Assembly: GCA_018825785.1 (NCBI GenBank)
Contig: JAHKAY010000056.1
Span: 1-48,707 of the forward strand
Reading direction: 5' to 3'
From: Chloroflexota bacterium
Lineage (GTDB): Bacteria; Chloroflexota; Dehalococcoidia; JACVQG01; JAHKAY01
Length of the DNA stretch: 48,707 bases
A program made the position numbers and the translations under genes. Of the stretch, positions 1-48,707 are shown in pieces. The notes under the pieces are model-generated. The model did no database searches. It had not been told where the DNA came from and saw only the letters and a list, made by a program, of their open reading frames with translations. How positions within the stretch are numbered: position 1 is the stretch's first letter; each line of letters starts with the position of its first letter.

Positions 1-335
1 ATCTCTTGTTATTAAGGGATGAATACCCCTCCACTGATGAGGACCAAGCAGTGCACATCGAGGTTCCCTATCCCGATGCCAGGAGGGACCTCAACCGCTG
101 GTTGCCCCTGGTGAAGTGGCTCCTGGCCATTCCCCACTATGTTGTCCTTGGATTCCTCGGACTCGCTGCCCTGGTCTGCGTTGTGCTCGCCTGGTTTGCC
201 ATCCTCTTCACCGGGCGCTACCCCAGGTCCCTGTTCGACTTCGTGGTGGGCCTATTCCGCTGGTGTCTCAGGGTAGCTGCCTACGCCTTCCTGTTGACCA
301 CCGACCACTACCCCCCCTTCAGCCTCAGCGTCTAG
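1..335 (+). CDS. DUF4389-type membrane protein, 5' end outside window
   Basis: The frame is open from the left edge and closes at 333-335, so the visible 110 or so residues are the C-terminal part of a longer protein. The reading contains a hydrophobic segment (LAIPHYVVLGFLGLAALVCV), then AWFAILFTGRYPR, a second hydrophobic stretch, and a YPPFSL ending. This pattern is typical of DUF4389 membrane domains, which are often present in two copies. The first visible residues (LLRDEYPSTDED) resemble the end of one such copy joined to the start of the next. An in-frame TTG lies at position 6 but is probably internal. The function of the family is unknown. Confidence 0.6.
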   Translation, partial: LLLLRDEYPSTDEDQAVHIEVPYPDARRDLNRWLPLVKWLLAIPHYVVLGFLGLAALVCVVLAWFAILFTGRYPRSLFDFVVGLFRWCLRVAAYAFLLTTDHYPPFSLSV

Positions 336-367
336 AGAGCTAGAAGTGGTCTGCAGAAGTCGTTGAA

Positions 368-535
368 ATGATGGAGGACACAATGACTTCAAAGAGTTCA
401 AGTCAGACGAATCAGGTCACTGATGCCGAAACTGCAGAATCCCGCTCGAATTGGCTCTACAAAGTCGGCGGCTCGGCTGCCCTGCTCGCGGCAGTGATTA
501 TTCCGATCCTAGAAGGAGGGCAGAATGACATTTAG
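368..535 (+). pseudogene. N-terminal remnant of a DUF4386-like membrane paralog
   Basis: A 55-codon reading starts at ATG 368 and stops at 533-535, overlapping the next gene's ATG at 525. A polar N-terminus leads to NWLYKVGGSAALLAAVIIPI. The intact downstream gene has the matching pattern GLYKAGGISVALYIAIGIIAP at the same place, first polar tail and then first membrane segment. This reading stops right after that segment, so it looks like the head of a deleted paralog. It could also be a real small single-span membrane protein. The overlap of the two readings would then reflect translational coupling, helped by the GAAGGAGGG at 512-520 that serves the 525 start. Confidence 0.4.
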
Positions 536-1274
536 AATACAGAAACCAGTAAAGGAGTCTATCGCTGACCCCGACCCGTCATGGAAAGGACTCTATAAGG
601 CAGGGGGCATCTCAGTCGCACTCTACATAGCCATTGGGATAATAGCGCCTGCCGTGCTTCTCCTGAGTTCGAACTACGACGCCAGCATGGATGGGATTGC
701 CACCCTCGAATACATTGCCGCAAATAAATCTTGGTGGATAACTATACAGGCGCTGACCTTGGGCCCGAGCGCCTTAGCAATTGTCCCCTTCATCGCTCTC
801 TACGCGGTGCTTAAGCACGTCAACAAGAGCTACGCTGCGATAGGTGTCCTACTCGCTATCGCCTCCGAGATTCTCTTTCTGGCCTATTTCCCGGTCGTGA
901 ACGGCCTTGTGTACCTGAGCGATAAATACGTGGCAGCTACCACTACTGCACAACGTACTGCTTTCGCGAGCGCAGCTGAGGCTCTGGTCGCACAGAATAA
1001 CGCATATGGTCCCAGTGAAATCGTGCTCGCGGGCGGCATCCTCATCATCTCCCTCATCATGCTGAAGGGTGTATTCCATAAGGGCGTAGCCTATTTGGGC
1101 ATAGCAACTTTTGCTGCAGCCATCATTGGTGCGGCTCTTAAACCCATTCTAGCCATTGCCTACCTGTGGTGGTGGGCTCTCTTCATGGTCTGGTTTGCCG
1201 CGGTTGGCTGGAAACTCTACAGGCTGGGAGCGGGTGGTTTATCAGAATCCAAGGCATCACTGGAGACCAGATGA
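525..1274 (+). CDS. Multi-pass membrane protein, DUF4386-like
   Basis: A 249-residue protein with about six hydrophobic segments and a charged N-terminal tail. A good Shine-Dalgarno (GAAGGAGGG, 512-520) precedes ATG 525. The order of a first helix after GLYKAGG, a long loop around residues 55-75, and an ML-GVFHKGVAYLGI motif near residue 180 fits the DUF4386 family of uncharacterised membrane proteins. The family name is a recollection of pattern, not a search result. It is the only intact copy in a set of three related readings (368-535, this gene, 1271-1851). It is less GC-rich than the core genes downstream. Transport, sensing or a purely structural role cannot be told apart. Confidence 0.6.
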   Translation: MTFRIQKPVKESIADPDPSWKGLYKAGGISVALYIAIGIIAPAVLLLSSNYDASMDGIATLEYIAANKSWWITIQALTLGPSALAIVPFIALYAVLKHVNKSYAAIGVLLAIASEILFLAYFPVVNGLVYLSDKYVAATTTAQRTAFASAAEALVAQNNAYGPSEIVLAGGILIISLIMLKGVFHKGVAYLGIATFAAAIIGAALKPILAIAYLWWWALFMVWFAAVGWKLYRLGAGGLSESKASLETR

Positions 1275-1851
1275 TGTCGCAGACTGAGTCTGACCCGAAT
1301 TTCCAGATTCCAACTGGAAAGGTCTCGTCAGCACAGAGCAGGGCAGAGTCCCGGTAACGACGGTCTTCGACCTGATGATGGCCCGTTTCGATGTGTCTCG
1401 CGGGCTGTCCGGTGAGTATCCCGCGGGCTACCAGGATGATAGTTCCTATCTTCAGCATAAAGCCCAGGAAAAGGCCCTTAACATGCTTTCCCTCAGCAGC
1501 GAGGACGCTGCTGCGGCAACAGATGCAGATAGATCTATGTTTTTGGCGGCAGGGCAGGCCATGCTTGCTATCTACAATGGCACTGCTTTCCACGTGAATT
1601 ACTTAATCGGGGGCGCTGCGCTTCTGATAATCTCATTTGTCATGCTGCGGAGCAATATCTTCAGTAAAGCAACTGCTTATGTGGGAATCCTGGCGGGTGT
1701 ATTGATGTTGGTACCGTCTACGGCAGGGACGATAGGTCTTTATTTCGCGCTCGTTTCTCTCGTGCCCTGGGCGATATTTTCGGTCCTGATTGCCCGAAGG
1801 CTCTTCCAGCTAGGACAGGGCGTCTCGGCTGAGAAAGCATTGAGAAGCTGA
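1271..1851 (+). pseudogene. Internally deleted DUF4386-like paralog
   Basis: ATG 1271 overlaps the TGA of the preceding gene (ATGA) and opens 28 codons of a polar, SR-rich tail that ends at a TAA at 1355-1357. A second frame, 1375-1851, then encodes 158 residues that align with the C-terminal half of the neighbouring 249-residue protein: shared spacing of A-R--F--A, GG-LIIS--ML, AY-GI and a final L--LG-G. The first two membrane helices are missing and the two pieces are in separate frames. The simplest reading is a decayed tandem duplicate. The 1375 reading alone could still give a four-helix protein, but no ribosome binding site is apparent for it. Confidence 0.5.
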
Positions 1852-1928
1852 AGGGGTTACCCATAAAAACCGTTTACCCAGCCTAAAAGGCCCCCGATTT
1901 CAACGGCCAGGCCACCCCCAAACCGTGC

Positions 1929-1934
1929 TATAAT
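1929..1934 (+). promoter_or_regulatory. -10 box ahead of tmk operon
   Basis: An exact TATAAT sits about 30 nt before the tmk start, in the 113-nt gap after the membrane-protein remnants. No convincing -35 is found at the usual spacing, so only the -10 element is claimed. Predicted transcription would begin near 1941 and give a leader of about 24 nt containing the tmk Shine-Dalgarno GGAAAGGAGG (1944-1953). Confidence 0.4.
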
Positions 1935-1964
1935 CTGGGCGCCGGAAAGGAGGCCCCTTAGACC

Positions 1965-2729
1965 GTGGCCCTGTTTATCGTCTTTGAGGGGGGGGATGGG
2001 TCGGGCAAGACCACCCAGGCCGGCCTGCTCTTCAACAGGCTCTGCCGGGAGAAAAGGAGCATCAAGCTCCTTTCTGAACCGGGGGGCACCGCCCTTGGCG
2101 ACTACATAAAGGACCTGTTCGTTCTCCCCAGGGAGCTACCTGTAGGGGGAAGATTGAAATACATCCTTACCTCCGGGGGGAAAGGGCCGCAGATACCTTT
2201 CGATGTCCTTGTTCACATGACGCCTGAGACAGAGCTCTTCCTCTTCTCCGCCGCCCGGGCCCAGCTGGTCTCGGAAGAAATCACGCCCTCCCTGCAAAAG
2301 GGGATATCCGTTATCTGTGTGCGCTATGTCTACTCCACCCTGGCCTATCAGGGCTTTGGCCGGGAAATGGACCTGGACTTTGTCCGCCGGGTCTGCCGGG
2401 TGGCTACGGGAGACCTCCTGCCCGATATTGTCTTCCTCCTGGATGTAGACCCTGCCCACGCCCTCCGCCGCAAAGGTGGCTCGGAGGAGGCCAGCCGCTT
2501 TGAGGCCGAAGAGCTTGGCTTCCACCAGAGGATAAGGGAGGGCTATCTCCAGCTGGCCCAGGAGGACCCCGGGCGGTGGACCATCCTGGACGCCTCCCGG
2601 CCAAAAAGGAAAATCGCCGAAGATGTCTACTCCGCCGTTATGGCAAAGATGAGGGAAGGACCAGAAAGTCCCAGAAAGAAAACAGGCCCCCAGGCAAGCC
2701 AGAAGTGGCCCCAAGAAAAGATGCTCTAG
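1965..2729 (+). CDS. tmk: Thymidylate kinase with insertion and C-terminal tail
   Basis: Phosphorylates dTMP to dTDP with ATP in the dTTP pathway. The P-loop EGGDGSGKTT is at residues 8-17, followed by SEPGGT (dTMP-binding), ELFLFSAARAQ and the VRYVYSTLAYQG region, in the usual order. The protein is 254 residues against about 205-215 for typical family members. An extra segment of about 20-25 residues sits between the SEPGGT region and ELFLF, and a basic, proline-rich tail of about 25 residues follows the last conserved helix. Start is GTG 1965, 12 nt after GGAAAGGAGG. It is first gene of a tight operon with hpt and ade. Confidence 0.88.
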   Translation: MALFIVFEGGDGSGKTTQAGLLFNRLCREKRSIKLLSEPGGTALGDYIKDLFVLPRELPVGGRLKYILTSGGKGPQIPFDVLVHMTPETELFLFSAARAQLVSEEITPSLQKGISVICVRYVYSTLAYQGFGREMDLDFVRRVCRVATGDLLPDIVFLLDVDPAHALRRKGGSEEASRFEAEELGFHQRIREGYLQLAQEDPGRWTILDASRPKRKIAEDVYSAVMAKMREGPESPRKKTGPQASQKWPQEKML

Positions 2730-2740
2730 AAGGTCCGGGG

Positions 2741-3262
2741 GTGACGGCCCGCCTGCGGCCCCTCCTGGACCGGGAGAAGATTCAGGCCATGGTAGAGGCC
2801 CTGGCCCAGCGCATCCAGCAGGACTACCAGGGCAAGAGCCCCCTCATAGTAGGGACCCTCAAAGGCTCCTTTATCTTCCTCGCCGACCTGGTGCGCCGGC
2901 TGGACCTCCCCCTGGAGGTGGACTTCGTCCAGGTCCAGAGCTATGCCGGCACGGAGAGCTCGGGGCGGTGTCGGGTGAACCTCCCCCTCAGCACGCCGGT
3001 CCGGGGCCGGGATGTCCTGGTGGTGGAGGACATCGTGGATACAGGCACCACGCTCAACTGCCTTATGGAATACCTCAAGAGGAAGAGGCCCGCCTCCCTC
3101 CGCCTCTGCGCCATCTTTGACAAGCCCTCCCGGAGAAAGGTCCCCGTGCATATTGACTACCTGGGCTTTGAGCTGCCGGATGAGTTTGTGGTGGGCTACG
3201 GCCTGGACTGCGACCAGGGCTACCGCCACCTCCCCGACCTCTGGGCCCTGGAGGAGAAATGA
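2741..3262 (+). CDS. hpt: Hypoxanthine phosphoribosyltransferase
   Basis: Converts hypoxanthine or guanine plus PRPP to IMP or GMP. The PRPP-binding signature VLVVEDIVDTGTTL is at about residues 92-105, and the LKGSF motif at about 40-44. The C-terminal VGYGLD segment completes the purine pocket. Start GTG 2741 is chosen because AGAAGG lies 7 nt upstream and it gives 173 residues, the normal family length. Longer in-frame starts would overlap tmk by 150 nt. It lies 11 nt after tmk and overlaps ade by 4 nt, so salvage of hypoxanthine and deamination of adenine are co-expressed. Confidence 0.9.
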   Translation: MTARLRPLLDREKIQAMVEALAQRIQQDYQGKSPLIVGTLKGSFIFLADLVRRLDLPLEVDFVQVQSYAGTESSGRCRVNLPLSTPVRGRDVLVVEDIVDTGTTLNCLMEYLKRKRPASLRLCAIFDKPSRRKVPVHIDYLGFELPDEFVVGYGLDCDQGYRHLPDLWALEEK

Positions 3263-4947
3263 GAGACCTCATCGCCGTGGCCCGGGGGGAGGCCCCCGCC
3301 GACTTGGTGCTGAAGAACGCCCGCATCATCAACACCTTCACCGGGGAGATAGAAAAGGCCAGCGTAGCCGTGCACCAGGACAGGATAGCCGGGGTGGGGG
3401 ACTACCGGCAGGGAAAAGAGGTCCTGGACCTGGAGGGGAGCTATCTCTGCCCCGGGCTCATTGACGGCCATGTCCACCCCGAGAGCAGCTATCTCCATCC
3501 CGCCCAGTATGCCATGGCGGTGGTGCCCCGTGGCACTACGGCCATCGTTACTGACCTGCATGAGATAGCCAATGTGGCCGGGCTGGAGGGCCTGCGCTTC
3601 TTCCTCCGCTGGTCAAAGAGGCTGCCCCTGGACCTCTTCCTCCTGGCCCCCTCCTGCGTCCCCGCCACCCCCCTGGAGACCGCCGGGGCAAGCCTGGGCC
3701 CCCAGGAAATAAAAAGGGCCCTGGGCTGGAAAGGGGTGGTGGGCCTGGGGGAGATGATGAACTTCCCCGGCGTCCTGGCCGGGGATAGCCATGTCCTGGA
3801 AAAGCTCTCCGCCGCCCGGGGTAAGGTCCGGGACGGCCACGCCCCGGGGCTTGGCGGGAAGGACCTCAATGCCTATATTGCCTCGGGCATCTCCTCCGAC
3901 CACGAGACAACTACCTATGAGGAGGGGCAGGAGAAGCTGAGGCGCGGGATGTGGCTGATGCTCAGGGAAGGCTCCTCCGAGAAGAACCTGGAGGCCCTCC
4001 TCCCCCTGGTGACGGACAAGACCTATCACCGCTGTCTGCTGGTGGTGGATGACCGCACCTGTGGGGACATCTTGCGGGAGGGGGACATGGATGCGGTGGT
4101 CCGCCGGGCCATCGCCCTGGGGCTGGACCCGGTGAGGGCCATAGCCCTGGCCACCCTCAACCCCGCCCGCCGCTTCGGCCTTGAGGGCTACGGGGCCGTA
4201 GCCCCCGGGTATATAGCCAACCTCATCGCGGTAAGAGACCTGAAGGAGTTCCGCGTGGACCTGATCTTCCACCACGGCCGGCTGGTGGCCCGAGAGGGCA
4301 GGCCCCTCTTCTCCTCCCGGCCCCGCCATGCCCTGGCCTCAACCATGAAGGTCAGGTCCTTTTCCAGAGAGGACCTGAAGCTCCCCGCCGCCCGCGCCCC
4401 CCTCCCCGTCATCCAGGTCATCCCGGGCCAGATTCTCACCCGGAAGGCCCATTTACCCCTCAAAATAGAAAGGGGCGAAGTCGTCCCGGACCCACAGAGG
4501 GACATCCTGAAGGCGGTGGTGGTGGAGCGGCACCGGGCCACGGGGAACATCGGCCTGGGGCTGGTGAGGGGCTTCGGCCTGCGGGAGGGGGCCCTGGCCT
4601 CCTCCGTGGCCCACGACTCCCACAACATCGTGGCCGTAGGGGCCGGGGATGCGGACCTCTACGCCGCCATACAGGAGATAATCAGGCTGGGCGGGGGGCT
4701 GGTGGTGACGAGGGGCGGAAAAGCCCTGGCCTCCCTCCCCCTCCCCATCGCCGGGCTTTTATCCGACCTGCCCCTAGAGGAGGTGGTGGCCCGGCTGGAG
4801 AGGCTCCAGGCCCTGGCCCGGGGGCTGGGCTGCCCCCTCCCCTCGCCGTTCGCCACCCTCTCGTTTATTGCCCTCCCCGTCATCCCCGAACTCAGACTCA
4901 CGGACAAGGGCCTGGTGGATGTGGACTCTTTCCGTGTTATTGACTAA
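3259..4947 (+). CDS. ade: Adenine deaminase
   Basis: Hydrolyses adenine to hypoxanthine and ammonia, supplying the substrate of the upstream Hpt. The amidohydrolase metal motif GHVHPESS is at residues 70-77, and later GEMMNFPGVL (near 165), DGHAPGL (near 197) and SDHETT follow in the order expected of the Ade family. The C-terminal domain carries ASSVAHDSHNI and a final VIPELRLTDKGLVD. At 562 residues it is a normal length. The ATG overlaps the hpt stop (ATGA, 3259-3262), so translation is coupled. It is clearly of the adenine deaminase branch rather than a dihydroorotase or hydantoinase. Confidence 0.92.
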   Translation: MRDLIAVARGEAPADLVLKNARIINTFTGEIEKASVAVHQDRIAGVGDYRQGKEVLDLEGSYLCPGLIDGHVHPESSYLHPAQYAMAVVPRGTTAIVTDLHEIANVAGLEGLRFFLRWSKRLPLDLFLLAPSCVPATPLETAGASLGPQEIKRALGWKGVVGLGEMMNFPGVLAGDSHVLEKLSAARGKVRDGHAPGLGGKDLNAYIASGISSDHETTTYEEGQEKLRRGMWLMLREGSSEKNLEALLPLVTDKTYHRCLLVVDDRTCGDILREGDMDAVVRRAIALGLDPVRAIALATLNPARRFGLEGYGAVAPGYIANLIAVRDLKEFRVDLIFHHGRLVAREGRPLFSSRPRHALASTMKVRSFSREDLKLPAARAPLPVIQVIPGQILTRKAHLPLKIERGEVVPDPQRDILKAVVVERHRATGNIGLGLVRGFGLREGALASSVAHDSHNIVAVGAGDADLYAAIQEIIRLGGGLVVTRGGKALASLPLPIAGLLSDLPLEEVVARLERLQALARGLGCPLPSPFATLSFIALPVIPELRLTDKGLVDVDSFRVID

Positions 4948-5513
4948 GGAAGCCCACCAGCGACAGTTACCTACCCTGAAGGAACTGAGGCCAAGCGGAT
5001 GAATGACGCCTCATATTTACCGGTCGAGCCCAAACTGGGTTCCAGGGGCTTTGGTACCACCAGCCTCAGGACTAACGGGCCATTGAGCCCTGTTCGGCTT
5101 TCGCTTAGACTTTAGTTTGGTCAAGATATGGTTAAGGAAAGTCATGATTGGGTAAAGAACTGTTGAGAAAGGGTTAAGGACGGTTTGATGCAGAATGGCA
5201 GGTTCGGAACAGCGATGAGACGGGGGATTGCCCCTGTCTTGCTGCTGGGCATGTTGTAGATGTCCTGGACCGGGGTTCTCTTCCTTACCGCCCTGCTGGT
5301 GGGCTTGAGTCTGGGAGCGGGGTTTGCCCGGGCCTGGTGGGAGAGCCGGCGTGGCCCCCAACCCCATGGGAGTGAAGATCACACCAAGTCTAAGAGGGGC
5401 TCCACCTGGCAGCCAACGAGCCAAGAACCTGAACGCACTGGGCCTCAGTCTGAGGCAGGAGCCGCTAGGACTCCATTGCATCTCCCCCGAGAGGGGGCCA
5501 GGGGCAGACGGGT
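4948..5513. other. Intergenic region with phased boxes and a possible small ORF
   Basis: This 566-nt gap lies between ade (+) and sbcD (-), which converge. It has a phased array of GTTAAG-like boxes (5120-5193, listed separately). A weak + reading at 5260-5517 (85 residues) begins with one hydrophobic segment (LFLTALLVGLSLGAGFA) followed by a low-complexity polar tail. It has no ribosome binding site and follows directly on the stop of a 23-codon reading in another frame. It may be a decayed single-span membrane protein. No tRNA, terminator or other gene is apparent. Confidence 0.4.
5120..5193 (+). repeat. Seven GTTAAG-like boxes at alternating 11/10-bp spacing
   Basis: Boxes beginning with GT start at 5120, 5131, 5141, 5152, 5162, 5173 and 5183. 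Their first six bases are GTCAAG, GTTAAG, GTCATG, GTAAAG, GTTGAG, GTTAAG and GTTTGA. The spacing alternates 11, 10, 11, 10, 11, 10, which averages 10.5 bp, one turn of B-DNA. The same stretch also reads as three 21-bp units. A decayed heptad-repeat coding sequence would explain the 21-bp period but not the half-period, because the half-period boxes fall in a different codon phase. Confidence 0.55.
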
Positions 5514-6731
5514 CTAGACCCCTTCCAGTTTCTCCCGTAGTAGTCTCTTGCCATACTCCAGGAGCCGGGCCTTTCTCTCTGCGGGGACCTGTTTTATCTC
5601 TAGATACAGCTCCAGGGCCTTTTCGGGGGGGAGGCCGCGGGCTTCCACGTCCAGGCGGGGGCGGGCCTTCCTCTCTACCTGGACAGCCAGCGGCAGGGCG
5701 AAATAGGCCTCCCTCAGGGCCTTTCTCACCTCGGCCTCGTTGATAGCAGCCCCCTCCACCAGCTTCACCTGCACCCGGACAATGGCCCCCTTGATTTCCT
5801 CTGCCCTAAGCGAGATGGCCTCCAGCACGGCCCGGGTGGGGTCGGCCCCCGGGTCGGGGTTTATCTCTATGGTGAGAAAACGGCGGGCGGGGGTGGGGTG
5901 GAAGGTGGGGAGGGCCTCTTTCCCCTTTATGTCAACAACGAAGAAGCCCTTCTCACCCCCCTCCTCCGAGAAGTCCAGCCGCTCCAGGCTCCCGGAGTAG
6001 GCTACAACCGGGCGGTCCTGCCGCAGGATTTGCTGGCGGTGGATATGGCCCAGGGCGATATAGGAGAAGGCCTCGCGGGCCAGGTTGGCCGCCTGGAAGA
6101 CCGGCTCCCTCCCCACCACCATCCCCCTCTCCGAGCCCACCTTTGCCCCGTAGACCCAGAAGTGGGCCGCCAGCACCGCCGGCACCCCCGGGTCCAGGTT
6201 CTTTACTTCTTCGTCAAGCACCCCGTAGACTTTCTCCTCCACCCTCCGGTCCAGCTCCTCCATGCCCAGGCCCCGGGCCTCCTCCCTGGCGAGGAAGGCC
6301 CCCGGGCGGGGCCAGGGCAGGGCCACTACCTGCAAGGGGCCCGATTTTGTTTCCACCCGGAAGGTCCCGGCCCGGTGGGCCACGGTGAGGTTCTTCACGG
6401 CCAGAGCGGGGAAGACCTCCAGGGCCGCCGCCCTCCCCACCCCGGCGGGCGTATCGTGGTTCCCCGTAAGGAGAAGGACGGGAACGTCTTTTGAGGCCAG
6501 CCTGGCGAGCCTGCGGGCAAACTCCCTCTGCTCCGTGGGCTCGGGGCGGCGGCTCTTGTAGGCGTCCCCGCAGAAGAGGACCAGGTCAACATCCCCCTCC
6601 AATGCCCGCTCAACCACCACATCCAGGCAGCGCAGAAAGTCCCCCAGGCGGGAGGAAAGCCCCGTGGCGGGGTCTATATGCCCGTAGGTTTCAACCCCCA
6701 GGTGAAGGTCAGAGAAATGGAGGAGCTTCAC
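5514..6731 (-). CDS. sbcD: Exonuclease SbcD/Mre11 homolog
   Basis: Mn-dependent nuclease subunit of the SbcCD complex, which processes hairpins and double-strand breaks. The calcineurin-like phosphoesterase motifs appear in order: SDLHLG (D8, H10), FCGDAY, LLTGNHD, LAAHFWV and ALGHIHR. The C-terminal third is the variable capping domain. At 405 residues it has normal length. Start is GTG 6731 after GAGGGGTGAG. No SbcC ATPase lies beside it within the window, which is unusual because the pair is normally co-transcribed. Confidence 0.85.
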   Translation of the reverse strand: MKLLHFSDLHLGVETYGHIDPATGLSSRLGDFLRCLDVVVERALEGDVDLVLFCGDAYKSRRPEPTEQREFARRLARLASKDVPVLLLTGNHDTPAGVGRAAALEVFPALAVKNLTVAHRAGTFRVETKSGPLQVVALPWPRPGAFLAREEARGLGMEELDRRVEEKVYGVLDEEVKNLDPGVPAVLAAHFWVYGAKVGSERGMVVGREPVFQAANLAREAFSYIALGHIHRQQILRQDRPVVAYSGSLERLDFSEEGGEKGFFVVDIKGKEALPTFHPTPARRFLTIEINPDPGADPTRAVLEAISLRAEEIKGAIVRVQVKLVEGAAINEAEVRKALREAYFALPLAVQVERKARPRLDVEARGLPPEKALELYLEIKQVPAERKARLLEYGKRLLREKLEGV

Positions 6732-6925
6732 CTCACCCCTCTCTCCTCAAGTGGCACCTTGCGGAACTTCTTAGCACGCATGTTTGCCTTGACAAAATCA
6801 TGCAACAGATGTTAGCCTATAACTGGCGACCAGAAAATGGGTCGGAGCGAAAGCTCACGGGTTGTCTCTGAATAAGAGGCAAGCTTTGGCTGGGAGGAAA
6901 GAACCCGCCCTGACGGTCGCCATTT

Positions 6926-7747
6926 TTATTTCCCTCCGAAGAGACAGTCAATAAACAAGTAGTCTCTTTGTACGCCTGGGGGCCTTGTCGTGAAGCCACT
7001 CTCCCAGGCCTTCCCACCATCGTCCTTCAAGAGTAACGGATAAAGGAGACGCATCAGGCTTGCCCGGCCGACACTCCGTCCAGCTTTAATATAGGAACAC
7101 GCTCTGACCCCTTTGAGCCAACAAACTACGCAAGTGGGCAATCGCTGACCCAGCAGGCTTTCGACATATTCTCGGCCCAGTCCCGCGATGACATCAGCTA
7201 GCTGCAGCATGAGACTACTCCCCGACTTGGTAAAAAGGAGCCAATCTGCTCTTGCCTTCTTCCAGTCGAGCCGCTTATCTCGCTGGAACTGCGCTCTTAT
7301 TGCTTCTTCACACCCCGCCCACCCAACCTCGTCAAATACTAGCTGGAAGTAGGTGTCACTTCTCTTGAAGAATTTCTCCGAGAATGGCCCTATGGGGACA
7401 TAATGAATTAGACTGACTAGCCTCTTAGTCTTCGGGTCTTTCAGGTCCTCTTCTTTGACTCGCTCCTTGAAGACCGGGACGAGGATTACTTCTACCTTAG
7501 CTTCAGATAATAAAGCTAGGGCCTTTCTTCTGGAAGGATGGTGTCTAAGGCTCCTGTATTTCAATTCCGCATCTGGGCGACAACCAATGGTCCTCTTGAT
7601 ACCTAGTACGACACCTTGGTTGTGCCAGATGTCCTCTTCTTTGGTAATCACCCAGGTGATGCAAAGGGTCCTAGAAGCGCCTGCAACTCCTGGGTCGCCG
7701 TCATCGCCCGAGAAGTCCGAGAATATTCGGTGTGTGAAAGGCCTCAT
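6926..7747 (-). CDS. DUF3800 domain protein
   Basis: N-terminal IFSDFSGDDGDPG matches the acidic DESGD-type motif of DUF3800 proteins, a family predicted to have an RNase H-like fold. The late LMLQLADVIAGLGREYVE matches the conserved LQLAD-IAG helix. A middle ELKYRSLR segment also fits. An upstream in-frame GTG at 7768 is possible, but ATG 7747 places the motif close to the N-terminus as in relatives; no strong ribosome binding site marks either. Base composition is lower in GC than sbcD and glyS on either side. DUF3800 genes are commonly carried by phages and defence or mobile regions, so recent acquisition is likely. Function unknown. Confidence 0.7.
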   Translation of the reverse strand: MRPFTHRIFSDFSGDDGDPGVAGASRTLCITWVITKEEDIWHNQGVVLGIKRTIGCRPDAELKYRSLRHHPSRRKALALLSEAKVEVILVPVFKERVKEEDLKDPKTKRLVSLIHYVPIGPFSEKFFKRSDTYFQLVFDEVGWAGCEEAIRAQFQRDKRLDWKKARADWLLFTKSGSSLMLQLADVIAGLGREYVESLLGQRLPTCVVCWLKGVRACSYIKAGRSVGRASLMRLLYPLLLKDDGGKAWESGFTTRPPGVQRDYLFIDCLFGGK

Positions 7748-7857
7748 GTCCGCCATCAGCTGCTGCACACACTCGTTGACAAATGCCCCTCATTGTGGTG
7801 GTTTATCCACTTCGTCCCGGAATAACGGGTTCTGTTAGACATTTCCCACATCCCTCC

Positions 7858-9240
7858 TCAAGGAGAGGGGGAGCTTGAGTTTTCTCCCCGTTGACCAAGC
7901 CAGACCTGGCCGCCGGGGGGGAGGGTGAGGAAGGACTCGCCTTCCAGCTTGGCGCTGAGGGTGGGCTCCAAGACGGCGATGGGGACCCTTATCTGCTCCA
8001 TGCTGTCCCGGTGGCGCAGGGTGGCCATGTGGTCCTCCAGGGACTGGAAGTCCACCGTCAAGCAGAGGGGGGTGCCTATCTCGTCCTGACGGCGGTACCT
8101 CCGCCCTATGCTCTGGGCGTCATCATACTGGCAGCGGAAGGACTTCCTCAGCCGGGAGTAGAGCTCCCCGGCCAGCTTTGTCAGGTTTTCCTTGCGGGAG
8201 AGGGGGAGGACCGCCATCTGGACGGGGGCCATGGAGAATTTGAAGCGCAGCACCACCCTTATCCCCTCCTTGTCCGGCTCCTCATCATAGGCATCCACCA
8301 GGAGGGCCAGGGCGGTGCGGTCCACCCCTGCCGAGGGCTCAATGACATAGGGGATAAAGTGCTGGCCGGTCTCCTCGTCAAAATAGTCCAGGGCCTTGCC
8401 GCTGGACTGGGAGTGCTGCCTCAGGTCAAAGTCCCCCCGGTTGGCAATCCCCTCCAGCTCCGACCATCCCATGGGGAAGAGGTACTCCACATCGTGGCAG
8501 TCCTTGGCATAGTGGGCCAGCTCATCCTTGCCGTGCGGGCGGAGGCGGAGGTTCTCCTTCTTTATGCCCAGGGACAGATACCAGTTGAACCGTTCCTCCA
8601 CCCAGTATTTGAACCACTCCTCATCGGTCCCGGGCCGGACGAAATATTCCATCTCCATCTGCTCAAACTCCCGGGTGCGGAAGATGAAGTTGCCGGGGCT
8701 TATCTCATTGCGGAAGGCCTTGCCTATCTGGGCAATGCCGAAGGGGACCTTCTTGCGGCTGGAGGCCAGGATGTTCTGGAAATTGAGGAAGATGCCCTGG
8801 GCGGTCTCGGGGCGAAGATAGACCACAGTGGAGTCCTCCTCCACGGGGCCCACATGAGTCCTGAACATCAGGTTGAACATCCGTGGCTCGGTGAGTTCCC
8901 CACCGCAGGAGGGACAGCGCCCGTCCCTGGCCATATCTTCCCTCCAGCGCAAGTGACAGCTCTTGCACTCCACCAGGGGGTCGGTGAAGCCCTGGACATG
9001 CCCCGAGGCCACCCAGGTCTGGGGGTGCATCAGGATGGCGGAATCCAGCCCCACCACATCGTCCCGCTCCTGGACCACAGCCCGCCACCAAGCCTGGCGC
9101 ACATTGCTTTTCAGCTCCACCCCCAGGGGCCCGTAGTCCCAGAAGGCCCCCAGCCCCCCGTATATCTCGCTCCCCGGGAAAATAAAGCCCCGCCTCTTGC
9201 AGAGGGAGACCAGCTTCTCCATATCCACCTTGGCAGCCAT
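7858..9240 (-). CDS. glyS: Glycyl-tRNA synthetase, homodimeric type
   Basis: Charges tRNA-Gly with glycine. Class II landmarks: [14 protein letters not shown] near the N-terminus, FWDYGPLG, a CKSC...CPSC zinc-ribbon insertion, RPETAQGIF and [11 protein letters not shown], then the anticodon-binding domain. Length is 460 residues, typical of the alpha2 eukaryote-like GlyRS. Start ATG 9240 is preferred because the family begins a few residues before the [10 protein letters not shown] helix. There is no Shine-Dalgarno, and the predicted transcription start is at or within 2 nt of the ATG (see promoter 9249-9276). It is divergent from the metallo-hydrolase gene. Confidence 0.93.
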
Positions 9241-9248
9241 ACCACATA

Positions 9249-9276
9249 AGATTAGCAGTTTTTGCCCCCATGTCAA
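9249..9276 (-). promoter_or_regulatory. glyS promoter giving a near-leaderless mRNA
   Basis: On the minus strand an exact TTGACA (+ coordinates 9271-9276) is followed after 16 nt by TAATCT (9249-9254). Transcription would start about 7 nt further on, at roughly 9242, one to three nt from the glyS ATG at 9240. The -10 is only a moderate match. Confidence 0.5.
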
Positions 9277-9281
9277 AGCCA

Positions 9282-9310
9282 TTGACAGGATGCCCCCTCC
9301 CCCCTATCCT
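9282..9310 (+). promoter_or_regulatory. Promoter of the MBL-fold gene, near-leaderless
   Basis: Exact TTGACA (9282-9287), 17-nt spacer, TATCCT (9305-9310). The expected transcription start is near 9317, directly at the ATG at 9318. Its -35 lies only 5 nt from the -35 of the divergent glyS promoter, so the two RNA polymerase sites overlap and probably compete. Confidence 0.6.
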
Positions 9311-9317
9311 CAAGGAA

Positions 9318-10223
9318 ATGCCCCAAATCCAGGAAGTAGCTGATAAGACCTACCGCCTGGAGGCCCGGCTGCCCCAGGAGAAGGGCCTCTTTTCTTTCTA
9401 TTCCATCTACCTGATAGATGAGGGGGGAGGGGCCCTTATTGAGCCCGGCCCTGCCGCCGTGGTGCCCGATATCCGTGAGGGGATGGACAAGCTGAGAATG
9501 GGGAGCCTGTCCTATATCCTCCCCACCCACATCCACATGGACCATGCCGGTGCGACAGGGATGCTGGCCCGCCTCTTCCCCCAGGCCAGGGTCGTGGTGC
9601 ACCCCTCGGGGGCAAGGCACATGACAGACCCCGCCCGGCTAATTGAGAGCACCAGGCTAGCCCTGGGGGCCGACTTTGAGGAGCGCTACGGCCCCATCCT
9701 GCCCGTCCCCCCGGCCCAGCTCCATATTCCGGAGGACGGGGAGACCCTCTCCCTGGATGGCCGGAAGCTACAGGTAGTCTACTCCCCCGGCCACGCACCC
9801 CATCATCTGTCCTATCTGGACATGAAGACCGGGGGCCTCTTCTGCGGGGAGGCCCTGGGACTTCCCGAACACGGCACGCCGCTGCCCTACACCCCCCAGC
9901 CTAGCTTTGACCTGGAGGTCTACCTGGAGAGCATGGAAAAGCTCCGGGCCCTCCGGCCCAAAATCCTCTTCTTTTCCCACCAGGGTGTGGGGAAGGAGCC
10001 AGAGAGGCTCATATCTCTGGCCAAGGAGAATGCCCGGGCTTTCAGCGATATCATCCTCCAAGCCCTGAAAGCGGGGGCCACCCAGCAGGAAATAGAAGGG
10101 AAGATTAGGGACTATCTTCACAAAAGGTTCGGGGCCGCGGCGGACATGAGCGACCCATCCCTGACCATCGCCGGCTACACCCTCTACTTCAAGAGGAAGG
10201 GCCTCCTGCCCGCGAGCAACTAG
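9318..10223 (+). CDS. Metallo-beta-lactamase-fold hydrolase
   Basis: A 301-residue cytosolic protein with the MBL metal motif PTHIHMDHAG (H71, H73, D75, H76), a SPGHAPHH third-histidine motif and a LFCGEALGL segment supplying the bridging aspartate-equivalent region. The C-terminal 80 residues are helical, as in glyoxalase II-like and SoxH-like members. The true substrate is not evident. ATG 9318 is chosen because the domain starts there and the promoter ends there; the more upstream ATG at 9270 lies inside the divergent promoter region. It stops at 10221-10223, where a 71-bp dispersed repeat begins. Confidence 0.8.
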   Translation: MPQIQEVADKTYRLEARLPQEKGLFSFYSIYLIDEGGGALIEPGPAAVVPDIREGMDKLRMGSLSYILPTHIHMDHAGATGMLARLFPQARVVVHPSGARHMTDPARLIESTRLALGADFEERYGPILPVPPAQLHIPEDGETLSLDGRKLQVVYSPGHAPHHLSYLDMKTGGLFCGEALGLPEHGTPLPYTPQPSFDLEVYLESMEKLRALRPKILFFSHQGVGKEPERLISLAKENARAFSDIILQALKAGATQQEIEGKIRDYLHKRFGAAADMSDPSLTIAGYTLYFKRKGLLPASN

Positions 10224-10291
10224 AAGCCTTCCCTAAATCCCTCACCCCTGTGCCCCCCTCCCTTGCATAGGCCGAGGGAAAGGCAAACTAC
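10221..10291 (+). repeat. 71-bp direct repeat, left copy
   Basis: Runs from TAGAAG (the stop codon of the MBL gene) to AAACTAC. About three quarters of its positions match 11643-11713, including exact blocks CACCCCT, TGCCCCC, CTCCCTTGC and AAACTAC. The middle is an imperfect palindrome of CTCCCTTGC and CGAGGG. The two copies bracket a lower-GC segment with two membrane-protein genes. Confidence 0.65.
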
Positions 10292-10914
10292 CTGATGAAG
10301 ACTAGGAGCGTTATCTGATAGACCAACACGCCAACGATACCAGGGAACGCGGCTCGCCGCCAGCGGAGCTTATGGACTGTAGCGGCAGCAATACAGAAAA
10401 GGGCAATCAGCCATATCAACTGGGCACCGAGATAGCCGAGAACGAAGACCTGCCAGAATCCGTGGGAGGTAAGCTGCAACCACTTCGTCTGGCTAATTGC
10501 GCCAGAGAGGAACAGAAGAGCGGTCGCCCAGTCGGCAATAAGGGTAGTGTATGTAGGGACTGCTATCCCAAAACCGAGAAGAGTGAACACGTCCTCGTAT
10601 TCTCCATCTCCCCCAAAACATCTGCCCAAGACCTGCACAACTCCTGCCGCCAGTATCCATGCCAGAATCATTACTGGCGCGATGAAGAACACTTCCCAGA
10701 AGTAGTAGTTCTCAGCAGGAATGGCAAGCCATGCCGGAATGGTGATATCGGCATCGGCCAATTCCAGAAGCAGAATCGCCAGAGTGTAGAGAGTCACGAT
10801 GGCGAGCATAGAAATAAGGCCATACCTGTAGCGCCGGCTGTCAGCCAACAGCCTGACGAAAGTGTTGCGTGGCCTGGTGATAGTGCCGCCAATGTACGAC
10901 ACAAATGCTTTCAT
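10288..10914 (-). CDS. Yip1-like integral membrane protein
   Basis: About five hydrophobic helices follow a short N-terminus (KAFVSYIGGTITRPRNTF). The pattern of a PR--TF motif before the first helix and a long loop with FGGDGEYEDVFTLLGFG resembles bacterial Yip1-domain proteins. In that family a G--Y--V---LG-G pattern between helices is typical. The assignment is by pattern only. ATG 10914 is preferred; a start at 10959 would add 15 residues with no better ribosome binding site. It lies between the two copies of the 71-bp repeat and is less GC-rich than the neighbours. Function unknown. Confidence 0.6.
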   Translation of the reverse strand: MKAFVSYIGGTITRPRNTFVRLLADSRRYRYGLISMLAIVTLYTLAILLLELADADITIPAWLAIPAENYYFWEVFFIAPVMILAWILAAGVVQVLGRCFGGDGEYEDVFTLLGFGIAVPTYTTLIADWATALLFLSGAISQTKWLQLTSHGFWQVFVLGYLGAQLIWLIALFCIAAATVHKLRWRRAAFPGIVGVLVYQITLLVFIR

Positions 10915-11266
10915 CAGGCGGCGCCCCACAAAGTAACAGCCCGCACAATCAGAAGGCACACAGAAACCGACTCTCTATCTTCTACTGTGCCCCTCTCAAG
11001 AGTAGCCAGTATTACATCCCACGCTGCGAGTCCTGCGAGTAGCATCTCCATTCTCGAGATAAGCGAAGGAGTTCGTTGTCAACCATCAGTAGAAGCCTCC
11101 GACTGGACGATTCTTCAGTAGGGTCGACGTTCCAATTATAGCCAACAGAATCGCGAAAGAAAAGGGTGGCCTGTTGGTTCCGGCGTCGTCACATCTGGTT
11201 CTCAACAGTATTGAGGTATGTGGGCGACAAAGAACACTTGATTCCTATTCGCTCCTGTATTAGTGT
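10915..11266. other. Intergenic region between divergent membrane genes
   Basis: 352 nt between the Yip1-like gene (-) and the small membrane gene (+). A TTGACA occurs on the minus strand near 11080, but no good -10 follows at the right spacing. Only short, unsupported readings are present. I see no RNA gene or terminator. Confidence 0.4.
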
Positions 11267-11617
11267 ATGCTTTGCTCAATGTTCAGCAGACTGTTCCTCA
11301 TAAAGACTGCCCATTCATTGATATTCTGGTGGCAAGCGGCCTGTCTAACCTACCTGCTATACGCTGGCATGACCAGGGCTTTCAATGTATTCGTGTTAGT
11401 GGCAGTGGCCTCAATATTGTTCAATGGTCTACTCCTCCTCCTTAACAAAGGCAGGTGCCCATTTACCACTCTAGCCGAAAGCCAAGGCGCCGAAAAAGGC
11501 TCAATTACAGATATCTTTCTTCCAGCCTGTGTTGCACGCAACATATTCAGAGTGTCCTTCCCCTTTTTCATCGTAGAGCTTCTCTTATTGGCTGTTCGCT
11601 TCTTTACAGGTCTATAG
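11267..11617 (+). CDS. Small membrane protein, unknown family
   Basis: A 116-residue protein with three or four hydrophobic helices. A conserved-looking cytoplasmic or external loop reads LNKGRCPFTTLAE, then GSITDIFLP and ARNIFRVSFP. This looks like a selected motif and not spacer sequence, and I recall similar loops in unnamed membrane proteins. No Shine-Dalgarno is apparent at ATG 11267; a second ATG follows at 11279. It lies within the pair of 71-bp repeats. No function can be assigned. Confidence 0.55.
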   Translation: MLCSMFSRLFLIKTAHSLIFWWQAACLTYLLYAGMTRAFNVFVLVAVASILFNGLLLLLNKGRCPFTTLAESQGAEKGSITDIFLPACVARNIFRVSFPFFIVELLLLAVRFFTGL

Positions 11618-11921
11618 ACGCATCAAGTTGAATCAGCAGACATAGAAGCTTGCCCGTATCCCCCACCCCTTTGCCCCCTCTCCCTTGCCAAGGGCGAGGT
11701 GGAGGAAAACTACGTGGGGGACACCCCCCGGACCCCTCGGAACTCCCCGGGGACCGACCTCGGGAAGCGCTACAGGTCGCCGGCCGGCCTATTCCAGGGG
11801 GAGTTGGAGGGCCCGGACCACATCCCTACCCTTATGACATACTCCGCCTGCTCTTTCAATAGGGGTCTTGGGCAACAGGGGTATTGTCTTTAAGAAAAAG
11901 GGGGGATAGAATGGGCGCAAC
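11618..11921 (+). other. Intergenic region with repeat copy and C-rich spacer
   Basis: Holds the right copy of the 71-bp repeat (11643-11713) and then a C/G-rich stretch to 11840. Short readings exist here, but none has a ribosome binding site or a recognisable domain. No terminator for the upstream membrane gene is evident. Confidence 0.4.
11643..11713 (+). repeat. 71-bp direct repeat, right copy
   Basis: Same orientation and same length as 10221-10291, with matching ends (TAGAAG and AAACTAC). The central imperfect inverted repeat is CTCTCCCTTG/AAGGGCGAG. Separation of the two copies is about 1.42 kb. A shorter, related palindrome is seen at about 7848-7872 downstream of glyS. Confidence 0.65.
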
Positions 11922-12410
11922 ATGGCGAGAAAAGCCATCCCGGCCCTGCTCTTGCTAGTGGCCCTCCTTCTCTCCGCATGCCGGGGAAGCCCCGCGGTCA
12001 CAACCCCGACCCCCGCCCCCACTCCTATCCCCGTGTTCCAGGGTTCGGCTGGGGACGTGACCATTATCGTCCGCCTCATCATCAACCCCTATAACCCCGA
12101 GCGCTCCGAGCTCTCTCCCCCCCGCGGTTTCCAGCTGGTCCGGTTTATCCTGAGCCTGGAAAACAAGGGCACACAGCCCGTGCTGGTGAATGCCCTGGAC
12201 TTTATCCTGGAGGACCAGCAGGGGAGCTTCTACTACGGACAGGGCTCTCTGGAGGCCCCCCTGGGGCTCATCCATACCCTGGCCCCCGGTGCTTCAGTCC
12301 AGGCGGTGGTCACCTTCACCGTGGCCCAGGGCAGGGCCCTTGACCGCCTGAAGTATATCATCGCCTCGCCCATCCCCCAGATACTGAGCCTGAGCCTCAG
12401 GAACCCCTAG
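11922..12410 (+). CDS. Lipoprotein with DUF4352-like domain
   Basis: A signal peptide (MARKAIPALLLL...) ends in a lipobox LLSAC with lipidated C20. A short TP-rich linker is followed by a beta-rich domain: FQLVRFILSLENKGTQPVLVNALDFILED. That strand pattern with a N-G-... turn is typical of the DUF4352 immunoglobulin-like fold found on surface lipoproteins. The protein is therefore predicted to be anchored on the outer face of the membrane. Its stop overlaps the pcrA stop by 4 nt on the opposite strand. Family assignment is by pattern; function unknown. Confidence 0.65.
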   Translation: MARKAIPALLLLVALLLSACRGSPAVTTPTPAPTPIPVFQGSAGDVTIIVRLIINPYNPERSELSPPRGFQLVRFILSLENKGTQPVLVNALDFILEDQQGSFYYGQGSLEAPLGLIHTLAPGASVQAVVTFTVAQGRALDRLKYIIASPIPQILSLSLRNP

Positions 12411-14521
12411 CCCACCCTCTCCAGGGGGGCGAAGGAGAGAAGAATCCTCTTCAGCCCCACCCCCCTGAAGACCACCGTTACCTCCTGGTCCCCCGTCACC
12501 GATGCGACCACAGCCACCACTACCCCTTCCCCAAAAACGGCGTGCTTCACCTGGTCCCCTGCCTTCAAAGGCCTGGGCGTGGGTGAGGGGGCAACGGGGG
12601 CCTCCACCACATCCCGCCTGACTACCAGATTGGGCGGGATGTCCTCCAGGTAGCGGGAGGGGAGGGCGGGGCCGGTGATACCCCCTATGGAGCGCCTCCG
12701 GGCCCTCACCAAATACAGATAATTCCTGGCCCGGGTGACCCCCACATAGCAGAGCCGTCTCTCCTCCTCCATCTGGGCGGGGTCCTCAAAAGAGCGGAAG
12801 TGGGGCAGGAGCCCCTCCTCCATCCCCACCAGGAAGACCGCCCCGAACTCCAGCCCCTTGGCCTGGTGAAGGGTGATGAGGGTGACCCGATCCGCCTTCT
12901 CATCAAAGTTATCCTGGTCCGAGACCAGGCTCACCCCCTCCAGGAAGGCCTGAAGGCCCTGGCCGCTGTATTCCCGGACCACTGTGCGGAGCTCCAGGAC
13001 ATTCTCCCACCTGTCCTCCCCCTCCGGCTCCGCCAGGATGTAGGCCCGGTAGCCCGTCCCCTCCAGGATGAGGTCCAGAAGCTCCACCAGGTCCTTCTCC
13101 TGACCGGCCCCCCGCAGCTCCTCGACGAGCCTGACGAAGCCGGCCAGGGCGGCCCTGGCCCTGGGCTGGAGCGGAGGACCCTCCTCCCCTGCCTCCGCCG
13201 CCGCCTTCAGGGCCTGGTAGAGGGGCATGCCCTTGAGCTGGGCCCATGCGGAAAGGGCCTCCACAGTCTTTGAGCCTATCCCCCTCCCCGGCACATTTAT
13301 CACCCGGGCCAGGCTCACGCTGTCCTGCGGGTTGTGGATCAGGCGGAGGTAGGCGATAAGGTCCTTTACCTCCTTGCGATGGTAGAACCTGACGGCCCCC
13401 ACCAGCTGATAGGGGATGCCATAGCGCAGGAAGGCTTCCTCCAGGGGGCGGGACTGGGCATTGGTGCGGTACATCACCGCGCACTCTTTGAGGGGCAGGC
13501 CCTCGCGGGTGAGCCTCTCCAGCTCCGCCGCCACCATCTGGGCCTCCTCTTCCGGCGAGGCGGCCTCCAGGACCTTCACCGGCACCCCCGCCTCGTTCTC
13601 GGTCCACAGGTCCTTCGGCTTGCGCTCCCGGTTCCTGGCGATGATATGGGTGGCCACCTCCAGGATAGTCCGGGTAGAGCGGTAGTTCTGCTCCAGCACC
13701 ACCACGCGGGCCCCGGGGAAGTCCTTCTCAAAGCTGAGGATATTCCGGATATCGGCAAAGCGCCAGGAGTAGATGGACTGGTCCGGGTCCCCCACCACGC
13801 AGATGTTCCGGTGCTTCCCCGCCAGGAGCCTGGCCAGCTCATACTGGGTGATATTGGTGTCCTGGAACTCGTCAACGAGGATGTGGAGGTAGCGTTCCTG
13901 GTAGCGGGCCAGGACCCCGGGCTGCTCCCGGAAGAGAAAGACCGTCTTCATCAAGAGGTCTTCAAAGTCCAGGGCACGGTTCTCTTTGAGGAGGGCCTCG
14001 TATTTCTCATAGACCCGCTTTACAATCTCATCGTAGTAGTGGCGGGAGGGATAGCTCTGCCAGGGGAGGAGCTGGCTCTTGGCCGCCTCTATGGCCCCCT
14101 GGAGGGCCTTGGGGGGGTAGTTCTTGGGGTCCAGGTCCAGCCCCTGGAGTGCCCGCTTTACCAGGGAGAGCTGGTCCTCCTCGTCGTAGATTACAAAGCT
14201 GCGGTCCAGGCCGAGCTTGTCCCCGTCCTGGCGCAGGATTCGGGAAGAGAGGGCGTGGAAGGTGCCCAGGGACAGCTCCTCCGCGAGTCTCCCGCCGAGC
14301 AGCCCGAGCAGCCTTTCCCTCATCTCCCCGGCGGCCTTGTTGGTAAAGGTGACCGCCATGATGCGCCGAGGAGGAATCCCCACCACCTGCACCAGATAGG
14401 CCACGCGGTGAGCGATGACCCGGGTCTTGCCGCTCCCCGGCCCCGCAATGATGAGCAGAGGCCCCTCCACCCAGGTAACCGCCTCCCTCTGCGCCGGGTT
14501 CAGTCCTTCAAGAATATCCAC
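12407..14521 (-). CDS. pcrA: ATP-dependent DNA helicase PcrA/UvrD
   Basis: SF1A 3'-5' helicase for repair and removal of RecA or stalled polymerase. All motifs are present: Q motif NPAQREAV, Walker A AGPGSGKT (residues 26-33), VTFTNKAAGEM, VDEFQDTN, GDPDQSIYSWR, LEQNYRST, TLHQAKGLEF and VTRARNYLYL. The C-terminal HAVFGEGVVVAV segment is the Tudor-like RNA polymerase-binding domain of PcrA. At 704 residues it is of normal length. The start is GTG 14521; the -10 box places the transcription start within about 1 nt, so the mRNA is probably leaderless. Confidence 0.93.
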   Translation of the reverse strand: MDILEGLNPAQREAVTWVEGPLLIIAGPGSGKTRVIAHRVAYLVQVVGIPPRRIMAVTFTNKAAGEMRERLLGLLGGRLAEELSLGTFHALSSRILRQDGDKLGLDRSFVIYDEEDQLSLVKRALQGLDLDPKNYPPKALQGAIEAAKSQLLPWQSYPSRHYYDEIVKRVYEKYEALLKENRALDFEDLLMKTVFLFREQPGVLARYQERYLHILVDEFQDTNITQYELARLLAGKHRNICVVGDPDQSIYSWRFADIRNILSFEKDFPGARVVVLEQNYRSTRTILEVATHIIARNRERKPKDLWTENEAGVPVKVLEAASPEEEAQMVAAELERLTREGLPLKECAVMYRTNAQSRPLEEAFLRYGIPYQLVGAVRFYHRKEVKDLIAYLRLIHNPQDSVSLARVINVPGRGIGSKTVEALSAWAQLKGMPLYQALKAAAEAGEEGPPLQPRARAALAGFVRLVEELRGAGQEKDLVELLDLILEGTGYRAYILAEPEGEDRWENVLELRTVVREYSGQGLQAFLEGVSLVSDQDNFDEKADRVTLITLHQAKGLEFGAVFLVGMEEGLLPHFRSFEDPAQMEEERRLCYVGVTRARNYLYLVRARRRSIGGITGPALPSRYLEDIPPNLVVRRDVVEAPVAPSPTPRPLKAGDQVKHAVFGEGVVVAVVASVTGDQEVTVVFRGVGLKRILLSFAPLERVG

Positions 14522-14528
14522 TCAGGCG

Positions 14529-14557
14529 ATTATAGCACCGCCCAATCTGGGCCACAA
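14529..14557 (-). promoter_or_regulatory. pcrA promoter, leaderless
   Basis: Minus-strand TTGTGG (14552-14557), 17-nt spacer, exact TATAAT (14529-14534) with the TG extension (TGCTATAAT). Initiation 7 nt downstream falls at about 14522, next to the first base of GTG 14521. There is no room for a Shine-Dalgarno. Confidence 0.6.
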
Positions 14558-14715
14558 AGGAACAGGATTTGGCTCACACAACTGGACCAATGTCGAACCT
14601 TTGGCGGCCTGACCTAGTCGCTCGCCTCAATGAGCTAGTCGCAAGGGTCGGGTCTCCTCGGGTGTGCTGAGGTAGCGATAGTCACAACCCTTGCGGCGAT
14701 ATTTGGCGCCGTAGC

Positions 14716-14862
14716 CTACCCACTCCTGAGGCTCCGTAGAATCTCTCCAATTCCAGGTCTTTTCCCGTACACAAGCAAGTGCGCTATGAAAACCCTGATG
14801 GTTAATAGCAGGACTCCAGTGATGGAGAGTCCCAGCACCACATCCCCGTTGTTGTTGGACAT
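14716..14862 (-). CDS. Small single-span membrane protein
   Basis: 48 residues from ATG 14862: a polar MSNNNGD start, one hydrophobic helix (VVLGLSITGVLLLTI) and a basic tail. The start lies 11 nt downstream of the stop of the 166-residue gene, so it could be the third member of that cassette. The ribosome binding site is weak (GAGCAGGG). It could also be chance coding in an AT-richer segment. No homology recognised. Confidence 0.35.
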   Translation of the reverse strand: MSNNNGDVVLGLSITGVLLLTIRVFIAHLLVYGKRPGIGEILRSLRSG

Positions 14863-14872
14863 ATTGCCCTGC

Positions 14873-15373
14873 TCATTCCATATCCAAGTCCTTTTGAAGT
14901 TCCATGCCATGACTCTTTAAGTAGTCCAGCACGCAGACAAAGTGTTGCCTTGTCTCTGGAAGCAATACAGCCTTATTCCTAGCATATTTGTCAATGCAGT
15001 CGGCTACGCTATCTCCATAGGTCTTCCGGAGGTAACGGATAGTCCCATGGTTCAAATAGTCCAAAATGAAATGGATGTAGTAGGCCTGAACGTAATTTGC
15101 ACCTTTGCCTGAAAAGAACTCCAGATCTTCTGCCTGTATGATCTTGTCTTTTCCCCTGTTGTGAAGATTACGCTTCAAGTCTGCAATGGCGATATTCCCA
15201 CCCCTTGACCTCGGTAGTTTCCTGACTTCTGTGTGTTGCCTGAAGTCTTCGGGCATCGGGATTCTGTTATCAGACAAACTATTGCTGTCAATGGCTCTCA
15301 GAACATACTCCGATACCTCTGGAGGTATCCCGAACTTCGAGTCCCATTTCCTATGAATTTCCCACTTGGGCAT
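14873..15373 (-). CDS. Uncharacterised protein of two-gene cassette (second gene)
   Basis: 166 residues, mostly helical, no membrane segment or signal peptide. The N-terminus reads PKWEIHRKWDSKFGIPPEVSEYV, a charged His/Trp-rich opening. A YIHFILDYLNHG helix lies near residue 105. I do not recognise a family. The ATG overlaps the stop of the upstream gene by 1 nt (TAATG), so the two are translationally coupled. GC content is clearly below that of pcrA and the genes at 16-28 kb. Context (strong own promoter, inverted-repeat operator candidate, partial tRNA nearby) suggests a mobile accessory function such as defence or toxin-antitoxin, but nothing in the sequence proves it. Confidence 0.6.
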   Translation of the reverse strand: MPKWEIHRKWDSKFGIPPEVSEYVLRAIDSNSLSDNRIPMPEDFRQHTEVRKLPRSRGGNIAIADLKRNLHNRGKDKIIQAEDLEFFSGKGANYVQAYYIHFILDYLNHGTIRYLRKTYGDSVADCIDKYARNKAVLLPETRQHFVCVLDYLKSHGMELQKDLDME

Positions 15374-15840
15374 TAGGACCTCCCAAGTCGCTTGTACTCG
15401 CTACACCTAATCATTGGCCGAAATTCTTGCAATGGCTCAATTTCCTCAAACCACACACCAGCGAGGTCTCCCCATCTCTCAACGAAATCGAACTGCGTAT
15501 TGACTTCAAGAAATGGTGTGGGCGACTTAATCCCATAGTGATTCAGAAAAGACATGTCTGGTCTTGAACCAGCGTGCCAACTCTCTTCAAGAAAGTCCAA
15601 TGCCTTCTGGGAGTAAAGTTCCTTCACCCTAGGAATGACTATGCGTTTGACTATTCCCTCTATCCCGTATTTCTCCAACAGTTGGTTCGTGACGCGACTA
15701 TATGTGCCGTCGTCGAATTCAAGTCCGTGCGACCGCAACCATCGGTAGTTTTCCTTCTGGTTGCCAGGCCCTAGGCCCCAAAGGAAACGAGTTGCATTCT
15801 TGAGATACCGCTCCAATTTGTGTCGCTGGACTTCGTCCAT
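15373..15840 (-). CDS. Uncharacterised protein of two-gene cassette (first gene)
   Basis: 155 residues, soluble, helical in the first half (KLERYLKNATRFLWGLG) with a later mixed half containing FLEVNTQFDFVERWGDLAGVWFEEI. No known motif recognised. Start ATG 15840 has a clear Shine-Dalgarno (GGGAGGG, 8 nt upstream) and sits about 14-20 nt from the expected transcription start of the strongest-looking promoter in this part of the window. It is coupled to the following 166-residue gene by a 1-nt overlap. Confidence 0.6.
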   Translation of the reverse strand: MDEVQRHKLERYLKNATRFLWGLGPGNQKENYRWLRSHGLEFDDGTYSRVTNQLLEKYGIEGIVKRIVIPRVKELYSQKALDFLEESWHAGSRPDMSFLNHYGIKSPTPFLEVNTQFDFVERWGDLAGVWFEEIEPLQEFRPMIRCSEYKRLGRS

Positions 15841-15860
15841 CTTTGCCCTCCCTGACGGAC

Positions 15861-15889
15861 ATCATAACATTCCAGAATATTATTGTCAA
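15861..15889 (-). promoter_or_regulatory. Near-consensus promoter of the accessory cassette
   Basis: Minus-strand TTGACA (15884-15889), 17-nt spacer, TATGAT (15861-15866): eleven of twelve consensus bases. It drives the 15373-15840 gene. Confidence 0.75.
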
Positions 15890-15920
15890 GTATTATTCCA
15901 ATAGTATTATGCAATACTAT
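15890..15920. promoter_or_regulatory. Inverted repeat upstream of cassette promoter, candidate operator
   Basis: A perfect 8-bp inverted repeat with a 4-nt loop, ATAGTATT-ATGC-AATACTAT, lies at 15901-15920, about 11 nt upstream of the -35. The block AGTATTAT also occurs just before it (15890-15897), so the site includes a direct repeat spaced about 14 bp. This would suit an autoregulatory DNA-binding protein, although neither cassette protein shows an obvious helix-turn-helix. Confidence 0.45.
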
Positions 15921-16121
15921 CCGGAGGGCAATGGGAAAGCGACGTCCGTCCCACTACTTCAGGCCAACGGCAACACTGAACCGACGATTGCTCTGACTTG
16001 CGGCAGAAGTTGCCAGAGACTGGCGTACATCCTTGACGAAGGTGGTGCCTGGATTTGCGAGCGAAACAGATAGGAGCGTTCCCCAATTCCAGTATCTACC
16101 CAATAACGGGTATCCGTGTGA

Positions 16122-16178
16122 TGCTCCCCGGGCTGGACTAGAACCAACAACCTAACGGCTAACAGCCGCCCGCTCTAG
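16122..16178 (-). tRNA. Partial tRNA-Asn (anticodon GTT), 5' third missing
   Basis: On the minus strand the sequence gives the D-stem 3' side (GAGC), an anticodon arm with loop CTGTTAG (anticodon GTT), a T-arm GTTGG-TTCTAGT-CCAGC and the 3' acceptor strand CCCGGGGAGCA. The 5' acceptor strand and the left half of the D-arm cannot be found upstream, where unrelated sequence begins. It is therefore a non-functional 3' fragment. Such fragments commonly mark integration at a tRNA gene. It lies about 280 nt upstream of the accessory cassette. Confidence 0.6.
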
Positions 16179-16197
16179 GGGCGCTGTTGCCTGGTGC

Positions 16198-17133
16198 TTA
16201 GAATCCCCCCAATCCCTTCTCCACGGCCTCCCAGTCCAGGTTTTCCTGGAGGAAGCGGGAAAGAATGGGCAGCTTCTTTTCCTGGCGGAAGCGGACCCCG
16301 GCCAGCAGGGCCTCCAGGCGCTCCAGGGTTGCCGGGGTGTCCTGCTCGACCAGGAGCACCGTCACCCCTTTATCGTCGGCTCCCCGGAGGACATAGGGGT
16401 CTATTTTGTCGCCGCCCCCGGTCAGGACCAGGCAGCGGGTGGGGGTCTGGAGTGCCCCCAGGAGGATGTCGGGCCGGTCCCGGCGGGTGATTACCGCCTT
16501 GGCCTCTTTTCTCCCAAAGTAGGCCGGGGCGGGGTCAAGGCACATCGCCCCCACCATAAAGGCCTCCACCAGCTCTTCTCCCCGGTCCTGGTGGAGGACC
16601 ACCCTGGCCCCCAGGTACCCGGCCAGGTCGGCCACCGAGGGGGCAAGCAAGGCCCGCTCCTCGGGCAGTACCCCCAGCACGGCTACATTCTTGCCCTTCA
16701 GGGCCGGGGCAAGCTCGTTTTTGGCCTTCTCCATCCGGCTCCTGGGGACAAAGTTTAGCACCACCCCCACCAGGGCCTCCCCCAGCCTCCTCGCGGCTTC
16801 CCCCGCCTTCTCCACCCCTTTGAAGGGCAGGACCAGGAGAGCCCTCCCCCGGAGCTTTTTCAGGGCCGCCTCCACATCGGGGACAAGGCCCTCTATCAGC
16901 ACCAGGTCCCTCCCCAGAGCGAGGCGGTCATAGGCCTGCTCCACCTCCGCCGGCGGGCAGGAGGCCGCCTCCAGGCCCAGCCTTTCAGCAAAGGAGATAT
17001 CGCCTTCGGGTGAAGGCCCCAGGCGGAGATAACCGAGCTTCTTACCCCTCCCCTGCCACCACTGGGCCAGGCCCAGAGCGATGGCCGTCTTCCCCTCCCC
17101 GGGCCCCGGCGAAGTTATGTAGACTGCAGGCAT
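16198..17133 (-). CDS. BioD-like ATPase with DRTGG-type domain
   Basis: 311 residues. The N-terminal half is a P-loop domain of the dethiobiotin synthetase/CobQ type (ITSPGPGEGKTAIALG, residues 6-21). The middle and C-terminal parts fit a DRTGG domain followed by a regulatory half, the arrangement seen in the non-catalytic N-terminal region of long phosphotransacetylases and in stand-alone BioD-like/PTA-N proteins. Start ATG 17133 is fixed by AAAGGAGGGG 3-12 nt upstream. It is the last gene of the radA-larE-larC-flavodiiron operon, starting 16 nt after the previous stop. A nucleotide-sensing role in acetyl-phosphate or redox metabolism is a guess. Confidence 0.7.
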   Translation of the reverse strand: MPAVYITSPGPGEGKTAIALGLAQWWQGRGKKLGYLRLGPSPEGDISFAERLGLEAASCPPAEVEQAYDRLALGRDLVLIEGLVPDVEAALKKLRGRALLVLPFKGVEKAGEAARRLGEALVGVVLNFVPRSRMEKAKNELAPALKGKNVAVLGVLPEERALLAPSVADLAGYLGARVVLHQDRGEELVEAFMVGAMCLDPAPAYFGRKEAKAVITRRDRPDILLGALQTPTRCLVLTGGGDKIDPYVLRGADDKGVTVLLVEQDTPATLERLEALLAGVRFRQEKKLPILSRFLQENLDWEAVEKGLGGF

Positions 17134-17149
17134 TCCCCCTCCTTTCTGC

Positions 17150-18328
17150 TCATCCCTTGATTTTCCGGGCCAGCTTCTGGCCCAGCTGGCGGCAGGCCTG
17201 TAGCTCCTCCGGGGTGGGGGAGAAACGGACAGCCAGCTCGTCCTCCATGACCTCCAGGCCAGCCAGCGTAAGGTCCTCTTTGATGGCCTTGATCGCGGTG
17301 GCCCCGCCCCAGCCGAAAGAGCCAAAGGCGGCCCCTATTTTACCCCGGGGGCGGAGGCCCTTGAGGTAGGTGAGGAAGGCGGCCATCCGGGGCAGGAGGT
17401 TATTGTTGAGGATAGGGGAGCCCACTGCCAGGGCCCTGGCCTCTAGAAGCTCGGCCACAATATCGCTTGGGTCGGAGCTTCCCAGGCTGTGGAGCCCCAC
17501 CTCCACCCCCTCCTCGGCGATGCCCTCCACCACCGCCAGGGCCATGTCCTCGGTGCTGTGCCACATGGTGTCATAGACCACCAATGCCCGGGGGCGAGTC
17601 TCCCCCCGGCTCCAGCGGCCATAGGCTTCCAGTATCTCGGGGAGATGGCCCCGCCACATTACCCCGTGGCTGGGGCAGACGACCTTTGGCTGGAGGGCCC
17701 GGGTCTTCTCCAGAGCCCGTGCCGCCTGGGTGGGGAAGGGAAGAATGATGTTGGCATAGTATTTAGCCGCCTCGGCCATGACCAGCCCCATATCCGCCTG
17801 CTCGTCAAACCTGGCGGAGGTGGCCAGGTGCTGACCATAGGCATCGGAGGAGAAGAGAACGGCATCGGGGGAGAGGAAGGCCACCATGTTGTCCGGCCAG
17901 TGGAGCATTGGGGTGGGGACAAAGCTCAGGCTCCTCTTCCCCAGGGACAGGGTGCTTCCCTCCTTTACCGCTATGAGGGGGAGCTTCTGGTGGAAATACT
18001 TTTCCAGGCCCTGTTCCCCGTGCCGCTCCACCGTCACCACCTGGGCCTTGGGGCAGAGGGCCAGCACCTGAGACAGGCTGCCGGAGTGGTCCGGCTCCAC
18101 ATGGAGGGAGACCAGGTAGTCTATCTCCCCCGGGTCCAGGAGTTCCTTCACCCGGGCCACAAGCTCGGGGAAATGGGAGGACTGGGCAGTATCTATGAGG
18201 GCCTTTTTTTCGTCCAGGACAAGGTAGGCATTGTAGGTGGTGCCGTGGTGGGTGGAATGGCAGTGGAAGTCGCGCCGGGTCCAGTCTATGGCCCCCACCC
18301 AGAAGACCCCTTCCGCAATCCGGGTCAT
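17150..18328 (-). CDS. fprA: A-type flavodiiron protein (FprA-like)
   Basis: Reduces O2 to water or NO to N2O in anaerobes. The MBL-like diiron domain has all ligands: HVEPDH (H76, E78, D80, H81), LHWPD (H143), SSDAYG (D162) and SHGVMW (H221). The flavodoxin domain begins near residue 247 (RALVVYDTMWHSTE, the FMN phosphate loop). Length is 392, typical. The ATG overlaps larC by 4 nt. Its presence fits an anaerobe or microaerobe. No rubredoxin is encoded beside it. Confidence 0.9.
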   Translation of the reverse strand: MTRIAEGVFWVGAIDWTRRDFHCHSTHHGTTYNAYLVLDEKKALIDTAQSSHFPELVARVKELLDPGEIDYLVSLHVEPDHSGSLSQVLALCPKAQVVTVERHGEQGLEKYFHQKLPLIAVKEGSTLSLGKRSLSFVPTPMLHWPDNMVAFLSPDAVLFSSDAYGQHLATSARFDEQADMGLVMAEAAKYYANIILPFPTQAARALEKTRALQPKVVCPSHGVMWRGHLPEILEAYGRWSRGETRPRALVVYDTMWHSTEDMALAVVEGIAEEGVEVGLHSLGSSDPSDIVAELLEARALAVGSPILNNNLLPRMAAFLTYLKGLRPRGKIGAAFGSFGWGGATAIKAIKEDLTLAGLEVMEDELAVRFSPTPEELQACRQLGQKLARKIKG

Positions 18329-19506
18329 TTCTTCTCCTCCCGGGCCAGATAGTCGGCGATAGCCGCTGAAAGGATATTATACACCTGGGGGAGGGGGAGG
18401 CCCCTTTCCCCGGCCAGCCTCAGGCAGTCCTCATATTCTGGCGTCGCCCCCAGGACCTTTCCCCTCAGCCTTTTCACCTTTATCCTCACCTTGCCCAGGG
18501 GGGAAGAGATGGCCACAATCTCCCTATCCGCCTCCTGCCTCTCTACGGGATGGAGCCTCACTCCCAGCGTGGAGGTCTCCCGCAGGACGGTGTCCACCAC
18601 ACCGGCCTGGGCCTGGGGAGGGAAGAGGCAGGAGAGGACCAGGCCGGGCCGGCCCTTCTTCATCTGGACGGGGGTGAGCCAGACATCCAGGGCCCCTTTC
18701 TGAAAGAGCTTACCCATCACATTCTCAAAGAGCTGGGGGCTCATATCGTCTATGTTGGTCTCCGCCAGGAGGAGGCGATGGGAGGGCAGGGGCTGAGCCC
18801 TTTCCCCCAGCCAGAGAGGGAGGACATTGGGCAGGCCCTTGAGCCGCCGGTGGCCGATGCCGTAGCCCACCTTCTCCAGGGAGAAGACAGGGGTAACAAA
18901 GGAGGCCAGGTTGGTGAGGATGGCGGCGGCGGTGGGGGTGAGGACCTCGGCCGCCGGGTAGCTGGGCATGATGGGAGCCCGCGCCATCGCGACAAGCTCC
19001 AGGGTGGCTGGGGCGGGGACAGGGTAGGTCTCCCCCCCGGCTTTCACTTCCCCTATGCCGGTGGGGAGGGGCGAGCAATAGAGCTCCAGGCCCAAAAGCT
19101 CGGTGCTAACCACCGCCCCCACAATGTCCACCAGGGCATCGGTGGCACCTACCTGGTGGAGGGGGACCTCGCCAGGGGGAAGCCGGTGTACCCTCCCCTC
19201 CGCTTCCGCCAGGCGGCGGAAGACCAGGCTGGACTTCTCCTTGACCGCCGAGGAAAGATTGCTCTGTTTAATAATGGCCAGGACCTCCGGCAGGAGGGTG
19301 GGCCTTTTCTTCTCCGGGGCGCGGACGCGGACCTGGGTCCCGGTGACGGGGCCCCTGCGGGCGGGGCGGACGGAAAGCTGAAAGCTTACCCCCAGCTTTT
19401 CCAGCTCCTGCTTTAGACTGTCCAGCGTGAGGCCGCAGTCCAGGAAGGCCCCCAGGAGCATGTCCCCGCTGGCCCCCGCGACCACATGGAAGTAGCCTAT
19501 TCTCAT
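18325..19506 (-). CDS. larC: Nickel-pincer cofactor biosynthesis protein LarC
   Basis: CTP-dependent nickel insertase that completes the nickel-pincer nucleotide of lactate racemase. N-terminal HVVAGASGDMLLGAFLD, PLHQVGATDALVDIVGA and the ETNIDDMSPQLFENVM segment are characteristic of the LarC (DUF111) family. Length is 393 residues in a single uninterrupted frame, unlike species that split larC by a frameshift. It overlaps larE (4 nt) and fprA (4 nt). Confidence 0.9.
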   Translation of the reverse strand: MRIGYFHVVAGASGDMLLGAFLDCGLTLDSLKQELEKLGVSFQLSVRPARRGPVTGTQVRVRAPEKKRPTLLPEVLAIIKQSNLSSAVKEKSSLVFRRLAEAEGRVHRLPPGEVPLHQVGATDALVDIVGAVVSTELLGLELYCSPLPTGIGEVKAGGETYPVPAPATLELVAMARAPIMPSYPAAEVLTPTAAAILTNLASFVTPVFSLEKVGYGIGHRRLKGLPNVLPLWLGERAQPLPSHRLLLAETNIDDMSPQLFENVMGKLFQKGALDVWLTPVQMKKGRPGLVLSCLFPPQAQAGVVDTVLRETSTLGVRLHPVERQEADREIVAISSPLGKVRIKVKRLRGKVLGATPEYEDCLRLAGERGLPLPQVYNILSAAIADYLAREEKK

Positions 19507-20297
19507 TTCAGGGCTTCGTTCATACTGCCGGGGCGGTATCCCAGGAGGTCCAGGGCCACATAGGTGAACCCCAGGGAGCGGAGTCTTTCCGCTACCTCCT
19601 GCCTTCTTTCCAGGAGGCGGGCCATGTCTCTTTCTTCCACCTCAATGCGAGCCACTTGGTCATGGCAGCGGACCCGGACCTGGACCAGCCCCAGGGAGCG
19701 GAGATAGGCCTCCGCCCGGTCAATGCGGGCGACGGCCTGGGGAGTGATTTGGGTGCCGTAGGGGAGACGGGAGGCCAGGCAGGCGAAGGCGGGCTTGTCC
19801 CAAGTGGGAAGGCTCAGGCCCCGGGAGAGCTGGCGTATATCTTCTTTGTTGAGGCCGGCCTCCAGGAGGGGGCTCCTCACCCCCAGCTCCAGGGCGGCGC
19901 GCCGGCCGGGGCGGAAGTCCGAGAGGTCTCCGGCATGGGAGCCGTCGGCCACAAAGGCTATGCCCTCATCTTTAGCTATATCCAGAAGGCGCTGAAAAAG
20001 CTCCTTTTTGCAGAAATAGCAGCGGTCGGGGGGGTTCCCTGTGAAGGCCGGTTCCTCCATCTCCAGGGTTTCTATCGTGCGGTGGCGGAGGCAGAACTTC
20101 CGGGCCATATCCTCGGCCTGCTCTATCTCCCAGGCGGGGTAGAGGGGGGAAGAGGCGGTAACCGCCAGGGCCCTCTCCCCCAGGACCTGATGGGCCAGCG
20201 CCGCCAGGAAGGTGCTGTCCACCCCTCCCGAGTAGGCCACCACCACCGAGCCCATCCCCCGGAGGATGTCCTGGAGCCGTTCCTGTTTGTCATTCAT
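19503..20297 (-). CDS. larE: Sulfur transferase LarE
   Basis: ATP-dependent enzyme that adds sulfur to the pyridinium precursor of the nickel-pincer cofactor. PP-loop SGGVDS at residues 23-28. CYFCKKELF near residue 93 and PAFACLASRLPYG with C173, aligned with the sacrificial cysteine of single-cysteine LarE proteins. 264 residues, normal. The gene overlaps radA by 8 nt and larC by 4 nt. LarA (racemase) and LarB (carboxylase) are not in the window. Confidence 0.9.
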   Translation of the reverse strand: MNDKQERLQDILRGMGSVVVAYSGGVDSTFLAALAHQVLGERALAVTASSPLYPAWEIEQAEDMARKFCLRHRTIETLEMEEPAFTGNPPDRCYFCKKELFQRLLDIAKDEGIAFVADGSHAGDLSDFRPGRRAALELGVRSPLLEAGLNKEDIRQLSRGLSLPTWDKPAFACLASRLPYGTQITPQAVARIDRAEAYLRSLGLVQVRVRCHDQVARIEVEERDMARLLERRQEVAERLRSLGFTYVALDLLGYRPGSMNEALK

Positions 20298-21606
20298 GAG
20301 GCAGGGCCAGCTTGAGTGCCTGGGTCAGGCTGGGGGCGGGGAGGAGCTCCATGCCCTTTGGCGGGGCAAGGCCCGACAGGGCTGGGGCCAGGCAGGTGGT
20401 GTAGCCCAGGCGCTGGGCCTCCTGAAGCCTCCTCTCCAGGTGGGGGACCGGGCGCAGCTCCCCTGTGAGGCCCACCTCCCCACAGCAGACCAGGCCGGGG
20501 AGGACGGGCCGGTTTTTGAAGCTGGAGGCGATTGCCAGGGCCAGGCCCAGGTCGGCGGCGGGCTCGCTGATGCGGAAGCCCCCTACCGCATTGACGATGA
20601 TGTCCTGGTTCCCCAGGGCCAGCCCCGCCCTCTTGCCCAGGACGGCGGTGATAACATAGAGGCGGTTTATGTCAACACCGTTGGCGGTGCGGCGGGGGAA
20701 GCCGTAGGGTGTGGGGGAGGTGAGGGCCTGGACCTCCACCAGCACCGGGCGGGTGCCCTCAAGAGTAGGGACCACAGCGCAGCCGGGGGCCTCCCCCTTG
20801 TGGGGGGAGAGGAAGGCCAGGGAAGGGTTCTCCACCTCCACCAGCCCCTCCCCCCTCATCTCCAGCACCGCCACCTCGTTGGTGGAGCCAAAGCGGTTCT
20901 TAGCCCCCCGCAGGATGCGGTAGCTGGAGAAGGGCTCCCCTTCCAGATAGAGCACCACATCCACGATGTGCTCCAGGGCCTTGGGCCCGGCGATGGCCCC
21001 GTCCTTGGTGACATGGCCGGTGATGAGGACCGGGATAGCCCTCGGCTTGGCCCAGCGCATGAGGTGAACAGTGCATTCCCTCACCTGGGCCAGGCTCCCC
21101 GGCCCCCCTCCCCCCTCCGCCAGAGAGACGGTCTGGATGGAGTCCAGGACCACCAGCCGGGGCGAGAGGGAGTCCAGTTGGGCCAGGATGGCCTCCAGGT
21201 CGGTCTCAGTGAGGATATAGAGGTTTTCCCCCTTCACCCCCAGCCTTTCCGCCCGCAGCTGGAGCTGTTCCGGGGACTCCTCCCCGGAGATATAGGCCAC
21301 CTTTTCCCCCCGGGAGGCCAGGTGGTCGGAGAGCTGGAGGAGGAGGGTGGACTTGCCAATCCCCGGCTCCCCGCCCAGGAGGACGAGGCTTCCGGGGACT
21401 ATTCCCCCACCCAGCACCCGGTTAAGCTCAGAACCCCGGAACGGCAGGCGGGAAAAGCTCTGGGAGGCTACCTTGGAGAGCTCCTGGGGAGGGACAGCCT
21501 GGGAGTGGGGGGACTTCTCCACAAATGTGTTCCAGGCCCCGCACTGGGGGCACCGGCCCAGCCACTTGGGGCTCTCCCGGCCGCACCCCTGGCAAAAATA
21601 GGGCAT
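20290..21606 (-). CDS. radA: DNA repair protein RadA/Sms
   Basis: RecA-like ATPase that drives branch migration in recombination. N-terminal zinc finger (C5, C8, C19, C22), Walker A GGEPGIGKSTLL, the RadA-specific KNRFG motif (AKNRFGST) and a C-terminal Lon-protease-like domain. 438 residues, normal. It begins 27 nt after the response-regulator gene. In many bacteria radA follows clpC directly; here three signalling genes lie between them. Confidence 0.95.
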   Translation of the reverse strand: MPYFCQGCGRESPKWLGRCPQCGAWNTFVEKSPHSQAVPPQELSKVASQSFSRLPFRGSELNRVLGGGIVPGSLVLLGGEPGIGKSTLLLQLSDHLASRGEKVAYISGEESPEQLQLRAERLGVKGENLYILTETDLEAILAQLDSLSPRLVVLDSIQTVSLAEGGGGPGSLAQVRECTVHLMRWAKPRAIPVLITGHVTKDGAIAGPKALEHIVDVVLYLEGEPFSSYRILRGAKNRFGSTNEVAVLEMRGEGLVEVENPSLAFLSPHKGEAPGCAVVPTLEGTRPVLVEVQALTSPTPYGFPRRTANGVDINRLYVITAVLGKRAGLALGNQDIIVNAVGGFRISEPAADLGLALAIASSFKNRPVLPGLVCCGEVGLTGELRPVPHLERRLQEAQRLGYTTCLAPALSGLAPPKGMELLPAPSLTQALKLALPHE

Positions 21607-21633
21607 GACTAATTACCCCGAAAACTGGCCAAA

Positions 21634-22632
21634 TTAGACCGACTCAAAGCGAGAGATGGCGAGCCCTACCAAATCAGCAGTAGCCTCCAGCACCTCCATA
21701 TCCTCGGCGAAGCCGTCTTCCCTGAGGCTCCGGACGATGAGGACACCCTTCACCTTACCTTCCACTATCAGGGGGACGCCGGCCCAGGACTTGATGCCCT
21801 GCACGACAAGAAGGGGGTTGCTCCTGGGGTCAGAGAGATAGTTGGGAATGTAGATAGGCTTGCCAGTAGCGATGACGGTGCGGGTCAGGCCACCCGGCCG
21901 CGCCCTCTCCTGGAACGGCTGGGCCACCTTCCCTGTCTCCGCACATGTAACCAGATTCCCACCCTCCCCCACCAGGACAATGCTGGTGAAGTCGGAGCCC
22001 GCCACCTGGGAAAGGTGAGAGACGATAGAGTTCAGAAGTTCCTTCGGGGAAGGGGCGACATAAATCTCCCTTGCCATCCGGTGCAGACGGCTGAGTTGCT
22101 CCACACGGCGCTCCAGCTTTGCTATAAGCTCGGCCCTCTCATTGACCAGCTTCAGGTTGAAGCGGTTAACCGCCTCCAGTTCCCTCACCCTGTTTTCCAG
22201 TTTTTCGGCAGTTTCCGCCAGCGCCTCCTCCGCCCGCTTGCGCTCCTGCCTCACTCTGGCATCGCCCAACTCCCGTTCAATGGTGGGATTAAGCCTGGCC
22301 AGCTTATCTTTCATAACAAAGTCATGGGCTCCGGCTTTCATGGCTTCCACGGCCAGGTCCTCACCAATCTTGCCCGAAACCAGGATGAAGGGCAGGTCAA
22401 GCCCTTTTTCCTTCAACAGCACCAGCGCCGCCAGCCCGCTGAAATGCGGCATATGATAATCAGAAAGGACAACATCCCATGTCTGTTCATCCAGCGCGGC
22501 GCTCATAGCTTCCCGGGTATCAACCCGTTCAAAGACCGGGGCATAGCCCCCCCGCTTCAGCTCGCGCACCAGCAGGAGGGCGTCGTCTTCCGAGTCTTCC
22601 ACTATCAGAACGCGGAGTGGTTTGTCAGCCAT
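21634..22632 (-). CDS. Response regulator with coiled coil and GAF domain
   Basis: Receiver domain at residues 1-125 with phospho-acceptor D58 (SDYH) and K108 region. A charged coiled coil of about 60 residues follows (KRAEEALAETAEKLENRVRELEAV), then a GAF domain to the end (residues 190-330). There is no kinase, cyclase or DNA-binding output, so it would act by protein contact or ligand sensing. It is third in the kinase-receiver-receiver operon, 6 nt after the preceding stop. Confidence 0.82.
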   Translation of the reverse strand: MADKPLRVLIVEDSEDDALLLVRELKRGGYAPVFERVDTREAMSAALDEQTWDVVLSDYHMPHFSGLAALVLLKEKGLDLPFILVSGKIGEDLAVEAMKAGAHDFVMKDKLARLNPTIERELGDARVRQERKRAEEALAETAEKLENRVRELEAVNRFNLKLVNERAELIAKLERRVEQLSRLHRMAREIYVAPSPKELLNSIVSHLSQVAGSDFTSIVLVGEGGNLVTCAETGKVAQPFQERARPGGLTRTVIATGKPIYIPNYLSDPRSNPLLVVQGIKSWAGVPLIVEGKVKGVLIVRSLREDGFAEDMEVLEATADLVGLAISRFESV

Positions 22633-22638
22633 TCCCTT

Positions 22639-23076
22639 TCACCTCGGCGGTGGCTCATTGAAAACGAGCCAGTAGAGCCCCAGTTGCTGCACGGCTTTGA
22701 TGAACTGGTCAAAATCTACCGGTTTGCGCACATAGCTGTTGGCGCCAAATTTATAGCCATTGACCAGGTCCTTTTCCTCTTTGGAGGAGGTAAGGATGAC
22801 AACAGGAAGGAGCTTTGTTCGTTCGTCAGCCCGCAGGCGACGGAGAACTTCCAGGCCATCAATTCTGGGGAGCTTCAGGTCCAGCAGGACTACCTCCGGC
22901 ATAATGCTCGGGGCGCGGCCGGCGTAGGGCCCCGTGCCAAAAAGGTAGTCCAGGGCTTCAGCCCCATCGCGTGCCACCACAATCTCGTTCGCAACATTGC
23001 TTTTCCTAAAGGCGCGCAGGGTCAACTCCACATCGTCCGGATTGTCCTCCACCAGCAAGATGGTCCTGTTCCGCAT
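22639..23076 (-). CDS. Single-domain response regulator, Rcp1-like
   Basis: 145 residues, receiver only. Acidic pocket DNPDD at 11-15, phospho-acceptor D66 in LLDLKLP, and conserved K118 region (YVRKPVDFDQF). The Rcp1-type features are the long loop before D66 (YLFGTGPYAGRAPSIMPE) and the C-terminal YWLVFNEPP tail. It probably shuttles phosphate between the hybrid-less kinase upstream and other partners. It starts 14 nt after the kinase stop. Confidence 0.88.
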   Translation of the reverse strand: MRNRTILLVEDNPDDVELTLRAFRKSNVANEIVVARDGAEALDYLFGTGPYAGRAPSIMPEVVLLDLKLPRIDGLEVLRRLRADERTKLLPVVILTSSKEEKDLVNGYKFGANSYVRKPVDFDQFIKAVQQLGLYWLVFNEPPPR

Positions 23077-23090
23077 ATTGCCCCCTCCAA

Positions 23091-24626
23091 TTAAGTTCGG
23101 CCAAGGGTGAAGTAAAAGGTCGCACCCCGTTCTACTTCGCCCTCAGCCCAGACACGCCCGCCGTGGCGGTGAACGATGCGCTCCGCCATCGCCAGGCCAA
23201 TACCAGTCCCCGGGAACTCGGTCTCGGCGTGCAAGCGCTGGAAAGGACTGAACAGCTTGTCAGCAAAGGCCATGTCAAACCCGACACCGTTGTCGCGCAC
23301 AAAATATACCGTTTTGCCTTCCCGCTGAACAGCACCGAATTCTATCCGAGCGGAGGGATGCTTTGCGGTGAACTTCCAGGCATTCTCCAACAGCTTCTCC
23401 AGCGTTATTCGTAGCAGGCGCACATCCCCGCTGGCGACCAGCCCCCCGGCGATGATAAACTCCACCTGCCGTTCCGGTTGCGCCTTGCGAAGCTCCGTCG
23501 CAATTGTCTGCGCCAGCCCACTCAGGCTGACCACCTCATAGCGCGTCTCAGCCCGCGCCACCCGGGAAAGACTCAACAGGTCGTCGATGAGCTGAGCCAT
23601 GCGCTGGCAGGCGGCACGCACCCTCTGGAGATAGTCCTTGCCCTGGGCATCAAGCTTGCCAGCATAGTCCTCCAGCAGTGCCTGGCTGAAGCCGTCAATA
23701 CCGCGCAGTGGCGCCCGGAGGTCGTGGGAGACAGAGTAGCTGAAGGCCTCCAGTTCTTTGTTGACGGCGGCAAGTTCCGCCGCCTGCCGTGCCAGCGACT
23801 CTTCGCTTTGCTTCAGGTTTCTGAATAGAAGGGCGTAGGGCCTCTTAAAGCCTGTCTCAATAATGGCTACATAGACGAGATAAAACGAGACGATCTTCAA
23901 GTAGTGCCCGAGCAGATTAAAAAGGCCATGAGGGTCGGTGTATAGGGTGAAGGCCATCTCAGCGGCTATGGTCACGACCATGGATGCCACCAGCAATCGC
24001 AATACACCCCTATCAAATGCCCTGCGCCTTTGAAACAGCAGGAAAATAGAGGCCAGGAGAATCAGAGAGATTAGGTATTCACTGGCAATTTTGAACGGGG
24101 TCAGTCCTGTGCCTTCAACAAAACAAACAGGAAAAACCTTCCAGTAAAAAATGGATGCCAACAAAAGAGAAATCGCTACGCCATAGCTCAGAAACACGAA
24201 ACCGGGTCTTAGCCTCCGACCAAAGAGAAAAGGGGCAATGAGGAAAGAGAGGCTTTCAACATACCGGCTGCCAATCCATAGTTGAGTCGCCAGGTTGGAG
24301 CCATATCCCTGGAATACCCCCATGCCTCTGTAGGCCAGGGTATGGACCAAATCCAGGCCGCCAATGAAAAGATAGGCAATACCCATGAAAAGAAGGTAAT
24401 TGTTGTCCAGAAACCGGCGTGAGTTCCAGGCAATTATGAAAGCACTGAAGGCCACCACAATGCTGAACAACTCGGCGGTGCTGTGGAAAAGGAGGTAACT
24501 GTAGCGGCTGGTGAGATACAGTCCCAGGAAGACCAGGGCTCCCACCAGGATAGCTATGCCGGGGACAGGTCTTTCCAGGACCCTGACCCGGCGAGGGGAT
24601 GAAACAGTTGGCCGCTTATCGTCCAT
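23091..24626 (-). CDS. Membrane histidine kinase with MASE3-type sensor
   Basis: 511 residues. Residues 1-265 form seven or eight hydrophobic helices with the MASE3-like motif GGLDLVHTLAYRGMGVF and ...GSNLATQLWIGSRY. A short coiled linker leads to the HisKA box SYSVSHDLRAPLRG (phospho-acceptor H301) and an HATPase domain with N box ENAWKF, DNGVGFD and GTGIGLAMAERIV. It is bacteriophytochrome-type in its catalytic half, the class usually paired with Rcp1-like receivers, which matches the next gene. The signal sensed is not evident. Confidence 0.85.
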   Translation of the reverse strand: MDDKRPTVSSPRRVRVLERPVPGIAILVGALVFLGLYLTSRYSYLLFHSTAELFSIVVAFSAFIIAWNSRRFLDNNYLLFMGIAYLFIGGLDLVHTLAYRGMGVFQGYGSNLATQLWIGSRYVESLSFLIAPFLFGRRLRPGFVFLSYGVAISLLLASIFYWKVFPVCFVEGTGLTPFKIASEYLISLILLASIFLLFQRRRAFDRGVLRLLVASMVVTIAAEMAFTLYTDPHGLFNLLGHYLKIVSFYLVYVAIIETGFKRPYALLFRNLKQSEESLARQAAELAAVNKELEAFSYSVSHDLRAPLRGIDGFSQALLEDYAGKLDAQGKDYLQRVRAACQRMAQLIDDLLSLSRVARAETRYEVVSLSGLAQTIATELRKAQPERQVEFIIAGGLVASGDVRLLRITLEKLLENAWKFTAKHPSARIEFGAVQREGKTVYFVRDNGVGFDMAFADKLFSPFQRLHAETEFPGTGIGLAMAERIVHRHGGRVWAEGEVERGATFYFTLGRT

Positions 24627-24766
24627 TTCCGCCAGCCCCTGCCCAGTATATTAGTTCACGGGCTTCCTGGCTAGTGGGCTACGGTGGCGATGGGCTGAGC
24701 GGGGCGGGAAAGGCGGAACTGTCCTCCTGATAGCGTTCCCTGTTTAATTGGATTGGAGGACTTGGT
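24627..24766. other. Gap between clpC and the histidine kinase
   Basis: 140 nt. A TATACT lies about 20 nt before the kinase start on the minus strand but lacks a good -35. No T-rich terminator follows clpC, so read-through into the signalling genes and radA is possible. Confidence 0.3.
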
Positions 24767-27235
24767 TCAGTCCTGGCCCTGGGCTGAGACGGTGGGGGCC
24801 AGAGTCACTACCCGGAAGGTGATGTTGTCCCCTTCCTTCTCCAGGACGACGGTGTCCCCGGCGTGGAAAGCCCCCTTGAGGAGGCCCTCGGAGAGCTGGT
24901 CCTCCACCATGTTCTGGATGACCCGGCGCAGGGGGCGGGCACCGTAGGTGGGGTCATAGCCCTTCTCCCCCAGAAAGTCCTTGGCCTCCCCGGTGGCCTC
25001 CAGCTTTACCCCCTTCTCCTGGAGCGTTTTGGCCACATTGGTCAGCATGAGCTCCACAATCTGGCGGATGTGGTCCTTGGTAAGGGCGTGGAAGACCACC
25101 ACCCCGTCGATGCGGTTGAGGAACTCAGGACGGAAGGTCTTCTTCAGCTCCCCCAGCACCTTATCCTTCATCTTGTCATAGGCCTGCTGCTGGGACTTGA
25201 ACTCATCGGCCCGGACGGGGAAGCCGAGGGTGGTGTCCCTTCTGATGAGCTCGGCCCCGATGTTGCTGGTCATGACCATGATGGAGTTGCGGAAGTCCAC
25301 CTTTCTCCCCTTGGCATCGGTGAGGTGGCCGTCATCAAATATCTGGAGAAGGATGTTGAAGACATCGGGGTGGGCCTTCTCTATTTCGTCCAGGAGAATG
25401 CAGCAGTAGGACTTGCGCCTCACCGCCTCGGTGAGCTGTCCCCCCTCCTCGTAGCCCACATAGCCCGGCGGGGCACCCACCAGCCGGGCCACGGTGTGGC
25501 GCTCCATAAACTCGGACATATCCAGGCGGATGAGGGTGTCCTCACTGCCGAACATGAACTCCGACAAGGCCCGCACCAGCTCTGTCTTGCCCACGCCCGT
25601 GGGCCCCAGGAAGATGAAGCTGCCGATGGGGCGGCGGGGGTCCTTGAGGCCGGCCCGGGCCCGCCTCACCGCCTTGGCGATAATGGAGATGGCCTCATCC
25701 TGCCCCACAATGCGCCGATGGAGGGCTTCCTCCATCTGGAGAAGGCGGCTGGACTCGTCCTGGGCGATGCGGGCCACCGGGATACCTGTCCACATGCTCA
25801 CCACCACGGCGATGTCCTCTTCGGTGACGGTTGGCCTTGTCTCCACCTGTTCTATCTGGAGGTCCTTCTCCATCTTCTGGAGCTTCTCCATCAGATGGAG
25901 CTCCCGGTCCCTGAGCTCGGCGGCATATTCATACTGCTGGGCGGCAATGGCCTGCTCCTTGTCCCGCCTCACTGCCTCCAGCGCCTTCTTTATCTCCACA
26001 AGGGAAAGGGGTACGCCACCCCGTTTGATGCGGACCCGGCTTGAGGCCTCGTCCACCAGGTCAATGGCCTTGTCGGGGAGGAAGCGGGAGGTAATGAAGC
26101 GGGCGGAGAGATTGGCCGCTACCTTCAAGGCCTCATCGCTGATGGAGAGCCGGTGGTGCTCCTCGTAGCGGTGCTTGATGCCCCGCAGTATCTCCACGGT
26201 CTGCTCAATGGTGGGCTCCTCCACCAGGACGGGCTGGAAGCGCCGCTCCAGGGCGGCATCCTTTTCTACATGCTTGCGGTATTCGTCCAGGGTGGTAGCG
26301 CCGATGCACTGGACCTCCCCTCGGGAAAGGGCAGGCTTGAGGATGTTGGCGGCATCCACCGCCCCCTCCGCCGCCCCGGCCCCTACTATGGTATGGAGCT
26401 CATCCACAAAGAGGACGCAGTTGCCTGATGTCTTTATCTCCTCAATCACCTTCTTGAGGCGCTCTTCAAACTCCCCCCGGTACTTGGTGCCTGCCACCAG
26501 GGCCCCCACATCCAGGGTGACCAGACGCTTCCCCTGGAGGGTCTCGGGGACCTCCCCGGCCACAATCCGGTGAGCCAGACCCTCCACGATGGCGGTCTTG
26601 CCCACCCCAGGCTCGCCGATGAGGGCGGGGTTGTTCTTGGTGCGGCGCGAGAGTATCTGGATGACCCTTTCTATTTCCTTGTGCCGGCCGATGATGGGGT
26701 CAAGTTTGCCTGCCCTGGCTAGGACAGTGAGGTCAACCCCCAACTGGTCCAGGGTGGGGGTTCGGGTGGCCGGACGCCAGGTCTGGGGAGGGGTCTGGGA
26801 GAGTATGCGAGTCACCTCGGTGCGGACCTTCTCCAGGCTGACCCCAAGGCTCTCCAGCACCCCGGCCGCGACCCCTTCCCCCTCCCTGAGGAGGCCCAGG
26901 AGGAGGTGCTCGGTGCCGATATAGTTGTGATTGAGCCGGCGGGCCTCGTCCACCGCCAGCTCAATCACCCTCTTGGCGCGGGGTGTGAGGCCGATCTCAC
27001 CGGTGGTGGGGCGCTCCCCCCGGCCAATTATGAACTCCACCGCCGCCCTGACCTTGCTCAGTTCCACCCCCAGGTTGGCCAGGACCCTGGCCGCCACACC
27101 CTCCCCCTCCCTTACCAGGCCCAGCAGGATGTGTTCGGTGCCGATATAGTTATGGTTGAAGCGCTGGGCCTCTTCCTGGGCCAGGGTCAGCACCCGCCGC
27201 GCTCGTTCCGAGAACTTCTCAAAACGGCTTGACAT
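24767..27235 (-). CDS. clpC: Clp protease ATP-binding subunit ClpC
   Basis: AAA+ unfoldase that feeds substrates to ClpP. Two N-terminal Clp-N repeats (both contain the [14 protein letters not shown] or [14 protein letters not shown] pattern) occupy residues 1-145. The first AAA module has GEPGVGKTA near 208. A UVR motif ([15 protein letters not shown]) lies near 435. The second AAA module has [10 protein letters not shown] near 545. 822 residues, normal for ClpC. It overlaps the S1-domain gene by 17 nt. The mcsA, mcsB and ctsR genes often found upstream are absent. Confidence 0.95.
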
Positions 27236-28319
27236 TTTTCCTCTTAGCGGGGATTCCCGCCTCCTCTTCCTCCTGAGCCTGCCTTAGGCTGAGGCGCATC
27301 TGCCTCTTCTCAGAGTTGATGGAGATGACCATCAGGGTGAGTTCCTGCTCCTCCGTGACAACCTCCTTAGGGTGGACGATGCGCCTATGGGCAAGCTCAG
27401 AAATATGGACCAGTCCCTCAATAGAGCTGTCCAGGCGGACGAAGGCGCCAAAGGGCATAAGGCGGGTGACAGTGCCCATCACCTTCATCCCCACCTGGTA
27501 CTTCTCGTTTATCTTCTCCCAGGGGTGGGACTGGGTGCGTTTGTGGCTGAGGAGGAGCCTCTTGGCCTGGGAGTCAACCTTCATCACCAGCACCTCCAGC
27601 TCCTGGCCCACCTGGACTATTTCGCCGGGGCCCTTCCCCCTTTCCCAGGAAAGCTCGGAGAGGGGGACCAGCCCCTCCACCCCCCCCACATCCACAAAGA
27701 CCCCGAAGTTATGTATCCCTGTTACCTTCCCCAGGCGCTTCTCCCCTTCCACTAGTTGCGAAAGGACATGCTCCCTCTCTTGCTCCCACAGCTGGCGGGC
27801 AGCAGCCCGCTCGGAGAGAATGAGGCGCTGGCGGCTGGGGCTGACTTCCATCACCCTGAGCCATACCTGCTGGCCCACCCTTTCCTGGAGCCGGGCCTGG
27901 GCCAGGAGCTGGGAGTTGGGGACGAAGCCCGGGACGCCCTGGCACCTCACCACCAGCCCCCCCTTGTTGTGGCCGATGATCTGGCCCTGCACCAGCTCCC
28001 CGCTGGCCAGGCATTGCTCCAGACTGTGCCAGCCCTGATACTTGCGGGCCTGGTCCAGGGAGAGGAGGACCGGCGCCTCATCCCGAGGTGGCTGGAGGAC
28101 GTAGACCAGGACCTCTTGCCCTGGCTGGATGGGATTCTCAGCGGTGGTCCTCATTTCGCCGGGAGGTATGATGGCCTCGGTCTTAAAGCCGATGCTTATC
28201 CAGGCCCCGTCCTTGTCTATTGTCACCACGCGGCCCATAACCAGATCCCCCCAGCGCAGGCCCTTCCGGGGGACGAAGAGCTGGTCAAAACTTTCTACCC
28301 CGGTAGCTTCGATAGTCAT
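27219..28319 (-). CDS. rpsA: S1-domain protein, ribosomal protein S1 type
   Basis: Four S1 RNA-binding repeats: about 20-88, 106-172, 190-258 and 276-344. The third (GKVTGIHNFGVFVDVGGVEGLVPLSEL) and fourth (GTVTRLMPFGAFVRLDSSIEGLVHISEL) are the most canonical. 366 residues is the short four-repeat form common outside Proteobacteria. The start ATG 28319 has no strong Shine-Dalgarno. A TGCTAGAAT extended -10 lies about 22 nt upstream. It is the promoter-proximal gene of the clpC operon. Confidence 0.85.
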   Translation of the reverse strand: MTIEATGVESFDQLFVPRKGLRWGDLVMGRVVTIDKDGAWISIGFKTEAIIPPGEMRTTAENPIQPGQEVLVYVLQPPRDEAPVLLSLDQARKYQGWHSLEQCLASGELVQGQIIGHNKGGLVVRCQGVPGFVPNSQLLAQARLQERVGQQVWLRVMEVSPSRQRLILSERAAARQLWEQEREHVLSQLVEGEKRLGKVTGIHNFGVFVDVGGVEGLVPLSELSWERGKGPGEIVQVGQELEVLVMKVDSQAKRLLLSHKRTQSHPWEKINEKYQVGMKVMGTVTRLMPFGAFVRLDSSIEGLVHISELAHRRIVHPKEVVTEEQELTLMVISINSEKRQMRLSLRQAQEEEEAGIPAKRKNVKPF

Positions 28320-28340
28320 TGACTAAGTCCCCGTGGGTTT

Positions 28341-28346
28341 ATTCTA
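28341..28346 (-). promoter_or_regulatory. Extended -10 box ahead of rpsA
   Basis: Minus-strand TGCTAGAAT, five of six matches to TATAAT with the TG extension. Initiation near 28334 would give a leader of about 15 nt. No clear -35. Confidence 0.4.
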
Positions 28347-28463
28347 GCATAGTCCTGGCGGAAATAAAAGCTATAGGCCATTCATCAACCGCACCCCCTC
28401 GGGCTTCAAATTCCCCCAGGGGGATAGTGTGGTGGGTTGCAGACAAGCCGAGTTATTTAAGCC

Positions 28464-28583
28464 TCCTGGCGGCGGCATATTCTCCCAGAGGGCTGCCCCT
28501 CGAGTATCGTCTGCGCTGGGGCGTTTCACTTCCGTGTTCGGGATGGGAACGGGTGGTTCCACCCCGCTCTGGCCACCAGGAGG
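28464..28583 (-). rRNA. rrf: 5S ribosomal RNA, isolated
   Basis: The minus strand carries a complete 5S rRNA of about 120 nt. The ends pair (TCCTGGTGGC with GCCGCCAGGA), and the conserved CCCGTTCCCATCCCGAACAC loop region and GAAGTGAAACGC follow in order. Neither 23S nor 16S rRNA, nor any tRNA, lies beside it. The M50 protease gene ends 39 nt upstream and rpsA starts 145 nt downstream. It has its own promoter at 28590-28618, so it is an autonomous gene. Confidence 0.93.
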
Positions 28584-28589
28584 CACCAT

Positions 28590-28618
28590 ATTATAAAGGC
28601 CACGCCGGATTTTATCAA
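28590..28618 (-). promoter_or_regulatory. Promoter of the isolated 5S rRNA gene
   Basis: Minus-strand TTGATA (28613-28618), exact 17-nt spacer, exact TATAAT (28590-28595). Initiation 7 nt downstream falls at about 28583, the mature 5' end of 5S rRNA. This suggests that no 5' processing is needed. Confidence 0.75.
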
Positions 28619-28622
28619 GAGG

Positions 28623-29744
28623 CTATATGCGAAGCTCTGAGTGGACGCGGATAAAGCGTAGGATGCTATCCCGGGCCACGATGCCCAGGAGCCGGCCCCC
28701 CTCCACCACGGGGAGCTGGTTTATGTCCTGGGAGTCCATCCTCTCCAGGAGGCTCGCCATCTCCTCCCTGGGGCTGGCCGTCTGGACCTGGTCCATGGGG
28801 GTCATAGCCTGGAAAAGGGGGGTGGTGGGCCAGAGAGAATTGGGTACCGCTTTGATGTTATGCAGGGTCATCATCCCCTCCAGCTTCTCCCCAGAAGCCA
28901 CCATGAAGCACCTTCTCCCACTGCGCAGGACATTGCCGTCCACCAGCTCCCGGACGGTGAGGTCCGGAGGGACCAGAGGGCAATCCTGGGTCATCACCTC
29001 AGCAACAGTAATCCCTTTGAGGGCGTCCCGGAGTACCGCCTGGCGGTAACTGGAGGAGGCCGCATTCTCCAGGAACCAGCCGATGAAGGCCAGCCATAAT
29101 CCGCTCACCCAGTCCCGGGTGAGAAAGGCCAGGAGGATGCCGCCAAGAATAAAGAGGAAAGCGATGCCCTGTCCCAGGATAGTGGCATAGCGGGTGGCCC
29201 GGCGGAAGTCCCCGGTAGCCCCCCAGAGAATGGAACGGAAGACCCGCCCCCCGTCCAGGGGGAAGCCAGGGATGAGATTGAACACGGCCAGAAGGACGTT
29301 GATGCGGGCAAGCCAGGCCGCCAAGGCATTGACCGGCTGGCTCAGGGGGGCAGAGATAACGGCCACCCCCCAGAAAAGGGTACCCAGCAAGAGGCTGGAC
29401 AGGGGCCCGGACAGGGCCATGAGGAGTTCCCCCCTGGGCTGGATGGGCTCCCGGCTTATCCGCGCCACCCCCCCAAAAATGAAAAGGGTGATGCTCTTCA
29501 CCGGCACGCCAAAGCGCACGGAAACCACGCTGTGGGCGAGCTCATGGGCCACCACCGAGGCGAAGAAAAGGAGGCTGGTGGCCACCCCCACCCCCCAGGC
29601 AAGCCGGTTGCTCCACGTGGGGTAGGCATCAGGGAAGTAGAACCCGGAGAGGGAAAGGGTCACCAGGGCGAAGATGAAGAACCAGGAATAGTGGACAAGT
29701 ATGGGCATCCCCAGCAGATTCCCCAGGCGGAAAGAGCCGCTCAT
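28623..29744 (-). CDS. Site-2 protease (M50) with CBS pair
   Basis: Intramembrane zinc metalloprotease. HELAH (H67, E68, H71) lies in a membrane helix, and the second metal motif NLIPGFPLDGG (D164) follows. Six hydrophobic segments cover residues 1-230. Residues 240-370 form two CBS repeats, which usually bind adenosyl ligands and regulate the protease. Its ATG overlaps the speB stop (ATGA), making it the last gene of the polyamine operon. No sigma or anti-sigma substrate is encoded beside it. Confidence 0.88.
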   Translation of the reverse strand: MSGSFRLGNLLGMPILVHYSWFFIFALVTLSLSGFYFPDAYPTWSNRLAWGVGVATSLLFFASVVAHELAHSVVSVRFGVPVKSITLFIFGGVARISREPIQPRGELLMALSGPLSSLLLGTLFWGVAVISAPLSQPVNALAAWLARINVLLAVFNLIPGFPLDGGRVFRSILWGATGDFRRATRYATILGQGIAFLFILGGILLAFLTRDWVSGLWLAFIGWFLENAASSSYRQAVLRDALKGITVAEVMTQDCPLVPPDLTVRELVDGNVLRSGRRCFMVASGEKLEGMMTLHNIKAVPNSLWPTTPLFQAMTPMDQVQTASPREEMASLLERMDSQDINQLPVVEGGRLLGIVARDSILRFIRVHSELRI

Positions 29745-30607
29745 CTCTGCCCCTCTACCGCGTAGCCCATCAGCTTATAGGCCAGCTTGGCGGCGGTAAA
29801 GGCGCATGCGGCTGGCCCCTGCCTGGGGCACAGCTCCACCAGGTCAAACCCCACCACTTCCTTTCTCCCTGCCACGGCCTTGAGCAACGCCAGGGCCTCC
29901 CCCCAGCCCAGCCCCCCCGGCTCCGGGCTCCCCACCGCCGCCATGATGGCCGGGTCCAGCACATCCAGGTCAATTGTAATGTAGACCCGGGCCGAAAGGG
30001 AAGCCAGGACATCTTCTATGGGGATGTCCCCCGGGGCAAAATAGCGCAGGCCCTTCTCCTTCACAAATACCTGTTCCTCAGAGCTGAGGCTGCGGATGCC
30101 CACCCCCACCACCGGGCAGAGCTCCATCAGCCGGCGCATTGTGCAGGCGTGGCTGTACCGGGTGCCCAGGTAACTCTGCCGCAGGTCAGCATGGGCATCC
30201 AGATGGAGGACGGAAATGTCGGGATAGCGCCGGACCATGGCCCTCGCCACCCCCACCGTGATTGAATGCTCCCCCCCCAGAACGACGGGGAACTTCCCCT
30301 TCTCCAGTATCCATGCCACCGCCCTCTCCACCCTGGAAACCATCCCGGCGGGACTGCCAAGGACGGGCTCGAGCTCCATGAGGGTATGAATGCCCACCCT
30401 GAAAGTCTCCCGGTCCAGTTCCTGGTCATAGAACTCCAGGTTCTGGGAGGCGTCTATGATGGCCCGGGGGCCCTCCCGCTGGCCGCTATGCCAGCCGACG
30501 GTGGAGTCATAGGGAACGGGGAGGACCACAATCCGCGCCTTCTCCAGGAGGCTATAAGGCTCTCCGATACCGGCGAAGTTGCGAGGCAAAGAGGGGCCCG
30601 GCTTCAT
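29741..30607 (-). CDS. speB: Agmatinase / arginase-family ureohydrolase
   Basis: Binuclear manganese hydrolase, predicted to convert agmatine to putrescine and urea. Metal motifs: GGEHSIT (GGDHS in most agmatinases; the substituted residue is not a ligand), LDAHADLR and TIDLDVLDP. N-terminal PYDSTVGWHSGQREGPRAI is the substrate-side signature. 288 residues from ATG 30607, which overlaps the previous stop by 4 nt. Specificity for agmatine and not for another guanidino compound such as aminopropylagmatine is not settled by sequence. Confidence 0.85.
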   Translation of the reverse strand: MKPGPSLPRNFAGIGEPYSLLEKARIVVLPVPYDSTVGWHSGQREGPRAIIDASQNLEFYDQELDRETFRVGIHTLMELEPVLGSPAGMVSRVERAVAWILEKGKFPVVLGGEHSITVGVARAMVRRYPDISVLHLDAHADLRQSYLGTRYSHACTMRRLMELCPVVGVGIRSLSSEEQVFVKEKGLRYFAPGDIPIEDVLASLSARVYITIDLDVLDPAIMAAVGSPEPGGLGWGEALALLKAVAGRKEVVGFDLVELCPRQGPAACAFTAAKLAYKLMGYAVEGQR

Positions 30608-31611
30608 CCCAGGGGAACGGCCAGGCCCTTCCGGGGCAGGATGGCCTGGCACCTTTCGGCAAGCGCGCTCACGATGAGAGGCAAAGCGATGGTGGCATCG
30701 GAATAGACGGTAACGGTCCCGGCCCCTTTGGCTACCTTCCCCCAGGAGCGGGCCTCCTCAAAGGTGCAGCCGGAGAGGCCACCCCACTGGGGGGAATCGG
30801 TGGTTATCTGGACGGCGTATTTATGCCCCATCACCGGCTGGCCGAAGAGGCCGACACAGAGGGACGCCTGCTGGATGAAGTTCTTGGGGGTGCCACCTCC
30901 CACAAGCACCACCCCCGTGGCAGGGGCCCGGGCGCAGAGCTGGATTGTGTCCAGCACATCCTGGGCCAGGTCCCATTTGAGCTCGCAGCCGTATTTCATC
31001 CGGGCAATGGCCAGGGCAGTGCCCAGAACGCTGTCGGCCAATGCGGGGCAGAAGACGGGAACCCCGTTCTTGTAAGCCGAGGCCAGGATACCATCGGCCC
31101 CGGCCTGAGAGGAAAGCTCTTTTCCCAGGAGGCAAAGGTATTCCCGCGTGCCTACGGGTTTTTCCGGGGGCAGACGGGCGGAGAAGCGGGCGACGAAGTC
31201 CTCCCCCTGCTCCAGCTCTCCGGCCCGGAGGAGGGTATCATACACCCGGTTTAGCCTCGCCTGGCGGAGGTCCTCGTCATGCCCGGGCTGGCTCTGGAAG
31301 TGGTAAAAGCCCAGGCTCTCGTGGATGTCGTGGAAGAGGTTGGCCCCGGTGCTCACCAGGCAATCAATGAGGCGGTTCTGGATGAGATAGGCGATGACAG
31401 GGCGCAGGCCGGCGGGGACCATAGCTCCCGCCAGGCCAAAGAAGATAAAGGTCTCCCCTTTCAGCATCTTCTCCCAGAGGCTCGCAGCCCGGGAGAGATT
31501 GCGGGCCTGAAAAGATGTCCCCCCCATCCTCTCCAGGAGCTGGGCCAGGGACCAGGGGGGACAGATGGAGAGGGGGGTAGTGGGGGTCTTCAGTGGGTCA
31601 TGGGGGGCCAT
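30604..31611 (-). CDS. Deoxyhypusine synthase-like aminobutyl/aminopropyl transferase
   Basis: 335 residues of the DHS fold. NAD-binding and substrate segments match the family: FFGLAGAMVPAGLRPVI, STGANLFHDIHESLG, and the final block with EEARSWGK, whose lysine (K292) aligns with the catalytic lysine of eukaryotic DHS, followed by TVTVYSDATIALPLIV. Bacteria lack eIF5A, so the bacterial homologs must act on small amines. Adjacent speD and speB make a polyamine product very likely. Start ATG 31611 follows GAGGAAGGAG and overlaps speD by 14 nt. A longer start at 31659 is possible. Confidence 0.82.
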   Translation of the reverse strand: MAPHDPLKTPTTPLSICPPWSLAQLLERMGGTSFQARNLSRAASLWEKMLKGETFIFFGLAGAMVPAGLRPVIAYLIQNRLIDCLVSTGANLFHDIHESLGFYHFQSQPGHDEDLRQARLNRVYDTLLRAGELEQGEDFVARFSARLPPEKPVGTREYLCLLGKELSSQAGADGILASAYKNGVPVFCPALADSVLGTALAIARMKYGCELKWDLAQDVLDTIQLCARAPATGVVLVGGGTPKNFIQQASLCVGLFGQPVMGHKYAVQITTDSPQWGGLSGCTFEEARSWGKVAKGAGTVTVYSDATIALPLIVSALAERCQAILPRKGLAVPLG

Positions 31612-32014
31612 GGCTCCTTCCTCGGGGGCGGGCAGGCTCCATCTCAAGGGGGAGGTCAAAGTCCGGGTATTCCAGGCCGCGCCGGAGGAGATGGCTCCTC
31701 ACCCGGGTGAGTTTGAACTCCTCCCGGAGCTGCCGGACCACCTCAACGGCATCAAATTCCTTGCAGGAGAAGATGTCAATGTTGAGGAGGCGTTTCTCCA
31801 CAAAGGTGTGGATGGTCATATGGCTTTCGGCGATGAGAACGAAAGCGGAAAGCCCCCAGTCTTCCGGCTTGGTGCCTACATACCTGAAAACGAAGGGAGG
31901 GGTCACCTTTTTCATGCCTATCTGGGCCGGAAACCGGTCCAGGAGGCCGTAGATGAACCCCTCATCCTGGAGGAGCTGGGGGTCAGACCCATACCCATCC
32001 AATATCAGGTGCAT
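31598..32014 (-). CDS. speD: S-adenosylmethionine decarboxylase proenzyme
   Basis: Pyruvoyl enzyme that makes decarboxylated SAM, the aminopropyl donor. The self-cleavage motif AESHMTIHTF has the pyruvoyl-forming S64, and the active-site cysteine C84 lies in IFSCKEFD. 138 residues fits the prokaryotic class 1b form. ATG 32014 is preceded by GAGGAGGT at 10 nt. It is the first gene of the operon and overlaps the DHS-like gene. Confidence 0.88.
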   Translation of the reverse strand: MHLILDGYGSDPQLLQDEGFIYGLLDRFPAQIGMKKVTPPFVFRYVGTKPEDWGLSAFVLIAESHMTIHTFVEKRLLNIDIFSCKEFDAVEVVRQLREEFKLTRVRSHLLRRGLEYPDFDLPLEMEPARPRGRSHGPP

Positions 32015-32110
32015 TAGAGCCTACCTCCTCAATGAGCTAGTTTCTCGGGGGCCTGGCGCCCCCCCCATTAGGTCCAGGCGGTGATAAACCACCTCCTATC
32101 CATTTTCAGA
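32015..32110 (-). promoter_or_regulatory. Structured leader of the speD operon
   Basis: The predicted transcript starts near 32108 and has about 94 nt before speD. On the minus strand AGGTGGT-TTATC-ACCGCCT forms a fully paired 7-bp hairpin, and GGGGGGC-GCCA-GGCCCCC a second GC-rich one. The speD Shine-Dalgarno follows. The layout suits post-transcriptional control by polyamine or SAM, but no known riboswitch consensus is recognised. Confidence 0.4.
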
Positions 32111-32114
32111 CCGA

Positions 32115-32142
32115 ATTATACACATCATCCCCCGCAATGCAA
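32115..32142 (-). promoter_or_regulatory. speD promoter
   Basis: Exact TATAAT on the minus strand (32115-32120) with a weak TTGCAT at 32137-32142, 16-nt spacer. The -35 lies in the loop of an inverted repeat (32130-32155). Confidence 0.5.
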
Positions 32143-32161
32143 GTTTTCTGCGGGGTTTTTT
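32130..32161 (+). terminator. Hairpin with T-run on + strand, over speD promoter
   Basis: CCCCGCA (32130-32136) and TGCGGGG (32149-32155) form a 7-bp stem with a 12-nt loop, followed by TTTTTT on the + strand. No + strand gene lies upstream within several kb, so it would stop antisense transcription. On the minus strand it has no U-tail. Confidence 0.5.
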
Positions 32162-32224
32162 GGGAAAGGGAGTGCCCAGACGTGGGGCGCTTCCTTTCCC
32201 TATACTTGGCCCCGGTTCAGGGCA

Positions 32225-33091
32225 TTACTTGTAGTTCAGCACCACCACCGTGGTCGCGGCGGGCAGGGTGGCCTTGGAGAGACTAATAGTGGTGCTGTTG
32301 GGGCGCTGCACTGTCTTCCCCACCAGGAAGGGGTCCACTGCCTCCCCCGCCCATGTGGGCCTCGCTTCGGTCTTATAATGCATGGGAATCGCCACCTTGG
32401 GGTTAAGCTGGCCCACCACCTGGGTGGCCCCAGCGGCATCTATGGTGAAGTTCCCTCCCACGGGGACTATGAGCACATCTATCGCGCCCATGGCCAGGAC
32501 CTGCTCCGGGGTCAGGACATGGCCCAGGTCGCCCAGGTGGGCCAGGCGCAGGCCATCCACCTCCAGGACAAAGACGGCGTTGCGGCCCCGCGCGCTCCCC
32601 TGCGAATTATCGTGGAAGGTGGCCACGCTGCGGACGGCGACCTCACCCTCGTCACCGACCTTCTGGTTTATCTCGTTCCAACCGCTGGCGCTGAGGCCCC
32701 GCAGTATCAGGGGGCTACCCGTCGCCACGGACACATTGTTATGGTCGGAGTGCTCGTGGGTGACCAGAACAACATCAATGCCAGCAATGGGGGCTATCGT
32801 ATAGCCCGTTGAAGCGGCGGGCGGGTCTATGAGGACCTTGGTCCCCTGGGAAGAGGTAAGGAGGAAGGCGGAGTGGCCCAGATACTGTAGCTGGGTCGTG
32901 CCGGCGGGAGCAGCCGTCGGGGTAGGAGTGGGGGTGGGGGTTGGAGTGGCCGCAGGTGAAGCCGTTGGGGTGCGTGTAGGCGTAGGGGTGGGCGTGGGTG
33001 ATGGCGTGGGTGTTACGGCAGGCACCACGCAGGCCACCGCCAGCAAGGCCACCGCCAGCGCCAACCCAACGACAAAACCTCGACCTTTCAT
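32225..33091 (-). CDS. Secreted metallo-beta-lactamase-fold lipoprotein
   Basis: Signal peptide with lipobox LAVAC (C21). Residues 27-63 are a TP/PT-repeat linker, which corresponds to the low-complexity GGGGTG-rich DNA at about 32900-33015. The rest is a UlaG/COG2220-type MBL domain: LGHSAFLL, VLVTHEHSDHNNV (H112, H114, D116, H117), FHDN, LGDLGHVL and IPMHY. It is therefore tethered outside the membrane on a flexible stalk. The extracellular substrate is unknown. It ends about 100 nt before the speD promoter. Confidence 0.82.
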   Translation of the reverse strand: MKGRGFVVGLALAVALLAVACVVPAVTPTPSPTPTPTPTRTPTASPAATPTPTPTPTPTAAPAGTTQLQYLGHSAFLLTSSQGTKVLIDPPAASTGYTIAPIAGIDVVLVTHEHSDHNNVSVATGSPLILRGLSASGWNEINQKVGDEGEVAVRSVATFHDNSQGSARGRNAVFVLEVDGLRLAHLGDLGHVLTPEQVLAMGAIDVLIVPVGGNFTIDAAGATQVVGQLNPKVAIPMHYKTEARPTWAGEAVDPFLVGKTVQRPNSTTISLSKATLPAATTVVVLNYK

Positions 33092-33192
33092 CTTTTTTTG
33101 CTCCTCCTGAAGAAACTGAATGAGCTAACATACCATCAACGGGCTACATAGTCAACCCCTGCGCCAAGACATTGGCCAGCAGCCCTTCCCCG

Positions 33193-34425
33193 CTAGTTGG
33201 GGGCCTCCAGAAGGGCCTGGCGGAGGTGGAAGAGGGCGGCATTGACCGCCGTGCGCTTTGTTCTCATCCGGTCAAGGAGATAGGTGAAGGAGAGAGTGGA
33301 TATCTTATCCCTCAGGTCAAGGCCAATATGGACCGTGCCCGGAGGCTTGCCCTCCAGCGGGTCGGGCCCCGCCACCCCGGTGGTAGCCAGGCCCACATCG
33401 GCCCCCAGGGCCCGGCGGACGGCCCCGGCCATGGCCCGGGCCACCTGTGGGCTTACGGCCCCGAACTGCTCAATAAGGCCCCCCTCAACTCCATGCTGTA
33501 TCTTTGCCTGGTTGGAGTAGGCCACAATGCCCCCCAGGAAGTATCGGGAGCTGCCGGGGACATTGGTGACGGTGTGGGCCAGAAGGCCGCCGGTAAGGGA
33601 CTCCATGGCGGCCAGGGTAAAGCCCCTTTCCACCAGGAGCCTCCCCACCACCCCCTCGAGAGTATCCTCGTCCACCCCCCAGACCCTCTCCCCCAGGACC
33701 CGCCTCACCTCCACCTCCCTCCTGCCCAGGGCCTCCCGGGCCTCGCCGGCCCCGCCCTTGGCGGCAAGGCGGATATGGATGCCGTCGGGCCGGACATAGA
33801 TGCCCATGGTGGGGTGGGGGGAGGAGAGAAAGGGGGCGAGGGCCTCGTCCACCACTGCCTCCGGAAGGCCAAAGGTCTTGAGGGTGCGGGTAAGGAGGAC
33901 TTCCTGGCCCAGGCGGGCCTTCAGCCGGGGCAGGACCTCATTTTCCCACATCCTCTGAAGCTCATCGGGGGGACCGGGGAGGGCGATGAGGAGGCGGTTT
34001 TCCTTTTCCACCCACCACCCGGGGGCGGTCCCCAGGGGATTGGGGAGGGGCCGGGCGGAGGGGATGAGGGAAGCCTGCTTGATATTGCGCGGGGGCATGG
34101 AAAGGCCCCGGGAGGCGAAAAGCTCCCGCAGCCCCTTCTCCAGGGCAGGGTCCACCTTCATCTCCTCCCCCAGGAAGCGGGCAACTGCCTCGCGGGTGAC
34201 ATCGTCCTCGGTGGGACCCAGCCCCCCGCTCAGCAGGATTAGCTCCGAGCGCCCCCAGGCCCTCCCCAGCACCTCCACAAGTCTTGCCGGGTTGTCCCCC
34301 ACCCCGGAAATGAAGTAGAGGTCCACCCCCAGGGGAGGGAGCTGGGAGGCCAGATAGGGGGAGTCGGTATCCACAATCTCCCCCAGCAAAAGCTCGGTCC
34401 CAACGGCGATAATCTCAGCCTTCAC
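33193..34425 (-). CDS. cinA: CinA family protein (competence/damage-inducible, NMN deamidase type)
   Basis: 410 residues. The N-terminal MoCF-like domain (EIIAVGTELLLGEIVDTDS, SGGLGPTEDD) is followed near residue 250 by the PncC-type nicotinamide mononucleotide deamidase domain (AAMESLTGGLLAHTVTNVPGSS, GVAGPDPLEGKPPGTV). Both domains are complete. It converts NMN to NaMN in pyridine nucleotide salvage, and acts on ADP-ribose in some relatives. Start GTG 34425; no strong Shine-Dalgarno. Confidence 0.9.
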   Translation of the reverse strand: MKAEIIAVGTELLLGEIVDTDSPYLASQLPPLGVDLYFISGVGDNPARLVEVLGRAWGRSELILLSGGLGPTEDDVTREAVARFLGEEMKVDPALEKGLRELFASRGLSMPPRNIKQASLIPSARPLPNPLGTAPGWWVEKENRLLIALPGPPDELQRMWENEVLPRLKARLGQEVLLTRTLKTFGLPEAVVDEALAPFLSSPHPTMGIYVRPDGIHIRLAAKGGAGEAREALGRREVEVRRVLGERVWGVDEDTLEGVVGRLLVERGFTLAAMESLTGGLLAHTVTNVPGSSRYFLGGIVAYSNQAKIQHGVEGGLIEQFGAVSPQVARAMAGAVRRALGADVGLATTGVAGPDPLEGKPPGTVHIGLDLRDKISTLSFTYLLDRMRTKRTAVNAALFHLRQALLEAPN

Positions 34426-34454
34426 GGTCTCAGAGCCCCAGGGCCGGGGTCATT

Positions 34455-35258
34455 CTATCTTATCGGAGCGCTGGCTTCCAGTATGGAGCGGAGGCGGCGC
34501 AGCTCTTCCTGGTGATGGGGGCAGAGCTCCCCCTTTAGCTGGGCCTGGAGCATCTCCTCCTGCCAGTGGGCGTTGTAGAGGGGGCAGGTCCTCTCGGGGC
34601 AGAAGGCCTCCCCGGTCAGGTGGTAGAAGAGGGCCTGGAGGACAAAGCCCTGCATCACCTGGGTAAGGCGGGGGTCGTCGTGGACCAGGGCCCTCTCCCG
34701 GAACTCCTGCTCCAGCTTCACCGCCGCCGCATCCCCCATCCCCAGGGCCGCGAACTGCTGTTTAAGGATATAGTATTCCCGGGGCCGGGCGGGTCCCTCC
34801 ACAGCCCCCATGGTGGAAAGGAGGGTGGGGAAGCCAAAGACCCCCGTCCTTATGTGATACCGTCCCTCCTCCCAGGTCCCCAAAAGCTGGTTGGTGAAGA
34901 TAACATGGATGTGGGAAAGACCCCCCTCCTGCCGGGGGAGGAGGGCGTGGCAGAGGGCCCGGATGAGAAGGCCGTCATAGACCAGGCCGAAGAGGGGGCG
35001 GGGGGAAAGTAGGCGCCTTTTCTCAAACTCCACCTCTCCGTGGAGGGGAGGCGGAAAGTCCTGTTTCATCGAGTTCCTCACCTTGGCCCGGGCCCAGCCC
35101 AGGGCCAGCTCCTCCACCCGGTCTTTGCCCCAGAACGAGAAGAAGCCCTCCCGCAGGTGGACATTGAGGGGGAGGAGGGTTTCCACGAACGCCTTTATCC
35201 GGGGAAGGTCCAGGGTGGGGGCGGCGGGCTCCCCGTAGAGATAGAGCTCAGCCTTCAT
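34455..35258 (-). CDS. DUF6775-like putative metallopeptidase
   Basis: 267 residues, soluble. Middle segment HIHVIFTNQLLGTWEEGRYHIRT and the C-terminal FCPERTCPLYNAHWQEEM block with two cysteines and a histidine match what I recall of the DUF6775 family of putative metallopeptidases, but I cannot confirm it here. No canonical HExxH is present. ATG 35258 is preceded by the structured region 35259-35427. It precedes cinA by 29 nt on the same strand. Confidence 0.55.
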   Translation of the reverse strand: MKAELYLYGEPAAPTLDLPRIKAFVETLLPLNVHLREGFFSFWGKDRVEELALGWARAKVRNSMKQDFPPPLHGEVEFEKRRLLSPRPLFGLVYDGLLIRALCHALLPRQEGGLSHIHVIFTNQLLGTWEEGRYHIRTGVFGFPTLLSTMGAVEGPARPREYYILKQQFAALGMGDAAAVKLEQEFRERALVHDDPRLTQVMQGFVLQALFYHLTGEAFCPERTCPLYNAHWQEEMLQAQLKGELCPHHQEELRRLRSILEASAPIR

Positions 35259-35427
35259 CGGATGGATAAGACTCTCCGTAGCAAATCGTTCCCGAGGTTT
35301 CCCGGTAGCTTCCCTTGGAGGTCAGAGGGAAGCTACCGGCTCTCTTCCAGGCCGTCCGCTGACCAGGGGTGGCTGGTGATGCAGTCGCACTCAGGCCACA
35401 TCCCCTGGCCAGCAGGACACAATTAAG
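35259..35427 (-). ncRNA. Structured intergenic region upstream of DUF6775-like gene
   Basis: On the minus strand, CCAGGGGATGTGGC pairs with GCCACCCCTGG around a 21-nt loop with a 3-nt bulge. About 35 nt further, CCGGTAGCTTCCCT (35326-35339) pairs perfectly over 14 bp with AGGGAAGCTACCGG (35302-35315) across a 10-nt loop. Neither hairpin has a T-run. It matches no riboswitch, SRP, RNase P or 6S consensus that I know. It could be a 5' regulatory leader of the next gene, a small RNA, or a processed 3' end of the thiC-thi4 mRNA. Confidence 0.45.
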
Positions 35428-36225
35428 CTACGCCAGTGCGGGTACCTTCTCCAGGAGCTTGGAGGCAACCTCGGCCACCTTCTTGCCCGAGAGGAGCATA
35501 GCGCCGAAGGTGGGGCCCATCCGGGGCAGGCCGTAGACCGTGGTCACAGCCATGCCGCAGACCGCCAGGCCGGGGTGGACCTCCCCGGTGTGCTCCACCA
35601 GCAGGTCCTCGGACCTCTCCACCCACATGGCGCCGAAGCCCACGGTCTTGGCGAGGCCCCTGGACTCCAGCTTTCTCACCACTGTGGCATCGTGGCCGGT
35701 GGCATCAATGACCAGCCGACATTCCAGAGCGATGGGGTCAACGCAGGTAATCTCGCGGGGCATGGCGGAAACCGGGGTCCAGTTGACTACCGCCCCCGCC
35801 ACGCGGTTGTTCTCGCGCAGTACCACATCGTCAAACATGGTCAGGTTGAGAAACTTGGCCCCGGCATCGCAGGCAGCGGCGATAGCCTTGGAACAGGCAT
35901 GGGGGCCATCGGCGACATAGAGGCCCTCCACCGCCTTCTCATAGGGCACCCCCAGCTCATCCAGGACCTTCTGAGCCGGGGCGCGGAAGGTGACCTTGTT
36001 CATAAGATAGCCGCCGATCCAGAAGCCTCCCCCCAGGTAGTTGTTGCGCTCCACGATGAGAACCTTGAGGCCCTTGCGGGCCAGGTCCCTCCCCGCTATG
36101 AGGCCGGAGGGCCCCGCCCCTACGATGATGACATCGCTGCGGGCGTATTGCTCAAACTGCCTGAGGAACCCGCCCACGATGGCCCTTGTGACCTCATACT
36201 CCCCTACTGGCGAAAAGATAGGCAT
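35428..36225 (-). CDS. thi4: Thiazole synthase Thi4, cysteine type
   Basis: Makes the thiazole phosphate of thiamine from NAD and glycine. FAD/NAD-binding [17 protein letters not shown] (residues 36-52), [14 protein letters not shown] and a C-terminal [19 protein letters not shown] are characteristic. The active-site segment ITCVDP has C161 at the position of the sulfur-donating cysteine of yeast Thi4; methanogen enzymes have histidine there. Start ATG 36225 follows GGGAGGAGG. It lies 20 nt after thiC, in the same TPP-controlled operon. 265 residues. Confidence 0.88.
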
Positions 36226-36245
36226 ACCGTCCTCCTCCCTTTTTT

Positions 36246-37541
36246 TTAGCATTTCTCGGCGGTGATGCCGAGATACTTCTCCATAAGGTCCATAGCACAG
36301 TACTTGCCGCACATAGAGCAGGCCTTCCCCAAAGGGGCGTGGCGTGACCTCACCGCAAAGGCCCTCTTGGGGTCCAGGGACAGCCGGGCCTGCTTTTCCC
36401 AGTCCAGGGACTTCCTGGCCCGGGCCATCTCCAGGTCCCATTCCGCTGCCCCCTTCACCCCCTTGACGATATCCGCCGCATGGCCGGCGATGCGGCTGGC
36501 GATTACCCCCAGCTTGACATCTTCGGCATCAGGCAGGCCCAGGTGCTCCGAGGGGGTGACGTAGCAGAGATAATCGGCCCCATAGATGGCGCCCAGGGCC
36601 CCGCCAATGGCCGAGGTGATGTGGTCATATCCCGCCCCGATGTCCGTCACCAGGGGGCCCAGGACATAGAAGGGTGCCCCCTTGCACAAGGTCTTCTGCA
36701 ACCTCATGTTGGTCTCAATCTGGTCCAGTGGGATATGGCCCGGCCCCTCCACCATCACCTGGACCCCGGCCTTCCAGGCCCTCTCCACCAGCTCCCCCAG
36801 GGTAATCAGCTCCTCAATCTGGGGCCGGTCCGTAGCATCAGCCAGGCTGCCCGGCCGGAGACCGTCCCCCAGGGAGAGGGTGAAATCATACGCCCGGGCC
36901 AGGTCCAGGAGCCGGTCATAGTGCTCATAGAGGGGGTTCTCCTTGCCGTTGTGGAGCATCCAGCCGATAAGGAAGGTCCCCCCCCGGCTCACCACATCGG
37001 TTACCCGCCTCTGCCGCTTGAGCCGCTCCACAACCACCATGGTTATCCCGCAGTGGACCGTCATGAAGTCCACCCCATCCCGGGCGTTATCCTCAATGAC
37101 GCGGAAGAGGTCATCGGGGGTCATATCCACAATAGCCCCATATTTGTCGATGGCCTCCACCGCCGCCTGGTAGATAGGGACGGTGCCCACCGCCACAGGG
37201 CTATGGGCCACGATGGCCCTCCTCATCCCGGGGATGTCCTCCCCCGTGGACAGGTCCATAACGGTATCGGAGCCGTATTCTACGGCAACGCGGAGCTTCT
37301 CCAGTTCCGTCTCCAAACTGCCGTAGTCCGATGAGGTCCCCAGATTGGCATTGACCTTGGTCCTGAGGCCCTTCCCTATGGCGCAGGGCTCCAGGTTCCT
37401 ATGGTAGGGATTGACAGGGAGACATATGGTGCCCTTGGCCAGCCCCTCCAGGATAAAAGCGGGGTCCAGTCCTTCCCGGCAGGCCACGGTCTCCATCTGG
37501 GGGGTCATTGTTCCCTTGAGCGCCCATTCCCTTTGAGTCAT
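36246..37541 (-). CDS. thiC: Phosphomethylpyrimidine synthase ThiC
   Basis: Radical SAM enzyme converting aminoimidazole ribotide to HMP phosphate. The C-terminal CX2CX4C cluster motif is at C408, C411 and C416. [28 protein letters not shown] and [12 protein letters not shown] are all family signatures. 431 residues, the standard length of the short form without the N-terminal extension. ATG 37541 follows GGAGG. Expression is under the TPP riboswitch/terminator pair at 37553-37690. Confidence 0.95.
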
Positions 37542-37552
37542 CCCCCACCTCC

Positions 37553-37597
37553 AGAAAATAAAATAAGCCCGGGAACCTAACGAAAAGCTCCGGGCTT
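37553..37597 (-). terminator. Riboswitch-linked intrinsic terminator before thiC
   Basis: AAGCCCGG (37565-37572) pairs with CCGGGCTT (37590-37597). On the minus strand the stem is followed by a T-rich run (TTATTTTATTTT). It lies directly after the TPP aptamer, as expected for a transcriptional OFF switch. Confidence 0.8.
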
Positions 37598-37690
37598 TTC
37601 CCCACTTCCTCCGCTGGTATTGTCCAGTTCAGGTTCCAGGGGTATCCGCTTTCGCGAATTCTCAGCCTATGAGCACCCCCGTGAGGTTCA
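37598..37690 (-). promoter_or_regulatory. TPP riboswitch of thiC-thi4
   Basis: On the minus strand the aptamer reads CGGGGGTGC, GGCTGAGA, ACCCCT, GAACCTGAACTGGACAAT, ACCAGCGGAGGAAGTG in consensus order. Thiamine pyrophosphate binding would favour the following terminator and switch off the operon. Confidence 0.93.
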
Positions 37691-37695
37691 GCATA

Positions 37696-37724
37696 AACAT
37701 ACCACAAAAAACTGCCCTTGTCAA
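37696..37724 (-). promoter_or_regulatory. Promoter of the thiC operon
   Basis: Exact TTGACA on the minus strand (37719-37724), 17-nt spacer, TATGTT (37696-37701). It places transcription start immediately ahead of the TPP aptamer. Confidence 0.7.
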
Positions 37725-37814
37725 CAGGCCCCGGGGCCGCTGCGGGGACAGGGTTTATCTGCCCGGAGGCGACTCCACACCAGTCCTCCCCTGGCTGAGG
37801 CGAGCCTTTTTTGC

Positions 37815-37820
37815 TATACT
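37815..37820 (+). promoter_or_regulatory. Extended -10 box of bioY
   Basis: TGCTATACT, an extended -10 with five of six consensus bases. The expected start at about 37827 coincides with the ATG (37828) of an 8-codon reading that ends 2 nt before the bioY start. Confidence 0.5.
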
Positions 37821-37827
37821 CGGAAAA

Positions 37828-37854
37828 ATGCCTGATAGAACGGAGGCAGACTGA
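37828..37854 (+). CDS. Possible 8-codon upstream ORF of bioY
   Basis: ATG 37828 to TGA 37852-37854 encodes MPDRTEAD. It contains the bioY Shine-Dalgarno (GGAGG) and ends 2 nt before the bioY GTG. If the transcript is leaderless, a ribosome starting here would pass over and release next to the bioY start. It may also be chance. Confidence 0.3.
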   Translation: MPDRTEAD

Positions 37855-37856
37855 CG

Positions 37857-38528
37857 GTGGCCCAGACAAGAAACCTTTTGAGCAGCTATGTTGACCTCAG
37901 GTATCGCCTCTTCCTCAGCCGGTACCAGGCAGGGCTGGTGTACAAGGTGCTCCTGGCCCTTGGGGTGGCGGGGCTCACCGGCCTGGCGGCCCAGGTGAGG
38001 ATACCCCTCCCCTGGTCCCCGGTGCCCGTAACCGCCCAGACCTTCGCCGTCCTCTTGAGCGGGGTCCTGCTGGGGAGATGGTGGGGAGGGGCCAGCCTGG
38101 CCCTCTACGCCGGCCTTGGGGCCCTGGGGGTGCCCTGGTTCAATGGGTGGACGGGGGGCGTGGACCGGCTCTTCGGGCCTACAGGTGGCTATATCCTGGG
38201 GTTTGTCATCGCCTCCCTCTTCCTGGGCCACATGACCGATAGATATATCAGGGCCCGCAGCTTTTTCTCCATGCTGGCCCTGATGCTTTTCGCCAACTTC
38301 CTCTTTGTCCACGGCCTGGGCCTTGTCGGGCTGGGCCTCTGGCTCAGCCTGGTGAAAGGGAGTGCCGTCACCCTCTCCGTCCTCCTTTGGATGGGGACCA
38401 TCCCCTTCATCGCCGGCGATATCACCAAAGCTGTAGTGGCCGCCGCCATCGCCCGGGGGGCCACTCCAAAAGAGGCCTATAACGGGGAAGTGGACCGCGG
38501 GAAGTGGCAGACCTGGAGGCTACCCTAA
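37857..38528 (+). CDS. bioY: Biotin ECF transporter S component BioY
   Basis: Membrane substrate-binding subunit for biotin uptake. Six hydrophobic helices; signature stretches IPLPWSPVPVTAQTFAVLLSG, YAGLGALGVPWF and PTGGYILGFVIA are typical of BioY, and the end GDITKAVVAA is the family's final helix. 223 residues including a 25-residue N-terminal extension. GTG 37857 has GGAGG 9 nt upstream. No EcfA or EcfT genes are adjacent, so it would share an energising module or act alone. Confidence 0.88.
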   Translation: MAQTRNLLSSYVDLRYRLFLSRYQAGLVYKVLLALGVAGLTGLAAQVRIPLPWSPVPVTAQTFAVLLSGVLLGRWWGGASLALYAGLGALGVPWFNGWTGGVDRLFGPTGGYILGFVIASLFLGHMTDRYIRARSFFSMLALMLFANFLFVHGLGLVGLGLWLSLVKGSAVTLSVLLWMGTIPFIAGDITKAVVAAAIARGATPKEAYNGEVDRGKWQTWRLP

Positions 38529-38535
38529 AGGCGGT

Positions 38536-39774
38536 CTAGCGCCGCTCGGAGAGGAAGACGGCGAGGAGGGGCCACACTTCCAGCTCGGCCCTCCGTCCCA
38601 GCCAGCGGAGGTGGGAGTCCAGGAATTCCCAGGCCCCGGCCAGGTGGGCCTTCCTCAGCTTGAGGAGCATGGCGGGGATGTCTATCTCCAGAGGGCAGTT
38701 CTTATGGCAACGCCCGCAGGTAAGGCAAAGCTCCATAGCCTTCTTCTCATCCCGCAGGGCGGCGTCCAGCACCACCCCCCTGCCCCCCGGCTCCCGCCCG
38801 CTGTACTCTGGGCCGAAAGCCCGGTAGGCAGGGCAGACCAGAAGGCACTCCCCACAGCCGATACAGTAAAAGAGTTCCCGGAATTCACTTTCAAGGAGAA
38901 CGGAGCGGTGGTTGTCCACCAGGATGACCACCACCTCCTGGGGGCCATGGACCCCCCTGAAGAGCTTCTTTTCAATATCTGCCGTCTTGCTGGGCCCGCC
39001 GATGACATTGATGAAAGAGGTGAGGATATCCCCGGTGGCGTAGTGAGTCAGGAGCCGGGCCAGGTTGATGGCCTCCTCCAGGTTGGGGTAGATGCGGTCA
39101 GTCCCGGCCAGGATGAGGTGCTTGCCAGGGCAGAGGCTTACCTGCTGGATATTGCCCTCATTGTGGAGAAGGACCACCGCCCCCTCTTCAGCGCAAATAG
39201 CGTTGGCCCCGGTAATGCCTATCCTGGCCCGCTGGATATAGCCGCTGACCTCCTGCCGGAGAAGGGAGGTGAGCTCCTGGGGGGAAGCCTCCACCTCCCG
39301 GCCCAGGTGGCGGGAAAGGATACGGGCGATGTCATACCGGTCCAGGTGAGAGGCAGGGCCGGTGGGGTGGGAGGGGTGGTCACCCGCCAACTGGATAATC
39401 CTATCGCCGATATCTGTGTCTATGACCTCAACACCCCGCTGGGCCAGGACCTCCTCCAGCCCCACCTCCCGAGTGAGGTTGGACTTGGCCTTGACGACCA
39501 GTTTTTCCTCACCGATTTCGCGGACTATAAGGTTCTGGGCCTCTTCAATGGTGGCGGCCCGCAGCACCCGGAAGGCGTTCTTCTCCAGGTTCGCTATGGC
39601 CTGCCCCAGGAGCTCCAGGTTGCCCACCGTCTCCTCCCTCACCCGGCGCAGCCTCCGCCGGCGTTCCTCCAAGTCGGTGGGGTGGTTCTTCCTCTGCCGC
39701 TCAAGCACGGTGTCAAAGGCCCGGCCCATGCTCCGCAGACGGCGAGCCCTTTTTAAGCGATGGTATATGTTCAA
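38536..39774 (-). CDS. lutB: LutB-like LUD/iron-sulfur protein
   Basis: 412 residues. LUD domain at about 60-290 (AKSNLTREVGLEEVLAQRG, GITGANAICAEEGAVVLLHNEGN). Two 4Fe-4S motifs follow: YCIGCGECLLVCP near 307 and CLTCGRCHKNCP near 350. This fits LutB of the LutABC lactate oxidation complex, or another LUD-family quinone-linked oxidoreductase. LutA and LutC are not adjacent. The larC and larE genes in the window make a link to lactate metabolism reasonable. It converges with bioY. Confidence 0.75.
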   Translation of the reverse strand: MNIYHRLKRARRLRSMGRAFDTVLERQRKNHPTDLEERRRRLRRVREETVGNLELLGQAIANLEKNAFRVLRAATIEEAQNLIVREIGEEKLVVKAKSNLTREVGLEEVLAQRGVEVIDTDIGDRIIQLAGDHPSHPTGPASHLDRYDIARILSRHLGREVEASPQELTSLLRQEVSGYIQRARIGITGANAICAEEGAVVLLHNEGNIQQVSLCPGKHLILAGTDRIYPNLEEAINLARLLTHYATGDILTSFINVIGGPSKTADIEKKLFRGVHGPQEVVVILVDNHRSVLLESEFRELFYCIGCGECLLVCPAYRAFGPEYSGREPGGRGVVLDAALRDEKKAMELCLTCGRCHKNCPLEIDIPAMLLKLRKAHLAGAWEFLDSHLRWLGRRAELEVWPLLAVFLSERR

Positions 39775-39816
39775 ACTGCCCCCATCCTAAATCAGCGCCC
39801 GCCCTTTTTCAAATGC

Positions 39817-39846
39817 TTGACAGGGCCAAAAGGGCCGGTTTATCTT
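39817..39846 (+). promoter_or_regulatory. Promoter of SemiSWEET gene
   Basis: TTGACA (39817-39822), 18-nt spacer, TATCTT (39841-39846). Leader of about 25 nt with GGGGGAAGA as the ribosome binding site. Confidence 0.5.
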
Positions 39847-39877
39847 GTCAAAGATTCGTCCTTGTAGGGGGAAGACA

Positions 39878-40138
39878 ATGGTCTGGTTCCTGATAGGTTC
39901 TGCCGCCGCCCTGTTTACATCCTTTGGGTTTGCGCCCCAGCTATTGAAGATGCGGCGCACCAAGTCAGTTCGCGATGTCAGTCTGCTCACCTTCCTCCAG
40001 TTCAGCCTGGGTATCAGCCTGTGGGTTATCTACGGGCTGCACCTGAAGGACCCCATCATCGTGGCGGCCAATCTCGTCTCCCTCTCCCTGGTGTTGACGG
40101 GGATAGCTCTCTACCTCCGCTATAGTCGCGGGAACTGA
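39878..40138 (+). CDS. SemiSWEET-type PQ-loop transporter
   Basis: 86 residues, three membrane helices, with the PQ motif in FGFAPQLLKMRRTKS after helix 1. This is the half-transporter (SemiSWEET) size; it would dimerise and move a small sugar or similar solute. ATG 39878 follows GGGGGAAGA. The upstream TTG at 39845 would add 11 polar residues and is less likely. It stands alone as a single-gene unit. Confidence 0.8.
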   Translation: MVWFLIGSAAALFTSFGFAPQLLKMRRTKSVRDVSLLTFLQFSLGISLWVIYGLHLKDPIIVAANLVSLSLVLTGIALYLRYSRGN

Positions 40139-40443
40139 GGGCGGACCGGGACTACGAGCGAAGGCCGGCCCCGGCGGCAGCGTGCGGCGCTATCCCTCCC
40201 TTTCTCTCTGCCGCCTCGGGGTCATTTCCTGTTTCTTGGACGCCACCCCTCTGGGGGCTCTTTCCCCAGATACTTCAACACCTTCTGCCGAACCTTCTTG
40301 CCCTCCCAGCGGCTCTCCACCAGGTAGTAGTAGGTATGGCCATGCGTGACTTTTGCCCTAATAAAGGCCACCGCCGTTAGGATGTTGACGGCATGGGCAC
40401 ATCTGGCTATCCTTGGGTGGATTGTGCGGCTTGGAGGTGGAAG
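40139..40443. other. Intergenic region with a small minus-strand reading
   Basis: 305 nt between the SemiSWEET and CoA-binding genes. It contains the 49-residue transposase-like reading at 40222-40371 (listed separately). No terminator or RNA gene is seen. Confidence 0.4.
40222..40371 (-). CDS. Short basic ORF resembling a transposase N-terminal segment
   Basis: From GTG 40371 it reads 49 residues: AFIRAKVTHGHTYYYLVES, then RWEGKKVRQKVLKYLGKEPPEGW and a basic end. The RAK--GHTYYYLVE--R--GKVRQK--KYLG pattern is that of the N-terminal domain of IS1634-type and related transposases. Only this part is present, so it is either a transposase remnant or one of the small stand-alone proteins of the same type. 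No strong ribosome binding site. Confidence 0.5.
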   Translation of the reverse strand: MAFIRAKVTHGHTYYYLVESRWEGKKVRQKVLKYLGKEPPEGWRPRNRK

Positions 40444-40878
40444 ATGGCCAGCGTCAAAGAGGATTTTCTCGCGGAGAGAAGCATCGCGGTGGTGGGTGTC
40501 TCACGAACCAAAGGGTTCGGAAACATGGCTTTCCGCGAACTCAAGAAGAAGGGATACCATGTGTACCCGGTGAACCAGTACGCCACGGGGCTGGAAGGCG
40601 AGAAGTGCTACCGTAGCCTAGATGAATTGCCCGGACCGGTCGGCGGAGTGCTTACCGTAGTGCCGCCAGCACAGACAGAGAAGGTAGTGGCTGATTGCGT
40701 CAGGTTGGGCATCAGGCGTATGTGGATGCAGCAGGGCTCAGAGTCCCAGGAGGCCATCCGTCTATGTGAAGAAAACGGCATATCCGCAGTGCACAATGCC
40801 TGTATCCTGATGTACGCCTCCCCAACCTCTTTTCACAGGTTTCACCGATGGGTCTGGAAGATACTGGGCAAGCTATAG
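40444..40878 (+). CDS. CoA-binding domain protein
   Basis: 144 residues of Rossmann-like fold: SIAVVGVSRTKGFGNMAFRELKKKGYHVYPVNQ at the N-terminus, then VPPAQTEKVVADCVRLGIRRMWMQQG. This matches the stand-alone CoA-binding protein family (YccU-type) rather than the large succinyl-CoA synthetase. ATG 40444 has GGAGGTGGA 3-12 nt upstream. Physiological role unknown. Confidence 0.82.
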   Translation: MASVKEDFLAERSIAVVGVSRTKGFGNMAFRELKKKGYHVYPVNQYATGLEGEKCYRSLDELPGPVGGVLTVVPPAQTEKVVADCVRLGIRRMWMQQGSESQEAIRLCEENGISAVHNACILMYASPTSFHRFHRWVWKILGKL

Positions 40879-41341
40879 CGCGGAAAGCCCGAATACGGGT
40901 AGCAGGAGCTTGACTGGCTGGCTCATCAGTGGGAAACGGTCAGCCCTGGCACCATGAAATGATGAGCTGATTCTCCCGGAGGGGTCTGATTCTTTCCTTA
41001 TCCTTTACCCATGCCAAGCCCATAAGGATAGCACAGGTGCGTCGGCTCCCACCTTGGTATTTCAAGCCCGGCCCACGATCTGGTGAAGTCCGTAGAGGTT
41101 CTGGCTATATTGCCCAGACTGCCGAAATATGGGTCTCCGCCCAAACGTCCCGGCCCGATGCTGCCAACACCCCAACCCGCACCACAACTCCTTCATACCC
41201 CAGCCCCACCCTCCAAAATCTTGGGACTAATTTCAAAATAATTTAAGTTTATTTCCAAATCGGGCCTCGCTAAAAAGGTAGCCAGCGTGAACCTGGGATT
41301 GCAGAAGAAGAACCAGTTTCTAGATTGTTTTAAGAAAGGTA
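40879..41341. other. Intergenic region, no supported gene
   Basis: 463 nt. A few short readings on both strands have no ribosome binding site or domain. The last 130 nt before 41341 are AT-rich (around 41225-41255), as expected upstream of a strong promoter. Confidence 0.4.
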
Positions 41342-41372
41342 TTGACAAGGAGGCCATTTTGTGTTCTATAAT
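41342..41372 (+). promoter_or_regulatory. Consensus-hexamer promoter of the ftsZ operon
   Basis: Exact TTGACA (41342-41347) and exact TATAAT (41367-41372), with a 19-nt spacer that is longer than optimal. An AT-rich stretch lies upstream. Transcription would start near 41379, 14 nt before the first gene. Confidence 0.65.
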
Positions 41373-41392
41373 TGGGGCGTGGGGTAGGGAGG

Positions 41393-41728
41393 ATGGGATT
41401 CCTCCAGTTTGCGAGGTTTTATAGCTACACCCGGGCCAAGCTCCGGGTGCTCTCTAGCATGGCCAGGCATCCCCGTGCCCGCTTTGACCGCCACGCTTTT
41501 TCTGTCTCCCCTGAGGGCTACCCGCCTGGGTCTTGCCGAGGGCCTGGAGGAACTTGTAGCCCAGGGGGTTGCGGAGGAGCACCCCCGCCCGGAGGGCTTC
41601 TCGCTCTACTCTCTGGCCGACAACGCCGAAAAGAGACAGCCCGTCCTGGAGTTGGCACGGCTGGATCTGGACCGGGCAAAATCTTCCGCCACTTCCTCTT
41701 CCGCGCCAAGCGGGCTGCGGAAGACTAG
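41393..41728 (+). pseudogene. Winged-helix-like gene split by two compensating frameshifts
   Basis: ATG 41393 (after GGGAGG) opens MGFLQFARFYSYTRAKLRVL and RARFDRHAF in one frame. From about 41515 the conserved-looking sequence continues in the +1 frame (RLGLAEGLEELVAQGVAEE, RPEGFSLYSLADNAEKRQP, LELARLDLDR). Near 41682 it returns to the first frame (KIFRHFLFRAKRAAED) and stops at 41726-41728. Joined, the three parts give about 111 residues with a winged-helix pattern. The first break is near a run of five T (about 41497). It lies 19 nt before ftsZ in one operon. Either two indels in the assembly or a decayed gene. Confidence 0.6.
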
Positions 41729-41747
41729 CCGAGAAAGGAGGTAGGCT

Positions 41748-42881
41748 GTGGCAAAACAGATACTGGCTGCCAGCGCCGCCCGCATCAAGGTCATCGGTGT
41801 GGGTGGCGGGGGGTGCAATGCCGTCACCCGCATGGTGCGGGATGAAATCCAGGGCGTAGAGTTCTACGCCCTCAATACCGATGCCCAGGCCCTGATGCTG
41901 GTAGACTGCCCCCACAAGATCCAGATCGGTGAGAAGCTCACCAGGGGCCTGGGGGTGGGGGGAGACGATAGCCTGGGCCAGAGGGCCGCCGAGGAAAGCC
42001 GGGATGACATCCGGGACATGGTGGGAGGGGCCGACATGGTCTTCGTCACCGCCGGCATGGGCGGCGGCACCGGCACCGGCGCTGCCCCTGTAGTGGCCGA
42101 GGCCGCCAGGGAAACCGGGGCCCTGGTCATCGGCATCGTCACGCGGCCTTTCAGCTTTGAAGGCGCCCACCGCTGCCTGGTAGCCGCGGAGGGGGCAAAC
42201 AGGCTTATGGAGCATTGTGATACTCTTATTATTGTTCCTAATGACCGCCTGCTCGCCCTCTGCGACACCAGAACCTGCGTGGACAATGCCTTCAAGATGG
42301 CCGACGACGTATTGCGCCAGGCAGTGGCCGCCATCGCCGAGGTCATCACCGTCCCCGGGATGATCAACCTGGACTTCGCCGATATCAAGGCCATAGCCAA
42401 GGATGCCGGGCCCGCCTGGCTCTCCATCGGCACGGGGACAGGGGCGAACCGCGCTACCGATGCCGCCAAGGCGGCCCTGGCCAGCCCCCTGCTGGACATC
42501 TCCATTGAGGGGGCCAGGGGCGTCCTTTATACAGTCACCGGCGGCACCAGTCTCACCATCCACGAGGTAAATGAGGCCGCTGAGATTATCAAGCGAGCGG
42601 TGGACGCCGAAGCCAACATCATCTTCGGCGTTACCTACGACCCCAAGATGGAGAGCGAGGTGCGCATCACCCTGGTAGCCACCGGCTTCCGCACCAAGGC
42701 TGGGGTCACCCCTCTCAAGCCGGACGAGCTAAAACGGCTTCTCAAGGAGACGAAAGAGGAAAGCGAGCTGGACGTTCCCTCATTCTTGCGCCGACCCTTA
42801 AGCCTGCGCCGCCAGCAGATGCTCTCCACCGCCACCACAATCTCCAGCCGAAGCCTCCCCGGTACCATCTCCGGCCGCTGA
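41748..42881 (+). CDS. ftsZ: Cell division protein FtsZ
   Basis: Tubulin-like GTPase forming the Z-ring. N-terminal KVIGVGGGGCNAV, the GTP signature GGGTGTG (residues 105-111) and the T7 loop NLDFADIKAI are present. The C-terminal peptide ELDVPSFLRR is at about 340-349, with a very short linker and an unusual 28-residue serine/arginine-rich tail behind it. GTG 41748 has an ideal AAAGGAGGT 6 nt upstream. 377 residues. FtsA is not adjacent. A clear intrinsic terminator follows. Confidence 0.93.
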   Translation: MAKQILAASAARIKVIGVGGGGCNAVTRMVRDEIQGVEFYALNTDAQALMLVDCPHKIQIGEKLTRGLGVGGDDSLGQRAAEESRDDIRDMVGGADMVFVTAGMGGGTGTGAAPVVAEAARETGALVIGIVTRPFSFEGAHRCLVAAEGANRLMEHCDTLIIVPNDRLLALCDTRTCVDNAFKMADDVLRQAVAAIAEVITVPGMINLDFADIKAIAKDAGPAWLSIGTGTGANRATDAAKAALASPLLDISIEGARGVLYTVTGGTSLTIHEVNEAAEIIKRAVDAEANIIFGVTYDPKMESEVRITLVATGFRTKAGVTPLKPDELKRLLKETKEESELDVPSFLRRPLSLRRQQMLSTATTISSRSLPGTISGR

Positions 42882-42896
42882 CTCTTCAAAGGCGAA

Positions 42897-42936
42897 GAGG
42901 AGGCCGGCTTGGGGGCGGCCGGCGTCCTCGCTTTTT
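42897..42936 (+). terminator. Intrinsic terminator of ftsZ operon
   Basis: GAGGAGGCCGGC (42897-42908) and GCCGGCGTCCTC (42918-42929) form a 12-bp stem with one mismatch, followed by TTTTT (42932-42936), 16 nt after the ftsZ stop. Confidence 0.88.
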
Positions 42937-43363
42937 GACCCTATGTTTTGATTTTTCCCCTTGACAGACACCACATGTTGGCCCGATAGGGAACCTGGAG
43001 AAGATGGTGGACAATATTGAGGTGGAACTCTGCCCGGCTTGGCAAGAAGAAAATGCCCAACTCTCTCATCGGGAATATGGTGGTGGACATGGTCCCAGCT
43101 GCCAGGTTAAGCAGGTAGACATTCTGGCTTTTTGTTGAATGAATGGTTCGAGTCCGTGAGAGCCAGTTCGTTCCAATCCACTTTATACTCGGATCTATTT
43201 ACAACGTATATTCTTGTTTTGTGTGCGGAAGCAACCACTCTTGATTCCACCCTGCTCGCAACGTATAATGCTTCTTGACCGCAGGGAGGGGACTTGGGCT
43301 GGGCGGATTTGAGGCTCACCCAGTGTCTTCTAGCCCGCCTCTGCTACTACTCGTGAGTCATAG
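42937..43363. other. Intergenic region after ftsZ
   Basis: About 430 nt, AT-richer than ftsZ. A 44-codon + reading begins at about 43003 but has no recognisable domain. GGTTCGAGTCC at 43147-43157 looks like a T-loop but does not extend to a tRNA. I see no supported gene. Confidence 0.4.
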
Positions 43364-43556
43364 TTAGTCCGCAACCACTATAATGTGTGCCATTTGCTGA
43401 AGTTGCGCCGCCTGTGTATCCCAGTTGGCATCCCATGTGAGGGCAAATACCTGAAACTACTGGCCTCCTTTGATCGTGATCACCTGCAGGCATCGCTCTG
43501 GCTTGCCGCCACCTGCTGTGGAGACATATTCTGTGACCACGGAGCAGGCGGCTAAA
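43364..43556 (-). pseudogene. Decayed C-terminal fragment of a secreted protein
   Basis: On the minus strand one frame reads GLAACSVVTEYVSTAGGG, KPERCLQVITIKGGQ, an in-frame TAG, then FQVFALTWDANWDTQAAQL and a final TAA. The LAAC resembles a lipobox, and the rest looks like the end of a small secreted domain. There is no start codon because a TGA lies immediately upstream. It is probably a remnant; coding origin is only a reading of the pattern. Confidence 0.3.
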
Positions 43557-43582
43557 CCTCAAGGCGACATGAACACCAACTC

Positions 43583-43612
43583 TTGCCAGAGGCATGCTGA
43601 AGACGTTATACT
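43583..43612 (+). promoter_or_regulatory. Promoter of the TPP-controlled uptake operon
   Basis: TTGCCA (43583-43588), 18-nt spacer, TATACT (43607-43612). Each hexamer matches consensus at five of six bases. Transcription would start near 43619, just ahead of the TPP aptamer. Confidence 0.6.
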
Positions 43613-43624
43613 GAACTCATGTTG

Positions 43625-43752
43625 ACGCCTTCAGGGTGACAGGAAGCTTTGGGAACCAAGCTGAGAAGATGAGCTTGACCATAGAGCAGGTCACCCTCAT
43701 CCACCCGGAGAACACGGACTGGGCAATGCTGGCGGATGGAATGTGGACGCTG
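43625..43752 (+). promoter_or_regulatory. TPP riboswitch of the thiamine uptake operon
   Basis: Consensus blocks are in order: AGGGTGAC (pairs with GTCACCCT further on), GCTGAGA (43660-43666), ACCC, GAGAACACGGACTGGG, CAATGCTGGCGGATGGAA and GTGG. The 3' half agrees closely with the THI-element core GAACCTGA-CTGGATAATGCCAGCG-AGGGAA. The P3 region is longer than usual. A hairpin ACCCT-ACAGAC-AGGGT (about 43768-43783) lies between aptamer and start codon. There is no T-run, so control is probably at translation initiation. A 47-codon reading through this region (43669-43812) is a shadow. Confidence 0.82.
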
Positions 43753-43808
43753 GTTAACGCGGGGACACCCTACAGACAGGGTAGCCTTCTTGCGCGTGGA
43801 GTGGACCA

Positions 43809-44777
43809 ATGAAAGCCCTATTGCTGGTCAATGGCGAACTATACAAGCCCGACGTCCTGCGAAGCAGAATTTGCAGTGAGGCTTTTGACCTCGTCCTCGC
43901 AGCTGACGGGGGCGCACGCTATGCCAGAATCCTCAATGTGACACCTGATGCGGTCATCGGAGACCTGGATTCGCTCTCAGACCTGGAAAGACAGGGCATC
44001 GGTAACGCCGAGTTTGTCTCCTATCCGGCAGAAAAGGATGAGACCGACCTTGAATTGGCGCTTCTTCACGCTAAGAAACAGGGAGTCAATCATATCGTAA
44101 TGGTTGGCGCAATGGGCGGGCGTATGGAGGCGACCATGGCCAACATCCTGCTGACAACTCATCCAAGCCTCGGTTCCTGCAGAATCGAAGTGTGGCATGG
44201 GGAACAAACGGGATGGGTCATCAGGCCGCCGGGTGAAGATATTTCGGGGAATCCCGGAGATACGGTGTCGCTGATTCCAGTGGGGGGCTATGCTTCAGGC
44301 ATCACGACGAAGGGATTGAAGTATCCTCTGAAAGATGAAGAGCTCTTCTCTGGCTCATCACGGGGGCTCAGCAACCTACTGGTAGAATCATCTGCACGTG
44401 TCGGATTATCAGAGGGTCTTCTGCTGGCGGTCCATAGCCCCCGGGCGGGCTTAAGGAAGGAAAGGAGAGCCGTGAGCGAAAAGCGGGTTATCAACGTCAG
44501 CGTGCAGGTGTTACCCCTGGTCGAGGATGTCTACGGCGTGGTCGATAAGGCGATAGAGGCAATTCAGGCCAGCGGCGTAAAGTACGAGGTCGGGCCCATG
44601 GAAACGACCTTAGAGGGCGATAGTCTGGACAAACTGCTTGAGGTGGCGAAGGCCGCGCACCGCGCTTGCTTTGCAGCAGGTGCCAGCAGAGTAGTGACCA
44701 TCATCAAGATCGCCGACGCGGTGGAAGGCATGACAATGTGTGGGAAAGTGAGTAAGTACCGAAGGACCGATTCTTGA
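43809..44777 (+). CDS. Thiamine pyrophosphokinase fused to thiamine-binding domain
   Basis: Residues 1-214 are thiamine pyrophosphokinase: ADGGARYAR, IGDLDSLSD (51-56), KDETDLELAL (77-80) and GAMGGRMEATMANI. Residues 222-322 are an MTH1187/YkoF-type thiamine-binding domain (INVSVQVLP..., VGPMETTLEGD, RVVTIIKIADA). The frame is uninterrupted. Between the domains AAAGGAG is followed after 4 nt by an in-frame GTG (44472), so the binding domain can also be made alone. The kinase produces TPP from thiamine; the second domain may buffer or sense the ligand. First gene of the riboswitch-controlled operon. Confidence 0.85.
   Translation: MKALLLVNGELYKPDVLRSRICSEAFDLVLAADGGARYARILNVTPDAVIGDLDSLSDLERQGIGNAEFVSYPAEKDETDLELALLHAKKQGVNHIVMVGAMGGRMEATMANILLTTHPSLGSCRIEVWHGEQTGWVIRPPGEDISGNPGDTVSLIPVGGYASGITTKGLKYPLKDEELFSGSSRGLSNLLVESSARVGLSEGLLLAVHSPRAGLRKERRAVSEKRVINVSVQVLPLVEDVYGVVDKAIEAIQASGVKYEVGPMETTLEGDSLDKLLEVAKAAHRACFAAGASRVVTIIKIADAVEGMTMCGKVSKYRRTDS
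44472..44777 (+). CDS. Possible internal start: stand-alone thiamine-binding protein
   Basis: GTG 44472, 4-5 nt after AAAGGAG (44461-44467), would give a 101-residue MSEKRVINVSVQV... protein, the normal length of MTH1187-type proteins. It is in frame with the upstream kinase. It may be a nested product or simply the ribosome binding site left from a former separate gene. Confidence 0.5.
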   Translation: MSEKRVINVSVQVLPLVEDVYGVVDKAIEAIQASGVKYEVGPMETTLEGDSLDKLLEVAKAAHRACFAAGASRVVTIIKIADAVEGMTMCGKVSKYRRTDS

Positions 44778-45562
44778 CCTGGCGCAGGGATATCGTCCCT
44801 CCCATTGCCTTGATCGCCATCCTGGTCATAGGCTGGTATTTCGTAGCCAGAGTCAGCGGATTGAGGTCGTTTATCCTGCCCACTCCATTTGATGTCGTCC
44901 GGGCTGGGTGGGAAACGCGGGACCTCTTGCTGAACGCCATCGGCACCACGGTGTTGGCGACCGGGATCGGTTTGCTGTTTGCTCTCATAGCCGGGATCGG
45001 AATCGCCGCTCTAATTGATTTCTCGCCTCTGGCGCGTCGCGCCGTATATCCGATTCTGGTCGTGTCACAGACCGTCCAGATACTCGCCATTGCACCGATT
45101 CTGGTCATCTGGTTTGGGTTTGGTCTTGTACCGTCAATCTTGATCGTGGTGCTATTCTGCTTCTTCCCGTTGGCGGTCAGCACTGCTGACGGCCTGACAT
45201 CCTCGGACCCGGAGCTGATAGCCTTACTCCGCGCTATGGGGGCGAAGAAATGGCAAATCTGGCGAATTGTTCGTATGCCTTCGGCTTTGCCATCATTCTT
45301 TTCTGGTCTGCGGTTGGCCGTAACCTATAGCGTGGTCGCGGCTACCATCGGTGAATGGGTGGGGGGTTCTCCCGGGTTGGGGTTGTATATGCTCCGGTCC
45401 AAGAACGCGCTGGCAACCGACCAGGTATTTGTTGCCATGTTCATCACGTCGCTATTGAGTATAGCCCTGTTCATGCTGGTCTATGGCATAGAACGGTTGG
45501 CTCTGCCCTGGTACTACTCCACGCAACGAACTGAGCACTGGGACGGGCCCGGCATCTATTAA
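44774..45562 (+). CDS. thiX: ABC transporter permease, ThiX type
   Basis: 262 residues, six or seven helices, with the EAA-type loop RAMGAKKWQIWRIVRMPSALPSFFSGLR that docks the ATPase. It belongs to the taurine/nitrate/HMP permease group (BPD_transp_1). Start TTG 44774 overlaps the fusion gene stop (TTGA). With the ThiY and ThiZ homologs it would import the pyrimidine precursor of thiamine or a degradation product. Confidence 0.85.
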   Translation: MTWRRDIVPPIALIAILVIGWYFVARVSGLRSFILPTPFDVVRAGWETRDLLLNAIGTTVLATGIGLLFALIAGIGIAALIDFSPLARRAVYPILVVSQTVQILAIAPILVIWFGFGLVPSILIVVLFCFFPLAVSTADGLTSSDPELIALLRAMGAKKWQIWRIVRMPSALPSFFSGLRLAVTYSVVAATIGEWVGGSPGLGLYMLRSKNALATDQVFVAMFITSLLSIALFMLVYGIERLALPWYYSTQRTEHWDGPGIY

Positions 45563-45580
45563 ACAGGGGAGGAAAATGAA

Positions 45581-46558
45581 ATGAAACGTTGGTCACTGCT
45601 CATCGTACTGGCGATCCTCACACTGATGCCCATCGCGTGCGGCCGCGGAAATGAGGGTCTGACTCCGGTTACGTTCATGCTTGATTGGGTGCCGAACACC
45701 AATCACACCGGCATCTTTGTGGCGCAGACAAAGGGTTATTTCAAAGAAGCGGGTCTTGACGTCAAGATCATCCAACCCGGCGAGGTGCGCCCTGAGGCCG
45801 CAGTCGCCGGCGACGCTGCCGACTTTGGCATCAGCTTTCAAGAAATTGTCACGCTCGCACGCGCTGACAAGGTACCCATAGTTTCTGTCGCTGCAGTGTT
45901 GCAGCATAACACGTCCGGTTTTGCCTCTGCGGCCGGTAAGAACGTCAAGGGCCCCGCCGATTTCGAGGGTCTGCGCTATGGGACATTCGGTACGCCGTTT
46001 GAGGCTCCCACGCTTGAGGTCCTGATGAAACGCGCCGGTGGCGATTTCAGCAAACTCAAGATCGTCGAAATAGGTTTTTCCGACCCGTTGGCGTTGATTG
46101 CTGAAGGTCAGATCGACTTGGCATGGATTTTCTACGGGTGGCAGGGTTTTCAGGCACAGCAACAGGGTGTCGCTCTCAATGTGGTCATGATGGAAGACTA
46201 CTTTGACTATATTCCTGACTACTACACCCCGGTCGTGATAGCGAGCGAATCCACCATCGCCGGCAAGCCGGAAGTAGTGAAAGCGTTCATGAAAGCTCTG
46301 TCACGCGGGTATGGATTCGCCGCCAAGAACCCGGCGGAGGCGGCCGATGTTCTGCTGGCCTCTGTGCCGGAACTCGACCCTGCGCTCGTGAAAGCAAGCC
46401 AGAACTGGCTTTCGAAGTACTATCAAGCTGATGCGCCGCGTTGGGGTGAACAGAAACTGAGCGTCTGGCAGGGCTACATCGATTGGATGGTCAAATACGG
46501 CATCCTGAAAACCCCCATAACGGCCTCGCAGGCGTTCACTAATGCGTTCCTGCCTTAG
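45581..46558 (+). CDS. thiY: Substrate-binding lipoprotein, ThiY (NMT1/THI5-like)
   Basis: 325 residues. Signal peptide with lipobox MPIAC (C20). The NMT1/THI5 domain reads FMLDWVPNTNHTGIFVAQTKGYFKEAGLDV, the signature of HMP/formylaminopyrimidine binding proteins, and continues with ADFGISFQE and GFSDPLALIAEGQIDLAWIF. GGGGAGG precedes ATG 45581. It captures a thiamine pyrimidine precursor outside the membrane for ThiX. Confidence 0.88.
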   Translation: MKRWSLLIVLAILTLMPIACGRGNEGLTPVTFMLDWVPNTNHTGIFVAQTKGYFKEAGLDVKIIQPGEVRPEAAVAGDAADFGISFQEIVTLARADKVPIVSVAAVLQHNTSGFASAAGKNVKGPADFEGLRYGTFGTPFEAPTLEVLMKRAGGDFSKLKIVEIGFSDPLALIAEGQIDLAWIFYGWQGFQAQQQGVALNVVMMEDYFDYIPDYYTPVVIASESTIAGKPEVVKAFMKALSRGYGFAAKNPAEAADVLLASVPELDPALVKASQNWLSKYYQADAPRWGEQKLSVWQGYIDWMVKYGILKTPITASQAFTNAFLP

Positions 46559-46642
46559 ACTGGAGGCCAACTGCCCCCCAGGTGCCGGACGCCGTACGCT
46601 CTGGGCGTATCCAAGAGGCTGCCCCGCACACTGAGGAGTAGC

Positions 46643-47326
46643 ATGGTAGCCAGGAAGATGCTCTTCGACGATTGGCCAGCACGCTATGATGAGTGGTTTG
46701 AAACGCCAATTGGAAGGGCGGTGAGAAAGCGCGAAGGTGAGCTGATAGGTGAGTTCCTGAGCCCCCAGGCGGGAGAAAGGGTGCTTGATGCCGGTTGCGG
46801 CACAGGAGTGTTCACACTGGATATTCTTGCCGCCGGTGCCTCCGTTGTGGGGCTTGACATCTCCGGGCCAATGATCGGTGTTGCACGTAAGAAGAGCAAG
46901 GGATATCCCTTCTCCGCCGTCCGAGGAGATATGCTGCATTTGCCCTTTCGCGACAACCACTTCGACAAGGCGGTGTCTATCACAGCTCTTGAGTTCATCA
47001 GAGACGCCAGGAGTGCCGTGGGCGAGCTGTTTCGTGTCACGCGACCCGGGGGCAGCGTGGTAGTGGCTACTTTGAACAGCCTCAGTTCTTGGGCTGTCCG
47101 CCGAAAAACAGAGCCCCAGGGTAACGAGGAAGACGTCTGGGAGAGTGCTTTCTTCAGGTCTCCAGATGATCTACTGGCTTTAAGCCCCTGCAAGGGCGTG
47201 GTCAGGACCGCTATCCATTTCGAGCAGGATGAGGATCCTGACGAAGTAGCGAAAATCGAGCGACTTGGCCGCTACCGGGGATTGCGTACCGGAGCGTTCG
47301 TGGCGGTCCGCTGGGAGAAACCATGA
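46643..47326 (+). CDS. Class I SAM-dependent methyltransferase in thiamine operon
   Basis: 227 residues, with the SAM motif I VLDAGCGTGVFTLDIL (about 50-65), motif II LDIS and RGDMLHLPFRDNHFD. It is a UbiE/Methyltransf_11-like fold. The start ATG 46643 has GAGGAG 7 nt upstream. It lies between ThiY and ThiZ in the same direction, so it should be co-regulated with thiamine uptake, but no thiamine-related methylation is established. The substrate is unknown. Confidence 0.82.
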   Translation: MVARKMLFDDWPARYDEWFETPIGRAVRKREGELIGEFLSPQAGERVLDAGCGTGVFTLDILAAGASVVGLDISGPMIGVARKKSKGYPFSAVRGDMLHLPFRDNHFDKAVSITALEFIRDARSAVGELFRVTRPGGSVVVATLNSLSSWAVRRKTEPQGNEEDVWESAFFRSPDDLLALSPCKGVVRTAIHFEQDEDPDEVAKIERLGRYRGLRTGAFVAVRWEKP

Positions 47327-47475
47327 TGAACTTCGCACGCGTGCCGCTGAGCCGCCGGTATCTCCCTACAACGGAGCCGGAGCCTGTCAGACGCGTTCCC
47401 AGTATTCGGAGCGGGACCGCCGTTTTGGCACAGACTGAGGTCCGTGCATCTGGTGCAAATGGAGCCACCCGATAA
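47323..47475 (+). CDS. Possible 50-residue coupled ORF
   Basis: ATG 47323 overlaps the methyltransferase stop (ATGA) and the reading ends at TAA 47473-47475, 7 nt before ThiZ. It encodes a basic peptide (MMNFARVPLSRRYLP...) with no known domain. It may be real coupled coding or filler between two genes of the operon. Confidence 0.25.
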   Translation: MMNFARVPLSRRYLPTTEPEPVRRVPSIRSGTAVLAQTEVRASGANGATR

Positions 47476-47481
47476 TCTGCG

Positions 47482-48243
47482 ATGACCACGCCACGCATCG
47501 AATTCAGGCATACCAGTAAGACCTTCTTCGGGATTCATCGCGCTGTCCCAGCATTAGAAGATGTCTCTTTCAGGGTTATGCCTGGCGAATTCGTTACCAT
47601 CATTGGGGCAAGCGGAAGCGGCAAGAGCACGCTATTCAATCTCTGTGTAGGGCTCCAAGAACCCGACGAGGGCGAAATCCTGGTCGATGGAGAAAGCACA
47701 AGAAAGCGCGTGGGGATAGTGGGCTATATGCCTCAGCGTGACCTACTTCTCCCATGGCGAAGTGTGCTGGATAACGTCCTCATCCCATTCGAGGTCCAAG
47801 GGATCCCCAAAAGAGAATCGCGACAGAAAGCCCTTGAGATGCTTCCTCACTTTGGACTGGAAGCCTTTGAGAATGAATATCCCTCGGCGCTCTCCGGGGG
47901 CATGCGCCAGCGTGTAGCCCTCCTAAGAACATGGCTGATGGGGCGCTCTACCCTGCTCCTTGATGAGCCATTCGGTGCATTGGATGCCCTGACTCGCAAA
48001 GAGCTTCAAGATTGGCTATTGAGGGTCTGGCAGGAATTCGGGCGGACAGTGATGTTCATCACACATGATGTTGAAGAAGCCGTCTATCTCGCCGACCGGG
48101 TGATTGTGCTGAGCGCCCGCCCGGGCAAAATCAAACGTGAATTGAAGATCGATTTACCTCGCCCCCGGCGCCAGAGAATGATCGCAGAGCCTGAATTCGG
48201 TAGACTTGTGCGAGAATTACTCTCAGAGTTAGGGGTTGAGTGA
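47482..48243 (+). CDS. thiZ: ABC transporter ATP-binding protein, ThiZ type
   Basis: 253 residues. Walker A GASGSGKST (about 43-51), Q loop MPQRDLLLPW, signature ALSGGMRQRVAL, Walker B LLLDEPFGALD and H-loop ITHDVEEA are all complete. It belongs to the nitrate/taurine/HMP importer ATPase group and completes the ThiXYZ set. The DLLLPWRSV loop is typical of that group. Confidence 0.87.
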   Translation: MTTPRIEFRHTSKTFFGIHRAVPALEDVSFRVMPGEFVTIIGASGSGKSTLFNLCVGLQEPDEGEILVDGESTRKRVGIVGYMPQRDLLLPWRSVLDNVLIPFEVQGIPKRESRQKALEMLPHFGLEAFENEYPSALSGGMRQRVALLRTWLMGRSTLLLDEPFGALDALTRKELQDWLLRVWQEFGRTVMFITHDVEEAVYLADRVIVLSARPGKIKRELKIDLPRPRRQRMIAEPEFGRLVRELLSELGVE

Positions 48244-48445
48244 CCTTTCAATCTGCTCCTATGTGAGATGCGGATGGTTGTGCAGCGCTTCTTTGACATA
48301 CTGTCTGTATTTGTTAAGAATAGGCGAACTCTTCGGCCGTGGAGCCTTGAACCATTATACCTAGTGGACGACGCCGGTGACAACTCCCACGCTGGGTTGT
48401 TGACCAGGCGTGTCTGCCCGGTGCCATTGGCGTTACCTGCTAGCA
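48244..48445. other. Intergenic region between thiZ and IS element
   Basis: About 200 nt of intermediate GC with no supported gene; no terminator is seen after thiZ. Confidence 0.35.
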
Positions 48446-48707
48446 GGCTGCTGAAAAAGGGGCCCAAGGGTCTTTCTTGGGTGAAGGAGCATCTGAGTTT
48501 GGGCTCCCGGGGGCGCGTCCTGGAGGGTCTTGGCCTTCCCGAGAGGGCCTTCGCCGCCTTTTTTGAGCCTTATTTAGCCTCGGGGGGTACACTACGCCCC
48601 TTGAATGGTCTGCACGGCCACGGCCAGTCTCGCCATTCGGACCAGATTGTAGGCTGCCGCCGTTAGTTCCGCCCAGAGCTGATTGCGCGCTACCCCTTTG
48701 TATCGAA
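48446..48707 (-). mobile_element. Insertion sequence, right end; rest outside window
   Basis: GGCTGCTGAAAAAGG at 48446-48460 is typical of the terminal inverted repeat of IS4/IS5/IS1182-type elements. The transposase 3' end (48592-48707, minus) lies inside. The other terminus and most of the transposase are beyond the right edge. Confidence 0.65.
48592..48707 (-). CDS. Transposase C-terminal fragment (window edge)
   Basis: The frame runs from the right edge and stops at 48592-48594. It reads RYKGVARNQLWAELTAAA, then YNLVRMARLAVAV. The RYKG-A-N---L---AAAYNLVRMARL pattern is the conserved end of DDE transposases of the IS5/IS1182 group. It is cut by the window, not by mutation, as far as visible. 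Confidence 0.7.
   Translation of the reverse strand, partial: RYKGVARNQLWAELTAAAYNLVRMARLAVAVQTIQGA

What the first reader, a model, noticed from the sequence alone, without database searches (positions are those of the whole stretch)
30604..32014. speD, DHS-like and speB operon: probable non-canonical polyamine route
Bacteria lack eIF5A, the DHS substrate, yet this homolog keeps the WGK lysine. Flanking SAM decarboxylase and agmatinase imply an amine-transfer step, for example to homospermidine or a spermidine-type product, without a classical spermidine synthase. The product cannot be fixed from sequence.
Basis: partly seen in the sequence, partly recalled or inferred. Interest (0 to 1): 0.6.

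Follow-up and report, generated by a model that had tools for sequence, protein, structure and literature searches.

The report
Arginine-to-homospermidine operon without spermidine synthase
Three overlapping genes in a Chloroflexota (Dehalococcoidia-like) bacterium most likely turn arginine into the polyamine homospermidine, using a repurposed SAM-decarboxylase relative to decarboxylate arginine; the same gene set was described in other bacteria in 2023, so this is a new example of a known pathway.

Summary
The genes are there: speD-like (32014-31598), a DHS homologue (31611-30604, catalytic Lys292 kept) and agmatinase (30607-29741), overlapping on the minus strand. The genome (96.7% complete) has no speE and no other known arginine or ornithine decarboxylase. 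This SpeD scores below the AdoMetDC cut-off, lacks the AdoMetDC-invariant Pro and all four SpeDC residues. Its clade is never beside speE (0 of 26 copies), whereas the canonical SpeD of the same class is in 23 of 25. In orthologous DHS loci the linked decarboxylase is PvlArgDC (31) or SpeA (5) instead of this SpeD (9), never two; speE in 0 of 80. Best reading: arginine -> agmatine (SpeDA-type), agmatine -> putrescine (SpeB), 2 putrescine -> homospermidine (SpeY-like DHS). Li et al. 2023 (PMC10407285) described the same SpeDA-SpeB-SpeY set and proved the first step in other phyla. Main rival: CdmS-style agmatine coupling; the active site argues against it but does not exclude it. New member of a known kind. 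Noticed: SpeD fused to a Lys-less DHS-like domain in seven other Chloroflexota genomes.

The parts
31598..32014 (-). speD-like gene, 138 aa; probable SpeDA (pyruvoyl arginine decarboxylase). Processing Ser64, His69, Cys84 kept; HTFVE in place of HTWPE
   Evidence: Pfam PF02675; TIGR03330 62.5 bits, below the 75.65 cut-off; alignments; tree
30604..31611 (-). DHS homologue, 335 aa; probable SpeY-like homospermidine synthase, catalytic Lys292
   Evidence: Pfam PF01916 E=1.3e-90; active-site comparison; tree
29741..30607 (-). speB, agmatinase, 288 aa from ATG 30607 (a GTG at 30652 is also possible); metal motifs GGEHS, HLDAHAD, DLDVLDP
   Evidence: TIGR01230 250.3 bits against 174.3; motifs
28623..29744 (-). 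M50 site-2-type protease with CBS domain, overlapping speB by 4 nt; probably co-transcribed, link to polyamines unknown
   Evidence: ATGA overlap; Pfam

Best explanation
An arginine-to-homospermidine operon. (1) The SpeD-derived pyruvoyl enzyme (SpeDA type) self-cleaves at Ser64 and decarboxylates L-arginine to agmatine. (2) SpeB hydrolyses agmatine to putrescine and urea. (3) The DHS homologue, acting like SpeY, uses NAD and Lys292 to oxidise one putrescine, holds the 4-aminobutyl group as an imine on the lysine and passes it to a second putrescine, giving sym-homospermidine. No SAM, spermidine synthase or eIF5A is needed. Shown here: gene content, absence of the other decarboxylase families and of speE, clade membership, residue patterns, and the swapping of arginine decarboxylases beside orthologous DHS genes. 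Inferred: all three activities, the order of steps 2 and 3, and the product.
For: No speE, PvlArgDC, OKR decarboxylase or agmatine deiminase in the genome; the only PF02784 protein is LysA. SpeD below the AdoMetDC cut-off, Pro lost, SpeDC residues absent. Window-type SpeD beside speE in 0 of 26 copies, canonical in 23 of 25; window-type beside SpeB in 21 of 26. SpeD tree: window in the speB/DHS-linked clade 96/96, speE-linked copies with both solved AdoMetDCs 99/97. In 80 DHS loci the linked decarboxylase is PvlArgDC 31, SpeD 9, SpeA 5, never two, speE 0. DHS pocket matches a homospermidine-type homologue at 11 of 12 positions and not true DHS. The same gene set has proven arginine decarboxylase activity elsewhere (PMC10407285).
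Against: No activity can be tested here. The characterised SpeDA sequences could not be fetched, so the window was not placed on a tree with them. Some window-type relatives keep the Pro and score just over the AdoMetDC cut-off. The DHS falls below every NCBIfam subfamily cut-off, so putrescine use rests on residues shared with one homologue whose own annotation is by family. 3.3% of the genome may be missing.
Confidence: 0.75

Rival explanations
1. Caldomycin order: SpeDA makes agmatine, the DHS homologue couples two agmatines (as Thermus thermophilus CdmS does), and SpeB then removes the two guanidino groups to give homospermidine. Same end product, with the hydrolysis after the coupling.
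For: Agmatine is present upstream and a ureohydrolase is always needed; CdmS is a DHS homologue with the same lysine (PMC10981699). The window keeps Leu286, Glu293 and Lys299 and has Glu at Asp143. The window scores slightly higher against PRK02492 (249 bits) than PRK00770 (226), both far below cut-off.
Against: Ser67, Glu136 and Phe204 of CdmS are Ala, Ala, Thr; the CdmS family is a separate clade, 100/99. The same SpeB type also occurs beside window-type SpeD in genomes that have canonical SpeD-SpeE and no DHS, where its plain role is agmatine to putrescine.
Confidence: 0.15
2. One reading: SpeD is a true SAM decarboxylase and the aminopropyl group is transferred to agmatine or putrescine by a non-SpeE enzyme.
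For: Pfam names it AdoMet_dc; some relatives just pass TIGR03330.
Against: No aminopropyltransferase family member in the genome; all the SpeD evidence above; DHS chemistry moves aminobutyl, not aminopropyl, groups (established knowledge of the family).
Confidence: 0.04
3. The SpeD is an ornithine decarboxylase (SpeDC), making putrescine directly.
For: SpeDC occurs in Chloroflexota: Anaerolinea thermophila (PMC10407285), and SpeDC-like copies found here.
Against: All four SpeDC diagnostic residues are absent and the SpeDC-like clade is separate, 100/100; agmatinase would be superfluous.
Confidence: 0.02
4. The DHS homologue is a true deoxyhypusine synthase modifying a protein.
For: Same fold family and catalytic lysine as DHS.
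Against: The substrate-pocket residues of true DHS are replaced at most of the positions compared, in the way seen in a homospermidine-type homologue. eIF5A was not searched in this genome.
Confidence: 0.02

Closest known systems
SpeDA-SpeB-SpeY clusters (Ca. Marinimicrobia, Solirubrobacter sp., Capsulimonas corticalis, Woesearchaeota, marine group II/III; Li et al. 2023, PMC10407285)
   Same: Same three gene families clustered, no speE, no other arginine or ornithine decarboxylase, SpeD with the Pro lost
   Different: Different phylum/class; activity not tested here; sequence relation to the assayed SpeDA proteins not tested
SpeY, DHS-like homospermidine synthase (NCBIfam PRK00770 type; Anabaena, Burnat et al. 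2018, cited in PMC10407285)
   Same: Catalytic lysine; 11 of 12 active-site positions identical to one PRK00770 member from another Chloroflexota
   Different: Only about a third identical overall to that member (36% by tblastn); 225.7 bits against a 450 cut-off
CdmS, caldomycin synthase of Thermus thermophilus (PMC10981699; NCBIfam PRK02492)
   Same: DHS homologue working with an agmatinase-type enzyme towards homospermidine; Leu286, Glu293, Lys299 shared
   Different: Ser67, Glu136, Phe204 not shared; separate clade; 249 bits against a 500 cut-off
PvlArgDC-DHS-SpeB operons of Myxococcota/Deltaproteobacteria, Nitrospirota and others (loci L140-L170, this work)
   Same: Orthologous DHS (about 46-54% identical) and agmatinase
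   Different: The arginine decarboxylase is the unrelated pyruvoyl enzyme PvlArgDC

Membership tests
SpeDA (SpeD-derived arginine decarboxylase) | SpeD homologue with the self-processing Ser, His, Cys | tested here: met
   Ser64, His69, Cys84 aligned to T. maritima S63, H68, C83
SpeDA (SpeD-derived arginine decarboxylase) | No SpeE partner and no SpeA/SpeC/other arginine or ornithine decarboxylase in the genome | tested here: met
   genome 96.7% complete
SpeDA (SpeD-derived arginine decarboxylase) | Agmatine-to-putrescine gene present and clustered | tested here: met
   speB two genes downstream in the same overlapping run
SpeDA (SpeD-derived arginine decarboxylase) | AdoMetDC-invariant Pro not conserved | tested here: met
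   Val in the window; Pro, Val or Glu across the clade
SpeDA (SpeD-derived arginine decarboxylase) | Groups with assayed SpeDA proteins | not tested
SpeDA (SpeD-derived arginine decarboxylase) | Decarboxylates arginine, not SAM | not testable with these tools
   Needs an enzyme assay
AdoMetDC (SpeD, class 1b) | TIGR03330 equivalog cut-off | tested here: not met
   62.5 against 75.65 bits
AdoMetDC (SpeD, class 1b) | Invariant Pro of the HTWPE motif | tested here: not met
   HTFVE
SpeDC (ornithine decarboxylase) | Gln, Thr, Phe, Tyr diagnostics | tested here: not met
   Val, Glu, Thr, Asn at those positions
SpeY-like homospermidine synthase | DHS family with catalytic lysine and without the pocket of true DHS | tested here: met
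   Lys292; GAPHDTNWLEWK against SNSEDDHDDEWK
NCBIfam PRK00770 homospermidine biosynthesis protein | Equivalog cut-off 450 bits | tested here: not met
   225.7 bits; so not filed in this subfamily
CdmS (NCBIfam PRK02492) | Equivalog cut-off 500 bits and Ser67/Phe204 | tested here: not met
   249.1 bits; Ala and Thr
True deoxyhypusine synthase | Substrate pocket of DHS (Ser105, Asn106, Ser109, Glu137, Asp243, His288, Asp313) | tested here: not met
   All seven replaced
Agmatinase (SpeB) | TIGR01230 over cut-off and ureohydrolase metal motifs | tested here: met
   250.3 against 174.3 bits; GGEHS, HLDAHAD, DLDVLDP

The most novel reading that the evidence does not exclude
The DHS subfamily of this clade, below every existing NCBIfam cut-off, has its own specificity: for example coupling agmatine with putrescine or with itself using a pocket unlike CdmS, so that homospermidine is reached through a guanidinylated intermediate by a second, independently evolved enzyme.
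Probability: 0.1. Interest if true: 0.45.

Novelty: new member of a known kind. Interest (0 to 1): 0.25.

Why it matters
It extends the SpeDA-SpeB-SpeY route, shown so far in a handful of phyla, across many families of one Chloroflexota class. It also shows three unrelated arginine decarboxylases (SpeD-derived, PvlArgDC, SpeA) linked to orthologous DHS genes. It is a practical warning that a speD annotation without speE should not be read as spermidine synthesis.

Tried and rejected
Conserved leader RNA upstream of speD: Rfam gave nothing above its gathering thresholds, the fold is not unusual (z -1.4) and the upstream regions of relatives match the window only in Shine-Dalgarno-like or chance stretches. 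Promoter and terminator scan: none found. Phage origin of the DHS: no phage match; phage SpeDs match at most 44%. Thermus CdmS itself could not be fetched (handle not accepted), so PRK02492 members of other Chloroflexota were used as stand-ins; one checked member carries all seven published CdmS residues at one constant offset. Agmatine deiminase as an alternative route to putrescine: none in 60 genomes. Structure prediction was not run: the fold is clear from sequence and a model would not separate putrescine from agmatine.

Full report
WHAT IS THERE. On the minus strand a speD homologue (32014-31598, 138 aa), a DHS homologue (31611-30604, 335 aa) and an agmatinase (30607-29741, 288 aa) overlap by 14 and 4 nt and run on with a 4-nt overlap into an M50 protease gene. 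The DHS start at ATG 31611, with a good Shine-Dalgarno, is better than the listed TTG at 31659. Pfam assigns AdoMet_dc, DS and Arginase. The genome is 1.59 Mb in 60 contigs, 96.7% complete.

WHAT IS MISSING. The genome has no spermidine synthase, one SpeD, one DHS, no PvlArgDC, no OKR-type decarboxylase and no agmatine deiminase. Its only alanine-racemase-fold decarboxylase is LysA (449.8 bits, cut-off 297.9). If this SpeD made decarboxylated SAM, no known enzyme here would use it and none would make agmatine for the agmatinase. Homospermidine synthase of the unrelated HSS type and eIF5A were not searched.

THE SPED IS OF SPEDA TYPE. Li et al. 2023 (PMC10407285) showed that SpeD homologues in genomes without SpeE, clustered with SpeB and SpeY, decarboxylate arginine, not SAM. 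Their markers: processing Ser/His/Cys kept; the AdoMetDC-invariant Pro not conserved; SpeDC enzymes recognised by Gln, Thr, Phe, Tyr. The window has Ser64, His69 and Cys84, Val in place of the Pro (HTFVE), and Val, Glu, Thr, Asn at the SpeDC positions. Tandem SpeD2 copies of other Chloroflexota show a pattern that fits the SpeDC residues (MTQLIETS...HF...Y); I assigned those positions myself from the paper's text, since its figure is not held. The AdoMetDC equivalog model gives 62.5 bits against a cut-off of 75.65, while a canonical relative gives 144. Two other window-type copies score just above that cut-off (75.9 and 77.6), so the score alone would not settle it.

GENOMIC CONTEXT WITHIN THE CLASS. 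Among 60 genomes there are two SpeD types. Canonical copies sit next to speE in 23 of 25; window-type copies never do (0 of 26) but are next to SpeB in 21 of 26, two of the other five lying at contig ends. Eight genomes have both types; seven of them have SpeE, and the eighth canonical copy is on a short contig. Of genomes with only the window type, 15 of 18 have a DHS; of genomes with both types, 1 of 8 (Fisher p 0.001, not corrected for relatedness). PvlArgDC occurs beside canonical SpeD-SpeE in six genomes, none of which has the window type; one other genome has PvlArgDC together with the window type. A maximum-likelihood tree puts the window in the speB/DHS-linked clade (96/96), apart from a clade with all speE-linked copies and both solved AdoMetDCs (99/97) and from the SpeDC-like clade (100/100).

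SWAPPING OF ARGININE DECARBOXYLASES. In the 80 named loci with the best DHS matches, the linked decarboxylase is PvlArgDC in 31, window-type SpeD in 9 (all Chloroflexota), SpeA in 5, and none found within the 4-kb flanks in 35; never two, and speE in none. Two SpeA and two PvlArgDC assignments were checked with NCBIfam; three passed their cut-offs and the fourth was a partial frame that passed one of two. Three unrelated proteins in one context have arginine decarboxylation in common. Some named loci are the same contigs as the genome-search hits (for example L136 and L054), so the sets are not fully independent.

THE DHS HOMOLOGUE. At twelve pocket positions (human numbering 105, 106, 109, 137, 238, 243, 288, 313, 316, 323, 327, 329) human and Pyrococcus DHS read SNSEDDHD[DL]EWK, the window reads GAPHDTNWLEWK and a PRK00770 homospermidine-type homologue from another Chloroflexota (521.6 bits, over its cut-off) reads GAPHDMNWLEWK. 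Thermus CdmS, which couples agmatine (PMC10981699), has seven published key residues. All seven fall at one constant offset in a PRK02492 family member scoring 575.6 bits; the window keeps Leu286, Glu293 and Lys299, has Glu for Asp143, and has Ala, Ala, Thr for Ser67, Glu136, Phe204. Glu136 is kept in some sister proteins, so it is a weak marker; Ser67 and the Trp/Asp difference at position 313 are cleaner. The CdmS family is a separate clade (100/99). That tree has long branches, which the tool flags, including the PRK00770 row. The window protein falls below every NCBIfam DHS-family cut-off, so its clade is not covered by a named equivalog and I do not file it in PRK00770.

MECHANISM. Arginine -> agmatine (pyruvoyl SpeDA) -> putrescine (SpeB) -> homospermidine (NAD-dependent transfer of the aminobutyl group through Lys292 to a second putrescine). 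The chemistry of step 3 is taken from what is established for DHS and DHS-like homospermidine synthases. I put the SpeD assignment at about 0.9 and the putrescine-using order at about 0.8, together about 0.75.

NOVELTY. The gene set and the SpeDA activity are published for other phyla; the Chloroflexota enzyme assayed in that paper's main text (Anaerolinea thermophila) is SpeDC, and the word Dehalococcoidia does not occur there. This is therefore a new member of a known kind. What may be new is the breadth across this class, the three-way swap of arginine decarboxylases, and the SpeD-pseudo-DHS fusions listed under things noticed.

Noticed in passing
L116-L122 (genomes G183, G130, G123, G115, G138, G084, G065; other Chloroflexota families f64, f86, f88): Single open frames of about 475-624 codons join an intact SpeD domain to a DHS-like domain that lacks the (S/T)WxK catalytic-lysine motif (Pfam found both domains in the one tested, P0002). 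The same genomes hold a separate full-length DHS hit elsewhere. A decarboxylase fused to a probably dead DHS domain, perhaps a regulatory or assembly partner; not mentioned in the parts of Li et al. 2023 that I read.
   Followed up: partly
L185, L187, L189, L199, L208, L213 and others: Archaeal DHS homologues (Methanosarcina, Hadesarchaea, Bathyarchaeota and others), annotated by NCBIfam PRK00805 as deoxyhypusine synthase where tested, share the homospermidine-type pocket rather than the human/Pyrococcus pocket; they may be misannotated.
   Followed up: no
L164 and L174, DHS domain: SpeA-linked DHS homologues of Bacterium HR10 and a Blastocatellia MAG have Ala and Arg in place of the catalytic lysine (WGA, WGR), so they may be inactive or changed.
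   Followed up: no
window 32015-32110 (-); L052, L057, L058 upstream of speD: Two Shine-Dalgarno-like stretches before speD, with a short ATGATATGA between them in L052 and L057; could be a tiny leader frame. Not shown to be conserved in the window.
   Followed up: partly
window 34455-35258 (-): Protein matching DUF6775 / DUF7001 (probable metallopeptidase family, function unknown) between a cinA gene and a Thi4-like gene.
   Followed up: no
L216 (Trichormus variabilis ATCC 29413 plasmid A, 4001-5044): A plasmid gene annotated deoxyhypusine synthase scores 592 bits against the CdmS-type family PRK02492 (cut-off 500) and carries its residues, so it may make a bis-guanidino polyamine.
   Followed up: partly
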